A stretch of DNA of 64,000 nt from assembly GCF_002964975.1 (NCBI RefSeq), contig NZ_PSZM01000001.1:124001-188000 (forward strand). Direction: 5' to 3'. Origin of the DNA: Apibacter adventoris. Lineage in GTDB: Bacteria; Bacteroidota; Bacteroidia; Flavobacteriales; Weeksellaceae. Below are positions 1 to 64,000 of the stretch, in pieces; positions within the stretch are counted from its first letter, which is position 1, and every line of letters begins with the position of its first letter. A model generated the notes under the pieces. The model made no database searches and was not told the origin of the DNA. It saw only the letters and a program-made list of their open reading frames with translations. Position numbers and translations under genes: made by a program.

Positions 1-789
1 TCTCAATATGGATTTATCTAATGCCCTGGCCATTTCTTTATAGTTTACCATTATTTCTTTAGGTTTTCCTGTAATTAAATCTCTTCCTTGAACCGGTAAA
101 TCTTCAGGCGGATTATCTAATTCTTCTAATCCAGAACCTACTTCCATTTTAATGTGTTCAGCAGTCTTCTCTCCTATATATAAATTATGATGTGTCCTCA
201 AATAATATACAATATCATTTGTAAATACATCACCGGCAATTTTTATTGAATTATCACATACTATTCCACCTAAAGCAATTACAGCTATTTCTGTAGTACC
301 TCCTCCTATATCTATAATCATATTTCCTTTAGGTTGTGTAACATCTATTCCTACTCCTATAGCAGCTGCCATAGGCTCATATATTAATTTTACATCTTTT
401 GCATTTACATGAGCTGCAGAATCTTTTACAGCTCTTTTTTCTACTTCTGTAATTCCTGAAGGAATACAAATTACCATTCTTAATGAAGGATTAAATACTT
501 TTCCTTTAATGCCCGGAATTTGTTTTATAAATTCTCTGATCATATGTTCAGAAGCAGCAAAATCAGCAATCACACCATCTTTTAAAGGACGTATTGTTTT
601 TATATCATCATGTGTTTTTCCTTGCATTTGTTTTGCAGTTTCTCCAACAGCAATAGGTTTTCCGGTTCTTCTATCAATAGCCACTATTGATGGACTATCT
701 ACTACCACTTTATTATTATGAATTATTAAGGTATTTGCAGTACCCAAATCAATAGCTATTTCCTGTGTAAGAAAATCAAATAACCCCAT
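1..789 (-). CDS. mreB: Rod shape-determining protein MreB (partial, 3' end outside window)
   Basis: Bacterial actin homologue that polymerises on the inner membrane and guides lateral peptidoglycan synthesis. Translating the minus strand from the ATG at 789 gives 263 residues open to the window edge. They begin MGLFDFLTQEIAIDLGTANT, the phosphate-1 loop of the actin fold. Further in are the MreB-typical GKTHDDIKTIRPLKDGVIAD, the connecting motif near CIPSGITEVEKRA, and the phosphate-2 loop IDIGGGTTEIAVI. The frame has no stop. MreB is usually about 340 residues, so about a quarter is missing to the left. A TAnnTTTG promoter element and a 24-bp palindrome lie in its upstream region. Identification is secure; only the C-terminus is unseen. 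Confidence 0.96.
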   Translation of the reverse strand, partial: MGLFDFLTQEIAIDLGTANTLIIHNNKVVVDSPSIVAIDRRTGKPIAVGETAKQMQGKTHDDIKTIRPLKDGVIADFAASEHMIREFIKQIPGIKGKVFNPSLRMVICIPSGITEVEKRAVKDSAAHVNAKDVKLIYEPMAAAIGVGIDVTQPKGNMIIDIGGGTTEIAVIALGGIVCDNSIKIAGDVFTNDIVYYLRTHHNLYIGEKTAEHIKMEVGSGLEELDNPPEDLPVQGRDLITGKPKEIMVNYKEMARALDKSILR

Positions 790-840
790 TATTAAATGTT
801 AATTTGTAATATTATTTATCTTATTTTTTTAATTAAAAAT

Positions 841-864
841 AATTCACCTTTTAAAAGGTGAATT
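841..864 (-). terminator. 24-bp perfect palindrome, sppA terminator or mreB leader hairpin
   Basis: The sequence is its own reverse complement over 24 bp, with 12-bp arms and TTTTAAAA at the centre. On the minus strand it follows the sppA stop and is followed by ATTTTTA, as expected of an intrinsic terminator for sppA. It also lies just downstream of a mreB -7 element at 869-876, so it would be transcribed at the 5' end of a mreB mRNA. Confidence 0.5.
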
Positions 865-868
865 TATG

Positions 869-876
869 CAAAGATA
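869..876 (-). promoter_or_regulatory. Probable -7 element of mreB promoter
   Basis: The minus strand reads TATCTTTG, matching the Bacteroidota -7 consensus TAnnTTTG. It lies 80 bp before the mreB start codon. No TTG box is seen at the ideal 19-nt spacing, so strength is uncertain. Confidence 0.4.
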
Positions 877-935
877 TAACATCTTATTGAAAAATATATA
901 TTAGTTAATATAATTTTAGGTTAAAAGATTGGATA

Positions 936-2699
936 TTATTTTATGGATAATTCAAAAGGCATTAAATACAAAATTCCCGTATTTTTATTCATATTTTTTA
1001 TTTTTTGATATAATTGATAATTATCTTTTCCTAAATCTTTTTTTAATACTTTTTCAACATAACTGCTTTGAATATCATCATCATCATTAGATTCCATTTT
1101 ATTAAAAAAAGACTCTAAAAAATTTTTTTCTATGGGATATGAAATTGTATTATATTTCTCCAGTTTTGCTTTTTCAGCTGCAAAAACTATCGCATCATTA
1201 AAAGTTCCTATTTCATCAACTAATCTTCTATCTAAAGCCTGTTTACCACTCCATACTCTCCCTTGTCCTAAATTATCTACTTGTTCAAAGGTCATTTTAC
1301 GATTATTCATAACAACACCCACAAATTTTTTATATGTAATTTCTATACCTTGAGTCATAACATCTTTCATTCCTGCAGTCATTCCCTGAGTGGGAGAATA
1401 ATATAAAGAGTTGGTATTTGTAGTAACATAATCTGTAGTGATTCCTATATTGTTTATTAATTTCTTTACATTAGGTATCATTCCCAACACACCTATAGAA
1501 CCTGTTATAGTATTTTCTTGAGCATAAATTTTATCTCCTGCCATGGCTATATAATATCCTCCGGATGCAGCCACGTCACCAAATGAAACAATTAACGGCT
1601 TTTCCTTTTTAAGCTGTTCTAATTCATATAATATTTCAGCTGAGGCATTCGCACTACCTCCCGGTGAATTTATTCTTAAAACAACTGCTTTAATATTTTC
1701 ATCTTCTTTTATTTCTTTAATTTGTTTAATAAAAGTCTTAGAATAGACTGCATCATCTCCTTTTCCTGTATATATTTCTCCAACAGCATATAGTATTGCT
1801 ATTTTATTTTTTGTATTTAAATCCAGATTTAGATTTTCTTTATATTTTGATAAAGTAATTCTATTTATCTTTTTATCTTTAGAAATTCCTAATTTATTTT
1901 TGATAATTTGATCATATTCGGACTCATTAAGTAATTTATCTACTAATTTATGCTTTAAAGATAAATTTGAAATAAATCCAAATAAACTGTCCGTAGATAT
2001 ATTAATATCTTGTGTAGATACTTTTCGGGAAACAGCAATATCTGTTGAAATTTTAGTCCATAAATTACCTAAAAGTTCTGTTAATTGTAACCGATTTTCT
2101 TCAGAAAGATTATTCCTCAAATAGGGTTCTACAGCAGACTTATATTTTCCATGACGCACTACATCAAAATCAATCCCATATTTTTCTCCTAAATTTTTAA
2201 AAAACATAATTTCTGTTGATAAACCGGTTAGCTCTACTATGGCATTAGGATTTAAAAACAAACTATCCGATACTGAGGCTAAGTAATAAGCTTTTTGTGA
2301 ACAATCATTGCTATAAGCATAAACAAATTTTTTGCTTTCTTTAAAATCTAGTAATGCTTGCCTTATATCAGATATTTCAGAATATCCAACATCCGGGTTA
2401 GTTAATTTTAAACTAATCCCTTTTATTTTTTCATCAGTTTTAGCATGCTTAATTAAGTTTAATATATCATTAAGATATAAATTAGTTTTGTCCTCTAGTG
2501 AAAATATAGATATTGATTTTTCACTTGGGCTTTCCAAAACAGGTTTATTTAAAGTTATTTCTAAAACAGAATTATCTTCTACTCCAGAGAATAAAGAAGG
2601 AATTATTATTCCTAATAAAATTAACCCTATAACAGATATACCTATTAATGATAATATCCCTACAATGGTTGCCATTACCTGAATTGTAAATTTTTTCAT
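936..2699 (-). CDS. sppA: Signal peptide peptidase SppA, 67K type
   Basis: Membrane-bound serine protease (S49) that degrades cleaved signal peptides in the envelope. It is 587 residues, the length of the long two-domain form. A single transmembrane segment covers about residues 10-38. The N-terminal S49 domain holds the general-base lysine in GKYKSAVEPY (Lys187). The C-terminal domain has INSPGGSA (about 344-351) and the nucleophile in VAASGGYYIA (Ser379), followed by GSIGVLG. This split Lys/Ser dyad is the known SppA arrangement. It is divergent to folK with only 33 bp between the start codons, so promoters must overlap or lie inside the genes. No damage is seen. Confidence 0.95.
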   Translation of the reverse strand: MKKFTIQVMATIVGILSLIGISVIGLILLGIIIPSLFSGVEDNSVLEITLNKPVLESPSEKSISIFSLEDKTNLYLNDILNLIKHAKTDEKIKGISLKLTNPDVGYSEISDIRQALLDFKESKKFVYAYSNDCSQKAYYLASVSDSLFLNPNAIVELTGLSTEIMFFKNLGEKYGIDFDVVRHGKYKSAVEPYLRNNLSEENRLQLTELLGNLWTKISTDIAVSRKVSTQDINISTDSLFGFISNLSLKHKLVDKLLNESEYDQIIKNKLGISKDKKINRITLSKYKENLNLDLNTKNKIAILYAVGEIYTGKGDDAVYSKTFIKQIKEIKEDENIKAVVLRINSPGGSANASAEILYELEQLKKEKPLIVSFGDVAASGGYYIAMAGDKIYAQENTITGSIGVLGMIPNVKKLINNIGITTDYVTTNTNSLYYSPTQGMTAGMKDVMTQGIEITYKKFVGVVMNNRKMTFEQVDNLGQGRVWSGKQALDRRLVDEIGTFNDAIVFAAEKAKLEKYNTISYPIEKNFLESFFNKMESNDDDDIQSSYVEKVLKKDLGKDNYQLYQKIKNMNKNTGILYLMPFELSIK

Positions 2700-2732
2700 T
2701 TCTTTGTAATAATTAAATTTTATTATTAGTAT

Positions 2733-3143
2733 ATGAATAAAGCTATTTTGTTACTCGGAAGTAATTTAGGAGATAAAATGAAAAACATATCTACCGCTCT
2801 ATCACTTATTAATGAATCAATTGGATCAATTAAAAAAAAATCTAACATAATAAAAACTTTGCCTGAAGGATATAATTCTTCTAATACCTATTTAAACCTT
2901 GGAATTATTATTGAAACTTATTTATCTCCCATGCAATTATTAAAACAATTAAAAAAGATTGAACAAGATTTAGGAAGAATAAGGGATTCTTCTTATTCTG
3001 GAACATATGAAGACAGAATTATTGATATTGATATAATTTATTTTAATAACATAATTTATGAATCTAAAAAGCTAGTAATTCCCCATAAAGCTCATACAAA
3101 AAAAAGAAGTTTTTCCAAAAAAATAATATATGAGTTAATTTAA
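2733..3143 (+). CDS. folK: 2-amino-4-hydroxy-6-hydroxymethyldihydropteridine diphosphokinase
   Basis: Transfers pyrophosphate from ATP to 6-hydroxymethyl-7,8-dihydropterin in folate synthesis; cytoplasmic. It is 136 residues, somewhat shorter than the usual about 160. The N-terminus LLGSNLGDK is the conserved first strand and pterin loop. The signature RIIDIDIIYFN (about 96-106) carries the two Mg-binding aspartates and is preceded by the expected GRIRDSS-type loop. VIPHKAHTKKRSF matches the family end motif, where most members read IPHP.....RxFVL; here the final stretch is short and ends KKIIYELI. It is probably complete but C-terminally trimmed. It stands alone, divergent from sppA. Confidence 0.9.
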   Translation: MNKAILLLGSNLGDKMKNISTALSLINESIGSIKKKSNIIKTLPEGYNSSNTYLNLGIIIETYLSPMQLLKQLKKIEQDLGRIRDSSYSGTYEDRIIDIDIIYFNNIIYESKKLVIPHKAHTKKRSFSKKIIYELI

Positions 3144-3228
3144 TTTTTTTTTATTTCAAAAAAAAATAATACTTTTACTCTCTGGATAAAGTTATAAAAA
3201 TATTTATATTACTAATTAAATAATAGCT

Positions 3229-4647
3229 ATGAATAAAAAATATATTCTATTTGTATTAATAGTTTTTTACGCTCTTAAAGCACAATCTCAAGAAGTAAAT
3301 AGTAGTGATTTCTCTGAGGATTATGTAAAATTTACTAACGATCAAAAGCAATTTAATGATTGGTCTGTTTCCATATTTGGAGGTATTCCATGGCTTCAAG
3401 CAGCTGACTTTACATCTATTGATAATGGTATGTCCGGATCTTGGAGAGTTGGTTATGATTTTCAAGCTTCCATTAATAAACAAATTTCTCATGTATTTGG
3501 ATTAAGTTTATTAGGACAGTTTGGTGAATCTAGGCAGGGATATGGTAATGACCAAATTGATGCAAAAACAAAATACTTTGGAATTACACTATTGGGAGAT
3601 TTAAATGTTTCTTCACTTTTTAGACGTATTGATAATAGGTCTCCATATAGATGGTCAGCTCATGTTTATGCAGGTGCTGGAACCATCCAATATAAAGCAT
3701 ACAGAAAAGATATGACTTTAGGAGAAACAAAATATACTAAAACTGCTGATGAAGATATGGGTGTTGGATCTTTATTCGCACAAGTTGGAGGAGGTTTGGT
3801 ATATAAAATAAATAACAAATGGGATGCTATTTTCAAAGCTATGTATGTGGTAACTGGAGATGAACAATTTGATGGTTCTGGAAAAACTGGCCATTATACT
3901 GAATTTCATTCCGGAGGAAGCTCAGATAATTTTATAACTACTTCTTTAGGGGTTACATATAAAATTGGTAAACATAATGAATTTCTAGGTTGGGTTGATC
4001 CATTAAGAGAAATATTTACAAAAATTAATGATAATGCGAATAATCAGTTAGAAGTTTGTGTATTTGGAGATAAAGATGATGATGGTGTTTGTGATGACTG
4101 GGATCGTGAATTAGACACTCCTAAAGGAGCACGAGTTGACGGTTCTGGTAGAGCCTTAGATGTTGATATGGATGGAATTATAGATCTATATGATAAATGT
4201 CCTACCTTCCCAGGAAAAGCGAATACAGAAAACCCTGAACTAAACGGATGTCCAGAAGCTAAAGAAGTTCCCGATGTTGTTAATAATATTATAGCTACTA
4301 TGGGGGGAATCCAATTTAATTTAGATTCAGATAAAATTTTACTAGAATCTCAACCTATATTAGATAATGTGGCTGATATAATCAAAAATTATGGTAAAGA
4401 CACCCGATTTTTAGTGGAAGGTCACACAGATGCTAGAGGAAATGATGCATACAATTTCAGCTTATCTAAAAGACGTGTAACTTCTGTTATAAAATATCTT
4501 GTATCCAAAGGAGTTACCCCTTATCAATTAACTGGAAAAGGTTTAGGATTCTCTGATCCAAAATATCCGGAATGTAAACCAGCCAATAAGTGTCCGGAAT
4601 GGAAAAATAGAGAAAATAGAAGAGTTATATTTAAGTTACTAGACTAA
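3229..4647 (+). CDS. OmpA-family outer membrane protein with TSP3 calcium repeats
   Basis: 472 residues. A Sec signal peptide (about 1-20, MNKKYILFVLIVFYALKAQS) is followed by a predicted outer-membrane beta-barrel (about 40-255, alternating aromatic strands). An acidic thrombospondin type 3 linker (DKDDDGVCDDWDRE, then DVDMDGIIDLYDKCP) comes next. The C-terminal OmpA-like domain (about 350-472) contains VEGHTDARGNDAYNFSLSKRR and ends in ENRRV. The Asp and Arg of that domain bind diaminopimelate in the family, tethering the outer membrane to peptidoglycan. This architecture is common among abundant flavobacterial porins. It is a single gene with its own terminator. Confidence 0.93.
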   Translation: MNKKYILFVLIVFYALKAQSQEVNSSDFSEDYVKFTNDQKQFNDWSVSIFGGIPWLQAADFTSIDNGMSGSWRVGYDFQASINKQISHVFGLSLLGQFGESRQGYGNDQIDAKTKYFGITLLGDLNVSSLFRRIDNRSPYRWSAHVYAGAGTIQYKAYRKDMTLGETKYTKTADEDMGVGSLFAQVGGGLVYKINNKWDAIFKAMYVVTGDEQFDGSGKTGHYTEFHSGGSSDNFITTSLGVTYKIGKHNEFLGWVDPLREIFTKINDNANNQLEVCVFGDKDDDGVCDDWDRELDTPKGARVDGSGRALDVDMDGIIDLYDKCPTFPGKANTENPELNGCPEAKEVPDVVNNIIATMGGIQFNLDSDKILLESQPILDNVADIIKNYGKDTRFLVEGHTDARGNDAYNFSLSKRRVTSVIKYLVSKGVTPYQLTGKGLGFSDPKYPECKPANKCPEWKNRENRRVIFKLLD

Positions 4648-4666
4648 AAATAATATAAAAAAAAAT

Positions 4667-4700
4667 AAAAATACCTCTCATAAATGAGAGGTATTTTTAT
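4667..4700 (+). terminator. Intrinsic terminator after OmpA-family gene
   Basis: The 15-nt arms AAAAATACCTCTCAT and ATGAGAGGTATTTTT form an inverted repeat 20 bp after the stop codon, ending in a T run. The symmetric A/T flanks mean it could act on both strands. Confidence 0.8.
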
Positions 4701-4726
4701 TTTTATAACTTTATAAAAAATAAATT

Positions 4727-5584
4727 ATGAAACCAGACTTAGTTATTAGTACTATGAATTGGGGAACTAATGGCAAAAATTTCTCAATTGATCAATCGGC
4801 AGATCTAATTAAAGAATGCTATAATGAAAATCTTTTAAAATTTGATTTGGTTAACATTAGTGGTGATTATAGCGTTGAGAACTTATTTGGAAATGCTTTA
4901 CAAAAAACAGGTATAAATAGAGATAACATTAAAATATCAACAAAATGTGGAATCCTTTATCATCAATCGGGGGTTAATAATAAAATCAAAACTTATAATA
5001 CTTCAAAAAAAAATATTATTACAACTGTAGATAATACACTTCAAAATTTGAAAACAAATTATATTGACGTACTTTTTATACAAGGACAAGATTATTTAAT
5101 AAACCTTGAAGAATTAGGTACTACTTTTACTGAACTGAAACTAAGTGGAAAAGTGAAATATTTTGGAGTAAGTAATTTTTCAACATTTGCTTTCGATGCT
5201 CTTAATAAAAAAATACCATTAATAACTAATCAGATAGAATTTTCTTTAATAAAGCCTTTAGCCTTATTTAATGAAACCCTATTACAATTGGGTTACCTTA
5301 ATAAAAAAACTCAAATCTACTCACCTTTGGGCAATTATTTTTCCAATAAAACAAATTCAAATCAAAAATTAAACGAAGCACTAGCAATAATGGCAAAAAA
5401 ATATGATGCCTCAATTAGTCAAATTTTATTAGCCTGGACATTAAAACCTCCCTATAAAATTACTCCAATTTTAGGAAGTACAAATATTGAAAGAATAAAG
5501 TTACAAAGTAAGGCATTTAATATTAAACTTAGCCATGAGGACTGGTATAAATTATTAAAATTATCTACAGAAAAAACGTTTTAA
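4727..5584 (+). CDS. Aldo/keto reductase-like protein, probably catalytically impaired
   Basis: 285 residues with the (beta/alpha)8 aldo/keto reductase fold, closest by eye to the E. coli YdhF type. Evidence includes ISTKCGI (about 70-76), SGKVKYFGVSNF and the C-terminal ILGSTNIERI, which matches the NADPH-binding GSGKIER stretch. The family's catalytic tetrad is Asp, Tyr, Lys, His. Here the stretch equivalent to VDHADIYGGY reads FDLVNISGDY, so Asp becomes Asn43 and Tyr becomes Ser45. LLIHRPD becomes LFIQGQD, so His becomes Gln119. Only Lys73 remains. It may have become a cofactor-binding or regulatory protein, or may use Tyr48. The frame is intact, so this is not simple decay. It is monocistronic and shares a terminator with rplQ. 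Confidence 0.85.
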   Translation: MKPDLVISTMNWGTNGKNFSIDQSADLIKECYNENLLKFDLVNISGDYSVENLFGNALQKTGINRDNIKISTKCGILYHQSGVNNKIKTYNTSKKNIITTVDNTLQNLKTNYIDVLFIQGQDYLINLEELGTTFTELKLSGKVKYFGVSNFSTFAFDALNKKIPLITNQIEFSLIKPLALFNETLLQLGYLNKKTQIYSPLGNYFSNKTNSNQKLNEALAIMAKKYDASISQILLAWTLKPPYKITPILGSTNIERIKLQSKAFNIKLSHEDWYKLLKLSTEKTF

Positions 5585-5628
5585 ACTAAAAAAACAACTC
5601 AAATAAATTTGAGTTGTTTTTTTAGTTT
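5583..5628. terminator. Bidirectional terminator, 21-bp perfect stem
   Basis: A perfect inverted repeat with arms of 21 bp (5583-5603 and 5608-5628) and loop TAAA sits between the convergent aldo/keto reductase gene and rplQ. Its left arm begins inside the reductase stop codon. Both strands give a hairpin followed by T runs, so it should end the ribosomal superoperon as well as the reductase transcript. Confidence 0.9.
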
Positions 5629-5644
5629 ATTTAAATATTTTTCT

Positions 5645-6157
5645 TTATTGAACTTCTTTTCCTTCTGATGAATCATCATCATTTTGAGTTTCTTCATTTT
5701 CTAAAGGTGCTTTATCAACTACCTGATCAACTTTTTTTGTTGTAGTGCGTCGACTTCTCCTTGTAGTTTTCTTTACAGAATCTTTTGATGTATACAATTC
5801 ATTAAAATCTACTAATTCAATTAATGCAGTATCTGCTGCATCTCCTAAACGAAATCCAGTTTTAATTATTCTAGCATATCCTCCATTTCTTGAAGAAATT
5901 TTAGGCGCAACTGTTCTGAAAAGTTCAGTTACCGCTTCCTTATTTTGTAAATAACTAAAAACGATCCTTCGGTTATGAGTTGTATCTTCTTTAGATTTAG
6001 TTAAGAGAGGCTCAATATATGTTCTTAAGGCTTTAGCCTTAGCTACTGTTGTATTTATTCTTTTATGTAATATAAGAGATGAAGCCATATTTGAAAGCAT
6101 AGCTTTTCTATGTGAGGCTGTTCTCCCTAAATGATTAAACTTTTTACCGTGTCTCAT
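5645..6157 (-). CDS. rplQ: 50S ribosomal protein L17
   Basis: Large-subunit protein near the exit tunnel. 170 residues, against about 125 in E. coli. The core runs from [20 protein letters not shown] to about residue 120. A tail follows, first Lys/Arg-rich ([12 protein letters not shown]) and then acidic, ending SSEGKEVQ. Such extensions are usual in Bacteroidota L17. It is the last gene of the superoperon, 9 bp after rpoA, directly before the bidirectional terminator. Confidence 0.98.
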
Positions 6158-6166
6158 GATTTCTTA

Positions 6167-7159
6167 TTATTCTGCGTCTAATTTATATTTTGAAACATCT
6201 AACCCAAAAGTAAGATTTTTTGAATATACTAAATCTTCTAATTCTGTTAGAGATTTTTTACCAAAGTTTCTAAACTTCATTAAATCTGATTTTGTAAAAG
6301 AAACTAACTCTCCTAAAGTTTCTACTTCAGCTGCTTTTAAACAATTTAAAGCTCTAACAGATAAATCCATATCTACTAATTTGGTTTTCAGTAATTGCCT
6401 CATATGAAGCGCTTCTTCGTCATAAGTATCTGTAGAAGCTACTACATCAGCTTCAAGAGTAATTCTCTCATCAGAAAATAACATAAAATGATGAATTAAT
6501 ATCTTAGCTGCTTCAGTCAAAGCTTCTTGAGGTGTTATAGAACCATCAGTCTGAATATCTAAAACCAATTTTTCATAATCTGTTCTTTGTTCTACACGAT
6601 AATCTTCTACACTATAACTTACATTTCTAATTGGTGTATATATAGAATCAATAGCAATAGTGCCTACCGGCGTATGATTTGATTTATTTTGTTCTGCAGG
6701 AACATATCCTCTACCCTTATCTATAGTAAAAGTTATATTTAGATTAACAGATTTATCCATATGGCAAATTACCAAATCAGGATTTAGCACTTGATAAGAT
6801 GATATAAATTTACCCAATTCACCTGCTGTTAATTCTGTTTTTCCTGAAACCTGAACAGTTACAGCTTCATTTCCTCCCTTATTAATTTGATTTTTAAACC
6901 TAACTTTTTTCAGATTTAAAATGATTTCAGTAACATCTTCAATAACACCAGGAATAGTAGAAAATTCATGATCCACTCCTTCTATCTTTATAGATGTTAT
7001 TGCATAACCTTCTAATGATGATAGCAAAACTCGTCTTAAAGAATTACCTACAGTCAATCCAAATCCAGGCTCTAAAGGCCTGAATTCGAATTGTCCTCTA
7101 AAATCATCAGATTCAATTAAAATAACCTTATCAGGTTTTATAAAGTTTAAAATTGCCAT
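6167..7159 (-). CDS. rpoA: DNA-directed RNA polymerase alpha subunit
   Basis: Scaffold subunit of RNA polymerase; its C-terminal domain contacts DNA upstream of promoters. 330 residues, normal length. The N-terminal dimerisation domain includes [20 protein letters not shown] (about 27-46). A linker is followed by the C-terminal helix-hairpin-helix domain (about 250-320) with [18 protein letters not shown] and [13 protein letters not shown]. It lies between rpsD and rplQ as in most bacteria. No oddities. Confidence 0.99.
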
Positions 7160-7182
7160 ATAAATTTTAGCTAATTTTTAAA

Positions 7183-7794
7183 TTATTTAGAATATAATTC
7201 GACTATCAATTGTTCTTTGATATCTTCAGGAATTTGAATTCTCTCAGGTAAAACTTTAAATTCACCTGTAAGTTTTTCATCATTCCACACTAACCATTCA
7301 TAGGATTTATGAGAATTATTAACTAAAGCATCTTTAATTACTTGTAATGATTTAGATTTTTCTCTTACCCCAACAACATCTCCCGGCTTCAATAAGTAAG
7401 AAGGAATATTAACTATTTCTCCGTTTACGGTAATGTGTTTATGAGAAACTAATTGACGAGCACCTGCTCTAGAATTAGATAACCCCATTCTATAGGTTAC
7501 ATTATCTAGCCGAGATTCACAAAGTTGTAATAATACTTCACCAGTGATTCCCTTATTTCTTTGTGCTTTATCAAATAAATTAGCAAACTGTCTTTCTAAA
7601 ATACCATAAGTATATTTAGCTTTTTGTTTTTCTGCTAACTGAATTGCATATTCAGATTTTTTAGCACCTCTTCTTTTATTCGGACCATGTTGTCCTGGAG
7701 GAAATTTTCTTCTTTCAAAATACTTATCTTCTCCATAAATAGCCTGTCCGAATTTTCGAGCTATTTTCGTTTTTGGACCAATATATCTTGCCAT
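7183..7794 (-). CDS. rpsD: 30S ribosomal protein S4
   Basis: Primary 16S rRNA binder that nucleates assembly of the 30S body. 203 residues. The N-terminus is [16 protein letters not shown]. The S4 RNA-binding domain (about 93-155) contains [20 protein letters not shown] and [12 protein letters not shown]4 is an autogenous regulator of the alpha operon in some bacteria; no control structure was identified here. Gaps are 18 bp to rpsK and 23 bp to rpoA. Confidence 0.99.
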
Positions 7795-7812
7795 TTTTTA
7801 ATTTAATAATTA

Positions 7813-8205
7813 TTAAACTCTTCTTCTTTTAGGGGGTCTACATCCATTGTGAGGAATTGGAGTAACATCTATAATTTCACTTACTTCAATACCTGAATTA
7901 TGTATGGTACGTATAGCAGATTCTCTTCCTGCACCCGGACCTTTCACAAAAACTTTCACTCTTCTTAACCCTAATTCATACGCTGTCTGGGAACAATTCT
8001 CAGCAGCCATTTGAGCAGCATATGGAGTGTTTTTTTTAGACCCTTTAAAGCCCATCTTTCCTGCAGAAGCCCAAGAAATTACCTCTCCGTTTTTATTGGT
8101 TAAAGAAATAATTATATTATTAAAGGAAGCTTGAATATGTGCTTCTCCTACTGCTTCAATTTTAACTTTTCTTTTCTTAGTTGTTTTTGATGCTGTCTTT
8201 GCCAT
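7813..8205 (-). CDS. rpsK: 30S ribosomal protein S11
   Basis: Platform protein of the small subunit, near the mRNA path. 130 residues. Diagnostic segments are [23 protein letters not shown], read in parts at about 28-50, then [14 protein letters not shown] and the terminal [12 protein letters not shown]. The Lys-rich N-terminus is typical. It is placed between rpsM and rpsD with short gaps. Confidence 0.99.
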
Positions 8206-8218
8206 TGGTTACTATTTA

Positions 8219-8596
8219 TTATTTAGTGGCTTTTTTCTTATTAGCTACTGTTTTTCTCTTACCTTTTCTTGTACGTGAATTATTTTTAGTTCTTTGCCCT
8301 CTTAAAGGTAATCCTAAACGATGTCTAATTCCTCTCTGACATCCTATATCCATTAAACGTTTAATATTTAATTGAATTTCAGAACGTAATTCGCCTTCAA
8401 CTTTTACATTTTCAGAAATAAACTTTCTAATATTATTAATATCATCATCATTCCATTCTGAAACTTTTTTGTCTTCACTAATTCCTGCATCTTTTAAAAC
8501 TTTTGCTGCAGTACTTTTTCCAATACCGTAAATATAGGTAAGTCCAATAACTCCTCTTTTATTTTTTGGTAAATCTACACCGGAAATTCTAGCCAT
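8219..8596 (-). CDS. rpsM: 30S ribosomal protein S13
   Basis: Head protein contacting the P-site tRNA and bridging to the 50S subunit. 125 residues. It opens [20 protein letters not shown]. The helix-hairpin-helix ([12 protein letters not shown]) and the basic stretch [17 protein letters not shown] are conserved, and the lysine-rich tail enters the decoding region. It follows rpmJ with 4 bp between the genes. Confidence 0.99.
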
Positions 8597-8600
8597 AGTA

Positions 8601-8717
8601 TTAACCTTGTCTTTGTTTAAATTTAGGATTCTTTTTGTTTATGATATACAGACGTCCTTTACGTCTTACAATTTTGCAATCTGAACTTCTTTTTTTAAGT
8701 GATGCTCTTATTTTCAT
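8601..8717 (-). CDS. rpmJ: 50S ribosomal protein L36
   Basis: 38 residues, read directly from the minus strand between infA and rps[21 protein letters not shown], then [18 protein letters not shown]. This is the Bacteroidota form with one cysteine (Cys14). It lacks the CCHC zinc ribbon of the C+ type. Position and sequence leave no real alternative. Confidence 0.97.
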
Positions 8718-8728
8718 TTCTTTTTTTT

Positions 8729-8944
8729 TTAATATCTGAAAGTGATTCTGCCTTTAGATAAATCATAAGGTGACATTTCAAGTCTTACTTTATCTCCAGG
8801 TAATAATTTAATATAATGCATTCTCATTTTTCCTGAGATATGTGCAGTTAAAATGTGTCCGTTCTCTAATTCTACTCGGAACATTGCATTAGATAATGCT
8901 TCAATAATTGTTCCGTCTTGCTCTATATGCTTTTGTTTTGCCAT
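8729..8944 (-). CDS. infA: Translation initiation factor IF-1
   Basis: 71 residues forming a single S1-like OB fold that binds the 30S A site during initiation. [20 protein letters not shown] and the end motif [20 protein letters not shown] match the family. It lies between secY and rpmJ. There is no map or adk gene in between, as is common in this phylum. Confidence 0.98.
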
Positions 8945-8950
8945 ATATAA

Positions 8951-10330
8951 TTAATGAGGATTTCTACTTAATCTTGACTGCATTAAACCATCATAATGAT
9001 GATTTAACAGATATGTATTGATTTGTTGTACTGTATCTAATAAAACTCCTACCATAATTAATAACGAAGTTCCTCCAAAAAATAAAGCAAAACTATCTGT
9101 TGCCGTAAGACCGATAATTTTAACAATTGCTGGAAGAATTGCTATTAAAGCTAAATAAATAGCTCCAGGAAGTGTTATTTTAGATAAAACATCATCTAAA
9201 TAATCAGCAGTTTCTTGACCAGGTTTTACCCTAGGTATTAATCCTCCATTCCTTTTTAAATCATCTGCCATTTGATTTACAGGGATGGTAATTGCTGTGT
9301 AAAAAAAGGTGAAAACAATTATTAATATAGCAAACAGAGTATTATATTGCCAACTAAAAACCTGACTAAAGCCTGCCCAGAAGGTATTATTGGTAGTATC
9401 AGATTTAACAATTAATCCTGGAATAAACATTAATGCTTGAGCAAATATAATTGGCATAACACCAGCTGCATTTACTTTTAAAGGAATATATTGTCTAGCA
9501 GCATTGGTTATGGATCGTAAAGACCCTGACTTGGTTCTACTTACATATTGAACTGGAACTTTTCTCACAGCTACAGTTAACATAATACATAGAATAATTA
9601 CGAATAACCATACCAGTACTTCAACTAAAATCATAATTAATCCCTTACCTGTATCTCCCATTTGAATTCCAACTTCTTTTACAAACGCTGTCGGAAAACC
9701 AGCTAAAATACCTACCATAATTAAGATAGATATTCCATTTCCTATTCCTTTATCTGTAATTTTTTCACCCATCCACATCGCAAATATAGTACCTGATATT
9801 AATATAATAATACTTGGAACCCAAAATAGCATTACACTATGAGGATCTACTAAATAAGCACTTCTAAACTGTTCATAAGGTAAAAAAACTTGTGTTATAG
9901 AAGTTAAATAGGCGGGAGCCTGAATCAAACATATAATGATAGTCAACCATCTGGTTATTTGATTTACAGTTTTACGACCACTTTCTCCCTCTTTTTGTAA
10001 TTTTTGAATATATGGAATTGCTAACCCCATTAACTGAACAACAATAGATGCAGATATATAAGGCATAATACCTAAAGCAAATATAGAAGCTTTACTAAAA
10101 GCTCCTCCTGTAAATGAAGATAATAACCCTAACAATCCTGTAGCTTGTTGGTTACCTCCATTATTTTTATAAATATCAAGAATATTATCTACTTCTACCA
10201 TATTAATTGAAGGTAAAGGAACATGAGTTCCAAACCTATATACTAATATTAAAGCAAAAGTAAAGATAAGTTTTTCTCTTAATTCTTTAATGCTCCAGAT
10301 ATTTTTTAATGTCTGTATAAATGCTTTCAT
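8951..10330 (-). CDS. secY: Preprotein translocase subunit SecY
   Basis: Channel subunit of the Sec translocon in the inner membrane. 459 residues with ten hydrophobic segments. Signature stretches are FTFALILVYRFGTHVPLP near the N-terminus, LGIMPYISASIVVQLM (first half) and GNGISILIMVGILAG. The cytosolic loop ADDLKRNGGLIPRVKPG, which docks SecA and ribosomes, is present. It sits between rplO and infA with gaps of 7 and 6 bp. Confidence 0.99.
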   Translation of the reverse strand: MKAFIQTLKNIWSIKELREKLIFTFALILVYRFGTHVPLPSINMVEVDNILDIYKNNGGNQQATGLLGLLSSFTGGAFSKASIFALGIMPYISASIVVQLMGLAIPYIQKLQKEGESGRKTVNQITRWLTIIICLIQAPAYLTSITQVFLPYEQFRSAYLVDPHSVMLFWVPSIIILISGTIFAMWMGEKITDKGIGNGISILIMVGILAGFPTAFVKEVGIQMGDTGKGLIMILVEVLVWLFVIILCIMLTVAVRKVPVQYVSRTKSGSLRSITNAARQYIPLKVNAAGVMPIIFAQALMFIPGLIVKSDTTNNTFWAGFSQVFSWQYNTLFAILIIVFTFFYTAITIPVNQMADDLKRNGGLIPRVKPGQETADYLDDVLSKITLPGAIYLALIAILPAIVKIIGLTATDSFALFFGGTSLLIMVGVLLDTVQQINTYLLNHHYDGLMQSRLSRNPH

Positions 10331-10337
10331 GTTACTT

Positions 10338-10787
10338 TTATAAGGTGTTAGCCTGTCCTCCTCCTTTTTCTATAGCTTCTTTTGCAGAAGCCGTAAATTT
10401 ATCTACTGTAATATTAATAGATGATTTAAGTTCACCTCTTCCTAATATTTTTATTAAATCATTTTTAGATGCTAAACCATTCTGAACTAATATTTCTTTA
10501 GTTATATCTCCAGTAATTTTTTTTGTGTCTATTAAATTCTGAAGAGTATCTAAATTTATACCTATATATTCTTTTCTATTAATATTTTTAAATCCAAATT
10601 TAGGAATTCTTCTTTGTAAAGGCATTTGTCCACCTTCAAAACCTATTTTGTCTTTATGTCCTGATCGTGATTTATCTCCTTTATGTCCTTTAGTAGATGT
10701 TCCTCCTTTTCCGCTTCCTTGTCCTCTACCTAACCTTTTACTATTATGTGTAGATCCTTTTGCTGGCTTTAAAGTATGTAAATTCAT
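10338..10787 (-). CDS. rplO: 50S ribosomal protein L15
   Basis: 149 residues. The N-terminus is MNLHTLKPAKGSTHNSKRLG, followed by a Gly/Lys-rich extension (GRGQGSGKGGTSTKGHKGDK) that penetrates the 23S rRNA core. GFEGGQMPLQRRIPKFGF is the family signature. It lies between rpmD and secY as in the spc cluster. Confidence 0.99.
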   Translation of the reverse strand: MNLHTLKPAKGSTHNSKRLGRGQGSGKGGTSTKGHKGDKSRSGHKDKIGFEGGQMPLQRRIPKFGFKNINRKEYIGINLDTLQNLIDTKKITGDITKEILVQNGLASKNDLIKILGRGELKSSINITVDKFTASAKEAIEKGGGQANTL

Positions 10788-10792
10788 TTTTA

Positions 10793-10969
10793 TTATTCTT
10801 CAACAGTTACTAAATGTTTTACTACTGCAACCATACCTAAAATTTGAGGGGTTGCTTCATGTTCAACAGTTTTATTTAACTTTGTTAAACCTAAAGATTC
10901 TAATGTTAATTTTTGATTTTTAGGTCGTTTAATTGAACTTCTTTTTAAGGTTATTTTAATCTTAGCCAT
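10793..10969 (-). CDS. rpmD: 50S ribosomal protein L30
   Basis: 58 residues read from the ATG at 10969: [20 protein letters not shown], then [20 protein letters not shown], ending [15 protein letters not shown]. The L30 signature, leucine-glycine-leucine followed by a positively charged stretch and ..GMV..V.HLV, is clear. It lies between rpsE and rplO. Confidence 0.97.
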
Positions 10970-10972
10970 TTT

Positions 10973-11494
10973 TTATCCTTTGAATACTTTAGATAGTGAA
11001 ACTCCTCTTTGTATAGCAATTGTTTCTGCACTTCTTAAATTTAAAAGAGCCTTAACAGTTGCTTTAACAACATTATGCGGATTAGAAGATCCTTTTGATT
11101 TGGAAAGAACGTCTTTAATCCCTGCAGATTCAAGCACTGCACGTACAGCTCCACCTGCGATTAATCCTGTTCCGTGAGATGCCGGACGGATAAAAACATT
11201 AGCACCTCCATAACTTGCTGATTGTTCATGTGGAAGCGAACCGTTTAATACAGGAACTCTTACCAAATTCTTTTTTGCATCTTCAATAGCTTTTGAGATA
11301 GCACTGGCAACTTCTTTAGATTTACCTAAACCAAAGCCAACCACACCTTTTTCATCACCTACTACAACAATAGCAGAAAATCCAAAAGCACGTCCTCCTT
11401 TAGTTACTTTAGTTACTCTTTGTACTCCGATTAATCGATCTACTAATTCTAAACCTCCAGGTTTTACTCTTTCAATATTTTTTATTCCTAACAT
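10973..11494 (-). CDS. rpsE: 30S ribosomal protein S5
   Basis: Small-subunit protein involved in decoding accuracy and mRNA unwinding. 173 residues. The double-stranded RNA-binding-like N-terminal domain contains [19 protein letters not shown] and [14 protein letters not shown]. The C-terminal domain has [19 protein letters not shown]. No unusual features. The stop is 3 bp before the rpmD start. Confidence 0.99.
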
Positions 11495-11506
11495 AATTCT
11501 GATGTA

Positions 11507-11863
11507 TTAAAATTTTAAACCTGCTTCTCTAGCACCATCTGCTAGAGCTTTAACTCTACCATGATAAACAAAACCATTTCTATCGAATACTACAGTTTCT
11601 ATTCCTGTTGCTTTTGCTCTTTCTGCAATTTTTTTACCTACAATTGTAGAGATTTCAGATTTAGTACCATTAAGACTGACTACTTCTTTCTCACGCGAAG
11701 ATGCGAAAGCTAAGGTTTTGCCAGTAGTATCATCTATAAGTTGAGCGTAAATATCTTTATTACTTCTATATACAGATAAACGAGGTTTAGAAGCAGATCC
11801 AAAAATATTTTTACGTACTCTTCTTTTTACTCTTATTCTTTTTTCTTCTTTAGTTAATGCCAT
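11507..11863 (-). CDS. rplR: 50S ribosomal protein L18
   Basis: 118 residues; binds 5S rRNA together with L5. A basic N-terminus ([20 protein letters not shown]) is followed by [19 protein letters not shown] and the C-terminal [20 protein letters not shown], all matching the family. Confidence 0.98.
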
Positions 11864-11875
11864 AACTTAATTTTT

Positions 11876-12421
11876 TTATGCGGATTTACCGGCTTTTCTT
11901 CTAATTTGTTCACCTACAAATCTTACACCTTTTCCTTTGTATGGTTCTGGTTTACGAAGTGATCTAATTTTAGCACATACCATACCCAACAAATATTTAT
12001 CATGCGAAGATAAGGTAATTATTGGATTTTTTCCTTTTTCTGTTAAAGTTTCTACTTTTACTTCTTTAGGTACTTCTAAAACTACTAAATGGGAAAAACC
12101 TAAGGCTAATTCTAATTTTTGTCCTTGGTTTGAAGCTCTGTAACCTACACCAACTAATTCTAATTTTTTTGTAAATCCTTCAGAAACACCTATAATCATA
12201 TTATTTACTAAAGCTCTGTATAATCCATGTAAAGCTTTATGTTCTTTGTTATCTGAAGGTCTTTCAATAGTAATTTGTGAGTTTTCTATATTTAAAGTAA
12301 TTCCTCCAGTAAGTTGTTGTTTAAGCTCGCCGTTTTTTCCTTTTACAGTCACAAGATTGTTATTATATTCAACTGTTGTTCCTGTAGGTATATTTATAAT
12401 AGATTTTCCTATTCTTGACAT
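11876..12421 (-). CDS. rplF: 50S ribosomal protein L6
   Basis: 181 residues with two tandem L6 folds, located near the factor-binding site. It begins MSRIGKSIINIPTGTTVEYN. The C-terminal signature RKPEPYKGKGVRFVGEQIRR contacts the sarcin-ricin region. Its gap to rpsH is 12 bp. Confidence 0.99.
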   Translation of the reverse strand: MSRIGKSIINIPTGTTVEYNNNLVTVKGKNGELKQQLTGGITLNIENSQITIERPSDNKEHKALHGLYRALVNNMIIGVSEGFTKKLELVGVGYRASNQGQKLELALGFSHLVVLEVPKEVKVETLTEKGKNPIITLSSHDKYLLGMVCAKIRSLRKPEPYKGKGVRFVGEQIRRKAGKSA

Positions 12422-12433
12422 TTCTTCAATTTT

Positions 12434-12832
12434 TTAATAAACATAACATATAACTTCTCCTCCTACATTTTCCTGACGTGCTTTTTTATCGGTCATTACA
12501 CCTTTAGAAGTTGAAATAATAGCAATACCTAAACCATTTAATACTCTTGGAAGATCTTTTGAACCTGAATATTTTCTCAATCCTGGTTTTGAAGCTCTCT
12601 GTATATTTTTGATAGCAGGAAGATTAGTAAATTTATCGTATTTCAAAGCTATCTTGATAATACCTTGTACTGTTCCTTCTTCAAACTTATAATTAAGGAT
12701 ATATCCTTGATCAAAAAGAATTTTAGTAATTTCTTTTTTTATTTTAGATGCAGGAATTTCTACTACTTTATGTCCTGCCATCATTGCATTTCTTATTCTT
12801 GTTAAATAATCTGCGATTGGATCTGTTACCAT
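12434..12832 (-). CDS. rpsH: 30S ribosomal protein S8
   Basis: 132 residues; central-domain 16S binder. [20 protein letters not shown] opens the protein and [20 protein letters not shown] closes it; both are diagnostic. The 65-bp gap upstream to rpsN is one of the largest inside the superoperon. It contains only an AT-rich spacer with a weak 5-bp hairpin. Confidence 0.99.
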
Positions 12833-12897
12833 ATTTTTTTTAATTTTAGAGTATAGAATAATAAGATTCTACTTTTAAAATTCATATTTTATTTCTA

Positions 12898-13167
12898 TTA
12901 CCAACTAGCCTTTTTAACTCCTGGTATTAACCCTTCATTTGCCATTTCTCTAAAGGTAACTCTAGAAATTCCAAAAACTCTCATATATCCTCTTGGTCTT
13001 CCGGTAAGTTTACATCTATTATGCAATCTTACAGGAGAAGAATTTTTAGGTAATTTCTGAAGAGCTTCATAATCTCCAGCTTCTTTTAAAGCTTTTCTTT
13101 TGGCGGCATATTTAGCAGCTAATGCTTCTCTTTTGCGCTCACGCGCTTTCATTGATTCTTTTGCCAT
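12898..13167 (-). CDS. rpsN: 30S ribosomal protein S14
   Basis: 89 residues. The C-terminal [20 protein letters not shown] identifies S14. The protein has a single cysteine, so this is the zinc-free form, though of the short length seen in Bacteroidota. It lies between rplE and rpsH. Confidence 0.98.
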
Positions 13168-13175
13168 ATTCTTGT

Positions 13176-13727
13176 TTAGTTCTTTTTAAATGGTAAACCA
13201 AAATGAGTTAAAAGTGCTTTTGCTTCTTTATCAGTTTTTGCACTAGTTACAAAAGTAATATCCATTCCTTGAATTTTTTTTACTTTATCAATATCTATTT
13301 CAGGAAATATAATTTGTTCTGTGATTCCTAAATTATAATTTCCTCTACCATCGAATCCGTCTGCTTTAATTCCATTAAAATCACGTACACGAGGTAGTGC
13401 AGAAGAAACTAATCGATCTAAAAATTCATACATTTTATCTCCTCTTAAAGTAACCATTGCACCGATAGGCATACCTTTTCTTAGTTTGAATCCGGCTTCA
13501 TCTTTTTTTGATAAGCAGGCTACTGCTTTTTGACCAGCTATTAATGATATTTCATCAACTGCATAATCAACGATTTTTTTATCGGCAGTAGCAGAACCTA
13601 AACCTTGGCTAATTACTATTTTTTGTAATTTAGGTACCTGCATCACAGATTTATATCCAAATTCTTCTCTAAGTGCAGAGATAATTTTATCTTTATATAA
13701 TTTTTTGGGTCTTGCTATATATTGCAT
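13176..13727 (-). CDS. rplE: 50S ribosomal protein L5
   Basis: 183 residues; anchors 5S rRNA and contacts P-site tRNA. It contains [40 protein letters not shown] and the C-terminal [20 protein letters not shown]. No anomalies are seen. Confidence 0.99.
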
Positions 13728-13738
13728 AATTTCCTTTT

Positions 13739-14053
13739 TTAAATTGCCTGTCCTGATTTAGTTGCAACTCTTACTTTCGTATCTCCTTCTATTTTATAAC
13801 TAATACGTGTAGGTTTTCCTGTTTTAGGATCTAATAGACCTAAATTAGATATGTGAATAGTAGCTTCTTTTTCAATAATACTACCTTGAGGACTTTCTGC
13901 AGAAGGTTTTTTATGTTTTTTAACTATATTAACTCCTTCTACTATAGCTCTATTTTTATCAGGATATACGACTAATACCTGTCCTTGCTTTCCTTTATAA
14001 GCTCCTGCAAGAACCTGAACTTTATCTCCTTTTTTAATTTTTATTTTTGCCAT
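13739..14053 (-). CDS. rplX: 50S ribosomal protein L24
   Basis: 104 residues; early assembly protein near the exit tunnel. The KOW motif is at the N-terminus ([20 protein letters not shown]), followed by [14 protein letters not shown]. It lies between rplN and rplE. Confidence 0.98.
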
Positions 14054-14068
14054 TTTCTTAATCTTTGC

Positions 14069-14437
14069 TTATAATACCTCAGGAGCTAATGAAATTATTT
14101 TCATATACTCTTTATCTCTTAATTCTCTAGCAACCGGCCCAAAAACACGGGTTCCTCTCATTTCTCCTGCAGCGTTCAGTAAAACACAAGCATTATCTTC
14201 AAAACTAATATAAGAACCATCTTTTCTTCTTACCGCTTTTTTAGTTCTTACAACAACAGCTTTTGATACCTGTCCTTTTTTTGCATTTCCAGATGGAGTT
14301 GCATCTTTAATCGTTACAACAATTTTATCACCTACTGATGCATATCTTCTTCTTGAGCCACCTAATACTTTAATAACCAAAGCTTCTTTTGCTCCTGTAT
14401 TATCTGCCACTTTTAATCTTGATTCTGTTTGTAACAT
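14069..14437 (-). CDS. rplN: 50S ribosomal protein L14
   Basis: 122 residues, the canonical length. [20 protein letters not shown] and the loop [18 protein letters not shown] are diagnostic. It binds at the subunit interface. Its gap to rpsQ is 7 bp. Confidence 0.99.
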
Positions 14438-14444
14438 AACTGTA

Positions 14445-14699
14445 TTATTTTGCTCTTTCTAATATTTCTATTAATCTCCATCTTTTATTTTTGCTCAATG
14501 GACGAGTTTCCATAATGCGAACGGTATCTCCTTCGTTGCATTCATTCTTTTCATCGTGAGCTGTATATTTTTTAGTTTTCATAATAAACTTTCCATACAT
14601 GGGATGTTTTATTCTTGAAACTTCACTAACAACAATTGTTTTATTCATTTTGTTACTAGATACTACTCCGATCCTTTCTTTTCTTAAATTTCTTTCCAT
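14445..14699 (-). CDS. rpsQ: 30S ribosomal protein S17
   Basis: 84 residues; an OB-fold 16S binder. [20 protein letters not shown] and the later [20 protein letters not shown] match the family signature. It is followed by rplN and preceded by rpmC. Confidence 0.98.
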
Positions 14700-14730
14700 A
14701 TTTGAAATTAACTTCTTTTCGGATATTTTA

Positions 14731-14907
14731 TTATTTAAGGGCTGTCGCCAACCTTGCTATTGTTTTCCTTAATTCTCGTAATTGAATTGGATTTTCAATT
14801 GGAGATATTTTATGTGACATTTTTAGCTTTGCGTACTCTATTTTTTTTTCAGCTAATTTTGCTTTTACTTCTTCCTGATTTAAATTTTTAATATCTATTG
14901 CTTTCAT
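14731..14907 (-). CDS. rpmC: 50S ribosomal protein L29
   Basis: 58 residues read from the ATG at 14907: [20 protein letters not shown], then [20 protein letters not shown], ending [12 protein letters not shown]. The helical hairpin and the [14 protein letters not shown] signature are clear. It lies 11 bp after rplP. Confidence 0.97.
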
Positions 14908-14918
14908 TGATCTTAATT

Positions 14919-15341
14919 TTAGGATTGTACAAAATCATTTGCAACAACAAACTTAGTTTTAACAGGAAGCTTTTGAGCAGCTAAACGTAATGCTTCTTTA
15001 GCGACATCATAAGGAACTCCTCCTACTTCAAATAGAATTCTTCCTGGAGTTACTCTCGCCACCCAATATTCAACAGCACCTTTACCTTTACCCATACGTA
15101 CTTCGGCTGGTTTTTTTGTAATAGGCTTATCTGGAAATATTTTTATCCATAACTGACCTTCTCTTTTCATATAACGAGTCGCAGCTATACGAGCTGCTTC
15201 TATTTGTCTTGCAGTAATGAATACTGAATCTAACGCTTTTATTCCGAAGGTTCCGTATGCTAGTTGGTTTCCTCTGTAAGAAAGACCTTTCATTCGGCCT
15301 TTCTGCATTTTACGGAACTTTGTTCTTTTTGGTTGTAACAT
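14919..15341 (-). CDS. rplP: 50S ribosomal protein L16
   Basis: 140 residues; organises the A-site tRNA and peptidyl transferase region. It begins [40 protein letters not shown] is the family signature. It lies between rpsC and rpmC. Confidence 0.99.
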
Positions 15342-15356
15342 AATTACCTAAGATAT

Positions 15357-16052
15357 TTATCTTCTTTCTTTAACTTTTCTTTTTTGAGTCTTTTTTTGAA
15401 GACCTACTAATGGAGATAATTCTCTCTTACCATATACTTCACCTTTCATAATCCATACTTTTACACCTAAACGGCCATAAGTGGTATGGGCTTCGGCAAT
15501 GTAATAATCAATATCTGCACGGAAAGTAGATAATGGAATTCTTCCTTCTTTAAAAGATTCAGATCTTGCCATTTCAGCTCCGTTTAAACGTCCAGAAATC
15601 ATAATTTTAATACCTTCTGCATTCATTCTCATTGTAGAAGCTATCGCCATTTTTACTGCCCTTCTATAGGAAATACGACTTTCTATTTGACGAGCTACAC
15701 TTTCTGCTACTAATTTAGCATCCAGTTCTGGGCGTTTAATTTCAAATATGTTAATTTGAATTTCTTTTTTCGTAATCTTTTTTAACTCTTCTTTTAGTTT
15801 ATCTACTTCTTGTCCTCCTTTACCGATAATAATTCCCGGACGCGCAGTGGTAATTGTAATGGTAACTAATTTTAGAGTTCTTTCGATGTAAATTCTGGAA
15901 ACACCTGCTTTTGATAAACGAGCTTCTAAATATCTTCTTATTTTGTAATCTTCTGCTATTTTATCTCCAAAGTTTTTTCCACCATACCAATTAGAATCCC
16001 AACCACGGATGATACCTAATCTATTACCTATTGGATTTGTCTTTTGTCCCAT
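15357..16052 (-). CDS. rpsC: 30S ribosomal protein S3
   Basis: 231 residues; lines the mRNA entry channel. The N-terminal half contains the KH type II domain with [20 protein letters not shown]. The C-terminal half has [14 protein letters not shown] and the Lys/Arg-rich end. It starts only 2 bp after the rplV stop, suggesting coupled translation. Confidence 0.99.
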
Positions 16053-16054
16053 AA

Positions 16055-16459
16055 TTAATTTACTTCGTTTTTATTCCCTAAAATAATTGTTACGTGATTA
16101 GATCTTTTTCTAATTCTATAGCCTCTACCTTGAGGGGCAGGACGTAATCTTTTTAACATAGCGCCACCATCTACGAAGATTTCTTTTACAAATAGTTTTG
16201 CTTCTTCAACATCTTTCCCTTCATTTTTTACCTGCCAATTTGAAATTGCACTTAATAAAAGTTTTTCTAATCTGATAGATGCTTCTTTTTTGGAATATTT
16301 TAAAATATATAATGCTTTATCAACGTCAACTCCTCTAATGATATCAGCCACTAATCTCATTTTTCTTGGAGAGGTAGGACAATTATTCAGACGAGCAATA
16401 GCTAAGTCTTTTTTAGCTTCTTTACGTGCTATTGCACTATTTTGTTTTCTGTTACCCAT
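16055..16459 (-). CDS. rplV: 50S ribosomal protein L22
   Basis: 134 residues; its beta-hairpin reaches into the exit tunnel. Diagnostic segments are [19 protein letters not shown] and the terminal [20 protein letters not shown]. It lies between rpsS and rpsC. Confidence 0.98.
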
Positions 16460-16469
16460 TGCTTACTGT

Positions 16470-16748
16470 TTATCTGTTGCCTTTATTTTTATTTCCTGCA
16501 TGACCTCTAAATACACGTGTAGGAGCAAATTCTCCTAATTTATGTCCAACCATATTTTCAGTTACATATACTGGAATAAATTGTTTTCCATTATGAACTG
16601 CAAAAGTTTGCCCAACAAAATCCGGAGAAATCATTGAGGCTCTTGACCAAGTTTTTATTACTACCTTTTTTCCTGATTCTACATTTGCTTGGACTTTTTT
16701 ATTTAATTTATAGTGAATGTAAGGTCCTTTTTTTAACGAACGTGCCAT
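16470..16748 (-). CDS. rpsS: 30S ribosomal protein S19
   Basis: 92 residues; head protein at the A-site finger bridge. [20 protein letters not shown] at the start and the later [20 protein letters not shown] are conserved. It begins 6 bp after rplB. Confidence 0.99.
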
Positions 16749-16754
16749 ATCAGA

Positions 16755-17576
16755 TTATTTTCTTTTTTGTAAAATATAACGATTCGATTCTTTCTTTTTT
16801 GAACGAGTCTTGTATCCTTTTGCAGGCATACCTTTTCTAGATCTAGGATGTCCTCCGGTAGATCTACCTTCTCCACCTCCCATTGGATGGTCTACAGGGT
16901 TCATTGCTACTGGTCTTGTTCTTGGTCTTCTTCCTAACCATCTGCTTCTACCCGCTTTTCCAGATACGATTAGCTGATGATCAGAATTGGAAATTGAACC
17001 AATTGTTGCCATACATTCTACTAAAATCATACGTGTTTCTCCTGATGGCATTTTAAGAACGGCATATTTACCATCCCTTGCAATCAATTGAGCACTGGTT
17101 CCTGCACTTCTTGCCATTTTAGCTCCTTGTCCCGGACGCAATTCTATACAAGAAATAACAGTACCTAAAGGTATGTTCTTTAATTTCATTGCATTACCTA
17201 TTTCTGGAGGTGTGGTTTCTCCTGAAATAAGTTTTTGCCCAACCTTTATTCCGTGCGGGGCTACAATATAGCGTTTTTCACCATCAGCATATACCAATAA
17301 TGCGATAAATGCCGTTCTGTTTGGATCATATTCTACTGACTTTACAGTAGCCGGAACGCCAAACTTATTTCTTTTGAAATCGATTTCTCTAAATCGTTTC
17401 TTGTGTCCACCTCCGGTATAACGCATAGTCATTTTTCCGGTATTATTTCTACCTCCTGACTTAGAAATTCCTCTTAAAAGAGATTTTTCTGGTTTTGAAG
17501 TAGTAATTTCTTCAAAATTGTTAACAATTCTGAATCTTTGTCCGGGGGTGATAGGTTTTAATTTTCTTACCGACAT
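16755..17576 (-). CDS. rplB: 50S ribosomal protein L2
   Basis: 273 residues; needed for subunit association and peptidyl transferase centre assembly. The middle has [20 protein letters not shown]. The C-terminal [20 protein letters not shown] contains the conserved histidine near the catalytic centre. Length is normal. Confidence 0.99.
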
Positions 17577-17591
17577 GATTCTTTTTAATAA

Positions 17592-17882
17592 TTATATAGT
17601 TCCAAATACATCAATGGTCTGACCTTCTTTTATGTCTACCATTGCTTTTTTTAACTTATTTGATTTTCCTACCTGCAAACCTGATTTAGTAAATTTTGTT
17701 TTTACTTCCGGAGCAGAAATCAAAGTATTTACTTTCACAACTTTTACTCCATATGTTTGCTCTATAGCATGTTTAATTTCTGATTTATTCGCTTTGGTAT
17801 TAACTAAAAACGTATAGCGATTTTTAGTTTCTGAAAGTGAATTTGCTTTTTCCGATATAACAGGTCTTATTAATATAGACAT
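17592..17882 (-). CDS. rplW: 50S ribosomal protein L23
   Basis: 96 residues; docking site at the tunnel exit for trigger factor and SRP. MSILIRPVISEKANSLSETK and KSEIKHAIEQTYGVKVVKVN are the family signatures. It lies 4 bp after rplD. Confidence 0.98.
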   Translation of the reverse strand: MSILIRPVISEKANSLSETKNRYTFLVNTKANKSEIKHAIEQTYGVKVVKVNTLISAPEVKTKFTKSGLQVGKSNKLKKAMVDIKEGQTIDVFGTI

Positions 17883-17886
17883 GATT

Positions 17887-18516
17887 CTATTTTCTTAAAT
17901 TTTCTTGAATTTTTTCTATTGAGCCTTCAAATAAAACTACTTCATTTGCTTTCAAAACATCATAACTGCTTATTTCGCTATATTCTAGCACTTTAGCATC
18001 CTGTAAATTTCGAGATGACAAATATACAAATTTATTTGGCTCACCTAATATGAACAAAGTCTTTTTATTAGCTAATCCTAAATTATTAACCACCTGAATA
18101 AAATCTTTTGTTTTAGGGGCTTCAAATTTAAAATCTTCAACAACTTTTAGATTATTTTCTTTAAGCTTCTGACTAAATACAGATTTTTTCGCTAATCTTT
18201 TTAGCGATTTATTTAATTTAAACCTATAATCTCGGGGTTTAGGCCCAAACACTCTTGCACCGCCTTTAAACAATGGGTTTTTTATATCTCCTTTACGAGA
18301 CCCTCCGGTACCTTTCTGACGATGAAGTTTACGCGTAGAACCGCTTATTTCTGATCTTTCTTTGGATTTATGCGTTCCTTGTCTTTGTGCTGCTAAATAT
18401 TGTTTTACTTCTAAATAAACTACATGCTCATTAGGTTCTATTCCAAATATAGCATCATCTAAAGAAACTTTCCTTCCTGTTTCTTTCCCGCTTTTATCTA
18501 GTACTATTAATTCCAT
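17887..18516 (-). CDS. rplD: 50S ribosomal protein L4
   Basis: 209 residues; a tunnel-lining protein. The extended loop contains [20 protein letters not shown] and [18 protein letters not shown]. Its ATG lies inside the end of rplC, overlapping by 10 bp (ATGGAATTAA), consistent with translational coupling. Confidence 0.98.
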
Positions 18517-19130
18517 CTTCTTATAATTACATATGAATTTTTAGGACCAGGAACCGCACCTTTTACTATTAAAAGATTTTTTTCTTCGTCCACTTTTATT
18601 ACTTGCAGATTTTGAACTGTAACTTGGTTACCCCCCATTCTTCCAGCCATTCTCATTCCTTTAAATACCCTGGATGGATCTGACCCCGCTCCGATAGAAC
18701 CAGGCGCTCTTAATCGATTATGCTGACCGTGTGTTGACTGCATAACACCTCCAAAACCGTGTCTTTTAACCACCCCTTGAAATCCTTTTCCTTTAGAAGT
18801 TCCTGTTACATCTACATACTCTCCTTCTGAGAATAGTTTTACTGTTATTTCATCTCCTAATTTCAAATCATGAAATCCATGATTAAACTCCACTATTTTT
18901 CTTTTGGGAGTAGAACCTGCTTTTTTGAAATGACCTGCCAATGCTTTTCCTACATTCTTGTCACTTCTGTCATCGAAACCGACCTGAACGGCAAAGTAGC
19001 CGTCTTTTTCTACGGTTCTGACCTGTAAAACCGAACATGGACCTGCTTGTATAACGGTACATGGGATGTTTTTCCCTTGTTCGTCAAATAAACTGGTCAT
19101 ACCGATTTTTTTTCCAATAATTCCTGACAT
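18507..19130 (-). CDS. rplC: 50S ribosomal protein L3
   Basis: 207 residues; assembly initiator near the peptidyl transferase centre. [20 protein letters not shown] opens it. [20 protein letters not shown] and [20 protein letters not shown] are the conserved loop. It is the first gene of the superoperon. In most bacteria rpsJ precedes it, but here the next 236 bp are non-coding and the following gene is on the other strand. Confidence 0.99.
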
Positions 19131-19158
19131 TTCTGTTATTTATAATTTTTTCGGATTG

Positions 19159-19166
19159 CAAAAGTA
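19159..19166 (-). promoter_or_regulatory. Probable -7 element of the ribosomal superoperon promoter
   Basis: The minus strand reads TACTTTTG (TAnnTTTG consensus) 29 bp before the rplC start codon, giving a leader of roughly 22 nt. No clear TTG box stands 19 bp upstream. Its position in front of the first gene of a highly expressed operon supports it. Confidence 0.5.
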
Positions 19167-19366
19167 TAAAAAAAATCCTAATATTTTAACATTCTGATTC
19201 AAAATTTTTTATATTTTATGGATTATTTCATTTTTCTCTATTTTAAGGAAATAGGAAAATACGTATTTGGATCGAAAAAAACCATTAACAGCAACATATG
19301 TTATATGTTTTTTATAAATTTACAACAATAATGATATGCTTATTAAATATTAAAAAATAAAATACT

Positions 19367-20113
19367 ATGAAAACAAAAATCTTAATTTTATTCATATTAT
19401 GTCTTTTATTTTCAAATTGTAATGATGACAATAATACTATAGAAAATGAAACTCCTAATATTGAGAATAAACTAATAAAAAAAATTTCTATTAAATCAAT
19501 AGGTAAATATGAAAATAACTTTTCATATTTTGAATTTTTTTATACAAATGGAAAGGTATCTGAAGTTCTAGAAAATGGTACTGAAAAAAATATTTTAGAG
19601 TATGAGGGAGATAAAGTGGTAAAACTTTCCAGCTATAGTTCTGATAATTCATTACTTTCTTATGTTATTTATTCTTATGAAGGCAATAAGTTTTCCTCAC
19701 AACTCTATAATAAAAATGGACAAGCGGAAGATAAATTTGACTTTTTTATTAATAAAAATCAAGAATTATATAAAATGGTATACATGGATTGTGATGAATA
19801 TAACTATATATATAATAATGGAAATATATCCACTGAAACAATAAATGATAAAAAGAAATTAATAAGTTATGATAATAAATTTAACCCTTTTACTAATTAT
19901 AATATTTATTTTAGAATTATTTATGATGGCTATCTATATCATACCTTATCAAAAAATAACCCTATTAAAACTGAGTTATTTTGGAACAAAACTTCATCAA
20001 CTCCCAATATTAGCTTATATGAAATAGTTTATGATAAAGATAACTATCCTATAGAAGTTACTGAGAAATATAATGATGGAATTACTGAATATTATTTTGA
20101 ATATACAAAATAA
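19367..20113 (+). CDS. Hypothetical lipoprotein
   Basis: 248 residues. The N-terminus MKTKILILFILCLLFSNC is a lipoprotein signal with the lipidated cysteine at about residue 18, followed by NDDNN. An acidic run directly after the cysteine resembles the lipoprotein export signal that sends Bacteroidota lipoproteins to the cell surface. The mature part is a string of beta-rich segments with Tyr/Asn/Lys-rich repeats (FEFFYTNGKVSEVLE; YVIYSYEGNKFSSQLYNKNG). This is reminiscent of DUF4595-type or YD-like beta-hairpin repeats, but I cannot assign a family. It stands alone between two operons. Confidence 0.8.
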   Translation: MKTKILILFILCLLFSNCNDDNNTIENETPNIENKLIKKISIKSIGKYENNFSYFEFFYTNGKVSEVLENGTEKNILEYEGDKVVKLSSYSSDNSLLSYVIYSYEGNKFSSQLYNKNGQAEDKFDFFINKNQELYKMVYMDCDEYNYIYNNGNISTETINDKKKLISYDNKFNPFTNYNIYFRIIYDGYLYHTLSKNNPIKTELFWNKTSSTPNISLYEIVYDKDNYPIEVTEKYNDGITEYYFEYTK

Positions 20114-20156
20114 GCTTTGAATTTTTCTCCTCAAACAACAACTCTACTGAACAAAC

Positions 20157-20199
20157 AAAATATCAGAAGTTAAATTATAATATAACTTCTGATATTTTA
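20157..20199. terminator. Bidirectional terminator between lipoprotein and prolyl oligopeptidase
   Basis: The 16-bp arms AAAATATCAGAAGTTA and TAACTTCTGATATTTT are separated by 10 nt. They lie between two convergent genes and have A/T runs on both sides. Confidence 0.85.
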
Positions 20200-20218
20200 T
20201 ATTTAAATTAGAAAAATA

Positions 20219-22333
20219 TTATTTCAGCTCTCTGATTCCAAAATTATAAAGGGCAAAAGAAAATTTATCAGCTGTTTCTTCTATAATTAAATCAGTAGGC
20301 TTTCCTGCTCCATGCCCTGCACGGGTTTCAATACGTATTAAGACCGGATTGGAACAGTCTTGTTTTGCCTGCAATTCGGCTGCAAATTTATAGGAATGTG
20401 AGGGCACTACTCTGTCATCGTGATCTCCAGTAGTTATTAAGGTTGCAGGATAGCATGTTCCTTTCTTTACATTATGCACCGGAGAATAAGATTTCAAATA
20501 TTCAAACATTTCTTTATTGTCGTCTGCTGTTCCATAATCATATGCCCAACCTGCTCCGGCAGTAAAGGTATGATAACGTAACATATCTAATACCCCAACG
20601 GCCGGCAAAGCTACCTTAGCAAGATCCGGACGAATAGTCATGACTGCTCCGACTAATAATCCTCCATTGGAACCACCTGACAAAGCCATATATCCTGATG
20701 ATGTATAATTATTGGATATAAGATACTCTCCTGCAGCTATAAAGTCTTCAAATACATTTTTCTTATTCAGTTGTGTGCCTGCATCATGCCATTTTCTGCC
20801 ATATTCTCCACCTCCTCTCAAATTAGCTACTGCATATATACCTCCGTTTAACAACCATATCGCATTGGAAACGGAAAAAGTTGGGAGTAAGCTTATTTCA
20901 AAGCCACCATAGCCATATAATATGGTTGGATTTTTTCCATCTAATTTCAACCCTTTTTTGTAAGTGATGGTCATAGGAATTTTTGTTCCGTCTTTAGAAG
21001 TATAAAAAACCTGTTTACTTTCAAAATCTTTAGGGTTAAAGTTAATTATTGGTTTTCTGTAAAGTTCTGATTTCCCTGTTTCCGTGTTGAGTTTAAAAAT
21101 AGTGGACGGATATATATAGCTGGTAAACGAGTAATAAATTTCTTTTTGATTATTTTTTCCTGAAAAGCCGGTCGCCTGGCCTAATCCCGGTAATTGAATA
21201 GTACGAAGTATTTTACCACTCAGATCATACTGTTTTACTTCGGTGTGTACATCTACAATATATTTCGCAAATAAAGTTTTATTAGCCGTTGTTACTTGCA
21301 ATACAGAATTTATTTCCGGAATTACGATTTTTAAATCAAGAATTTTATTGCCAATATGTGATGAATGTAATTTTACTAATTTTTGATTAGGAGCATCTTG
21401 ATTTGTTTGTATATATATCCAGTCTCCTTCTGTAGTTACTACATTATAAGTGTTGGAAAACCCGGTTATAACAGGTATTATCTTATTGAAATTTTTGAAA
21501 TCCTGAATATATAGTTCATTCCCTGATGTAGAATTTGCGGCTGTAATTACTAGATATCTTTGATCTTCTGTAATGGTTGCACTAATGTATCTTCTTGGAA
21601 TTTCATTTCCACCAAAAATAATTTTATCTTGAAACTGTGATTCTCTTATATCATGAAAATAAAGTTTATGATGCTCTGTTTTCCCCGATAGTGAACTTCC
21701 TTCTTTGGGCTTATCATAACTGGAATAATAAAAACCCTCATTAGCTTTCCATGCTATATTAGAAAATTTTACATCACTTAATGTCTCTCCTATTTGCTTT
21801 TTTGTCCTGGTATCCCATACAACAACCTTCCTCCAGTCTGATCCTCCTTCTGAAACCTGATATGCTACAAGACTTCCATCTTTACTAAAAGATATTTCAC
21901 CTAATGAAGATGTTCCGTCTTCAGAAAATTTATTCGGATCTAAAAATATTTCTTCAGGTCCTCCCTTGGTTAATTTTCTATATAAAACAGATTGTGACTG
22001 TAATCCATTATTTCTGAAATAGTAAGTATAGTCTCCACTTTCAAAAGGAGCCGAAACTCTTTCATAGTTCCAAAGCTTTGTAAGTTGATCTCTTAGCTGA
22101 CTTTTATATGGGATTTTATTTAAATATTCAAAAGTTACGGTATTCTGTTCTTTTACCCATTTCTGGGTTTTGGGGGATTGATCATCTTCCAACCACTTAT
22201 AAGGGGAAGGTATTTTTTCTCCAAAATACTCATCTGTTATATTTTGTTTTTCTGTTTCAGGGTATTTCATATTTTGTGCATTTATTAAAAATGTTGAAAC
22301 CAAACCTATGGTTATAAATTTTGCATTTATCAT
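20219..22333 (-). CDS. Prolyl oligopeptidase family serine protease (S9A)
   Basis: 704 residues. It cleaves short peptides after proline in the classic family. An N-terminal signal peptide (MINAKFITIGLVSTFLINAQ) suggests periplasmic location. It is followed by the S9 N-terminal region (YPETEKQNITDEYFGEKIPS) and a seven-bladed propeller (about 75-410). The C-terminal hydrolase has the nucleophile in SGGSNGGLL (Ser555), the acid in GDHDDRV (Asp639 or Asp640) and the base in RAGHGAG (His674). These positions nearly match the mammalian enzyme. It is monocistronic, between two terminators. Confidence 0.95.
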   Translation of the reverse strand: MINAKFITIGLVSTFLINAQNMKYPETEKQNITDEYFGEKIPSPYKWLEDDQSPKTQKWVKEQNTVTFEYLNKIPYKSQLRDQLTKLWNYERVSAPFESGDYTYYFRNNGLQSQSVLYRKLTKGGPEEIFLDPNKFSEDGTSSLGEISFSKDGSLVAYQVSEGGSDWRKVVVWDTRTKKQIGETLSDVKFSNIAWKANEGFYYSSYDKPKEGSSLSGKTEHHKLYFHDIRESQFQDKIIFGGNEIPRRYISATITEDQRYLVITAANSTSGNELYIQDFKNFNKIIPVITGFSNTYNVVTTEGDWIYIQTNQDAPNQKLVKLHSSHIGNKILDLKIVIPEINSVLQVTTANKTLFAKYIVDVHTEVKQYDLSGKILRTIQLPGLGQATGFSGKNNQKEIYYSFTSYIYPSTIFKLNTETGKSELYRKPIINFNPKDFESKQVFYTSKDGTKIPMTITYKKGLKLDGKNPTILYGYGGFEISLLPTFSVSNAIWLLNGGIYAVANLRGGGEYGRKWHDAGTQLNKKNVFEDFIAAGEYLISNNYTSSGYMALSGGSNGGLLVGAVMTIRPDLAKVALPAVGVLDMLRYHTFTAGAGWAYDYGTADDNKEMFEYLKSYSPVHNVKKGTCYPATLITTGDHDDRVVPSHSYKFAAELQAKQDCSNPVLIRIETRAGHGAGKPTDLIIEETADKFSFALYNFGIRELK

Positions 22334-22364
22334 AAATTGTTTTTTTATAAAGTATAAATTTACA

Positions 22365-22396
22365 AAAAGCCTTTAATTAAGTAATTAAAGGCTTTT
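22365..22396 (-). terminator. Terminator of the PfkB kinase gene
   Basis: The 15-bp arms (AAAAGCCTTTAATTA and TAATTAAAGGCTTTT) have a 2-nt spacer. On the minus strand a T5 run follows. It lies between the kinase stop and the prolyl oligopeptidase start. Confidence 0.85.
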
Positions 22397-22418
22397 CTCA
22401 TAATTTTTTCTATATTTT

Positions 22419-23339
22419 TTAAATTATATAATTATATTCTGTTAAATTTTTAAATTCTTCTAATCTTGATTTATATTCTTGTGAGGTTAATTCCTGTAAT
22501 TTTTCTGTACCAAATTTTTCTACAGTAAATGAGGCTAAGGCACTTCCTACTATTATGGCTTTTTTTAATCCTTCAAAAGAAAGATCTCCTGTTTGAGTTA
22601 AATAACCTGCGAAACCTCCGGCAAAAGTATCCCCTGCTCCTGTTGGATCAAAAACATCTTCTAAAGGTAAAGCCGGGGCAAAAAATACTTGTTTTTTATT
22701 AAATAATAATGCTCCGTGTTCTCCTTTTTTAATAACTACTACTTCAGGACCCATCTCTTGAATTTTTTGTGCTGCTTTAACTAAACTAAACTCTCCAGAT
22801 AACTGACGAGCTTCTGCATCATTTATAGTAATTACATCTACTTTTGATATTACTTGCATTAAAAGATCCCAGGTAGAATTCATCCAAAAATCCATAGTAT
22901 CTAGAATAGTCAGTTCAGGTTTTTTTTTCATTTGATTTAATACAGATAACTGAACTGCCGGATGTAAATTTCCTAGCATAAGAATTTCGGAATCTTTTTG
23001 GCTTTCAGGAATTACAGGGTCGAAGTTTTCCAGAACATTGAGTTCTGTTGCCAATGAATCTCTATTATTCATATCTATATGATATTTTCCTGCCCAAAAA
23101 AATGTTTTACCCTCTTTTATCTCTTTTATTCCTTCAATACCTATTTTATTTTTTTGAAAAACCTCTATATATTCTTGAGGAAAATCTCCTCCTATTACAG
23201 AAACAATATTAACCTGAGCTCCTAATTTTGAAGCTGCTAATCCTATATAAGTAGCTGCTCCTCCTAAAATTTTATCTGTTTTACCAAATGGTGTCTCTAT
23301 TGCATCAAAAGCAACTGTGCCGACAGTCAACAATTTCAT
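22419..23339 (-). CDS. PfkB-family carbohydrate/nucleoside kinase
   Basis: 306 residues of the ribokinase/PfkB fold, phosphorylating a sugar or nucleoside with ATP. The N-terminus GTVAFDAIETPFGKTDKILG and the GGAATYIGLAASKLGA substrate lid are followed by the catalytic signature DPTGAGDTFAGGFAGYL, with catalytic Asp237 and the anion hole formed by GAGD. The exact substrate cannot be read from sequence; relatives are annotated as adenosine/ribokinase-like. It is monocistronic with its own -7 element and terminator. Confidence 0.9.
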   Translation of the reverse strand: MKLLTVGTVAFDAIETPFGKTDKILGGAATYIGLAASKLGAQVNIVSVIGGDFPQEYIEVFQKNKIGIEGIKEIKEGKTFFWAGKYHIDMNNRDSLATELNVLENFDPVIPESQKDSEILMLGNLHPAVQLSVLNQMKKKPELTILDTMDFWMNSTWDLLMQVISKVDVITINDAEARQLSGEFSLVKAAQKIQEMGPEVVVIKKGEHGALLFNKKQVFFAPALPLEDVFDPTGAGDTFAGGFAGYLTQTGDLSFEGLKKAIIVGSALASFTVEKFGTEKLQELTSQEYKSRLEEFKNLTEYNYII

Positions 23340-23653
23340 AATTATTATCTTTAAAACAAAAACAGTTGCAAATATAGGCGTAATTGAAAGATGTAAAAAA
23401 GAATTTTTATATAAAATTCATTTTTTATTGAAGATTTTTTTATAAATTAAATCTATGCCATTAACAATATAAACTTAAAATTATTCTAAAAAATTAATTT
23501 TGGATAATCAAATTTTCAATTTTTTATAAAATCTTGTATTCTTAATTTACTATTAAGAAGCTTTTATTAGATTATTTGTTTTTATAATTAATTTATTGAA
23601 GTTATTTATTATTAAATATTTGAATATATAAAAACTATTGGCAAATAATAAAA
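23340..23653. other. Gene-free AT-rich spacer with PfkB promoter element
   Basis: 314 bp with no convincing ORF. The minus strand reads TATATTTG at 23369-23376, 30 bp before the kinase start: a plausible -7 element. The rest is low-complexity A/T with no hairpin that I could support. Confidence 0.6.
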
Positions 23654-24583
23654 TTAGGATTTATCCTTGTTTGTATTTTTAAAGGCATATGTAAATCCAA
23701 TTCCTAAAGTTTGTTTAATTTGCATTTTTTTTAGCTGATCATGATCATATAGCGCATTAAATGAAAGAATCGCTGAAACGTAATCATTTACTTTCATGTC
23801 AAAAATGGTATTAAAATTCATATCGATTCTTTCTGTATGGGAAAGATAATTGGTAAAGAAGTTTAAATCACTTTTCCAGGTTATATTTTTCATAATCTCC
23901 AATTCGTATTTAATTCCTATATAAGCACCTAATTCCAAATATTCAGAATCTCCATCATTACGCAAACCAAAATTTCCTTTTTTCTGTAATTTTTTATCTA
24001 AAACAAAGGTAGTTTTAGAGGTTATAGGATATAATGATAACTGAAATTTACCTTGAGGTTTATATTCAAAACCAACACCTAAAGTAAAATAGCCCGGAGC
24101 CATAAATGCAGACCTTCGGTCTTTAGGTGTGTAATTGGGGTAAGTATTATAATCATACCCATTGGCTATTTGAGTCTGTAAAGACATAGCTATACTTCCA
24201 TACCAATGGTTACTAATCTCATTTCCATAGGTAGATGATATAAAAACATTATCATCTGTTTTTTTCGGTTTCTCACCTTCATTACTTAATTGCCCATAAG
24301 CTATACTAACTTTATTATTCCAAATATGCTTCCCTTTTTTGTAATTAAATTCATAATTAGTTTTTACATTCACCCCAAAAGAATTTGTTCCACCTGCTAC
24401 CCAATTTGAAAAAGCATTTTGAGATAATGACAATGAATTTCTCCCTAAAACCTCCCAATTACTTATTTTTTTTGCTGAAAGTGTATCTTTTATTTCTGTA
24501 GAGGGTTTGTCTACTTTTTCTTGAGAAAAGAGAATTAAAAAATTAAACAAAAATAGATATAAAAAAACTATTTTTCTTGCCAT
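23654..24583 (-). CDS. DUF3078 family secreted protein
   Basis: 309 residues with an N-terminal signal peptide (MARKIVFLYLFLFNFLILFS). The mature protein starts with a short polar linker, then WEVLGRNSLSLSQNAFSNWV, the conserved start of DUF3078, followed by AGGTNSFGVN. The remainder is alternating aromatic beta-strands ending GIGFTYAFKN, consistent with an outer-membrane beta-barrel of about 12 strands. Function is unknown in the family. It follows a 70-bp gap after the DUF4254 gene start region and is probably transcribed alone. Confidence 0.85.
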   Translation of the reverse strand: MARKIVFLYLFLFNFLILFSQEKVDKPSTEIKDTLSAKKISNWEVLGRNSLSLSQNAFSNWVAGGTNSFGVNVKTNYEFNYKKGKHIWNNKVSIAYGQLSNEGEKPKKTDDNVFISSTYGNEISNHWYGSIAMSLQTQIANGYDYNTYPNYTPKDRRSAFMAPGYFTLGVGFEYKPQGKFQLSLYPITSKTTFVLDKKLQKKGNFGLRNDGDSEYLELGAYIGIKYELEIMKNITWKSDLNFFTNYLSHTERIDMNFNTIFDMKVNDYVSAILSFNALYDHDQLKKMQIKQTLGIGFTYAFKNTNKDKS

Positions 24584-24659
24584 TTTGATATAAAGTTAAT
24601 GAGTAGGAATTTACAATATATTATATTATCTAAACACACCTTTTGAAATTAAATCCTAT

Positions 24660-25265
24660 TTATTTATTATTATATAAAACCGGATTTAATTCTTTATCAT
24701 TATACATTTTCATTTGTTTATAAACCTTCATAAATTTATTACCTGATTGGTAATCTTGCAATAATTCTTCTATCGCGGTAGAAAGGTCTTTGTGTTGGTC
24801 TAATAAAATTTTTAATTTAGCCCTACATTTTTCTTGATGTTCAATTGAACTATCTTTTCTGTCAACTTCTATTTGCATATGATAAATTTTTAATGCTAAA
24901 ATAGAGAGTCTATCAATAGCCCAAGCAGGACTTTCTGTATTTATCTTTGCATCAGGCCTTATTTTAACTTCTTTATATTTATTTAAAAACCAACTATCTA
25001 AATTTTCAACCCTATCTGTTCTTTCTTGATTAGATTTATCGATCCATCTTTTTAATTTTAAAGCTTCTGCCGGATCTATATTTTCATCTCTGATTATATC
25101 TTCTAAATGCCATTGTACAGTGTCTATCCAATTTTTTAAATAAAGAAGATGCTCTATTTCACCTTTAGGATAGGGATTATTTATAGATTGAAAAATATTA
25201 TCTTGAATATGATAATCTTGAATACTTTGATTAAAAATTTCCCAAGCTTTTTCTGTAAATTTCAT
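24660..25265 (-). CDS. DUF4254 domain protein
   Basis: 201 residues, all-helical and cytoplasmic, without signal peptide. Segments such as YPKGEIEHLLYLKNWIDTVQ, WHLEDIIRDENIDP and INTESPAWAIDRLSILALKI are the hallmark of DUF4254, found next to LPS or envelope genes in Bacteroidota. Function is unknown. It is 34 bp after tatA on the same strand and probably co-transcribed. Confidence 0.88.
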   Translation of the reverse strand: MKFTEKAWEIFNQSIQDYHIQDNIFQSINNPYPKGEIEHLLYLKNWIDTVQWHLEDIIRDENIDPAEALKLKRWIDKSNQERTDRVENLDSWFLNKYKEVKIRPDAKINTESPAWAIDRLSILALKIYHMQIEVDRKDSSIEHQEKCRAKLKILLDQHKDLSTAIEELLQDYQSGNKFMKVYKQMKMYNDKELNPVLYNNK

Positions 25266-25299
25266 TAATGATAATTTAGTAATAAATTAAAAGTAGTTT

Positions 25300-25488
25300 T
25301 TATTCTTCTTTATTAGATGAGGATTGGGAAGAATTATCTTTTTTATCTTCAGATTTAGTAGCATCTTTAAATTCCCTTAATCCCGTTCCTAATCCTTTCA
25401 TTAATTCCGGAATTTTTTTTCCTCCAAACAATAATAAAACCACTACTAAAATGATTACTATTGACATTGGATGCTCAAATAACCTCAT
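25300..25488 (-). CDS. tatA: Twin-arginine translocase subunit TatA/TatE
   Basis: 62 residues. One transmembrane helix (about 8-23, [18 protein letters not shown]) with the FGG hinge is followed by the amphipathic helix [18 protein letters not shown] and a charged tail. It forms the pore of the Tat system that exports folded proteins. The ATG at 25488 has a purine-rich AAAGAGGAAT just upstream, better placed than the internal Met8. tatC is not in the window. Confidence 0.93.
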
Positions 25489-25513
25489 ATTCCTCTTTTT
25501 TTAATATTGACAT

Positions 25514-25521
25514 CAAAGATA
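25514..25521 (-). promoter_or_regulatory. Probable -7 element of tatA promoter
   Basis: The minus strand reads TATCTTTG 25 bp upstream of the tatA ATG. No TTG box is present at 19 bp. It suggests tatA-DUF4254 can be transcribed apart from the upstream EnvC-like gene. Confidence 0.4.
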
Positions 25522-25564
25522 ATAATAATTCTTTTAATGAATTCATTCTGAATTTATTATTTTT

Positions 25565-27103
25565 TTACATTCCTGAAATCCAATTAGATGGATTTTGAGG
25601 AACTGTACCTTTCCATACCTGAAAGCCTAAAAGAGTGTTATTACTATCATCTGTATAAATTTTCCCTAAAGCTTGACCTGTTTTTATTTTATCTCCTTCT
25701 GAGACAATAACCGTAGAAAGATTTGCATATAAAGTAAAGTAGTTCCCATGACTTATCAATACAGCTTTCCCCCCTCCCGGAATTATCATAATTTTACTTA
25801 CCGAACCATTGAATACTGCTTTTGCCAAGCTACCTGAAGAAGCTGCGATTTCTACGCCTTGATGTTCAACTGTAATATTAGGGACTACGGGGTGTGGAGT
25901 TTTCCCAAAATGCGAGACAACAGTACCATTTACTGGCCAAGGTAATGAATTTTTATTGGCTTCAAAAGATTTAGATAAGGTTTCTGATGGTGATATCGGG
26001 GAAGAAGTGGCTCCTATTGATTTCCTTTTTTCAACTGCTTTTGCTTCTGCAACATCTGCTTCAGAGGTTTTTTTGGCTAATATTTTCTCTGCTGCTCTTT
26101 TTTCAGCAACTGCCCTTTCTGCTAATTTTCTGGATTCTTCGGCTTTTTTGGCTGCAATTTTATCATTTTCTTCCTTTTCTGCAGCTTTTTTGGCTGCAAG
26201 AGCATTTTTGGCTGCAATCTCTGCAGCTTTCGCTTTTTCTGCGGCAAGTCTTTCAGCTGCCAATTGATCTTCTCTTGCTTTTTTAGCTTTCTCTTCCTCT
26301 ATGGTTTTTTTTCTTAATCGTTCTGCTTCTTCTGCTCTTCTTTTTGCTTCAGCTTCTTTCGCTTTAGTTAATCTTATTTCTTCAGCAATTATTGCTTGTA
26401 CCTGACGTTCCAATGCCTGTCTTTGTAGTTGCTTTTCTTTTATTTTAGCAATCATATCGCCTTGTTGTTTAATATACTGTGCAACTACTACTTCTTTTTC
26501 TTTTTTCTCTATATCTAATTGATTTACTTGTACTTGCTGTTGAGAAAGAACCATCAATTTTTCTTTTTTAGCCTTTTCTCTGGAATCTATAGTTTTTAAA
26601 ATAGCAGCTTGTTTTTCATTAATTTCTGCTACTTTTTCATCCTGATATTCGGAATATTTTTGTAAATATTTAATTCGTCGAAACGCCTGCGATATATTTT
26701 TGGATGAAAGTATAAATAGTATTTTATTTTGTATAGATTTATTTTTATAAGATCGAATTAAAACCTCTGCATAATTTTCACGTAATTCTGACAAATCTCT
26801 ACGTAGTTTATTTATTTCTAACTGATTTAAATATATTTCATCTTCTAAAATGCGAGTTTCTTTTTTACCTGTTAAAATTAAAGCTGTTCGTGCCTCTAAT
26901 TTTTTTGTAAGATTAGCTATATAAAGTATAGATGTTTTAGACTCGTTTTTACTAGCTGCTAAAGCTTTATTAAGATCTGAAATTTCCTGTTTTAGTTGTG
27001 CACTTTGTTTCTGTAATAGTTCTTTCCGATTTGGCTGTTGGCTAAATACTAAAAGTGTAATAAAAAATAAACAAAAAGCGTATACTATTTTCTTTTTCTC
27101 CAT
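25565..27103 (-). CDS. EnvC-like murein hydrolase activator (degenerate M23/LytM)
   Basis: 512 residues. The signal peptide (about 1-22) is followed by a long coiled coil (about 25-250) and an Ala/Lys/Glu-rich low-complexity segment (about 250-345). The C-terminal LytM (M23) domain (about 385-512) contains FGKTPHPVVPNITVEHQGVE and GSVSKIMIIPGGGKAVLISH. Active M23 enzymes bind zinc with HxxxD and HxH. Here the first site reads HQGVE and the final LHFEIW-type strand reads LLGFQVWKG, so zinc ligands are lost. That resembles EnvC, which activates amidases during division rather than cutting peptidoglycan itself. Its ATG overlaps the stop of the DUF4292 gene by one base, so translation is probably coupled. 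Confidence 0.9.
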   Translation of the reverse strand: MEKKKIVYAFCLFFITLLVFSQQPNRKELLQKQSAQLKQEISDLNKALAASKNESKTSILYIANLTKKLEARTALILTGKKETRILEDEIYLNQLEINKLRRDLSELRENYAEVLIRSYKNKSIQNKILFILSSKNISQAFRRIKYLQKYSEYQDEKVAEINEKQAAILKTIDSREKAKKEKLMVLSQQQVQVNQLDIEKKEKEVVVAQYIKQQGDMIAKIKEKQLQRQALERQVQAIIAEEIRLTKAKEAEAKRRAEEAERLRKKTIEEEKAKKAREDQLAAERLAAEKAKAAEIAAKNALAAKKAAEKEENDKIAAKKAEESRKLAERAVAEKRAAEKILAKKTSEADVAEAKAVEKRKSIGATSSPISPSETLSKSFEANKNSLPWPVNGTVVSHFGKTPHPVVPNITVEHQGVEIAASSGSLAKAVFNGSVSKIMIIPGGGKAVLISHGNYFTLYANLSTVIVSEGDKIKTGQALGKIYTDDSNNTLLGFQVWKGTVPQNPSNWISGM

Positions 27104-27897
27104 TAGTTAATTTTTCTTTGAACATATCCTTTAGGGATTTCAAACGGTGTATCCATTTTTATTGATTCAAATTTATTATAATCTAAAGAAATTTTAGTCT
27201 CTTTTTTGTCTTTTATGAAAATTTTAATATTTTTTGGTAAAATTGTGTTTTCAAAATTCACATAATCTCCATAATTGAGTTTTAATAAGGATTGTGAATT
27301 TTTATCTTCTAAAATTACTTCTTTTAAATTAAAATTGGAATCATATGTAATTTGAATTGCAAAACTCCTTGCTTCGCCGTCTTTCCCTATTTTAATGGGT
27401 TTAGAAGAAGTTAATATATAATTGTTGTTATTTATAGAAAAATCATATTCCCTTGTATTTACAGGAAAAAATAATTTACCTAATAATAAATTTTCTATAT
27501 TCTGATAATCAATAAAATTGATTTTTAACAAATTTTTAACGTAATCAAAATCTGAATCAATATAAGTCTTGTTTATTCGCTCATACATTTTAAAACCTGA
27601 AGGTTTGATGCTTGCTCTGGCTAAAGGTAATAAAAGTGACGCATTTGCCCAGATTTGCTCATTTTTTTCAAAATATAAAGTTAAGTTTATTGCCGGATAG
27701 CTATTTCCTGATTCGATATCTGCACTTGCTTTTATTTTTAAATTTGTAAAATTTAAGGGCACTGCAATATTTTTGAATAATTTTTCTTCATCTAAATTTT
27801 CAAATTTTATATCTTTTCCTTTTATAACCGCATTTTTTTGTGTATGACAGGACACCAATGCTAAGGTAATGACTAGTATAAAAACTAATTTCTTCAC
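27103..27897 (-). CDS. DUF4292 lipoprotein
   Basis: 264 residues. The lipobox LALVSC (Cys about 17) is followed by HTQKN. The rest is beta-rich with DUF4292 features: LNFTNLKIKASADIESG near residue 50, and IWANASLLLPLARASIKPSG. DUF4292 has a LolA/LolB-like fold in some predictions and is conserved next to the M23 gene in flavobacteria. A role in envelope lipoprotein handling is inference. The stop codon is shared with the M23 start (overlap of one base), and the nucleotidyltransferase ends 6 bp upstream. Confidence 0.85.
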   Translation of the reverse strand: MKKLVFILVITLALVSCHTQKNAVIKGKDIKFENLDEEKLFKNIAVPLNFTNLKIKASADIESGNSYPAINLTLYFEKNEQIWANASLLLPLARASIKPSGFKMYERINKTYIDSDFDYVKNLLKINFIDYQNIENLLLGKLFFPVNTREYDFSINNNNYILTSSKPIKIGKDGEARSFAIQITYDSNFNLKEVILEDKNSQSLLKLNYGDYVNFENTILPKNIKIFIKDKKETKISLDYNKFESIKMDTPFEIPKGYVQRKIN

Positions 27898-27903
27898 GTT
27901 TTT

Positions 27904-28920
27904 CTATTTTGATTGAAAATCCATAACACTATAATCCCCTAAACTCAAAGCGCTGGATACTCCAAAATATTTAGAAGAATTCCCAATCATTGAATTGTTA
28001 AGATTTCCATATCGAATATATGTATTTTCCTGTATTAATGAATTTTCTATATTACTATTATTAATTTTAGTACCATTTCCTAAAGACACATTGGGCCCTA
28101 TTTTGGAATTTACAATTTTAACATTTTCACCTATGAAACATGGAGGTATGATAAGGCTATTTATAATTTCAGCATTATCCGGATATATAGAAACTTCTTG
28201 TTTTTCATATTCTAAAATTTTAGAATTAGTTTCTACGGTTGCATTTTTATTTCCGCAATCCATCCAATCATCTACTTTTCCTAAAGTAAATTTAGCTCCT
28301 TTTTCTCTTAAATTATCTAAAGCATCGGTAAGTTGATATTCATTTCCTGTTCTTATATTATGATTGATTAGGTGGTCTACTTCAGACATTAATTTTTCTG
28401 CTTCTTTAAAATAATAAATACCGATTATAGCTAAATCTGAAACAAAGTTTTGTGGTTTCTCTACAATTCCTTCAATAATTCCATAAGCATCTAATTTCAC
28501 CACTCCAAAAGCGCTTGGATCTTCAACTTTTTTTACCCATATTACTCCATCAGAGTGTTTGTCTAATTGGAAATCAGCTTTAAATAAAGTATCCGCAAAA
28601 GCAATAATTACAGGTCCGGACATACTTTCTTTGGCACAATAAATAGCATGTGCTGTTCCTAAGGGTTCTAATTGATAATATATGGAGGCTTTAGTTCCTA
28701 ATTTATCTGCAATAGACATTAATTTTTTTTCAATTTCGGGACCAAAATCTCCTATTATAAATGCTATTTCATCAATTTTTTCATCGACTACTTTTACAAT
28801 ATCTTCTACTAATCTTTGAACTATAGGCTTTCCTGCAATAGGAATCAAAGGTTTGGGAACGGTTAAGGTATGGGGCCTTAAACGAGACCCTTTTCCTGCC
28901 ATAGGAATAATAATTCTCAT
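27904..28920 (-). CDS. Sugar-phosphate nucleotidyltransferase
   Basis: 338 residues. The N-terminal Rossmann-type domain has PMAGKGSRLRPHTLTVPKPL (about 6-25), the nucleotide-binding loop with catalytic Arg and Lys. FGVVKLDAYGIIEGIVEKPQ follows in the substrate site, then DWMDCGN. The C-terminus is a left-handed beta-helix with hexapeptide-like repeats (about 250-330). This is the RmlA/GlmU-like class that makes NDP-sugars. The exact sugar is not readable. It lies in the conserved run dut - nucleotidyltransferase - DUF4292 - M23. Confidence 0.9.
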   Translation of the reverse strand: MRIIIPMAGKGSRLRPHTLTVPKPLIPIAGKPIVQRLVEDIVKVVDEKIDEIAFIIGDFGPEIEKKLMSIADKLGTKASIYYQLEPLGTAHAIYCAKESMSGPVIIAFADTLFKADFQLDKHSDGVIWVKKVEDPSAFGVVKLDAYGIIEGIVEKPQNFVSDLAIIGIYYFKEAEKLMSEVDHLINHNIRTGNEYQLTDALDNLREKGAKFTLGKVDDWMDCGNKNATVETNSKILEYEKQEVSIYPDNAEIINSLIIPPCFIGENVKIVNSKIGPNVSLGNGTKINNSNIENSLIQENTYIRYGNLNNSMIGNSSKYFGVSSALSLGDYSVMDFQSK

Positions 28921-28968
28921 ATTCTGTTTATTAAAAAGATTTACTTATATATATATTTTAATTATTTA

Positions 28969-29403
28969 TTATTTGATTCCTGAACTACCGTAACCTTTAT
29001 CTCCTCTTTCTGAACTATTTAGTCGTTCTACTTCCTCCCAGGTAATTGTTTCATGTTTTGCAATAATAAGTTGGGCTATACGATCACCATCATTGATAGC
29101 AAAATCTTCTTTAGATAAATTTATTAATATTACACCTAACTCTCCTCTATAATCGGCATCGATCGTTCCTGGTGAATTCGGACAACTTATTCCATGATTA
29201 AAAGCCATTCCACTACGTGGTCTTATTTGCCCTTCATAACCCGGAGGTATTTCTAGATATAAACCTGTGGGTATGATTTTTCTTTCTAAAGGTTTTAGTA
29301 ATATAGATTTATCCAAATTAGCTCTTAAATCCATTCCCGCAGAAAAAGCTGTTTTATATTCTGGCAACTCATGTTTCGATTTATTTATAATCTTTATCTT
29401 CAT
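28969..29403 (-). CDS. dut: dUTP diphosphatase
   Basis: Hydrolyses dUTP to dUMP, keeping uracil out of DNA. I start it at the ATG at 29403 (MKIKIINKSKHELPEYKTAF), 144 residues, the usual length. An upstream in-frame ATG at 29433 would overlap a -7 promoter element at 29431-29438, so it is unlikely to be used. All five trimeric dUTPase motifs are visible: AGMDLRA, RPRSGMAF, the GTIDADYRGEL loop with the catalytic Asp, GDRIAQLI, and RGDKGYGSSG. It is the first gene of the envelope run toward the M23 gene. Confidence 0.96.
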   Translation of the reverse strand: MKIKIINKSKHELPEYKTAFSAGMDLRANLDKSILLKPLERKIIPTGLYLEIPPGYEGQIRPRSGMAFNHGISCPNSPGTIDADYRGELGVILINLSKEDFAINDGDRIAQLIIAKHETITWEEVERLNSSERGDKGYGSSGIK

Positions 29404-29430
29404 ATATCTATTTCTCTTATGATAAGATTG

Positions 29431-29438
29431 CAAAAATA
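29431..29438 (-). promoter_or_regulatory. Probable -7 element of dut promoter
   Basis: The minus strand reads TATTTTTG, followed by about 27 nt to the dut ATG at 29403. It supports the shorter dut start. No TTG is seen at ideal spacing. Confidence 0.45.
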
Positions 29439-29592
29439 CAAAAGTTTAACCGAGTAAAAAATTCTATTTACCACCACCTAACAACTTGTAATAAAACATT
29501 TTATAAAAACACAATATATAACATAAAAAAATTAATCATATAAAAAATCAACAATTTTAATTACCTTTACAAGTTATTAAAATTGTCACAAT

Positions 29593-31140
29593 ATGAAGGA
29601 ACAATTCATTGAAGAATTTAACAACCGATATTCATATAAAGGGGATAAAATTGTTTTAGGTAAAGGAATATTTGAAGGAGAAGTTATTCCGGAAGTCGAA
29701 ATTTCTGTTCCTTTAAAAATGCTTAATCGACATGGATTAATTGCCGGAGCTACAGGAACAGGAAAAACCAAATCTCTTCAGATATTGGCTGAACAACTTT
29801 CTATTAAAGGTATACCTACTCTTTTAATGGACATAAAGGGGGATTTAAGTGGTTTGGCTGAACCTGGTGATTCTAACAGCTCCAAAATTCATGAACGTTA
29901 TGAAAAACTTAAAATGCAATATTCTGCGAAAAGTTTTCCTGTAGAATTGTTATCAATTTCTGATGAAAAAGGGGTAAGACTTAGAGCTACTATTACTGAA
30001 TTTGGTCCTATTTTACTTAGTAAGATTTTAAACCTTAATGATACTCAAACAAGTATCTTGTCAATTATTTTTAAATATTGTGATGACAAAAAACTACCTT
30101 TAATTGATCTGGATGATTTAAGAAAGGTTTTACAGTTTGTTACAGAAAATGAACAGGGAAAATCTGAACTTGTACAAAATTATGGATCTATTGCTTCAAG
30201 TTCTTTGAGTACTATATTGAGAAATATTGTTGCTCTAGAACAACAAGGGGCTTCTCGTTTTTTTGGAGAACCTAGCTTTGATACTCAGGATTTATTACAA
30301 AAACGAAATAATTTAGGGGTCATAAATATTATACGATTAGCAGACATACAATCATATCCTCAATTTTTTTCAACTTTTATGTTGAGTTTATTATCTGAAA
30401 TTTATCAAACCTTTCCAGAAGTAGGAGATTTAGACAAACCCAAATTAATAATTTTTATTGATGAAGCTCATCTCATTTTTAATGAAGCTTCTAAAGTTTT
30501 ATTAAATCAAATTGAAACCATAATCAAACTCATACGATCAAAAGGTATTGGTATTTATTTTTGTACTCAAGTTCCCGGAGACATCCCTGAAGGAGTTTTG
30601 AGTCAATTAGGTCTTAAAATACAACATGCTTTAAGGGGATTTACTGCCAAAGATAAAAAAGAAATAAATAAGGAAGTAGAAAATTACCCTACTTCTATAT
30701 ACTATAACACCAGTGAATTAATTCAACAACTTGGCATAGGTGAAGCATTTATTACATCTTTAGATGAAAAAGGAATCCCTACACCATTAGCTGATACTTT
30801 CATGATTTCTCCAAGTTCTCGAATGGATATACTATCCTCTTCTGAAATTGATACTTTAGTTAATAATTCTGATTTAGTTAAAAAATATGCACAAGATATT
30901 AATAAAGAAAGTGCTTATGAAATTCTAAGTGGAAGAATGAACTCAAACTATACCAATATGACTAAAAATAAAGAGACTGTGTCTGAAACAAAAAATGCTG
31001 AGAAGCATTCACCCTCTTTATTTGAAACAATAATGAACTCTCCTTTTGTAAGGGATATTAGCCGAACATTCATAAGAGAAGGCTCAAAAGCGTTTTTCGG
31101 CACCTTAGGAATAAAAAATAAAAGAAATGCTAAAAAATGA
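29593..31140 (+). CDS. HerA-like ATPase, DUF853 family
   Basis: 515 residues of the HerA/FtsK superfamily of ring ATPases. Walker A is GATGTGKT (52-59). Walker B is IIFIDEAHLIF (about 285-295), with downstream FCTQVPGDIPEGVLSQLG, the sensor/arginine-finger region of DUF853. The C-terminal about 70 residues are polar. Family members are predicted DNA-pumping or remodelling ATPases, but the cellular role is not established. The partner nuclease NurA is not nearby. A DnaQ-type exonuclease follows 18 bp downstream, so the two are likely co-transcribed and may act together. Confidence 0.9.
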   Translation: MKEQFIEEFNNRYSYKGDKIVLGKGIFEGEVIPEVEISVPLKMLNRHGLIAGATGTGKTKSLQILAEQLSIKGIPTLLMDIKGDLSGLAEPGDSNSSKIHERYEKLKMQYSAKSFPVELLSISDEKGVRLRATITEFGPILLSKILNLNDTQTSILSIIFKYCDDKKLPLIDLDDLRKVLQFVTENEQGKSELVQNYGSIASSSLSTILRNIVALEQQGASRFFGEPSFDTQDLLQKRNNLGVINIIRLADIQSYPQFFSTFMLSLLSEIYQTFPEVGDLDKPKLIIFIDEAHLIFNEASKVLLNQIETIIKLIRSKGIGIYFCTQVPGDIPEGVLSQLGLKIQHALRGFTAKDKKEINKEVENYPTSIYYNTSELIQQLGIGEAFITSLDEKGIPTPLADTFMISPSSRMDILSSSEIDTLVNNSDLVKKYAQDINKESAYEILSGRMNSNYTNMTKNKETVSETKNAEKHSPSLFETIMNSPFVRDISRTFIREGSKAFFGTLGIKNKRNAKK

Positions 31141-31158
31141 TCAGAGGTTTTATTTATT

Positions 31159-32421
31159 ATGAATTACGCTATTTTAGATGTTGAAACTACAGGGGGACAA
31201 TATAATGAAGAAGGAATTATTGAAATTGCTGTTTATCGTTTTGATGGAGAAAAAATTACTGATACTTTTATATCATTGGTAAACCCTGAAAAAGAAATTA
31301 GTTTTTTTGTACAAAAACTAACAGGAATTACGCCTAAAATGGTTAAAACAGCTCCTAAATTTCATGAACTTGCCAAAAGGCTGGTGGAAATAACAGATGA
31401 AGCTACAATAGTAGCACATAATGTAAATTTTGATTACCGAGTAATTAGAACTGAATTTTCTCATTTAGGTTTTGATTTTGTAAGACCTACGCTGGATACT
31501 ATTGCTCTAAGTAAAACTCTTATCCCTGGAATCCCATCTTATTCTCTCGGTAAATTATGCTCCTCTTTAGGTATTCCTTTATCTGATAGACATAGAGCTC
31601 ATGGAGATGCTAGAGCTACTGTAAAACTATTTCAATTATTACTAGATAAAGATTCTCAAAAAAATATTATACAAACTTCTATAAAGCATATAAAATATCC
31701 TTCTTTAAATAAAAAGATAATTCGTTTATTGGAAGAACTCCCTCAAGAAACAGGAGTATTTTACTTTCATAATAAAGAAGGTAAAATAATTTATATAGAT
31801 AACGATACTAATATATCTAATAAAGCACGCCAAATTCTAACAGGTAAAGGAAAAAGGACTAGACTTTTACAATTAAAAACAGAAACCATAAGTTATGAAA
31901 TTACAGGTAACGATATTATAAGTTTAGTAAAAGCACAAAATGAGATAAAAATAAATCAACCTGAATTTAAACCACGTAAAAATTTATCACCTTTTATTTA
32001 TGGAATTTTCAAAGAAAATTCTAATGAAAATTTTACTATTTTTCCGCTTAATAAAACGAATAAAAAACGTGCATTATTAGCCTTTTCATCTTATAAAAAA
32101 GCTCAAAATTTTATTAATCAAAACAATAAAAAGGACTATTTATTTTCGAAAAATTTACTTAAAAAAATAAACCCAGAAATACAAAAGAAAGAAAAATATG
32201 TATTACTTAGTGGAAAAGGTAGAACTTTAAGTGAAAAATCATTTTTATGGATTGAAAAAGGAGTATTAAAAGGATATGGTTATTATTCTCTTCATTCTCA
32301 AATAAAAAACATAGAAAAAGTAAAAAAAATAATGATTCCGGCTCATGGTAATCATTATATCTCATTATTAATTCGTAACAAATTATTTGTAAACAAAGGG
32401 TTAAATAAAATCATTTATTAA
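31159..32421 (+). CDS. DnaQ-like 3'-5' exonuclease fused to a degenerate GIY-YIG domain
   Basis: 420 residues. The N-terminal DEDDh exonuclease (about 1-170) keeps all key residues: Asp7 and Glu9 (LDVET), Asp92 (NFDYR), His145 and Asp150 (HRAHGD). The second domain (about 193-270) aligns with GIY-YIG nucleases of the UvrC/Cho type found fused to DnaQ in flavobacteria. Here GIY reads GVF, YIG reads YID, and the catalytic arginine is replaced by Lys222; Glu262 remains. Nuclease activity of this domain is doubtful. The C-terminal about 150 residues (from RKNLSPFIYGIFKE) are a lysine-rich extension without a recognised motif. A role in DNA repair is inferred. Confidence 0.88.
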   Translation: MNYAILDVETTGGQYNEEGIIEIAVYRFDGEKITDTFISLVNPEKEISFFVQKLTGITPKMVKTAPKFHELAKRLVEITDEATIVAHNVNFDYRVIRTEFSHLGFDFVRPTLDTIALSKTLIPGIPSYSLGKLCSSLGIPLSDRHRAHGDARATVKLFQLLLDKDSQKNIIQTSIKHIKYPSLNKKIIRLLEELPQETGVFYFHNKEGKIIYIDNDTNISNKARQILTGKGKRTRLLQLKTETISYEITGNDIISLVKAQNEIKINQPEFKPRKNLSPFIYGIFKENSNENFTIFPLNKTNKKRALLAFSSYKKAQNFINQNNKKDYLFSKNLLKKINPEIQKKEKYVLLSGKGRTLSEKSFLWIEKGVLKGYGYYSLHSQIKNIEKVKKIMIPAHGNHYISLLIRNKLFVNKGLNKIIY

Positions 32422-32496
32422 TAAAAGCTATTTACACTTCTAATTTTTTTTCATACCTTAGATATGAATTATAAACCTTAAAATATTTATTTTAAA

Positions 32497-33558
32497 ATGT
32501 CACAAAAAAAAATATTAGAATTGTTAGGTAATAAATCAGATTTTTATCTGAAACATACCTGTAAAACTGTAGATAAAAAACTATTACACTCTCCTTGCCC
32601 AAGTGTTATTGATGATGTATGGGTTAATACAGACCGAAATATTCAAACTCTAAGAAGTTTACAAACAATTTTAGGTCATGGTCGTTTAGCAAATACTGGA
32701 TATGTTTCTATATTGCCCGTAGATCAGGGAATTGAACATACAGCGGGTGCTTCATTTGCTGCTAATCCTTTATATTTCGACCCTGAAAATATTATTAAAC
32801 TGGCTATAGAGGGTGGTTGTAATGCTGTAGCATCCACTTATGGAGTATTAGCTGCCATGGCTCGAAAATATGCTCATAAAATACCTTTTATTGTTAAAAT
32901 TAATCATAATGAATTACTCACTTATCCTAATACGCCAAAACAGATATTGTTTGGAACAGTAAAAGAAGCATGGAATATGGGAGCCGTAGCTATAGGAGCT
33001 ACCATTTATTTTGGCTCTGAAGACAGCCGAAGAGAAATTATAGAAATTGCCGAAGCTTTTGAATATGCACATGAATTAGGTATGGCTACTATACTTTGGT
33101 GTTATTTAAGAAATGACGCATTTAAAAAAGATGGGATGGATTATCATTCTTCTGCGGATCTTACCGGACAAGCTAACCATATAGGAGTAACTATAAAAGC
33201 TGATATTATTAAACAAAAATTACCCAATATAAATGGAGGGTTTATTTCTATTAAATTTGGAAAAACTAATCCGAAAATGTATTCTGAACTTTCAACAGAT
33301 CATCCGATTGATTTATGTAGATATCAAATAATTAATAATTATATGGGAAGAGTAGGCTTAATTAATTCAGGAGGAGAATCTCATGATGAATACGATGATT
33401 TAAAAGATGCAGTAATTACTGCTATAGTTAACAAAAGAGCAGGAGGAATGGGACTAATCTGCGGAAGAAAAGCCTTTCAAAAAACTATGAAAGAAGGGGT
33501 TGAATTATTAAATACCATACAAGACGTTTATTTAGATAAATCTATTACTTTGGCTTAA
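32497..33558 (+). CDS. fbaB: Fructose-bisphosphate aldolase, class I (FbaB/DhnA type)
   Basis: 353 residues. It cleaves fructose-1,6-bisphosphate in glycolysis or runs the reverse in gluconeogenesis, through a Schiff base and without metal. Conserved stretches are [20 protein letters not shown], the barrel strand [19 protein letters not shown], and [20 protein letters not shown], whose lysine in DIIKQK (Lys239) is the likely Schiff-base residue. The C-terminal [18 protein letters not shown] forms the phosphate site. Length and motifs match E. coli FbaB. It is monocistronic with its own terminator. Confidence 0.95.
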
Positions 33559-33568
33559 ACCAATATTT

Positions 33569-33602
33569 AAAAAAGACTTCATTAAATAGAAGTCTTTTTT
33601 TC
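33569..33602 (+). terminator. Terminator of the aldolase gene
   Basis: Arms AAAAAAGACTTC and GAAGTCTTTTTT (12 bp) with an 8-nt loop lie 11 bp after the stop codon, followed by T. Confidence 0.85.
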
Positions 33603-34003
33603 TAAATATTATTAAATCAATGCTATTATAATTTTCAATTTGAATATTTTGTTCGCATATCAATAATAATTATATCTACACTGAAAGGTTTGATCTAATT
33701 ATATGATTTTTTTCTTTTTTCTCTATTGAATTTATAAATAATTAAGACATATTTTTTTATTCAATAATAAAATTCACATATAAATTTTATAAACTAAATA
33801 ACTTCTTTTAACTACTAAATTTTCCAAGAATATTTTTTATTATCTTATTTTTTTATAAAAAAAATTAACACAATAATTTTAAAAAAACAAAATTTATAAT
33901 TTTTGTTTTTTTATACATATATAAAATTTAATGATATTAAAAAAACAACTTTTACTTATTAGATTATTACATTTGTAAAATTGATATAAGTGATATATAA
34001 ATA
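33603..34003. other. Gene-free AT-rich spacer with hemH promoter element
   Basis: About 400 bp with no ORF that I can support on either strand. The plus strand reads TACATTTG at 33968-33975, 29 bp before the hemH ATG: a likely -7 element, without a clear TTG box. The rest is A/T homopolymer-rich sequence. Confidence 0.55.
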
Positions 34004-35032
34004 ATGAAAGGTATACTTTTGGTTAATTTAGGCTCTCCTAAAACACCTACAGAAAAAGATGTACGAATTTACTTGCGTGAATTTCTAATGGATAAGAGAG
34101 TTATTGATGCCCCATGGATCATACGCAAAATAATTGTTGAGGGAATGATATTACCTAAGCGCCCTAAAGTTTCAGCACAAGCCTATAAAAGTATATGGTG
34201 GAAAGAAGGTTCACCTCTGGTTGTTATATCTAAAAGGATATTTAAAAGTATACAGAAAAAAATCGCTCATCCTGTTGCTTTAGCTATGAGATATCAAGAA
34301 CCATCTATCAAAAAAGGATTACAAGAACTATATAATAAGGGAGTTACAGATGTTTTAATAATTCCTTTATATCCTCAATACGCTATGAGTACAACTGAAA
34401 CTGTTGTTGAAAAATCAAAAGATATACAAAAAAAATACTTTCCTAATTTAAAATTATTTTTTTTACCTCCTTTTTATAATGATGATGAATATATAAAAAT
34501 TTTAAGTAAACACATAGAATCAAATCTTCCTAAGGATTTTGATTTATTATTGTTTAGCTACCATGGATTGCCAGAACGACATATTTTTAAAACAGACCAT
34601 ACGAAAACGTGTAGATTAGATGATAGTTGCTGTATTGAAACCGGACTTAAATCACATAAATATTGCTATAAACATCAATGCTGTTATGTTACTGAAAAAG
34701 TCAGAGAAACTTTAGGATTGGAAAAATCAAAAATAAAACAAACTTTCCAATCTCGTCTAGGAAGAGAACCTTGGTTACAACCTTATACAGATCAGACTTT
34801 GATAAAACTTCCTGAAACCGGAGTAAAAAAAATTGCTGTTGTAGCTCCTGCCTTTGTTTCTGATTGTTTAGAAACTTTGGAAGAACTAGCTATTGCAGAT
34901 AAAGAATTATTTTTATCTAATGGTGGAAAGGAGTTTCACTATATAGATTGCTTAAATGAAAATGAAAACTGGGTTAATTGGTTAATTAATCATATAAATT
35001 ATTTTCTTAAAACTCGATGTAAAAATAATTAG
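34004..35032 (+). CDS. hemH: Ferrochelatase
   Basis: Inserts Fe2+ into protoporphyrin IX (or coproporphyrin III) in haem synthesis. 342 residues. The N-terminus GILLVNLGSPKTPTEKDVRI and the catalytic histidine in FSYHGLPERH (His187) are present, as is the acidic metal-site segment APAFVSDCLETLEE (Glu290). Between them is a cysteine-rich insertion (about 203-227; Cys203, 209, 210, 221, 226, 227), found in many Bacteroidota ferrochelatases. It might bind a metal or a cluster, but that is not shown by sequence alone. It is a single gene convergent with the large secreted protein gene. Confidence 0.95.
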   Translation: MKGILLVNLGSPKTPTEKDVRIYLREFLMDKRVIDAPWIIRKIIVEGMILPKRPKVSAQAYKSIWWKEGSPLVVISKRIFKSIQKKIAHPVALAMRYQEPSIKKGLQELYNKGVTDVLIIPLYPQYAMSTTETVVEKSKDIQKKYFPNLKLFFLPPFYNDDEYIKILSKHIESNLPKDFDLLLFSYHGLPERHIFKTDHTKTCRLDDSCCIETGLKSHKYCYKHQCCYVTEKVRETLGLEKSKIKQTFQSRLGREPWLQPYTDQTLIKLPETGVKKIAVVAPAFVSDCLETLEELAIADKELFLSNGGKEFHYIDCLNENENWVNWLINHINYFLKTRCKNN

Positions 35033-35069
35033 ATTGTATTAAGTTTAATTTTTATTATTTATTTAGAAA

Positions 35070-37793
35070 TTAATCTAATTCATTATAATTCCTTACTGCT
35101 ATCCAACCTGTTATTTTCTTTCCATTAGTCAAGGTAATAACATACCAATAAGAAGAAGATTCAACTTTTCTACCTAAATATTTTCCATTCCATTCTACTA
35201 TTTCATCTTTATTAATAACTTGTTTTTCAAATAGAAGTTTTCCATATCTATTATAAATTTGTATTTGGGTTCCTACACTTAAATTCTTTAATTTCCATAT
35301 ATCATTAATTCCATCCCCGTTAGGAGTAATTATATTTGGAATATCTGTAATTTTAAAATTAAAAGGACCTGATGTACATCCTAACAAAGTTTTTACCCAT
35401 ACTTTATAAAATCCGACATTTAAACTCTCAAAAATATTAGATGATTGCCAAGTAAATGAATCTAATGAATATATATAATTTCCCTTAGGGTATACGATTA
35501 CTTCTGCTTTTCCTTCAATACTAGATACTATAACTTGACTTATAGTAGGATATGGTATTGCTTTTACAGTAATCTGAGTAATTTTAGTACATCCTTTATA
35601 TCTTACCGTAAGATAATAAGTACCTGATTTTGTTACTACAAATTCTGATTTATTAGAAAGTGTATTAATACCATCTGACCATTCATAACTTTCAAAAACT
35701 TTATTTGATGACAATGTTAATCTATCTCCTTCACAAAATTCTTTCTCACCAATAATATGTACATCAATTTTATTTTCATCTACTTTTACACTTACTACTC
35801 CTTCGCAGCCGTTCTTGTCGATTACTTTTAGGGTATATTTCCCAGGTTGATCTACCTTATGGATACGATTGGGTGATTCGCCTTTTATATTTGGGCCACT
35901 CCAGGTATACTTGACATATCCATCGTTCCCTTGTAATTCGGTAAATCCACCTTGGCAATAGGTTAAGTTTCCTATGACTTGAGGATTCGGCTCGGGATAC
36001 TCTTCTACTTGTACACTTACTGCTCCTTCGCAGTCGTTCTTGTCGATTACTTTTAAGGTATATTTTCCCGCTTCTGTTACCTCGCAGGTTGGTTCTGTTG
36101 ATATAACATTATGTCCATTTGACCAACTATATTTTGAATAGATTTTGTCTGTGCTTAAAATTGTAGTTTTTCCTTTACAAAATTTCAATTTCCCTTTGAT
36201 TTCTGGATTCAGCTCGGAATACTCTTCTACTTGTACACTTACTGCTCCTTCACAGTCGTTCTTGTCGATTACTTTTAAGGTATATTTTCCCGCTTCTGTT
36301 ACCTCGCAGGTTGATTCTGTTGATATAACATTATGTCCATTTGACCAACTATATTTTGAATAGATTTTGTCTGTGCTTAATATTGTAGTTTTTCCTTTAC
36401 AAAATTTTAAATTCCCTTTGATTTCTGGATTCAGCGCGGGATACTCTTCTACTTGTACAGAAGATACGGCATCACATCCTTTATCATTTTTTATTCTTAA
36501 CGTATAAGTTCCCGGTTCTGTTACCTCACATGTAGGTTGTGTTGATATTATACTCTGTCCATTTGACCAACTATATTTTGAATAGATTTTGTCTGTGCTT
36601 AAAATTGTAGATTTTCCTTTACAAAATTCTAAATTTCCTAAAATCTTAAGAGATTGGTTAATATCTTTAACTTCAACAGACGTTGTTACTGAACATGTTT
36701 GATTTCCAGGGATATCAGGGACAGCTACAACAGTATAAATTCCTGGATTTAAAGCATCAATTTTATATGTATTAGCCCCGGAAAGTAAAACTCCATTATA
36801 GTACCATTTAAAGCTTAAGTATTTGGCTTGAGAAGATAATTTTGCAAATAAAGAAATTTGTTCATTTTTGCATTTATATACTTCTTTATCCAAATCAATT
36901 CCATTTTTATCTGTTATCTTAACACTTAAATTAAGAGAGCCTCCCTCTAAAAATACAGCAGAATCTAATATAGGATCCAAATAATCTGCAATTACGAATT
37001 TAAAATGATATTTCACAAAAGGTTCTACCTTAGCTTTAGCTGTAAGAGGAATTGTTCTTCCGGTAAAATTCATTTCAAAAGGAAGATAATTACCTACGGA
37101 TTTAGGTATACCGTTGAGTTCCTTATATGCTCCTGCATAAAATTCTATATTTTTATCTAAACAATATGTACCTACTTTAGGTCTAATATTTGTAACACTT
37201 ACCGGAGTATTATCCGGAAGAACTGCCAGGTTTACATAATCGGCATCTTCTACTTTCTTTAAAAGTAAAGCAAATCCATCTGTATAACTACATGGATATG
37301 ATTTTGTATACTCTGAAGATGCCAATAAGTAATTAAAACTTATTTCATCTTTAAGAGGTACAAAATCAAATTCTATATATGAGCTATCAAACATTTTACT
37401 AATACTTATTCCTGGATTTTCAGCTTGTAAAGCCTTTATTAAATCCATGTCCCCTCCATTTCCTAATACATTAGATGAATAAACAGATGAAATCATATTC
37501 CCAATAGATGAGGCATAGCCTGTAGATAAAAATAAACCTTCTTTAAATGGAAAACCTGTATTTTCTTTATTAAAATACCCATAATTACGTTGTTTATAAT
37601 TTAAATTGGGAGAAAAAACTACATTTTCAACATTAACACAATCACTATAACCATCAGATATTAATACTTTTTTAATTAATTCCTCCATAGAATAGGATGA
37701 TTCTACATATTTTAGATCATTAACAGAAATAATATTTTGCGATATATAACAATTTACTATAAACATAAACAAAAGAACGTATGCCTTTTTCAT
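35070..37793 (-). CDS. Large secreted repeat protein with T9SS/gliding-motility C-terminal domain
   Basis: 907 residues from the ATG at 37793 (MKKAYVLLFMFIVN, a signal peptide). The 21-bp longer in-frame start would lie upstream of a -7 element at 37798-37805, so I reject it. N-terminal about 270 residues: a choice-of-anchor-L-like domain (FLLASSEYTKSYPC; DGFALLLKK). Then come Ig/PKD-like modules with a repeated CKGKTTILSTDKIYSKYSWS core. The two central ones are nearly identical at DNA level, with a 222-bp period. The C-terminus ITPNGDGINDIWKLKNLSVG ... IYNRYGKLLFEK is the gliding-motility C-terminal (type B sorting) domain that directs export by the type IX system. Probably a surface adhesin. 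No adjacent partner gene. Confidence 0.9.
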   Translation of the reverse strand: MKKAYVLLFMFIVNCYISQNIISVNDLKYVESSYSMEELIKKVLISDGYSDCVNVENVVFSPNLNYKQRNYGYFNKENTGFPFKEGLFLSTGYASSIGNMISSVYSSNVLGNGGDMDLIKALQAENPGISISKMFDSSYIEFDFVPLKDEISFNYLLASSEYTKSYPCSYTDGFALLLKKVEDADYVNLAVLPDNTPVSVTNIRPKVGTYCLDKNIEFYAGAYKELNGIPKSVGNYLPFEMNFTGRTIPLTAKAKVEPFVKYHFKFVIADYLDPILDSAVFLEGGSLNLSVKITDKNGIDLDKEVYKCKNEQISLFAKLSSQAKYLSFKWYYNGVLLSGANTYKIDALNPGIYTVVAVPDIPGNQTCSVTTSVEVKDINQSLKILGNLEFCKGKSTILSTDKIYSKYSWSNGQSIISTQPTCEVTEPGTYTLRIKNDKGCDAVSSVQVEEYPALNPEIKGNLKFCKGKTTILSTDKIYSKYSWSNGHNVISTESTCEVTEAGKYTLKVIDKNDCEGAVSVQVEEYSELNPEIKGKLKFCKGKTTILSTDKIYSKYSWSNGHNVISTEPTCEVTEAGKYTLKVIDKNDCEGAVSVQVEEYPEPNPQVIGNLTYCQGGFTELQGNDGYVKYTWSGPNIKGESPNRIHKVDQPGKYTLKVIDKNGCEGVVSVKVDENKIDVHIIGEKEFCEGDRLTLSSNKVFESYEWSDGINTLSNKSEFVVTKSGTYYLTVRYKGCTKITQITVKAIPYPTISQVIVSSIEGKAEVIVYPKGNYIYSLDSFTWQSSNIFESLNVGFYKVWVKTLLGCTSGPFNFKITDIPNIITPNGDGINDIWKLKNLSVGTQIQIYNRYGKLLFEKQVINKDEIVEWNGKYLGRKVESSSYWYVITLTNGKKITGWIAVRNYNELD
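35779..36664 (-). repeat. Tandem in-gene repeats, 222-bp period
   Basis: The phrase TACTCTTCTACTTGTACA recurs at about 35998, 36220 and 36442, exactly 222 bp apart (74 codons). A diverged unit 225 bp to the left begins near 35779. Units at about 36000-36220 and 36221-36442 differ at only a few bases. Each encodes one Ig/PKD-like module with a conserved cysteine pair. The pattern implies recent tandem duplication in an adhesin-like gene. Confidence 0.9.
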
Positions 37794-37797
37794 AAAA

Positions 37798-37805
37798 CAA
37801 ATATA
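37798..37805 (-). promoter_or_regulatory. Probable -7 element of the large secreted protein gene
   Basis: The minus strand reads TATATTTG and ends only 4 bp before the ATG at 37793. If functional, the transcript would begin at or next to the start codon, i.e. almost leaderless. No TTG at 19 bp. Confidence 0.35.
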
Positions 37806-37894
37806 GTAAAGCATATATTAATAATAAAATTATATAGTTATTTATATTAATAATATAATACTATCTTTATCTATATTAATCTATTTTCTTTTCA

Positions 37895-37902
37895 TATTTT
37901 TG
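37895..37902 (+). promoter_or_regulatory. Probable -7 element of the acyltransferase gene
   Basis: TATTTTTG, 19 bp before the TTG start codon at 37922. No clear -33 box. Confidence 0.35.
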
Positions 37903-37921
37903 CTTTAATATTTTAAACAAC

Positions 37922-38797
37922 TTGAAAAAATTAATAAAGAGTTTATTTATTCTGTTATCTCGGCTACCATTTTCTATTCTCTATGGTTTTTCTTCTATAT
38001 TATATGTTATTACCTATCATTTTATTGGGTACCGAAAAAAAATTGTAAAAAATAATTTATTAATTGCTTTTCCTGACAAAACTCCAAAAGAAAGGAAACA
38101 AATTGAAAAAGATTTTTATAAAAATTTTTCAGATTTCATAGTTGAACTTATTAAAACATTTTCAATGAAAGGTGAAGACTATGATAAGCGAATACAATTT
38201 ACTAATTTGGAAATCTCAAAACAATGTTTGGATGAAAAGAAAGATGTTATATTACTCATCGGACATATGTTTAACTGGGAGTGGCTAACGGGAATTTCAA
38301 ACGATTTATATCAAAAAAACACTTATGCGGTATATAAAAAAGTTGCCAGTAATTTTTTTGATCAGGAAGTACACAAATCACGCTCCCGTTTTGGAGCTAT
38401 CCCCCTTACTGTAAAAGAAGTAGGAAGAACTATGCTTAAATTGCCCAATGACGGTTCGCATATTTTTCTTTTTGTTGCAGATCAAAGTCCTTTTTTAGGT
38501 AGAATCCATTATGAATTGAATTTTTTTAATCGTTTAACACCAGCCTTTAACGGTTATGATAAAATTGCTCGAAAAAAAGATTATGCTATTGTATATGTGG
38601 ATATGGTTAAAATTAAAAGAGGAAAATATGAAGCTCGGTTAAAACGAATTACTCCTGATAAAGAATATTTCAAGGAAAATGAAATCGTTGAAAAATTTTA
38701 TAAAGAACTTACTCAAAACATAAAAACACACCCTGCCATTTGGCTTTGGTCTCATAAAAGATGGAAATATACCAGCGGAAAAGATTACCAACTGTAG
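37922..38797 (+). CDS. Lipid A acyltransferase-like protein (LpxL/HtrB family)
   Basis: 291 residues, read from a TTG start (KKLIKSLFILLSRLPFSILY, a membrane anchor). The LpxL/HtrB family transfers acyl chains to lipid A or ornithine lipids at the inner membrane. The catalytic HX4E is seen in GHMFNWEW (about His114, Glu119). The substrate motif FVADQSPF and the late WLWSHKRWKY are also conserved. No other start is better placed; TTG lies just after a -7 element. Its last 37 bp overlap the next gene in another frame, so translation is probably coupled. Acyl donor and acceptor are not readable. Confidence 0.9.
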   Translation: MKKLIKSLFILLSRLPFSILYGFSSILYVITYHFIGYRKKIVKNNLLIAFPDKTPKERKQIEKDFYKNFSDFIVELIKTFSMKGEDYDKRIQFTNLEISKQCLDEKKDVILLIGHMFNWEWLTGISNDLYQKNTYAVYKKVASNFFDQEVHKSRSRFGAIPLTVKEVGRTMLKLPNDGSHIFLFVADQSPFLGRIHYELNFFNRLTPAFNGYDKIARKKDYAIVYVDMVKIKRGKYEARLKRITPDKEYFKENEIVEKFYKELTQNIKTHPAIWLWSHKRWKYTSGKDYQL

Positions 38798-39777
38798 CCA
38801 TAGTTATTCTTAATTATAATGGAATTACCTGGTTTAAAAAATTTCTCTCCGGAATTATCACTTATAGCTCCGAAGCTTCTATTTATATTATCGATAATGC
38901 TTCCACAGATGATTCCATTAATTATCTGAATGAACATTTTCCCAATATAAAAATTATCCATAATCAAAAAAATTATGGATATGCCGGTGGTTATAATGAA
39001 GGTTTAAAATCAATATCAGAAGATATTTATTGTTTTTTAAATTCAGATGTAGAAGTAACAGAAAACTGGATTTCTCCAATTCTTTCTTTATTTAAAGAAG
39101 ACGCATCCATTGCGGCTATACAACCCAAAATACTTAGTTATAGAGAAAAAAACAAATTTGAATTTGCAGGAGCAGCAGGAGGCTTTATTGATAATTTGGG
39201 GTATCCTTTTTGTCGTGGAAGAATTTTTTTCAGCATTGAAAAAGATTCAGGACAATATAATAACAATCAGGAAATTTTTTGGGCAACCGGAGCTTGCCTG
39301 TTTATACGAAAAAAAGATTTCTGGGGACAAAAAGGTTTTGACAACGATTTTTTCGCACACATGGAAGAAATTGACTTATGCTGGAGATTAAAAAATGTCG
39401 GAAGAAAAATTTTTTATTGTGGCGAATCTACAGTATATCATTATGGTGGTGGAACTTTAGATCCTTACAACCCCCATAAAACTTATCTAAATTTTAGAAA
39501 TAATCTTTTGATGTTAATTAAAAACCTTCCTGCAAGCAAAGTACTATGGATATTCCTCTTACGCCTTATATTAGATGGTTTTGCCGGGATCAACTTTATT
39601 TTTTCTAATGGGTGGAAGTATTGTTGGGCTGTTATACGTGCTCATTTTTCTGTTTATAAGATGTTACCTAAATATCTAAAAAAAAGAAAAGCCGGATTGC
39701 CTGATTATTTTGATAAAAAAAATATTGTTTTTCAATATTTTATAAAAAAAAGAACAAAATATACCCACTTAAAATAA
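38761..39777 (+). CDS. Glycosyltransferase family 2
   Basis: 338 residues. The GT-A fold starts with VAIVILNYNGITWFKKFLSG and IYIIDNASTDDSINYLNEHF. The DXD-like metal site is in FLNSDVEVTENW (about 92-94). EIDLCWRLKNVGRKIFYCGE matches the rhamnosyltransferase-like GT2 group. A hydrophobic C-terminal stretch (about 270-290) may anchor it to the membrane. The ATG lies inside the acyltransferase gene (overlap 37 bp). Together they suggest lipid or polysaccharide modification at the inner membrane; sugar and acceptor are unknown. Confidence 0.9.
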   Translation: MEIYQRKRLPTVAIVILNYNGITWFKKFLSGIITYSSEASIYIIDNASTDDSINYLNEHFPNIKIIHNQKNYGYAGGYNEGLKSISEDIYCFLNSDVEVTENWISPILSLFKEDASIAAIQPKILSYREKNKFEFAGAAGGFIDNLGYPFCRGRIFFSIEKDSGQYNNNQEIFWATGACLFIRKKDFWGQKGFDNDFFAHMEEIDLCWRLKNVGRKIFYCGESTVYHYGGGTLDPYNPHKTYLNFRNNLLMLIKNLPASKVLWIFLLRLILDGFAGINFIFSNGWKYCWAVIRAHFSVYKMLPKYLKKRKAGLPDYFDKKNIVFQYFIKKRTKYTHLK

Positions 39778-39794
39778 AAGCTTAGTAATTTTTT

Positions 39795-39802
39795 TAACTT
39801 TG
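39795..39802 (+). promoter_or_regulatory. Probable -7 element of lysA promoter
   Basis: TAACTTTG, 26 bp before the lysA ATG. No TTG at 19-bp spacing. Confidence 0.4.
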
Positions 39803-39827
39803 CAAAACACTTTTTTTTCATTAAACT

Positions 39828-41042
39828 ATGGAATTAGCAAGAATGCAGCATTTTGAAGACCTAGCACATGAGTATGGTGCTCCACTTTATATTTATGATA
39901 GTTCTATTATTCAAAAGCAATATACCCGTTTATTTAAAGCTTTTAGTTCTGTAAAAGATGTAAAACTTAATTATGCTTGCAAAGCAAATACCAATATAAA
40001 TGTAATAAAATTTATACGTAAGCTTGGATCCGGTTTAGATGCTGTTTCTATACAAGAAATAGAAATAGGACTTAAGGCAGGATTTTCACCTCAGGAGATC
40101 ATATTCACTCCTAGCGGAGTAAATTTTAATGAGATTAGGGAAGCTACAAAATTAGGAGTAAAAATACATATAGATAATTTCCCGTTCCTTAGGAAATTTG
40201 CTCAGGAATTTAAAAACTACCCTATCGGAATACGTATTAATCCACACATAAAAGCCGGAGGAAATGAAAATATTTCAACCGGACATGTAAATTCTAAATT
40301 TGGAATATCTATAGAGCAAGTACAAGACATAATAAAATTAACCCAGGAAGTTTCTTTACATATTGAAGGTTTTCATATTCATACAGGATCAGATATTCTA
40401 GATATTGATGTATTTTTACAAGGAGCTAAAGTACTCTTTGCTATTGCAGATAAATTTCCTAATCTTACTTATTTAGATTTTGGAAGCGGATTTAAAGTTC
40501 CTTATAAACCCGATGATAAACAAACAAACATTGAAAAACTTGGAGAAAAATTAAGTGATCTTTTTAATCAATTTATTGAAAAATATGGTAAGCCTTTGCG
40601 CTTAATTTTTGAACCCGGAAAATTTTTAGTAAGTCAATGTGGTTTCTTTGTGGCTGAAGTAAATGTTGTAAAAGATACCCCATATAGAAGTTTTGCTTTT
40701 ATAAACAGTGGATTTAATCATTTAATACGCCCAATGTTTTACCATGCATATCATAATATTACTAATATTTCAAACCCTGCCGGAAAAGAACAAATATATG
40801 ACGTAGTAGGGTATATTTGTGAAACAGATACATTTGCATCTAATAGAAAAATTTCTGAAATACGAATGGGAGATTTGCTATGTCTGGAAAATGCTGGTGC
40901 TTACTGCTTTTCTATGTCATCTAATTACAATTCTCGTTTACTTCCTGCAGAGGTTCTTTTACTTAATGGTAAGGCTCATTTAATAAGAAGAAGAGAAAAT
41001 TTAGAAGATTTATTATCTACAACTATAGACATTTCCATTTAA
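39828..41042 (+). CDS. lysA: Diaminopimelate decarboxylase
   Basis: Last step of lysine synthesis: meso-diaminopimelate to lysine plus CO2, PLP-dependent. 404 residues. The alanine racemase-like barrel carries the PLP lysine in LNYACKANTN (Lys52). HIEGFHIHTGSDI and FGSGFKVPY hold the phosphate. The C-terminal sheet domain has the substrate motif FEPGKFLVSQCG, and CLENAGAYC supplies the partner cysteine of the dimer active site. Length is normal. It is monocistronic and followed by tRNA-Ser. Confidence 0.95.
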   Translation: MELARMQHFEDLAHEYGAPLYIYDSSIIQKQYTRLFKAFSSVKDVKLNYACKANTNINVIKFIRKLGSGLDAVSIQEIEIGLKAGFSPQEIIFTPSGVNFNEIREATKLGVKIHIDNFPFLRKFAQEFKNYPIGIRINPHIKAGGNENISTGHVNSKFGISIEQVQDIIKLTQEVSLHIEGFHIHTGSDILDIDVFLQGAKVLFAIADKFPNLTYLDFGSGFKVPYKPDDKQTNIEKLGEKLSDLFNQFIEKYGKPLRLIFEPGKFLVSQCGFFVAEVNVVKDTPYRSFAFINSGFNHLIRPMFYHAYHNITNISNPAGKEQIYDVVGYICETDTFASNRKISEIRMGDLLCLENAGAYCFSMSSNYNSRLLPAEVLLLNGKAHLIRRRENLEDLLSTTIDISI

Positions 41043-41047
41043 AAAAA

Positions 41048-41078
41048 TTTGGAAAAATAAAAAAGGTTTGTATATTTG
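41048..41078 (+). promoter_or_regulatory. Bacteroidota promoter for tRNA-Ser
   Basis: TTTG at 41048-41051 and TATATTTG at 41071-41078 are separated by exactly 19 nt, the textbook Bacteroidota sigma-ABfr spacing. It lies 44 bp before the tRNA. Confidence 0.8.
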
Positions 41079-41122
41079 CAACCGCTTAAGAAATCAATCC
41101 CAGAATTAAAGTATGGGAAACC

Positions 41123-41207
41123 GGAGAAATGGCAGAGTGGTCGATTGCGGCAGTCTTGAAAACTGTTGACTGTAACAGGTCCGGGGGTTCGAATCCCTCT
41201 TTCTCCG
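41123..41207 (+). tRNA. tRNA-Ser (anticodon UGA)
   Basis: The acceptor stem GGAGAAA pairs with TTTCTCC, with discriminator G at 41207. The anticodon stem GCAGT/ACTGT surrounds the loop CTTGAAA (anticodon TGA, 41157-41159). A long variable arm typical of serine tRNAs precedes the T arm GGGGGTTCGAATCCCTC region. CCA is not encoded; the next bases are CAAA. It reads UCN codons. Confidence 0.96.
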
Positions 41208-41213
41208 CAAAAT

Positions 41214-41255
41214 AAAAGCTAATATATTCCAAATAAATATATTAGCTTTTTTATT
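41214..41255 (+). terminator. Terminator after tRNA-Ser
   Basis: Arms AAAAGCTAATATATT and AATATATTAGCTTTT (15 bp) with a 7-nt loop are followed by TT and A/T-rich sequence. It lies 6 bp after the tRNA. Confidence 0.85.
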
Positions 41256-42118
41256 TTTATTTTATCCTTTGCATGAAATTTGCTCAATAATTTTATACTC
41301 TTAGTTTCTATTTTCATTTTTCATTTAGCTTGATATATAAATTTTTATATTTTATCGAAAAAGTATCATTATAGATAATTTACAACATATTATTTGTGTT
41401 TTTTGCACAGGAATTCGGCGAGCTTTCTAGCCAATTTTTACAACATGATATATTAGATAATTTTTTGAGCCTAATAGTACAAATAATTGAAGTTTCGGAT
41501 TTATAGCAAAAAAACTTGCGAAACTATACATATAACATTTTTCTATTCCCCAGTTATAAACAAAATATCTCTTTTATATTATTAATTGTTTCAGATCAAA
41601 ACAATTTTTTTTCAAGTATTTCTTCTATATAATAAAATGGTTAATTATTTCATACTTTTTTGAAAATAATAGATTTAAATGTAGTTTCATTTTTTAATAA
41701 TATTTATTTGATCGAACTATTTGAACTGAATAAATAATATCTTTATTTCCTTTTTACCTAATTATAATTGAAAAACTTTAATTATTTTTATATTGTATCT
41801 ACTCATATGGGTTTTGTTAGATTTTAAATTAGTATTTTATTTTAGATGTACTTTTTTCAATTTCTCTCTATGAAAATCTTACATTCTTTATTAATATCCC
41901 TTAATACCATACCCTTAATAAATGATTTATAAATTAAAAATTGATTGTATGGAATACTGTTCTTACTTTAAAAGCTATAATTATTTATTAATACTATTAC
42001 TGTTTTTTTTTAAATAAAAAATCTATTTGTTGCCTTTTTTATCTTATATTGCATGACAAAAAAAATTATATACACATTTGTTATTAAAAAATATAGAGAT
42101 TAATTAAAAAAAATATAC
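41256..42118 (+). other. Long gene-free AT-rich region
   Basis: About 860 bp between the tRNA terminator and the nitroreductase gene. No ORF above background on either strand, no repeat and no hairpin with a T run that I can support. The only less AT-rich patch (around 41408-41450) can be read as about 40 codons ending at a stop near 41505, without start or recognisable motif. It may be an old gene remnant. Confidence 0.5.
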
Positions 42119-42718
42119 ATGAATTTTTTAAACATTGCAGAAAATAGATATACCACAAAAAAGTATAATCCAAACAAAAAAATAACCGAAGAAAAAATTG
42201 AAGATCTAAAAAAGATTCTAAGACTTTGCCCATCTTCTATCAATTGTCAGCCATGGAAATTTATTTTCATTTCTGATGAAAAACTGAAAAAACAATTAGC
42301 GGAAGTTTCTTACTGGAATGAACATAAAATCAAAGAAGCGAGTCATCTGGTCATTTTTACTGCTATAGATGATATTGCTAAATTGGAAAATCAAATGAAA
42401 CCTTATTTACCAGAAGGATCTATAACATTTTATAAAGAGTTTATAAAAACTCTTCCTGAATCTGGAATCAAATCCTGGATGCAACATCAGGTATATCTTT
42501 CTTTAGGCTTTTTCTTAAGTGCTTGTGCTTGTATGGAAATAGATTCTACCCCTATGGAAGGAATCAATAAAGAAAAATATGCAGAAATAGTAAAAACAGG
42601 AGAATACAAACCTTTATTTGCAGTTGCTATCGGGTATAGAGATGAAAATGACCATAACCAACCTTCCATATCTCCTAAATCCCGATTATCCATTGAAAAG
42701 ATTATTCAATCCTTATAA
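42119..42718 (+). CDS. Nitroreductase family protein (NfsB-like)
   Basis: 199 residues, FMN-dependent NAD(P)H oxidoreductase fold. The N-terminus NIAENRYTTKKYNPNKKITE includes the FMN phosphate-binding Arg/Lys region. LRLCPSSINCQPWKFIFISD is the conserved PSS.N.QPW segment, and the later GMEGIN-type loop reads STPMEGINKEKY. FAVAIGYRDENDHN closes the flavin site. The family reduces nitroaromatics, quinones or flavin; the true substrate is not readable. It is followed 5 bp later by the broken YciI gene, so the two were probably an operon. Confidence 0.92.
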   Translation: MNFLNIAENRYTTKKYNPNKKITEEKIEDLKKILRLCPSSINCQPWKFIFISDEKLKKQLAEVSYWNEHKIKEASHLVIFTAIDDIAKLENQMKPYLPEGSITFYKEFIKTLPESGIKSWMQHQVYLSLGFFLSACACMEIDSTPMEGINKEKYAEIVKTGEYKPLFAVAIGYRDENDHNQPSISPKSRLSIEKIIQSL

Positions 42719-42723
42719 AATAA

Positions 42724-43010
42724 ATGTTCATTGTATTTTTATCATACAAAAAAGAAATCAAAGATGTTGAAAAATTTATTGATGCTCACATCCAATTTTT
42801 AGACACTTGGTATAAAAATAAGAAATTTATTTTTTCAGGAAGGAAAATTCCCAAAATGGAGGAGTTATTTTAACTTATAAATTAGATAAAAAAGAATTAA
42901 TGGAAATTTTAAAACAAGATCCTTTCTACCAAAATGAAATTGCCGATTATGAAATAACGGAATTTATTCCAACTAAATATGATGAAAACTTTGCTTCTTT
43001 TATGGATTAA
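42724..43010 (+). pseudogene. YciI-family protein, frameshifted
   Basis: From the ATG at 42724 the frame gives MFIVFLSYKKEIKDVEKFID, later FIFSGRKIPK, then stops. The other frame immediately continues NGGVILTYKLDKKELMEILK and DPFYQNEIADYEITEFIPTK to a stop at 43008-43010. Inserting one A into the A4 run at 42853-42856 (CCCAAAATGG) restores one 95-residue reading frame. That frame is a typical YCII-related protein with the catalytic-like His in DAHIQFLDTW and SGRK.PKNGG. Either the gene has just been lost or one base is missing in the assembly. Confidence 0.85.
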
Positions 43011-43097
43011 AATTCATAGCTGTAATCTTAAACAGATAATAATTTTACAGAAGTATAATCTAATATGTAACCTTCATATCTTTTATAAAAGAATAAA

Positions 43098-43105
43098 TAC
43101 TTTTG
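43098..43105 (+). promoter_or_regulatory. Probable -7 element of the aldose epimerase gene
   Basis: TACTTTTG, 27 bp before the ATG at 43132. No -33 box at 19 bp. Confidence 0.35.
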
Positions 43106-43131
43106 TAATAGAAATATAATGTAATAAAAAT

Positions 43132-44001
43132 ATGGAAGTTTTATACAATGAAGAACTAACTTTGCAAATAAATCCTTTGGGAGCAGAGCTTTGCAGTATA
43201 AAAAACAACTTTACTGATGAGGAATATATATGGCAGGCCGACCCTATATTCTGGAAAAGACATGCTCCGATATTATTTCCCATCGTGGGGAGTGTATGGA
43301 ATGGAGAATATAAGCATAAGGGAATTATTTATAAAATGAAACAACATGGTTTTGCTCGCGATAGAGAGTTTACCTTGCTTCACTCTCAACCAAATGAAAT
43401 TTGCTTCATTCTGGAAAGCGATCCGCAAACCTTAGCCATATATCCATTCCCTTTTCTGTTAGAAATTACGTATAAACTAGAGGGTAAAAAAATTACAGTT
43501 CTATGGAAAGTAAAAAACACCGGTGATTCTGAAATGTACTTTCAGATAGGAGCTCATCCTGCCTTTATGTACAAAGATAACAAGCACGAAAAAAATTGTA
43601 AAGGATATTTTAACTTTAATGTTAACCATAATCTAAAATATCTCTTGATAAAAGAAAAAGGATGTGTACAAGATGATTATCATTCTTTACATTTAGAAGA
43701 CGGATTATTACCTATTACCTCTACTCTTTTTGACCATGATGCTCTTATTTTTGAAAATAATCAAGTTTCCCGGATCGATTTACTTTCTCCTAATAAAGAA
43801 CCTTACATACGCCTTCATTTCGATGCACCTCTAGTAGGACTTTGGTCTCCTTCTGCAAATGCTCCTTTTGTGTGTATAGAACCTTGGTATGGACGTTGCG
43901 ATCGAGTACATTATACAGGTGAATTTAAAGATAGAGATTGGATGAACCATTTAGCTACGAATAACACATTCTATGCTTCATATACAATCGAGATTGTTTA
44001 G
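43132..44001 (+). CDS. Aldose 1-epimerase family protein
   Basis: 289 residues of the galactose mutarotase-like beta-sandwich. Conserved stretches are LQINPLGAELCSIKN (first strand), YIWQADPIFWKRHAPILFP, KMKQHGFARDREF (histidine equivalent to the catalytic base region) and YFQIGAHPAFMY (second histidine). CIEPWYGRCDR follows near the end. This is the YeaD-like/LacX-like branch rather than true GalM, acting on hexose or hexose-6-phosphate anomers. No partner gene adjoins it. Confidence 0.92.
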   Translation: MEVLYNEELTLQINPLGAELCSIKNNFTDEEYIWQADPIFWKRHAPILFPIVGSVWNGEYKHKGIIYKMKQHGFARDREFTLLHSQPNEICFILESDPQTLAIYPFPFLLEITYKLEGKKITVLWKVKNTGDSEMYFQIGAHPAFMYKDNKHEKNCKGYFNFNVNHNLKYLLIKEKGCVQDDYHSLHLEDGLLPITSTLFDHDALIFENNQVSRIDLLSPNKEPYIRLHFDAPLVGLWSPSANAPFVCIEPWYGRCDRVHYTGEFKDRDWMNHLATNNTFYASYTIEIV

Positions 44002-44417
44002 ATCTTAAATATTATTAAATTAATTGTTTATCTATTTTGGACAGTTTATAAGAATTTTATAAACCACTTTTTTTAGCTTAGATTTATATAACATCATTTT
44101 TTTCAAAAAATAAGGTCTTTAACTATTATTTGTATAAAAAATATCATACCGTTTCATAAATTTATTAATTCCATTTAAAAAAGATTGCTTACTATAAATA
44201 AGTTTGACTAAGAAAAAAATAATTTTTTTTAATTTCCAGGTTTAAATTTTCTCAAACTTTTATATTTTTAAAAATTTATATAAAAGCAAAAAATACATTT
44301 TCTTTGTCTTTATTGCTTATTAAATCCTTATAATAAACATATTTTATTGTGTATTTCCCCAATCCAACTCTCCTATTATACACGATATAATTTATTAAAA
44401 ATCATGCATTTATATAT
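44002..44417. other. Gene-free AT-rich region
   Basis: About 415 bp, strongly A/T-rich and homopolymeric. I see no ORF, repeat or hairpin that I can support. It lies between the epimerase gene and the 3' end of the small RNA candidate. Confidence 0.5.
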
Positions 44418-44450
44418 AAAAAAGCCCTCATACTTTTATTGAGTATGAGG
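44418..44450 (-). terminator. Intrinsic terminator of the small RNA
   Basis: On the minus strand CCTCATACT and AGTATGAGG form a 9-bp stem with a 7-nt loop, followed after GC by six U residues (44423-44418). The orientation shows the transcript runs leftwards. Confidence 0.85.
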
Positions 44451-44545
44451 ACCAAAGTCTAAAATGGTTCTTAAGGTTGTTTACTTTAAAGTATAAACTA
44501 ATGCTGAAAACTAAGAAATGAGACTTTAAACATAAACACAACTTA
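44418..44545 (-). ncRNA. Candidate small structured RNA (6S-like architecture)
   Basis: A stand-alone transcription unit of about 128 nt on the minus strand. It has a perfect Bacteroidota promoter upstream, no start-codon ORF inside, and an intrinsic terminator at its end. The body folds as a rod: outer stem AAAGTCT/AGACTTT (44521-44527 with 44454-44460), middle stem CTAAGAA/TTCTTAA (44511-44517 with 44468-44474), an asymmetric internal loop, then an inner hairpin at 44479-44498 (GTTTACTTTAAAGTATAAAC). A long hairpin with a large internal bubble is the 6S RNA plan. I infer a possible 6S-Flavo homologue, but other sRNAs cannot be excluded. Confidence 0.65.
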
Positions 44546-44550
44546 TAGTA

Positions 44551-44580
44551 CAAATGTAAAAATAATTTTTACATATACAA
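44551..44580 (-). promoter_or_regulatory. Bacteroidota promoter of the small RNA
   Basis: The minus strand has TTG (44578-44580, in TTTTG) and TACATTTG (44551-44558) separated by exactly 19 nt. This matches the phylum consensus in both boxes and spacing. It is one of only two full-consensus promoters noticed in the window; the other drives tRNA-Ser. Confidence 0.8.
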
Positions 44581-44983
44581 AATAAATTCTAATATTTTAT
44601 ATATGTATTTAATATAAAATAATGTAACAAATTAAAATATATTTACTTATATATTTAAAATTTTAATTATAACCAACTTATATAAAACTACATATTTTCT
44701 AATCGTCAGAATAACTTTATATATTTACACTCTCTTAAACTATAGAAATGAAAATAAGATATAATATAAATTTATTTGTGAAAATTTTTGCTTATTGATA
44801 GAATAAATAAAAACCCATTCACTTTATTAAATAAAAAATATATTTTACATTCTTTAGAATATAAAGTGAAAATTTTTTCTAAAGGAAATTATTGCATTCC
44901 CTTCATAATTTTTTCTTTCACAAAATTGTGTGAGAAAATTTATATGAGAAAAGATAAAAAAATAAAAACTAAGAAAATGAATT
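44581..44983. other. Gene-free AT-rich region
   Basis: About 400 bp. A 69-codon frame at 44788-44997 is lysine/phenylalanine-rich, starts with TTG, runs antiparallel into the esterase gene end and has no recognisable motif. I do not accept it. Nothing else is visible. Confidence 0.45.
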
Positions 44984-45526
44984 TTATTTTTTTATAAATG
45001 CATCTTGAATTATGGTGTGAATTAAAGGCATATATTGAGCCATATTTATAATAGAATGCTCATCCTCTAATTGCAAAACGGATATTTCTTCTCCAAAAAC
45101 TTTTTTATAATGTTCAGGATCCAATACTTTATCATTTAAAGATATTATCAATCTTATATTTTTATTTTTAATAGTTTGAGAAGTTGCTGAAAAAATTTTA
45201 ACTCTCATTTCTGGTAAGATTTTTTCTTGTTCAACAATTTGTTCTGCGGAAAACACCGGGTTAGTCATCACATATTGTAATTCAGGAATTTGATTGATAA
45301 TATGCCATGCTAAATTTCCGCCCATGCTGTCTGCCATCAATATTTTTTCTCCGGTATCTTCTTTCAAAATTTTAATTTTGTTTTCTATAAATTTAGGGAT
45401 GTCCATAAATTCATCCCACTCCCAGTTTATGGGTAAATATTCTTTAGAGTCTTTATAAAACTCTTGCAGGCATTTAAATTTTTTTCCTGAAGTTTGATAG
45501 CCATGCAGAAAGTATATTTTTTTCAT
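44984..45526 (-). CDS. YqiA/YcfP-type alpha/beta-hydrolase (esterase)
   Basis: 180 residues, a small alpha/beta hydrolase without signal peptide. It begins KKIYFLHGYQTSGKKFKCLQ, the oxyanion-hole strand. The nucleophile elbow is ADSMGGN with Ser67. The acid is likely in ISLNDKVLDP and the base in LEDEHSI near the C-terminus. This resembles the YqiA/UPF0227 esterases that act on short acyl esters; the true substrate is unknown. It is a single gene with no clear promoter. Confidence 0.85.
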   Translation of the reverse strand: MKKIYFLHGYQTSGKKFKCLQEFYKDSKEYLPINWEWDEFMDIPKFIENKIKILKEDTGEKILMADSMGGNLAWHIINQIPELQYVMTNPVFSAEQIVEQEKILPEMRVKIFSATSQTIKNKNIRLIISLNDKVLDPEHYKKVFGEEISVLQLEDEHSIINMAQYMPLIHTIIQDAFIKK

Positions 45527-45937
45527 AGATTTATATCCGATTTATTTTATTTAGCTATGTCTTATATATAACATCCAATTATTCGTCAGTGTAGTTATTC
45601 AGCTTAATCAAAGGAATAATATTGATAGAGTACCTCCTATTTTTCATTATTTCTTTTATTTGAGTATTATGATTTATTCTATTTACTTTTTCTTCTTTCT
45701 TTTTTTCAATTCCTTCAATATTCTTGTGTTATAATTAACTTTGTAAGGAAGAAATTTTAAGCACTCATAAACACTTTTCGACTTTTATTTTTATTTTTCA
45801 ATTTAAGAAATGATTTACTATAAACCTAATCAATTTTATTAAATTTGTCAATAAATTTACATTCGGAATTTGTTTTCATATACATTAAAGCAAAATTTTC
45901 CGAGATACAAACACATAATTTATTCAAAACCATATAG
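45527..45937. other. Gene-free AT-rich region upstream of the flippase gene
   Basis: 411 bp without a supported ORF. The plus strand has TAACTTTG at 45736-45743 with TTC in place of TTG 19 bp upstream, a possible weak promoter about 190 bp before the flippase. A 22-codon frame on the minus strand starting MKNRRYSINI has no support. Confidence 0.45.
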
Positions 45938-47452
45938 TTGTATAAAAAACTTTTTAGTCAGACTCTTATTTATGGACTAAGCAATGTATTAGTCAGAGTA
46001 TTTCCTTTTTTTCTTACCCCAATGCTTGTAAAAGCTTTTGGACCGTCAAAATACTCTATTTATGCAGATTTTTATTCTGCAGCAGGTATTATTTCTGTAT
46101 TATTAACTCATGGTATGGAAACTACCTTTTTTCGTTTTTTTCAAAAATATAAAGAGAATAAAGAAAAACAAAATCAGGTTTATTTTACAGCTATGACTTC
46201 CGTCTTTATTGTATCTGTTGTCTTTCTGTTTTTAGGTATTTTATTCAAAAAACCATTAGCACTAGCTTTTAAACACCCAGATGAAATAAATTTTTTAGTT
46301 TGGTTTTTATTTATTCTGGCTGCTGATGCTATGTGTGCTGTACCTTTTGCAAAACTCAGAATTCAAAACAAGGCTATTTATTTTGCTTCATTGAAAATTT
46401 TAAATTCAATCCTTATATTTTTACTTTCTGTAATTTTAATTTTCTGGATCCCCAAACAAATTGAAACACAAGGAATAGGCTATTTGTTTTTTACAAAAAT
46501 TTATAATATTGATTATGGTATAGGTTATGCTTTCGCCGCTAACCTTATTGCAAGTATTTTTACATTTTTTGCTTTGCTTCCTACAATGATAAAAGGAAAA
46601 TATTCTTTTAATATTCCGTTATGGAAACAAATGCTTATCTATGCATGGCCGGTAACAATTGCCGGATTAGCCGGAATTGTTAATGAGACAATGGACCGCC
46701 AATTCCTAAAATATTTACTTCCGGAAGGAGATGCGGATATCCAGATGGGTATTTATAGTGCTGTATATAAAATAGCTACTTTTATTGCTTTATTTAAAAC
46801 AGCTTATCTTTTAGGAGTAGAACCTTTTTTCTTTTCACATGCTAGCGATAAAAACTCTGGAAAAACATATGCTACATTAATGAAATATTTTTCTATTTTC
46901 AGTGCTTTAATACTGTTATTTTTAGTAGCAAATTTAGACTGGATTGGTCGTTTATATATAGGAAATCCCGAATATTGGGTTGGGCTAAAGGTGGTCCCTA
47001 TCATTTTAATCGGCTCTACATTTCTGGGCATATATCTTAATCTTTCTATTTGGTATAAGCTTTCGGACAATACTCATTATGGGGCTTTGATTTCCGGAAT
47101 TGGCGCTCTTATTACTATAATATTAAATTACATAGGTTTAAAGTATACCAACTGGGGGTACTGGGCCTGTGCCTGGGCTACTCTTCTTTCTTATCTGGTA
47201 ATGATGCTGATTTCTTATTTTTGGGGACAAAAAAAATATCCTATTCCTTATAATTACAGAAAATTAATTTTTTATATAGGAGGAAGTTCTTTTTTAAGTC
47301 TTATTGCGTATTATACTTCCGGCAATCTTTGGTTTAGGATTATCTTAGGAAATTTATTTTTTCTACTTTTTATCTATCTTACTACAAAAATTGAATATAA
47401 GGACATGAAAGTATTTAAAGAAAAAATAAAAAAATTTAGATTTAAAAAATAA
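45938..47452 (+). CDS. Polysaccharide flippase (Wzx/MATE-like)
   Basis: 504 residues with about 14 hydrophobic segments, read from a TTG start (YKKLFSQTLIYGLSNVLVRV). The MVF/MATE superfamily moves lipid-linked oligosaccharides across the inner membrane. The N-terminal YGLSNVLVRVFPFFLTPMLV and the loop AYLLGVEPFFFSH resemble the flavobacterial lipopolysaccharide flippase often found beside dut. Here dut is 16 kb away. The last codon is followed by a TAATG arrangement whose ATG opens a decayed gene, indicating a former operon partner. Confidence 0.88.
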   Translation: MYKKLFSQTLIYGLSNVLVRVFPFFLTPMLVKAFGPSKYSIYADFYSAAGIISVLLTHGMETTFFRFFQKYKENKEKQNQVYFTAMTSVFIVSVVFLFLGILFKKPLALAFKHPDEINFLVWFLFILAADAMCAVPFAKLRIQNKAIYFASLKILNSILIFLLSVILIFWIPKQIETQGIGYLFFTKIYNIDYGIGYAFAANLIASIFTFFALLPTMIKGKYSFNIPLWKQMLIYAWPVTIAGLAGIVNETMDRQFLKYLLPEGDADIQMGIYSAVYKIATFIALFKTAYLLGVEPFFFSHASDKNSGKTYATLMKYFSIFSALILLFLVANLDWIGRLYIGNPEYWVGLKVVPIILIGSTFLGIYLNLSIWYKLSDNTHYGALISGIGALITIILNYIGLKYTNWGYWACAWATLLSYLVMMLISYFWGQKKYPIPYNYRKLIFYIGGSSFLSLIAYYTSGNLWFRIILGNLFFLLFIYLTTKIEYKDMKVFKEKIKKFRFKK

Positions 47453-47884
47453 TGAAGGTGCTTTTTCGAAGAATATTTATCATTCTGATGAAATCACCTT
47501 TGATAGAAAAAAAGAATCTAGAAAATAATTTCGACTATATCCATTCTTCAGCAGATTAACTGAAATACCTGATTAACATTTAAAGATATGATCAAGATGA
47601 TTTTTTTGTCAGGTTATGAAAAAATTAAACAAAAAGAATAATTGGTTACCTTTCTTAAAAAAATACTATAATTTCTTAACTTATCAACAAATAATTAGTT
47701 GGAAAAGGAGCTATGATAATCATAGAAATTTTATAAAGATATTTTTACATACACTTCAGACAAAAAAACGGATAAGCTGAAAGATATTCTAATAAACGAT
47801 TTTTTACTACAGAAATATTAATAAAAATTTATATTATCTGAATGGGTAGCATTTTTTGTCTCCTATTTTATAAAAGATAATATA
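47452..47884 (+). pseudogene. Decayed gene coupled to the flippase, unknown family
   Basis: An ATG sharing one base with the flippase stop (TAATG) opens MKVLFRRIFIILMKSPLIEK, ending HSSAD and a stop at 47562. Coding-like text continues in pieces: YDQDDFFV in the same frame, then from 47616 a 54-codon frame with NWLPFLKKYYNF and SWKRSYDNHRNF, then another frame with DKLKDILINDFLLQKY and EWVAFFVSYFIKD. I count at least two frame changes and several stops. The pieces look like one lost helical protein of about 140 residues; I do not recognise the family. Confidence 0.55.
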
Positions 47885-47890
47885 AAAACA

Positions 47891-47925
47891 AAAAGAACAT
47901 TAAGGATAATCCTTGATGTCCTTTT
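47891..47925. terminator. Terminator between flippase region and outer-membrane barrel gene
   Basis: Arms 47891-47906 and 47910-47925 pair over 16 bp with one wobble and one mismatch. A/T runs flank both sides. It probably ends the minus-strand barrel gene and any plus-strand read-through. Confidence 0.65.
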
Positions 47926-47973
47926 ATATTTGTTTATTTAAGTTTAAATATTTAAAATTACCAATTGTATTCT

Positions 47974-48599
47974 TTATTTTAAGGTATATCCTACTCCAAT
48001 TGAAAATACTGAATTTTTAACAGAATAATCTGAATCATCAATTAAATTAGTTAAACCAAAATTATATCTTGCCGAAAAATTAACTCCATTTTTTAACTCA
48101 TAGTTTGCTCCAACATTTAACCCAAAATCAAAAGTTTTTAAATTCTTAGCTGTTCCTGAAATATGTAATTCTTCTTTTAAAATATTATTATAATAATAGT
48201 AATTATCTATATCATATTTTTTAGTTACAATAAAGCCAAACTGAGGCCCAAATTCCCCTCTTAGCCCAGGAATAATTTCATATTGAAGCATTAAAGGTAT
48301 ATTTATATAGTTAAATTTATAATTAGCTTTTATTGTTTCATGCTCTATAAACATAGTATATGAATCTTTTTCTTTGGCTCCCTGCATAGAAAACAAAATT
48401 TCAGGTTGAAAACTAAATTTAGAAGAAGAAATTGGAATTTGGGTATAAACCCCGCCATAAAATCCGGCTTTTGAAGAGGTATCACCTAAATCTCCTGTTA
48501 AGGTAGATACATTTAATCCAGCTTTAGCACCAAATTTCACTTTTTGTGCACTTAATAAGGCAGAAACGATAAGAAATATCGCCAGTAATGTTTTTTCAT
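47974..48599 (-). pseudogene. Outer-membrane beta-barrel protein, frameshifted in the signal peptide
   Basis: The long frame (188 codons from 48540, KFGAKAGLNVSTLTGDLGDT to FSIGVGYTL) is a complete small barrel of the PorT/OMP_b-brl type but has no signal peptide. Upstream in the same frame are the codons TLLAIFLIVSALLSAQKV, an ideal signal peptide with an AQ cleavage site, but no start codon. An ATG at 48597-48599 followed by A6 would enter that frame if the run were A7 (MKKTLLAIF). As written it gives MKKHYWRYF and stops after 15 codons. So one A is missing: real inactivation, slippage, or an assembly error. The internal ATG-like start would make an unexported protein. Confidence 0.8.
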
Positions 48600-48931
48600 A
48601 GTTTTTATTTTTTAATTATAAATTTTGCAAAGATAATTTTATTGAACAAATAATAACTATGATTATTTCACTAAATAATATTTATTACTGTGTATTAAAT
48701 GTTTGATTTCATAAATTTTATACTCTTTATAGAATTATTTTTCTATAAGGTAAATAGATATTTATTTCTCAAAGTTTGTATATTTATTACAAATAACAAC
48801 GATATGTTATAAAATCATATTTATATGTAGCAAAAACATTTTAGGATGCCTTCTATTTTTTATATTTATAACGAAAATTGCAATAAAAAGCCTGCAATGA
48901 AATTACAGGCTTTTTTTAGAAGTTAAATTTT
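48600..48931. other. Intergenic region with barrel promoter element and gabD terminator
   Basis: 332 bp. The minus strand reads TATCTTTG at 48628-48635, 29 bp before the barrel ATG at 48599, a likely -7 element. At 48885-48917 arms AAAAAGCCTG and CAGGCTTTTT with an inner AAT/ATT pair form a hairpin followed on both sides by A/T runs, the terminator of the dehydrogenase gene. The rest is AT-rich without ORFs. Confidence 0.6.
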
Positions 48932-50335
48932 TTAATATGTATGATCAAAATCTGTAATTCTGATAAGTTTTGCATTTACAAATTCATAAATTCCTGCCGG
49001 TGATTGTTCCCTTCCATATCCGGAGTTTTTAGTTCCCCCAAAAGGTAATTCAGGAGAAATTCCTGTTACATGATTAATATATACCATTCCTGTGTCTATT
49101 TGCCGGGCAACTTCCACAGCATGTTCTCTATTTTTACTATATACGCTTCCTCCTAATCCAAAATCAGTGTCATTAGCCAGTTCAATGGCTTCTTTCTCAT
49201 CTTTCACTACATAAATACAGAATACCGGACCAAAAATTTCCTGAGAATAAGCTTTTGTTCCTTTTTTAATTTCTGTAAGGATCGTAGGCTCCATAAATGC
49301 TCCGGGTCTGTCTATTTTTTTTCCTCCATAAATTAATTTAGCTCCCTGTGTTACGGCTGTTTGGACTTGTTTTAATACATCTTCTCTAGCTTTTTCACTG
49401 CTTAACGGAGCTAATTGAGTTTGAGAGTCCATTGGGTCTCCTACTTTTGTTTTTTTCACTAATTCAGTTAATTTTTTTGTAAATTGCTCTGCAACGGCAT
49501 TTACAACTATCATCCTTTTCGGAGAAACACAAACTTGTCCTGCATTCCATAATCTTCCATTTAAGGCTGCCTGTACTGTTTTATCTATATCTGCATCTGC
49601 TAAGACAACAAACGCATCACTCCCTCCTAATTCTAAGGTAGATTTTTTAACGTATTTCCCAGCCATAGAAGCAATAGCTGATCCGGCAGGTTCACTTCCC
49701 GTTAGGGTTACGCCTTTAATTCTTGGATCAGCGGCTAATTTTTCCATCTTAGATCCCGGGATAAATAAATTGGTATATACTCCTTTAGGCAATCCTGCTT
49801 CATGGAAAATATCTTCCATTATTTTTGCACATTGAGGTACATTTGATGCATGTTTTAAGACCATTGTATTTCCGGCCATAATATTGGGTGCAGCGGAACG
49901 GGTAATTTGATAAAATGGAAAATTCCAAGGCTGAATACTAAGAATTACTCCTATGGGATCATAACTTAAAAAAGCTGATTCTAATGGAGTTTCCAAAGGT
50001 TGATCTGCTAAAAATTTTTCTGCATTTTTTGCATAATATTCAAATATTTGAGCACTTATTTCAACTTCTGCTTTTGATTCTGCAATTAGTTTTCCCATTT
50101 CAATAGTAGCTAATTTCCCTAACTCTTCTTTCCTTTCTCTCAAAATAGAAGCAACTTTATTGATTATGGCTGCTCTTTCTGAAAATTTGGTTTTCTTCCA
50201 GCTTTTAAAAGCTTTATCTGCCTGTCCAACAATCTGATCTATTTGAGCTTCGCTCATGATATCAAATACTTTTTCTTCTTTTCCTGTAGCAGGATTTATG
50301 GTCCGAATGGTTGATTTTATTGCTTCTTTAGACAT
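48932..50335 (-). CDS. gabD: NAD(P)-dependent succinate-semialdehyde dehydrogenase
   Basis: 467 residues, soluble aldehyde dehydrogenase fold. The cofactor segment is IQPWNFPFYQITRSAAPNIM. Catalytic Glu235 lies in TLELGGSDAF and the nucleophile Cys269 in NAGQVCVSPKR. The ending YVNHVTG-type stretch reads TGMVYINHVTGISPELPFGG. The overall pattern is closest to the GabD/Sad group, which oxidises succinate semialdehyde to succinate; other short-chain semialdehydes are possible. No gabT or transporter adjoins. Single gene. Confidence 0.88.
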   Translation of the reverse strand: MSKEAIKSTIRTINPATGKEEKVFDIMSEAQIDQIVGQADKAFKSWKKTKFSERAAIINKVASILRERKEELGKLATIEMGKLIAESKAEVEISAQIFEYYAKNAEKFLADQPLETPLESAFLSYDPIGVILSIQPWNFPFYQITRSAAPNIMAGNTMVLKHASNVPQCAKIMEDIFHEAGLPKGVYTNLFIPGSKMEKLAADPRIKGVTLTGSEPAGSAIASMAGKYVKKSTLELGGSDAFVVLADADIDKTVQAALNGRLWNAGQVCVSPKRMIVVNAVAEQFTKKLTELVKKTKVGDPMDSQTQLAPLSSEKAREDVLKQVQTAVTQGAKLIYGGKKIDRPGAFMEPTILTEIKKGTKAYSQEIFGPVFCIYVVKDEKEAIELANDTDFGLGGSVYSKNREHAVEVARQIDTGMVYINHVTGISPELPFGGTKNSGYGREQSPAGIYEFVNAKLIRITDFDHTY

Positions 50336-50518
50336 AATTTTTACATTTTTTGTGATTGAACTTTTATTTATTTTTTCGTTTTTATAAGTTACAAATTATA
50401 TTCTAAAAACATGATTTATTTCATATAATTTTTACTAATAGAAACATAAATGCAATCAATTATAAATGTATAATTATATTTTGTTGTCCATTATATAACC
50501 AGAAAAGAATTTATTTTC

Positions 50519-51583
50519 CTATTTTATTATTGCAGATTCTAGTAATTCACTAAAGTGAGAGTTCTGGTTTCTAGTATCAAATTTTTCAGAGAGTAATTTT
50601 GCTTGTTTATAATAGTAATTGTATAGTTCTGAAAGTTCATACTCTCCAGATTCTAAAAAAAGAGGATGTTGTACATTAATTTGTAAGTCTTTTTTTGTTC
50701 CTTTTCGGAAAAGTGGTAAAATATTTTTGGAAAATATAAATTTTAAATAATCATCTGCATCTAGTTCCCATGTGGAGTATTTTTCATAAAAAGAAAATGC
50801 TCTTTTTTCATCATTATCTATCAAGTAGTGAATGAGTAAGGAAATACTAATTAAAATAGAGCTGTCTGTTTCATCCATTTTATTTAATTCTTCCATTGCT
50901 TTTTCGAAAAATAAAGAAGCTCTTTCATCCTTTTTTATGTTGAGATAGTATGCAAAATTGCAAAAAGTTGCAAAAGGCATATGAGCACAGGTAAGTTTCT
51001 TGTTTATAAGGTCATTTGCCATCATTAGGGCTTCTTCTATATTACCTTTTCTCAATTCTTCTCCTACTTTCGTGTCTAATTCACAGGCAGGACAATGGGA
51101 CATATCATCTCTCTGCTCTTTTTCTCGTAATTGTATATATTTATCTACTTCTTCATGTAAACCCAAAAATTGTTTCCATGCTATAACAATGCTATAATAT
51201 CCTCTCAGACTATAGCCATTTTTTAACATTCTTGATTTTAAATCTTCAATTATATTTTCTATTTGTTCTTTAGATATATTCGCATTACAATATGAAGCTT
51301 TAGCCATCCATTTGTATTCCCATAAAAACTCACTCTCATCAAATATATCCGGATTTTTATCATAGGCATCCAATATCCATGAAAATGCAGAAAAACTTTC
51401 TACACAATGAGATGTACATACTTCTTCTGATATTAATCTCAATCTAAAATCAAAGCCCCATTCAACATCTTGATTGCTATCGGCTAACTGAATTGCTTGT
51501 TTTAGTATATTAATCCTATCTTCTACAGCAGTGATTGTTTCTAATTTTAATTCTAATTTTTGTAACTCTAAATTATAATTCAT
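50519..51583 (-). CDS. TPR-like protein, paralogue A
   Basis: 354 residues, all-helical with repeated pairs of amphipathic helices, no signal peptide. It begins MNYNLELQKLELKLETITAV. One helical module (ILKQAIQLADSNQD...RLRLISEE) resembles the units of its upstream neighbour. Conserved between the two are MSxCxxCE (Cys164, Cys167) and KKLTCA (Cys199) before PF.T, possibly a metal or redox site. I do not recognise the family. It lies 16 bp after the paralogue and ends 183 bp before gabD. Likely a cytoplasmic protein-interaction scaffold, by analogy only. Confidence 0.75.
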   Translation of the reverse strand: MNYNLELQKLELKLETITAVEDRINILKQAIQLADSNQDVEWGFDFRLRLISEEVCTSHCVESFSAFSWILDAYDKNPDIFDESEFLWEYKWMAKASYCNANISKEQIENIIEDLKSRMLKNGYSLRGYYSIVIAWKQFLGLHEEVDKYIQLREKEQRDDMSHCPACELDTKVGEELRKGNIEEALMMANDLINKKLTCAHMPFATFCNFAYYLNIKKDERASLFFEKAMEELNKMDETDSSILISISLLIHYLIDNDEKRAFSFYEKYSTWELDADDYLKFIFSKNILPLFRKGTKKDLQINVQHPLFLESGEYELSELYNYYYKQAKLLSEKFDTRNQNSHFSELLESAIIK

Positions 51584-51599
51584 AGTATTTATTGATTGA

Positions 51600-52793
51600 T
51601 TAATGAACTTGATTGAATTCTATTTCTTTTTTTAAAAGGGTATTAAAATTATCGGTTTGGTTTCTGGCATCAAATTTATCGGCTAATTTTTGAGCTTGTT
51701 CTAAATAATAGTTATATATTTTATGACTATCATACTTTTGATTGGAATTATAAAACGGAAACTCTGAACTCAATCCTTTAATATCCAATATATTATCTTG
51801 TTGGAATAATTTTAGAAAGTTCAATGATATATTAAATAATGCGCAATCTTCTGCTCCTAACTGCCAGTTGGCATATTTTTCAAATAATAATAATGCATGT
51901 TCTTTATCAAAATACGAGGCATAATTAATTAATCTGGAAATTCCCTCTATAATATTAGGCTCAGCATTTTCTTGAATTTCATTTAACCCTTTATTGAAAA
52001 ATTCATCTGCATTTCCTACTTGGCATTTGTTAAGATAATAAGTTAAATAGGTATAGGTTTCAAAGGGTACTTCGGCACAAGTCAGTTTTTTTATCTTCAT
52101 TTCATTCATATCTTGCAAGGCTTCTTCTATTTGACCTGCTAATAATTTGACTCTTATTTTAAGATTCTGTTCACAAGCTTCGCAATCTGACATTCCATCT
52201 CTTCCATAATTATCTCTTTCTTTAATTGTATGAATAGCTGATTCTATATATCCGCGAGATATGTCCCATTCAATTTTCGGAACATAATAGGCACCTAATC
52301 CATATCCGTTTCGTTCTAGTCTAATTTTTAAATCATTAAGCACTTCTTCTATCTGTGCATAGGATACGTTTGAATTATCAATGGCAGAATTTGCTAGCCA
52401 TTTATATTGCCATAGTACTTCATCTTCATTAAATCTATCTGGATATGTGTCAACCGCATTCAATATCCAGGTCATAGCAGGAAAGCTATCTATACATTTT
52501 GCAGTAGAAAGAGTTTCTTCTTCTATTAATTCTTTTCTTAAGTAAAAACTTTCTTCCAAATCCTTTGCAGAATCTGCTAGTTGAATTGACTGCTTCCATA
52601 ATTTAATTCTGAAGTCTACATTTTGTTCTTCTTCTATTAGCTGATACCTTAAATCTATTCCTTCATAATAGTCATTATTCATATCGGCTATATCTATTGC
52701 TTGTTTTAAAAGTTGTTTTCTTTCTTCTTGATCTTTTGTTTCTTCTATTTGAAGGCTAAGTTTTTGCAGTTCTAATCTATAGTTCATTTTCAT
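51600..52793 (-). CDS. TPR-like protein, paralogue B
   Basis: 397 residues, cytoplasmic, helical. It aligns with the downstream paralogue over most of its length but has one extra N-terminal module of about 43 residues: QLLKQAIDIADMNNDYYEGI is followed by the similar LWKQSIQLADSAKDLEESFY. Shared motifs are MSDCEACEQN (Cys204, Cys207) and KKLTCAEVPFETY (Cys239). Met3 (52787) matches the start of the paralogue better than Met1. Upstream lies TATTTTTG at 52861-52868. Function unknown. The pair looks like a tandem duplication. Confidence 0.75.
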   Translation of the reverse strand: MKMNYRLELQKLSLQIEETKDQEERKQLLKQAIDIADMNNDYYEGIDLRYQLIEEEQNVDFRIKLWKQSIQLADSAKDLEESFYLRKELIEEETLSTAKCIDSFPAMTWILNAVDTYPDRFNEDEVLWQYKWLANSAIDNSNVSYAQIEEVLNDLKIRLERNGYGLGAYYVPKIEWDISRGYIESAIHTIKERDNYGRDGMSDCEACEQNLKIRVKLLAGQIEEALQDMNEMKIKKLTCAEVPFETYTYLTYYLNKCQVGNADEFFNKGLNEIQENAEPNIIEGISRLINYASYFDKEHALLLFEKYANWQLGAEDCALFNISLNFLKLFQQDNILDIKGLSSEFPFYNSNQKYDSHKIYNYYLEQAQKLADKFDARNQTDNFNTLLKKEIEFNQVH

Positions 52794-52860
52794 AATATAT
52801 TTTTTAAGATTTATTATTTACTAATTATTAATATGAAAGCATAATGACCTGATTTATTCA

Positions 52861-52868
52861 CAAAAATA
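52861..52868 (-). promoter_or_regulatory. Probable -7 element of the TPR pair
   Basis: The minus strand reads TATTTTTG, 68 bp before the start codon of paralogue B. No TTG at 19 bp. Confidence 0.35.
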
Positions 52869-52922
52869 GTATTTTTTAAGCTAAACTTTATTACTTTTAC
52901 TACAACTAAAATTATAAAAATC

Positions 52923-54290
52923 TTGAAAATTTTTACGCAAAAATTATTTTTACAAATTGATAATTCTCCATTAATTATATTCAGAATTTTATTAGGCCTT
53001 TTATTATTTATAGAATCATTCGGTTCTATTTTAACCGGATGGGTAAAAAATAATCTTATTACACCTAGAATTTTATTTCCTTTTATAGGTTTTGAATGGC
53101 TTCATCCACTACCAGGGTATGGTATGTATTTTTATTTTGCATTAATGGCTATTTTAGGATTATTTGTAATGATCGGCTATAGATATAAGGCAAGCCTTTT
53201 TTGCTTTTTGTTATTATGGACAGCACAATATCTCATGCAAAAGACTTCTTATAATAATCATTATTACTTTTTAATTCTTATTTGTTTTATAATGTTATTT
53301 CTTCCAGCTAATGCTTATTGCTCATTTGATTCTAAAAGAAATAAACGTTTAAAATCTCTTTTTATGCCTCAATGGTGCTCTTATGTATTAATGTTACAAA
53401 TTGCTATTTTATATTTTTACGCTACAATAGCTAAATTATACCCGGATTGGCTGGATGGCACTTTTACTCGTTTGTTATATTCTAATAAAACTAATTTTCC
53501 TGTAATTGGTAAATACTTCACTGAAAAATGGTTTTATTTACCTATTGCATATTTAGGTATTTTATTTGATGGATTAGTTGTCCCTTTATTACTATGGAAG
53601 AAAACACGTACAATCGCATTAATTGCAAATATAATTTTTCATTTATCTAATTCTTTAATTTTACAAGTAGGGATTTTCCCCTATTTTGCTTTAAGTTTTG
53701 TGGTATTTTTTTATCCTCCAGAAACTATACGGAGAATTTTTTTTAGAAATCGCCCTACGTTACAACCATACATTGATAATGTTAATTTCAAAGGAATAAA
53801 TGTTTTAAAATATCTTTTTATTCCTTACTTTATGATACAGATATTTTTACCTTTACGCCATTGGCTTATTGAAGGTGATGTTTTTTGGACGGAAGAAGGG
53901 CATAGACTCAGTTGGAGAATGATGTTGAGAAAAAGATCAGGTTATCCTATTCAATTCTTAATTATTGATAAAAAAACAGGAAAAGAAGTTAAAAATACTT
54001 ACTCGAAGAATAATCTTTCTATTTCATTTTCTTTGGACCATCTACTTACTGAAAAACAAAAAAATAAAATAAACACTAGTCCTGATGTGATATGGCAGAT
54101 GGCACAATATATTAAAAAAGATTTCAAGCAAAAGGGTATAGATGTAGCTGTTTATGCAGATTGTTGGGTCAGTATAAATAATCATCCTTACAAAAGGCTA
54201 ATTAATGAGAAAACAGATTTGGCAAATGTGAAATGGAATTACTTTACCCATAGTCCATGGATTATATTATATGAGGATTACAGGAAGTAA
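52923..54290 (+). CDS. HTTM-domain membrane protein (vitamin K-dependent gamma-carboxylase-like)
   Basis: 455 residues, TTG start (KIFTQKLFLQIDNSPLIIFR). The N-terminal about 300 residues contain at least six transmembrane helices of the HTTM domain. Features include RILLGLLLFIESFGSILTGW, FLLLWTAQYLMQKTSYNNHY and the carboxylase-like WLDGTFTRLLYSN, then PLRHWLIEGDVFWTEEGHRL in the lumenal part. The remaining about 120 residues are soluble. Animal homologues carboxylate glutamate with vitamin K; bacterial functions are largely unknown. It is divergent from the TPR pair and convergent with the EamA transporter. Confidence 0.88.
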   Translation: MKIFTQKLFLQIDNSPLIIFRILLGLLLFIESFGSILTGWVKNNLITPRILFPFIGFEWLHPLPGYGMYFYFALMAILGLFVMIGYRYKASLFCFLLLWTAQYLMQKTSYNNHYYFLILICFIMLFLPANAYCSFDSKRNKRLKSLFMPQWCSYVLMLQIAILYFYATIAKLYPDWLDGTFTRLLYSNKTNFPVIGKYFTEKWFYLPIAYLGILFDGLVVPLLLWKKTRTIALIANIIFHLSNSLILQVGIFPYFALSFVVFFYPPETIRRIFFRNRPTLQPYIDNVNFKGINVLKYLFIPYFMIQIFLPLRHWLIEGDVFWTEEGHRLSWRMMLRKRSGYPIQFLIIDKKTGKEVKNTYSKNNLSISFSLDHLLTEKQKNKINTSPDVIWQMAQYIKKDFKQKGIDVAVYADCWVSINNHPYKRLINEKTDLANVKWNYFTHSPWIILYEDYRK

Positions 54291-54350
54291 ATACCTATTT
54301 TTTCATTTTTCCTTATATCATTATTTAATTATTACTCTAATATTATCTTT

Positions 54351-55298
54351 CTATTTTTCATGTGTTAGAATTATACCTAAAACAGCTGTAATGATCAGCA
54401 CTATACCCAGTAACATTTTTAAAGTAAAGGGCTCATTAAATACCCATATTCCTATTATTACCGCAGTAAGTGGTTCAAAAGCTCCTAGTACCGAGGTTAA
54501 TGTGGAACCAATTTTCCTGACTGCACTGACTAAAGCTACTGTAGACACTATAGTCGGTATAATTGCTAAAGATATCATATTAATTACAGAAGATGTATCC
54601 TGTAATGGAAACCATTGAAAAGTTCCTCTTAGAAAACAAAAACACAATAAATATATGACTCCTATGATTTGGATATAAAAAGTGAATTTTAATACCTGCA
54701 TATCTTTAACCGAGGTTTTTACAGAAAAAACTAAAAACATAGCATAGAAGATTGCTGCTGAAAGAGCACAACTTATTCCTTTTAAATTTATTTTTCTAAA
54801 ACCTTCACCTGAAGATAGCAATGCTACTCCTAATATAGCTATTAGAATAGCAACAATATTTTTAGGAGTTATTTTTTCATGAAAAAATACTCCCATTATA
54901 ATTGTAACAAATACCGGATACATAAAGTGCACAGTTGTTGTTACTCCTCCTCCCAAAAAGGTATATGAAAGGAAAAAAAGCAGCGAACAGGTGTTACATA
55001 AAATGCTTAATAAGATTAAGGTTTTAAATTCTTTCCAAGATATTTTAAAATTAATATTTTTGATAAGCATTAATAGTGCAACCGATAAAGCTGCTAAAAA
55101 AAAACGATAAAATAATACTGAATCAAAATGTAATCCTTTATTCATTAAAGGAATACTAAATAAAGGAATTAATCCGTAGGTAACAGAGGAAATTATAGCA
55201 CTTAATACTCCACTAGTGGAAGACTTTCTGCTATATTTCCTTGCTAATATTCTGGATTTTCTTGGAATTCTTAATAAAATATATCGGGCTGATCTCAT
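54351..55298 (-). CDS. EamA/DMT-family transporter
   Basis: 315 residues with ten transmembrane helices arranged as two EamA repeats (about 30-165 and 175-312). A basic N-terminal extension of about 28 residues (MRSARYILLRIPRKSRILAR) precedes helix 1 and is unusual; no other Met offers a better start. Conserved signals are FYRFFLAALSVALLML and, in repeat 2, GAFEPLTAVIIGIWVFNEPF. Substrate unknown; the family exports amino acids or metabolites. It begins 58 bp after the Hsp90-like gene on the same strand, so it may be in the same operon. Confidence 0.87.
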   Translation of the reverse strand: MRSARYILLRIPRKSRILARKYSRKSSTSGVLSAIISSVTYGLIPLFSIPLMNKGLHFDSVLFYRFFLAALSVALLMLIKNINFKISWKEFKTLILLSILCNTCSLLFFLSYTFLGGGVTTTVHFMYPVFVTIIMGVFFHEKITPKNIVAILIAILGVALLSSGEGFRKINLKGISCALSAAIFYAMFLVFSVKTSVKDMQVLKFTFYIQIIGVIYLLCFCFLRGTFQWFPLQDTSSVINMISLAIIPTIVSTVALVSAVRKIGSTLTSVLGAFEPLTAVIIGIWVFNEPFTLKMLLGIVLIITAVLGIILTHEK

Positions 55299-55356
55299 TA
55301 TTTATTCAAAAATTATTTTCAAAAATTTAGATCAATATATTATTTTACTAAATTTA

Positions 55357-57168
55357 TTATGAGTTTAAATCTAAATCTCCCATGAAGTCAGTCATTCCTA
55401 AAACCATAAGCTGATATAGCGAATTATTAAAGACTTCCATTTCCTTTTTATTTATTGGATATCCTCCTAACATAAGTGCCTGCACATACATTATATGAAT
55501 GATTGCTTCAAAAATAAAGGAATCTTTAATATGAAAAAGTTTTTGCACTATCTCATTATCTTTATTAAAACATAAGGTAGGCATATTGTCTTCTTCTTTT
55601 TTAATAAAGGTATGGAGGGTAGAAGCAAATGGATTCGCTGATTTGGAAAGATTCTGAATATTTTTATTATTCATAGCCTCATCATTTGCTACATAAATTG
55701 CAGGGGTATCTACCGGATCAAATTCTTTGATTTGTGCTTTACAATAAAATAATTTCAATAAGGTATTTGCTTTTTTTTCAAAATTTTGATATTCTGGCTT
55801 ATAAGTAGTGATAACTTCTCCAAAATTTTCTAATATATCCTGCGGCGTGATTTTCCTAAAATGAATCTGAGGCATTACAATTTTCATTTTCTCGATTAGG
55901 TCTGTTTCAAAACTATAAGCTGTGTTAACAACTGTTTTTCCCTGTGAGCCTGCAATCCTTCGTATTTGTCTAAAATCATCTAATGAAGGTGTATAATAGA
56001 TAATTTCATTATAAGTTCTAAGAGATAAAAAATTCATCATCCCTTTATTGGTTTCAAAAGGAATATAATCAATAAACATTTTTAATAAGTCATTATCCTC
56101 TACAGCTAATGCTTTAATATATAAATGATGAATTTTAATGATTTGACTAAGTGTCTGCGTATCTGCAACTGTAAGGTATTTTAAATAATCTTTAAAACAA
56201 AGTGTAAGTTCTTTTCTGGCTTTTACCATTTGTCCATCGTTCATTAATGCTTCACGTGATGCAGTAGGGCGTAAGGAATTGGTGTTAATTATACAACGTA
56301 CAAATGTTGACCATTCCGGAAGTAATCCCTTGGCATCTTCACATAAAAACATTCTTTTTAAATAAATTTTATTTTGCTTGGTATTTCCTGAAAATTGAAC
56401 TTTATGGGGTATGATATAAGCAATTCCTTGAATATCACCAGTTTTAGAACATAACTTAAATGAGTCTAAAAAATTAGTAGTAAATGTTTTTTTTCCAAAT
56501 TTTAATAATTCTTCTTTTGTACTATCGTTATTTAGCCATACCGGATCTTTATCTACTAATATTTCTTTTCCTTTATTAGATATAAAATTAATCTGTATAG
56601 GCAATGCATCTCCATAGTATAGTACATTTTTCTTTATTTCATCTTCTTTAAAAAGGGTTTTCCATTCTTTTTTTGGAGTAAGGATAACCCGGGTACCTAT
56701 CATTTGCATATTCTCTGTAGGCTCTACTGTATAAGTTCCATCGGCTTTTCCTTTCCAGCATATTCCTTTATTTTTTAGAAGTGAACGAGTTTCTACTATA
56801 ATTTCATTACTAACAACCAGACAGGAAAGCATTCCTATTCCAAATTTACCTATAAAATCTTTTTCATCTATCTCTCTTTTTTTGGAACTTTGCCCTATTA
56901 CGGAAAGAAATTGGTGTACTTCTTCTTCTGAAAGACCTATTCCGTTATCTTCAAATATTAATTGTGGAATTTCTTGTTCTTCTTTTAGGAAAATATTGAT
57001 CTCTCCTTCAATTTCATCTAAATTTTTCCTTGCAGTTACTGCATCAATTCCATTTTGTAAAAGTTCTCTTATAAATACGTTGGGTGCGCTGTAAATATGT
57101 TCTGAAAGTAATTCAATCATTCCTTTCAGGTTTACCTGAAATAAATATTTATTATCTTCTGCTTGCAT
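55357..57168 (-). CDS. Hsp90-family chaperone-like ATPase, short divergent form
   Basis: 603 residues. The GHKL ATPase domain has helix FIRELLQNGIDAVT (Glu35, Asn39), DNGIG (74-78) and the ATP lid GKFGIGMLSC (about 107-116). The middle domain keeps LLPEWSTFVRCIINTNSLRP and the catalytic-loop arginine in SREALM. The C-terminal region is shorter and ends MGDLDLNS without MEEVD. The sequence is clearly more divergent than standard HtpG, so it is probably a second, specialised Hsp90. Gene order is Sel1-repeat protein, this ATPase, then EamA transporter, with 52 and 58 bp gaps. Client proteins are unknown. Confidence 0.9.
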   Translation of the reverse strand: MQAEDNKYLFQVNLKGMIELLSEHIYSAPNVFIRELLQNGIDAVTARKNLDEIEGEINIFLKEEQEIPQLIFEDNGIGLSEEEVHQFLSVIGQSSKKREIDEKDFIGKFGIGMLSCLVVSNEIIVETRSLLKNKGICWKGKADGTYTVEPTENMQMIGTRVILTPKKEWKTLFKEDEIKKNVLYYGDALPIQINFISNKGKEILVDKDPVWLNNDSTKEELLKFGKKTFTTNFLDSFKLCSKTGDIQGIAYIIPHKVQFSGNTKQNKIYLKRMFLCEDAKGLLPEWSTFVRCIINTNSLRPTASREALMNDGQMVKARKELTLCFKDYLKYLTVADTQTLSQIIKIHHLYIKALAVEDNDLLKMFIDYIPFETNKGMMNFLSLRTYNEIIYYTPSLDDFRQIRRIAGSQGKTVVNTAYSFETDLIEKMKIVMPQIHFRKITPQDILENFGEVITTYKPEYQNFEKKANTLLKLFYCKAQIKEFDPVDTPAIYVANDEAMNNKNIQNLSKSANPFASTLHTFIKKEEDNMPTLCFNKDNEIVQKLFHIKDSFIFEAIIHIMYVQALMLGGYPINKKEMEVFNNSLYQLMVLGMTDFMGDLDLNS

Positions 57169-57220
57169 AAACTACTTTTATTATGCTAATATTTTTTTTA
57201 TGAAATTAATATTAAATTCT

Positions 57221-59740
57221 TTATCTTCTTCTTCTTTCTCTTTTTCCTGTTATTTTGCGAGCTTGTTCATGACCATTATCTGATGCTTTCTGGTACCACA
57301 TCATGGCTTTAATTTCATCTTCGGCAACTCCTTTACCCATTAAGTAACAATTTCCTAATTCAAATTGTGCATCTGCATGTTCTGTTTCTGCAACTTTGGT
57401 TAATTGGACAATTCCTTTTTCTAAATCCTGATTAGTTCCTTCTCCTTCCAACAGCATAAGAGCCGTATAATATTCTGCTTGTGTATTACCTTCTTCTGCT
57501 GCTTTTGAAAGCCATCGATAGGCTTCCTCTTGATTTTGTTCTGTACCTATTCCATATTTGTAGGCTGTACCTAACCTGTATTTAGCTGCCGTATATCCTT
57601 CTTCTGCTCCTAAGGTATAATATTTGAAAGCTTCATTAGAATTTTCTTCTGTTCCTATCCCATATTCATAACAAACTCCTAATCCTTCTGATATCACTCC
57701 TTGCTGCTCTGCTGCCAGATAATATTCAAATGCTTTATCATATTCTGGATTTTCCTGTCTTCCATCATTATACAAATAGTAGTCCCCTATAAGCAAAGCG
57801 GCATAGGGATAGCCTCTTTCAAAAGATCTGTGAAGCCAATCTAACGCTTTTTCGAAATCTCTTTCTATCAATCCATAATAGTAATAATAGCCTACTTTAT
57901 ATTGCGCAAAGGAATATCCTTGTTCTGCCGCCTTCATCATATATTCCATCACTTTTTGTGCATCAAATTCTAGCCCCCCATATTCTGTTTCATAAGCTAA
58001 GGCTAATTCTATAAAGGCATCTCCGTAATTATACTCTATAGCTTTTTTATAATTTTCTATAGCCAATTCCGGATTTTCAGGAACTCCTATTGCATATTTA
58101 TAGGATCTTCCAACATTGTAAATTCCTTCAATATTGCCACCTTCTGCAGCTTTTTGATACGCCTGAAATGCATTGGAATCATTTTTTTCTCCTACTAACC
58201 CATCTTCTTCATAATAGCCTATTTTATTATAAGCATATACATATCCGTTTTCTGCAGCTGTTTTAAATAAGTCATAGGCTTTCTGATAATCTTTTTCAAC
58301 TCCAAATCCATCTTCATAACAAAAGGCTAATTCAACTTTAGCATATTCTGAACCTTTTTCTATCGCTTGATTAAAATATTCTATAGCTTTTTCCGGATTT
58401 GCTTCTTCTGCTTTTGTTATACCTATTCTATAATAATGCCCCACCAATTCAATACCATAAATATGACCTCTCTCTGCTGATAATTGATATAGTTCAAAAG
58501 CTTTGTAATAATCAGGATTTTTTCCGATATCTCCTCTTTCATACATAAGCCCTAAGCGATAAGGCGCATAGGAATCTCCTAATTCTATGGCTTTTTCTAA
58601 TAATTTTTGAGCTCCTTCTATATCAGGCACTTCTTGATTTAACAGTAAATGTGATTTTTCTGTCATCGCTCGGGTACTTTCTTCTTTCACTGCCCAATCT
58701 AAATAAATCTGTCCCTTTTCCAGATCTTTTACAGAATCTTCATACAAGTATATCAGAGCTAATTCAACTAAGGAATCTTCAAAATAATATAGCTTAGCTT
58801 TTTCATGCCATTCTATTGATTTTTCTATTGATTTATTTCCATCCTGAGTGTAGTAATAATAACGACCTAACCAATTGGCTGCATAAATTACTCCATAGTC
58901 ATAGGCTTCTTCTAATAATTTAATTCCTTCTGTTTTATCGTAACCGGAAACTCTATCATTTAATATGTTTATCCCTAAAATATAACAACAGAAAGGGTTA
59001 TTATATTTTATTCCCTCTATTAAAGCTTCTTTTGCTTTTTCAATATTTTCTTCTTTGTATAAATAAAATTCTCCTAATAAATGATAGGACTTTTCTGATT
59101 CTTCTTTTCTTGATTTATTATATTCTTCTATAGCCTCAAGAATTTTATTATTATCGGTTTCTGTATAATAAATTACATTCAAAAGATAATTATCTGCATT
59201 GTGATACCCTAACTCTTTAGATTTTTCAATCCATTTCTTCCCCTCTATTTTATTTTCTTCTTCCCCCCTCATTGCAAAGTATAAATTATAACCATATATT
59301 GCCATGCAAGCAGGATCTTCTAACTCTATACCCGTTAAGAGATATTCTCTTTCTTTTTCTCTATTCCTATAAGGCCTTCGGGCTGTTTCTAGTATATAAT
59401 CTCTTTCAGCATAAGCTCTTGGAAAGTTATTTTCTATAAACTTATCATTTATTTCTTCATTTTTTTTGAACCAAAATTTATAATCTGTTTCATCTAAGCC
59501 TGAAGAAAAATAAAGATTACTGTTTTTTTTATATAATTGAGTGTATAATTTTTTTATTTCTTCGGTAACTTTATCTTCAGCAAGTGCTAAATCACACAAA
59601 ACCAAACCCTTTAACCATTCATCTTTATTTAAAAAATCTTTTTGTTCTAGTAATTTTTGCGTTTCTTCTTCAATAGATTGATTACTTAATTGACTAAATA
59701 ATTCTTGATAACGAACTTCTAAAATAATTGGTAGTGTCAT
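57221..59740 (-). CDS. Sel1-like repeat protein
   Basis: 839 residues, no signal peptide. After about 130 residues of helical N-terminus, about 18 Sel1-like (TPR-related) repeats of 36-40 residues run to the C-terminus. Typical units contain A.YRLG..Y..G ... A..W...AAE.G: ADAQFELGNCYLMGKGVAED, AYRWLSKAAEEGNTQAEYYT, ALLIGDYYLYNDGRQENPEY. The last 10 residues are basic (GKRERRRR). Such arrays form superhelical scaffolds for protein-protein contacts. Placed directly before an Hsp90-like gene, it may act as a co-chaperone or client adaptor, as TPR proteins do for eukaryotic Hsp90. That is inference. Confidence 0.88.
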   Translation of the reverse strand: MTLPIILEVRYQELFSQLSNQSIEEETQKLLEQKDFLNKDEWLKGLVLCDLALAEDKVTEEIKKLYTQLYKKNSNLYFSSGLDETDYKFWFKKNEEINDKFIENNFPRAYAERDYILETARRPYRNREKEREYLLTGIELEDPACMAIYGYNLYFAMRGEEENKIEGKKWIEKSKELGYHNADNYLLNVIYYTETDNNKILEAIEEYNKSRKEESEKSYHLLGEFYLYKEENIEKAKEALIEGIKYNNPFCCYILGINILNDRVSGYDKTEGIKLLEEAYDYGVIYAANWLGRYYYYTQDGNKSIEKSIEWHEKAKLYYFEDSLVELALIYLYEDSVKDLEKGQIYLDWAVKEESTRAMTEKSHLLLNQEVPDIEGAQKLLEKAIELGDSYAPYRLGLMYERGDIGKNPDYYKAFELYQLSAERGHIYGIELVGHYYRIGITKAEEANPEKAIEYFNQAIEKGSEYAKVELAFCYEDGFGVEKDYQKAYDLFKTAAENGYVYAYNKIGYYEEDGLVGEKNDSNAFQAYQKAAEGGNIEGIYNVGRSYKYAIGVPENPELAIENYKKAIEYNYGDAFIELALAYETEYGGLEFDAQKVMEYMMKAAEQGYSFAQYKVGYYYYYGLIERDFEKALDWLHRSFERGYPYAALLIGDYYLYNDGRQENPEYDKAFEYYLAAEQQGVISEGLGVCYEYGIGTEENSNEAFKYYTLGAEEGYTAAKYRLGTAYKYGIGTEQNQEEAYRWLSKAAEEGNTQAEYYTALMLLEGEGTNQDLEKGIVQLTKVAETEHADAQFELGNCYLMGKGVAEDEIKAMMWYQKASDNGHEQARKITGKRERRRR

Positions 59741-59910
59741 TTTGTCTATTTATTTTTAAGTTCTAAAATTATAAAATTTATATAGAAATCACCTTTATAT
59801 TTTACAAATATTTAAAGCCTATATGCCTGGTGTATTTTCTCATTATTAAACAATATCATTTTTCTTTTTACTTATTTTCATATTTTATACTTTTTTATTT
59901 TATTTTTATA

Positions 59911-59918
59911 TACATTTG
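59911..59918 (+). promoter_or_regulatory. Probable -7 element of the AsmA-like gene
   Basis: TACATTTG, 20 bp before the ATG at 59938. No TTG at 19 bp. Confidence 0.4.
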
Positions 59919-59937
59919 ATTAAAAGAATCCAATTGT

Positions 59938-62730
59938 ATGAAGTGGAAAAAAATTTCTTTTTGGATAGTCTTATTGCTTTTTTTAGGAGGTATTTTAGAT
60001 TTGGGACTAGGAAAATGGATAAATAACAGTCTTCCTGCTTTCATTAATGAAAAAAACGATACACCTTATAATTTCAATTATTCAGGAGTTTCTTATTCTT
60101 TATTGAAAAGAAAAATGGTTATAGAAGGGATTAGTATTTTTCCAAAAATTAAAAATATTGGAATATATAATATTAAAATAAAAAAAATAACCATCCATGG
60201 AGTTCATTTTTTCACTTTTTTTTCTAAAAAAGATTTAATTGCTGATTTAATTGAAATTGATAGCCCTGATATTATTATTAATCAAAAGAAAAACGATAAA
60301 ATCAAGAAAAAAAAGATTAAAACTTATGATATAAGTAAATCTATACAAATTAATAATTTTATTTTAAAGGATGGTAAACTGCAATTATTTATTTCTGAAA
60401 ACCATAAAAAAATTGTCTCTTTAAATAACCTAAACATCAATTTATCAGGAGTTATATGGGATATTGCAAATACGGAAAAAAGAATTCCTATTACTTTTAA
60501 AAATGAAAAACTAAGTGTTGATAATATTTTTTATCAACTTAATGATCTACATTATTTAAAGTTGGCAAAAATTAAAACTGATAATGGAAATATTGAGGCT
60601 GAAAAGATTGAAATCAAATCCGATATTACCCCTGAACAATTTAAACAAAATAATTATTTACAGAAAAGTCTTATAAACATTCAAGTTCCTGCTGCTGAAA
60701 TAAAAAAATTAAATTGGGGATATGATTCTTTAGGCATTTTTTATGTTACTTCTTCTAAAATAGAGGTTGATTCTACTCAGATATTAATTAGTTCTAAAAA
60801 TAAAATTTCTAAAAATAAAATTACAACTTCTTATATTGATCGCATTATCCCTTTCAACTTACGTATAGATACTATACAAATTCTAAAATCCAAAGTTAAT
60901 ATAGAGAATAGTCTGGCAAGTGATAATATTAATATTTTAATGAAAAATATTAATAATAAACTGAATGATAAAATTACAATTAATGAGCTTAAGTTATCAA
61001 ATACCAATATTAAATTATATTCACCTACACATAAAATTTCTTCTAAATCACAATCTAGGTTTACTTATTATTTTGATGATATTTTAAATATTAAAAAATT
61101 TTCTATCGAAAATGCAAATATTAAATACTATAACATTAATAAAATTAATGTTTTAAAAATGGACAATATCAATTATACAATGAACGATATTGTGATTAAT
61201 ACGTTAATAACCAATACTTCTAAAAAATTACCATTTACTTATAGTAATTACAAATTACAAGCAAATAATATATTTTATTCGACCCTTAAAAATTATACAT
61301 TTCATTTAGATAAGATGATGTTAGCTAATGATGCTTTTATTGCTCATAGTTTAAAAATAATTCCTAAAATATCGCGGATATCTTTTACTAAACAAAAATT
61401 ATCTAAATATTTGTTTAAAGCTGACATTAAAACTATAAGTATTCCTAAAATTAATTGGAATACTGATAATAATGATTTTTTTATTCAAGCACCGACTATT
61501 ATTATTGATAATATGTATGCTATTCTTATTCATAATAAGAATTCTAAATCAATAAGCAAAAAATTACAATTGAACAATTCTGATTTAGGCCTTAATTTAC
61601 ATATTAATGCCTTTGTTATAAAAAATTCAAATATAGTTCAATATGATGCTTTAAAAAAAACACTTTTATTTTCTTCAAAAAATATTAATGTTACAGTAAA
61701 TGATATTATTTTTAATAATAATTCTGAAAATATTACGCTATCAATTCCTTTTTCTTTTTCAAGATTTCATTTAACTGCTAATTCTATTTATTATAATTTA
61801 GGCTATCATTCTTTGTATATAGGATATATAGATTTTAAAAATAATTCGATTAATCTTTCTAATTTGAAAATGTTTCCTATAAATAGCCAAATAATATTCA
61901 TGAAAAAAAAAGGAATAGATGCGTATACTATTAGTCTAAACAAAATGGATATACCTAATCTTGATTTAGGTTTACCAAATAATGAAATTAAATTTACTGC
62001 GCCTTTAATTACTTTTTATAGATTATATACAACCATCCATCAATATGATATACCAAAAGATGAATATATAGCAGTATATAAACCTTTATTTAATAAAAAA
62101 CTTCATGATTTGAAATTTAAACTTTTTTTGGGACAAATCAACTTAATAAAATCCTATCTTTCTTATGAGGAAGAGTCTTTGGACAAAGGTACAGGAAAAA
62201 TATTTTTTTCTGATATAAATGCTACTATTAAAAATGTTTCCAGCGGATACAAGGTTAATTCCCTTCCTGATGTAAGTGTTGACTTTAAAAGTAAATTTAT
62301 GGATTCAGCTCAGCTATCCGCATTATGGAAATTTAATGTAATGAATACTCAAGGAAATTTCTCTGTTTTGGGAACAATCAAGCATCTACCTGCACAAAAA
62401 TTAAATATGTTTATAAAACCCTATTTGCACGTTTCTGCGGATGGAATTATTGATCAGACCTTATTTAACTTTAAAGGGAATGAAAATACAGGAAATGGCT
62501 CTTTTGGCATGGAGTACAAAGACCTTAAAATTTCTATATATAAAAACAACGGAAAGGAAGAAAAGAAATTATTATCCTCTCTTGCCAATCTTGCTGTGAA
62601 GGATAACAATGGTGATTCTTTAAAAATATATACAATTAAAGAACTAACAAGGTCTAAAGATAAATCTTTTTTTAATTTTTTATGGAAAATGACACTTAGT
62701 GGTCTTAAAGAAGCTTTATTTATATTTTAA
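59938..62730 (+). CDS. AsmA/DUF748-like envelope protein
   Basis: 930 residues. One N-terminal membrane anchor (about 6-23, ISFWIVLLLFLGGILDLGLG) is followed by a long repetitive beta-strand region. Short repeats such as IEIDSPDIIINQK, LQLFISENHKKIVSLNNLNI and INIQVPAAEIKKLNW recur with strand spacing typical of AsmA-like or DUF748 bridge proteins, thought to carry lipids between membranes. Late stretches (INATIKNVSSGYKVNSLPDV; GNFSVLGTIKHLPAQKLN; FIKPYLHVSADGII) match the DUF748 end. Asn/Lys/Ile composition is very high, as elsewhere in this genome. Single gene. Confidence 0.7.
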   Translation: MKWKKISFWIVLLLFLGGILDLGLGKWINNSLPAFINEKNDTPYNFNYSGVSYSLLKRKMVIEGISIFPKIKNIGIYNIKIKKITIHGVHFFTFFSKKDLIADLIEIDSPDIIINQKKNDKIKKKKIKTYDISKSIQINNFILKDGKLQLFISENHKKIVSLNNLNINLSGVIWDIANTEKRIPITFKNEKLSVDNIFYQLNDLHYLKLAKIKTDNGNIEAEKIEIKSDITPEQFKQNNYLQKSLINIQVPAAEIKKLNWGYDSLGIFYVTSSKIEVDSTQILISSKNKISKNKITTSYIDRIIPFNLRIDTIQILKSKVNIENSLASDNINILMKNINNKLNDKITINELKLSNTNIKLYSPTHKISSKSQSRFTYYFDDILNIKKFSIENANIKYYNINKINVLKMDNINYTMNDIVINTLITNTSKKLPFTYSNYKLQANNIFYSTLKNYTFHLDKMMLANDAFIAHSLKIIPKISRISFTKQKLSKYLFKADIKTISIPKINWNTDNNDFFIQAPTIIIDNMYAILIHNKNSKSISKKLQLNNSDLGLNLHINAFVIKNSNIVQYDALKKTLLFSSKNINVTVNDIIFNNNSENITLSIPFSFSRFHLTANSIYYNLGYHSLYIGYIDFKNNSINLSNLKMFPINSQIIFMKKKGIDAYTISLNKMDIPNLDLGLPNNEIKFTAPLITFYRLYTTIHQYDIPKDEYIAVYKPLFNKKLHDLKFKLFLGQINLIKSYLSYEEESLDKGTGKIFFSDINATIKNVSSGYKVNSLPDVSVDFKSKFMDSAQLSALWKFNVMNTQGNFSVLGTIKHLPAQKLNMFIKPYLHVSADGIIDQTLFNFKGNENTGNGSFGMEYKDLKISIYKNNGKEEKKLLSSLANLAVKDNNGDSLKIYTIKELTRSKDKSFFNFLWKMTLSGLKEALFIF

Positions 62731-63182
62731 ATCTCTCTTATTTTAAATATATTTTTAGAATACTGAAGAAAAATAATATATGATATGAAAATTTATAATT
62801 TACTCAATAACATATATTTATAAATAAACCAACAAATTAAACACCTATTTTTTTTACTATTTTAAGAAATCTAATATATAAATAAATTATTTAATCAGTT
62901 ATTTATATTCATTAAATAAAAAATAAATATTCTTTTTTTTCGTTATTCAATATTCAGAATCTTACTTTTGAGATTAAAAAATAAAACATAATTACATGAA
63001 AAAAAAGAATCTTCTTCAACTTTTATAATAACCTTAAAGAATTTATTAATTTTAGGTATCCTAAGCTTATCATGATTTTGGAAACCAAAATAAAACTTAA
63101 AAAAATAGTTTATTTATTTTAATGCGCCTTTTACTACAAAAAATTAAATCAACTCTATATAAAATATATAAATCTAATGACT
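62731..63182 (+). other. AT-rich intergenic region with a promoter element and decayed leader
   Basis: 452 bp. TACTTTTG at 62963-62970 is a good -7 element. It is followed at 62996 by an ATG that gives MKKKNLLQLL and a stop. One added T in the TTTT run would extend it as LFIITLKNLLILGILSLS, like a signal peptide, so a small secreted or lipoprotein gene may have decayed here. Alternatively the promoter serves the next gene with a 200-nt leader. The first 230 bp hold nothing I can support. Confidence 0.4.
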
Positions 63183-64000
63183 ATGAAAAAATCATTATTA
63201 TTTACTTTTTTTATGATTACAATGAGCTTCATCCAAGCTCAAATACAAGACTTAGCTAGTTTAGCTGTTGGAGAAATTATAGGAAGCAATATCTTATATG
63301 ATTCTCAAGATCAAGTTTATGGATACATTTACTTTTTCAACCAAGGAGAAGTAGATAAAGATAACATTCAAATGGAATATGTAATTTTAGATAAAAATTT
63401 AAATAAGGTATCTAATAATACATTTATAAGAAAAAAATATCATAGATTATTATCTCAAAATTATATTTCTTGCTCTCTCATAAACAATAATGAATTATTA
63501 TTAAAATTCGAACTTAACTATAAGACATTAACATTTGAATCTTATTGTATTATATATATAAAAGAAAAAACTATATCGCCAGATTATTGGTATAAAAATG
63601 GAGATATTATAGAAATATCCAAAAATAAAACTGAATTTAATAAACAGTTAAAAAAAGTTAAATATAAAGGATCAATTTATGTAGATAGAAAGCATAATGC
63701 CATTTGTATTATAGAAAGACAGGAAACCAAAAAGCATTTAAATAAATTTATACGTTACTATAATACGAAAAATGAATTATTATGGAGCTATGAATATAAT
63801 CCTGTGCAAAAAATCAATATTTTTAATACTGTGGCTATTGAAAATATTTCTCAAAATAATATATACCTTTTAGAATGCAATTATAATATATATCCTTTAG
63901 AATATAAAATTATCGCATTAGACCCTACAAATGGAAAAAAGAAATATGAATATATATTTGAAAATACAAGAAGTAAATATAATCATACTTTAATTTCTAA
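63183..64000 (+). CDS. Hypothetical secreted protein (partial, 3' end outside window)
   Basis: The frame from ATG 63183 is open to the edge (272 codons). The start MKKSLLFTFFMITMSFIQAQ is a signal peptide with AQ cleavage site; another ATG 6 bp upstream (63177) is in frame but less likely. The mature part is rich in Tyr, Asn, Ile and Lys. Repeated phrases such as YGYIYFFNQGEVDKDNIQME and LLWSYEYNPVQKINIFNTVA, with a late ALDPTNGKKKYEY, suggest a beta-propeller-like or PQQ-like repeat fold. I do not recognise a family. Confidence 0.7.
   Translation, partial: MKKSLLFTFFMITMSFIQAQIQDLASLAVGEIIGSNILYDSQDQVYGYIYFFNQGEVDKDNIQMEYVILDKNLNKVSNNTFIRKKYHRLLSQNYISCSLINNNELLLKFELNYKTLTFESYCIIYIKEKTISPDYWYKNGDIIEISKNKTEFNKQLKKVKYKGSIYVDRKHNAICIIERQETKKHLNKFIRYYNTKNELLWSYEYNPVQKINIFNTVAIENISQNNIYLLECNYNIYPLEYKIIALDPTNGKKKYEYIFENTRSKYNHTLIS

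Follow-up and report, generated by a model that had tools for sequence, protein, structure and literature searches.

Does any bacterial Hsp90 possess a dedicated partner protein? Passages of one article (PMC7926864) state that no co-chaperones of bacterial Hsp90 have been identified, and passages of another (PMC8082187) that Hop, Aha1 and p23 have no apparent bacterial orthologues. The question is raised by a locus of Apibacter adventoris (GCF_002964975.1) that lies in the window analysed here, a stretch of 64,000 nt (NZ_PSZM01000001.1, positions 124,001-188,000 of the forward strand). A preliminary description had reported an 839-residue Sel1 gene located 52 bp upstream of a gene for a 603-residue Hsp90-family ATPase, with two more TPR-like genes and a transporter nearby, and all of these are borne out by coordinates and domain matches. 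The upstream gene of the cassette encodes the Sel1-repeat protein (57221..59740, minus strand, 839 aa; Pfam Sel1 3.6e-72), and the Hsp90 gene (55357..57168, minus strand, 603 aa; NCBIfam NF010683, PRK14083) follows after the 52-bp spacer. The TPR-like genes are tandem paralogues on the minus strand (copy 1, 50519..51583, 354 aa; copy 2, 51600..52793, 397 aa), 2.6-4.8 kb downstream of the Hsp90 gene; we use the label TPRC for their family. Between Hsp90 and TPRC there are an EamA-type transporter gene (54351..55298, minus strand; Pfam EamA) and an HTTM/vitamin K carboxylase-like gene (52923..54290, plus strand; Pfam HTTM 2.7e-70), both of which are probably bystanders. The former also occurs in genome G460, with other genes in its place in the genus relative G448, and the latter is found at the same position in both. 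The arrangement of the locus cannot be attributed to chance, because other genera and phyla show the same order of genes.

The Hsp90 is distinct from ordinary HtpG. It scores 644.8 bits against the NF010683 model, above the curated cut-off of 455, and only 184.9 bits against the canonical HtpG model NF003555, below the curated cut-off of 371; an Hsp90 above the NF010683 cut-off is also present in C. glutamicum, a laboratory species. A separate HtpG-like gene exists in the same genome (contig C40), and the tree splits NF010683-type Hsp90s from canonical HtpGs, in agreement with the earlier suspicion that the protein is divergent; it is thus not the sole HtpG orthologue of its genome. With canonical HtpG it shares the Hsp90 fold and the ATPase residues, yet the identity between the groups is 19-21%, and 42 of the 92 near-invariant positions of the NF010683-type group are specific to it in comparison with 28 canonical HtpGs. 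The latter also lack two lineage-specific cysteines (0/28), which are found in 63 (C116) and 64 (C476) of 67 aligned family members. This alignment comprises 67 of 81 sequences, those left out being mostly near-duplicates or fused copies, and throughout it E35, N39, D74 and the middle-domain R305 are invariant (67/67), so that the ATP-binding and middle-domain motifs are intact, as first proposed. In E. coli HtpG we take E34, N38 and D80 to be the GHKL ATP-site residues and Arg336 to be the middle-domain Arg. Positions of E. coli HtpG assigned to contacts and clients (K238, G262, K354, R355, E466 and others) turned out to be uninformative as markers, since the numbering used fails at G262 and other HtpGs differ at most such sites; hence we draw no conclusion about DnaK binding.

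The AlphaFold model of the window Hsp90 (pLDDT 89.4) contains N-terminal, middle and C-terminal domains, the last being the putative dimerisation domain. Its residues 11-589 can be superposed on the HtpG chain 9a6t_B, positions 7-626 (Z 32.3, rmsd 5.5, 529 residues aligned), which is itself an integrative model; the alignment with solved Hsp90s is equally good. The preliminary description had the C-terminus as short, which is supported neither by this full-length alignment nor by a segment-by-segment comparison with E. coli HtpG, where the last segment has 26 residues against 24. The missing residues are mainly internal, falling in E. coli positions 34-120, 200-240, 400-440 and 480-520. The protein is probably a member of HTPG Group C. 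According to passages of Chen et al. 2006 (PMC1525184), this group is shorter than Groups A and B in four variable regions, accompanies another HtpG as the second Hsp90 copy of species of Firmicutes, Actinobacteria and Bacteroidetes, and was postulated to be the basal branch of the family. The window Hsp90 is clearly shorter than E. coli HtpG in four internal stretches, as judged from our own segments rather than the exact columns of Chen et al., and it likewise coexists with another HtpG-like gene. Of the HTPG2 lengths given in the same passages, 588 aa for B. fragilis equals that of two Bacteroides loci in our set (L075 and L076), and 615 aa for S. coelicolor compares with 612 and 622 in our Streptomyces loci. 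The passages of that article mention no partner gene, and the word "operon" does not occur in its main text.

We compared the gene neighbourhoods of 80 loci, which are the best 80 of at least 562 Hsp90 relatives and are therefore biased toward query-like Hsp90s. TPRC is encoded directly downstream of Hsp90 on the same strand in 72 of the 80, representing 8 phyla, with a median gap of -1 bp and an overlap with the Hsp90 stop codon in 40/72; the 72 include partial TPRCs, cut by a contig end (L088, L113) or broken in frame (L104). A first-pass profile built from 8 seed sequences, none of them from the 80 loci, recovers 71 of the 72, and the final counts come from a profile that was re-trained on the sequences it had hit. 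The control set of canonical HtpG loci revealed no TPRC within 1.5 kb beyond the matched part (0/54). Full-size TPRCs are present in 1 to 4 copies in 70/80 loci, while L134 and L138 have an Hsp90 with no TPRC within 7-10 kb downstream. The only fixed-place neighbours that recur at the Hsp90 loci are TPRC and Sel1.

The two genes also co-occur at the level of genomes: among 660 sampled genomes TPRC is present in 103 of 104 with an intact Hsp90 and in 3 of 556 without it, counts uncorrected for shared species history. Both are found in the same two of 395 Bacteroidota genomes (2/395 each), in Paenibacillales an adjacent TPRC accompanies every Hsp90 (45/45, from 149 genomes), and in Myxococcia 56 of the 57 Hsp90-bearing genomes (of 116) have one. 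The partner is retained even when unlinked, 112 kb away in G590 and on another contig in G593, and in the window itself, where two genes separate it from Hsp90, both copies are kept; in G595 the sole TPRC is decayed. Evolutionary distances of Hsp90 and TPRC are correlated (0.87 for 60 loci, 0.82 between phyla), again with no correction for shared species history. The linkage proposed at the outset is therefore conserved among relatives, and a helical-repeat partner does exist, except that in general it is TPRC (50519-52793 in the window) and not Sel1. Together these findings argue well for a partner protein dedicated to certain bacterial Hsp90s, an arrangement so far known only from eukaryotes.

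Sites of known heat-shock control were looked for and not found: CIRCE or CtsR-like sites in 81 upstream regions were no better than in simple letter shuffles, the window has no detectable CIRCE, and promoter and terminator scans yielded no more than expected by chance.

TPRC is an unnamed family, for which neither Pfam nor NCBIfam has an entry. None of its 82 aligned members (out of 88; those excluded were mostly near-duplicates or fused copies) matches an NCBIfam family at E 0.001, and no Pfam family covers it as a whole, the best represented being TPR_14 in 5/82, followed by others, mostly TPR, in 1-3 members each. Copy 1 of the window shares 38% identity with copy 2 and 40% with the gene that immediately follows Hsp90 in genome G420; both copies match the TPRC profile, and copy 2 carries an insertion near the N-terminus that resembles a repeat of the sequence around it. 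The AlphaFold model of copy 1 (pLDDT 97.2) is nearly all-helical and matches TPR superhelices with Z-scores up to 22.5, and the TPRC profile matches designed PPR and TPR chains, so the modelled fold is a TPR/PPR-like helical-repeat superhelix. No solved structure stands out as specifically related, and Foldseek returned no match at E <=0.001. The family is marked by a CxxC pair plus a later cysteine (C164, C167 and C199 in copy 1), with all three present in 73 of 82 sequences, none in 9 and a mixed set in 0, and by a conserved FDxRN motif at the C-terminal end. We thus draw attention to an unnamed protein family distributed over at least 8 phyla.

The explanation we prefer, and regard as reasonably probable, is that the locus encodes an ATP-driven Hsp90 clamp together with a dedicated, co-translated TPR adaptor or co-chaperone. 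The Hsp90 dimer would cycle with ATP as HtpG does, while TPRC would bind it, bring or hold a narrow set of clients and perhaps set the rate of the ATPase; the three cysteines could tune TPRC as a metal or redox site. In the window, two bystander genes would have parted TPRC from Hsp90. A bolder formulation, which we put forward only tentatively, makes TPRC the first co-chaperone to be dedicated to a bacterial Hsp90: a deep-branching lineage, Group C, would have a near-obligate TPR adaptor with a three-cysteine metal/redox switch, and matching lineage-specific cysteines in the Hsp90. Our search of the open-access literature found no paper on the Hsp90-TPRC pair.

Co-occurrence and gene overlap would fit equally well if TPRC (and Sel1) were obligate clients, the Group C Hsp90 serving as private chaperone in the folding or activation of TPRC, and TPRC doing the real work, e.g. 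as a regulator. The variable copy number, the copies without cysteines and the resemblance of the fold to peptide-sensing or regulatory TPR proteins (MalT domain III, Rap, NprR) point in the same direction. We nevertheless consider it rather unlikely, given that most TPRCs have no accompanying output domain named in Pfam or NCBIfam and that in one genome (G754) an intact TPRC stands without any Hsp90 that we could find; that TPRC is modelled as a compact superhelix (pLDDT 97) is a weak argument to the same effect. The adaptor interpretation is also to be weighed against a looser association, in which a single accessory pathway or stress response unites the genes, and these spread together with no direct contact between their products. 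This would agree with the patchy distribution within the genus (4/9 sampled genomes) and with the placement of the Hsp90 versions of the Bacteroidota hosts G289 and Flexithrix outside the Bacteroidota clade, which suggests horizontal spread. However, just Hsp90 and TPRC have the close or overlapping stop-start arrangement, kept in 8 phyla, which points to a tight pair rather than a loose pathway, and outside Bacteroidota there is no third common gene; we find such an association improbable.

A defence or conflict system, one option of the preliminary description, is very unlikely. It could be argued from the patchy distribution, a SUKH-family gene after the Listeria locus, a distant Hsp90-like protein in Pseudanabaena whose C-terminus weakly matches TIR and which also has a TIR neighbour, the presence of the pair on one unannotated and unverified 6.6-kb "Bacteriophage sp." faecal scaffold (L067), and two short "Listeria phage" fragments that match Hsp90. 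Yet PADLOC 2.0 gave weak partial matches only (Hsp90 to the ATPase part of TmtA, 1e-9; one TPRC to PbeD, 2e-4), and among 93 flanking proteins (out of 118 that were listed for 65 of the 80 loci) no PADLOC model had more than 2 matches at E 1e-10 and no listed Pfam family, in a mixed assortment, more than 4, so that no defence gene recurs; viral contigs yielded 11 distant, partial matches.

The Sel1 gene is an add-on found only in a single Bacteroidota clade of these Hsp90s, where it is present in 13/13 members. Its product scores 236.7 bits against PF08238 (threshold 30.7), with 8 stretches passing the threshold, and differs from Sel1-like repeat proteins at large in hardly varying in length and in holding a fixed position upstream of Hsp90. 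Colinear orthologues occur at 11/80 loci (826-873 aa) and in 4 relatives (834-839 aa). That Sel1 is the main partner and TPRC a mere neighbour, as originally envisaged, is extremely unlikely: the Sel1-Hsp90 gap of -1 to 14 bp in 10 of the 11 loci (307 in the remaining one), the conserved length and the absence of the Sel1 N-terminal part from the 5 sampled genus members without this Hsp90 speak for it, but within the sequence analysed the other 69 of the 80 loci have no Sel1 match at E 1e-15, nor is there one beside L112 and L004, two Hsp90s of Bacteroidota hosts that fall outside the clade. In the adaptor model, the Sel1 solenoid would join as a third subunit or scaffold in that clade.

Among known bacterial folds, TPRC comes closest to the superhelices of MalT domain III (1hz4: Z 21.2, rmsd 5.2, 314 aligned) and Rap-NprR (4i9c: Z 18.3, rmsd 5.5, 302 aligned), at only 9-10% identity; in contrast to these, most TPRCs carry no other named domain, and TPRC has the cysteine set and the C-terminal FDxRN. 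In eukaryotes, the comparison is with Hop/Sti1, FKBP51/52, PP5 and Tom70, where a TPR solenoid is paired with Hsp90. None of the 67 aligned Hsp90s ends in a eukaryote-type EEVD tail (0/67), so docking of TPR proteins to such a tail cannot be assumed. Tom70 is among the structural matches of TPRC (Z 13.7), whereas APC5, MalT domain III and Rap/NprR are closer, and we claim no homology to Hop; the likeness would be one of working principle. A two-gene Hsp90-TPR pair that is widespread in culturable bacteria makes it testable why eukaryotic Hsp90 gained co-chaperones and how HtpG picks its clients. Should the bolder formulation hold, bacteria would have come to pair Hsp90 with TPR proteins on their own, or ahead of the eukaryotic co-chaperones.

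The Hsp90-family gene of the window (55357-57168, minus strand, 603 aa) follows an 839-aa Sel1-repeat gene (57221-59740, minus strand) after 52 bp, exactly as the preliminary description had it. Downstream of the Hsp90 gene lie an EamA transporter gene, an HTTM/vitamin K-dependent carboxylase lumenal-domain gene on the opposite strand (52923-54290, plus strand), and two genes of the TPR-like partner family that we call TPRC: copy 2 (51600-52793, 397 aa) and copy 1 (50519-51583, 354 aa). The two copies are 38% identical to one another, and at E 0.1 neither gave a match in Pfam or NCBIfam. The HTTM gene occupies the same spot between Hsp90 and TPRC in the genus relatives G448 and G460, and a 930-aa product encoded divergently from the Sel1 gene (59938-62730, plus strand; no Pfam match at E 0.1) keeps its position in these two genomes and in a further relative, G432.

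The Hsp90 belongs to NCBIfam NF010683 (645 bits, cut-off 455) and scores 185 bits with the canonical HtpG model, below its cut-off of 371; a separate HtpG-like gene is found on contig C40 of the same genome. In a tree of 100 proteins, a quick one whose fine detail is limited by long branches and biased composition, the 71 NF010683 members lie on one side of a branch (SH-aLRT 99), and the 27 Bacteroidota HtpGs are likewise split off (support 100). This branch of Hsp90 is already known, and NF010683 probably corresponds to HTPG Group C as defined by Chen et al. 2006 (PMC1525184), who report a second copy of 615 aa in S. coelicolor and one of 588 aa in B. fragilis, ascribe to Group C the shortest variable regions, and postulate its position at the base of the family. 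All 67 rows of the NF010683 alignment share the same ATP-site residues and the same middle-domain arginine. The C-terminus had been described as short, but the size deficit relative to HtpG is located in internal stretches, and the structural model (pLDDT 89.4) matches the whole Hsp90 length (e.g. HtpG chain 9a6t_B: Z 32.3, rmsd 5.5, 529 aligned). HtpG-like second matches below the NF010683 cut-off were detected in 12 of 14 Hsp90-bearing genomes of one sample (one of them weak and fragmented; G586 and G588 had none beside the NF010683-type Hsp90) and in 45/45 of a second, which argues for a specialised task of this Hsp90 rather than general folding. Two divergent relatives were also noted. On a Salmonella Infantis SARB27 contig, the interval L068:7992-12139 encodes a 611-aa Hsp90-like protein, which forms a long branch outside both tree groups, and after it a protein of 769 aa that matches TPR weakly. 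On the Pseudanabaena plasmid ABRG53a, a distant 877-aa Hsp90-like protein (L066:5932-8565) adjoins a TIR-domain gene and has a TPR gene downstream; its C-terminus weakly matches CAP12/Pycsar TIR (E 0.001, below cut-off), and it is possibly an Hsp90-TIR defence protein.

In the relative G420, the gene immediately 3' of Hsp90 is 40% identical to TPRC copy 1, and the Hsp90 genes of Paenibacillus, Listeria and Streptomyces are likewise succeeded by TPRC-like genes. Genome contigs were scanned with the Hsp90 alone, and TPRC was then sought in the best 80 loci out of the 562 relatives of this capped scan, a sample biased toward Hsp90s that resemble the query. In 72 of the 80, TPRC is the gene immediately downstream, in the same orientation. 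The first TPRC profile, built from eight seeds of which none was drawn from this sample, by itself recovered 71 of the 72, and re-training on the hits gave the final profile; three linked TPRCs are partial (two truncated by the contig end, one with a broken frame). Linked loci come from Bacillota (39), Myxococcota (11), Bacteroidota (10) and Planctomycetota (8), with one each from Acidobacteriota, Deinococcota, Thermodesulfobacteriota and Actinomycetota. Between the two genes the gap has a median of -1 bp and varies from -19 to 203 bp (n=72), and the TPRC gene overlaps the Hsp90 stop in 40 of these loci. As for the loci outside this arrangement, the contig ends there in L086 and L089, TPRC is convergent with Hsp90 at 383 bp in L125, a decayed copy lies 9 kb off in L137, TPRC is encoded elsewhere in the genome for L098 and L112, and none was found within 7-10 kb downstream of Hsp90 in L134 and L138. 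Canonical HtpG loci, used as a control and examined to 1.5 kb beyond the matched part, contained TPRC in 0/54 cases. Among neighbours up to 8 kb away a fixed position recurs only for TPRC and Sel1; other recurrent clusters (e.g. ABC transporters, sigma factors) have scattered positions.

The expected linkage of the Hsp90 to a helical-repeat partner thus holds broadly for TPRC, whereas a colinear Sel1 protein (826-873 aa) just upstream of Hsp90 was found in only 11 of the 80 loci, all from Bacteroidota. The upstream Sel1 gene is also present in the relatives G448, G432, G460 and G420, and in 13/13 members of one tree clade (support 100). A search with the N-terminal 240 residues, incompletely sensitive as it missed the Sel1 gene of Bacteroides G585, retrieved Sel1 from 8 of 20 chosen genomes, all eight with Hsp90, and from none of the five sampled genus members without Hsp90. 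Because its distribution is confined to one Bacteroidota clade, we regard Sel1 as a clade-specific third gene, which in Bacteroidota would contribute a scaffold.

Co-occurrence was analyzed in whole genomes. Among 395 Bacteroidota, NF010683 is above its cut-off in two, and the same two have a strong TPRC match (>300 bits); 29 more genomes have weak TPRC matches only (<=34 bits). A full Hsp90 is present in 45 of 149 Paenibacillales, with adjacent TPRC in 45/45 (gap <=60 bp); two further genomes have TPRC: in G695 the Hsp90 is divided between two frames, and in G647 TPRC is decayed and the sole Hsp90-type gene is HtpG-like. In 116 Myxococcia, TPRC adjoins Hsp90 in 56 of 57 cases, the exception (G852) having an Hsp90 match that stops 33 bases before the contig end, and G754 carries an intact orphan TPRC (L176:4513-5691), a search of that genome with the NF010683 model revealing no Hsp90 of either kind. 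When the three samples are pooled, TPRC occurs in 103/104 genomes with an intact Hsp90 vs 3/556 without, as raw counts uncorrected for shared ancestry; with the same proviso, in 26 chosen genomes it occurs in 20/20 with Hsp90 (the G595 copy being decayed) and in 0/6 relatives without. The correlation between tree distances of Hsp90 and of TPRC is 0.87 (60 loci), and 0.82 for between-phylum pairs (n=1277), compared with 0.16 at most in 2000 label shuffles; the nearest neighbour is identical for both proteins in 34/60 loci. This correlation shows joint inheritance of Hsp90 and TPRC, not contact. The Hsp90 is present in 4/9 sampled genomes of the window's genus, and the Hsp90s of the Bacteroidota hosts G289 and Flexithrix fall outside the Bacteroidota clade, which suggests horizontal transfer.

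The most conserved TPRC residues include D35, R47, D159, C164, C167 and C199, as well as the C-terminal D336, R338 and N339. The cysteine set C164/C167/C199 is complete in 73 of 82 TPRC rows and wholly absent in nine, with no mixed cases, and five of the six loci with a Cys-less copy also have a copy with the full set. Myroides loci (L070, L071, L072, L077) have tandem TPRCs, up to four, the extras lacking all three cysteines. In the Hsp90, C116 (63/67 NF010683 rows) and C476 (64/67) are missing from 28 canonical HtpGs. By themselves, these conserved cysteines of TPRC and Hsp90 point to a putative metal or redox site in TPRC. Two Actinomycetota TPRCs are extended by extra TPRs, and in two Clostridia MAGs (L103:12783-15068, L142:6519-8789) the TPRC frame runs on into DUF4026, possibly a fused output domain.

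Sequence analysis and modelling together establish that an Hsp90 with a predicted intact ATPase and all domains is co-encoded and co-inherited with a predicted TPR solenoid. We propose that TPRC would bind the Hsp90 as an adaptor or regulator and that its cysteines would act as a switch; the pairing would be of high interest if binding were shown. The strongest rival to an adaptor or regulator is that TPRC would be a dedicated client of the Hsp90. A role in stress or conflict had also been envisaged. We found no CIRCE or CtsR sites and no recurrent defence gene among the neighbours of Hsp90 loci, which lends support neither to a classical heat-shock role nor to one in phage defence. The lone sign pointing to phage defence is an unverified 6.6-kb faecal 'Bacteriophage sp.' scaffold (MT837560.1) that contains the Hsp90-TPRC pair (L067:1915-6488); its TPRC is long and Actinomycetota-like, and the upstream protein resembles a sigma factor, so the scaffold may be misassigned chromosomal DNA.

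Earlier reports describe bacterial Hsp90 as being without identified co-chaperones (PMC7926864), a Hop orthologue as missing in bacteria (PMC7688965), Hop, Aha1 and p23 as having no apparent bacterial orthologues (PMC8082187), and streptomycete HtpG as having no evident specific function (PMC3603443). Two Listeria tags of the Hsp90-TPRC region, tied to the Listeria locus L063 by gene order, receive passing mentions in PMC3534079, PMC10393277 and PMC6901971, in the contexts of a fragment adjoining fri, a heat-shock gene list and a hypothetical protein under selection. The gene flagged there as under selection in patient isolates, lmo0941, is by gene order probably one of the L063 TPRCs. At this locus a SUKH/SMI1-KNR4 family gene (L063:11879-12625) comes after two TPRC genes. 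We found no paper on the Hsp90-TPRC pair in open-access literature searches, and within their scope a near-obligate TPR partner of the NF010683 Hsp90 appears to be undescribed.

The AlphaFold model of TPRC (pLDDT 97.2) is an almost all-helical solenoid, for which Foldseek returned nothing at E 0.001. Its top solved match is APC5 (Z 22.5, rmsd 4.9, 321 aligned), and, with Z values that among repeat proteins indicate fold and not function, it resembles domain III of MalT (Z 21.2) and the Rap/NprR regulators (Z 17-18).
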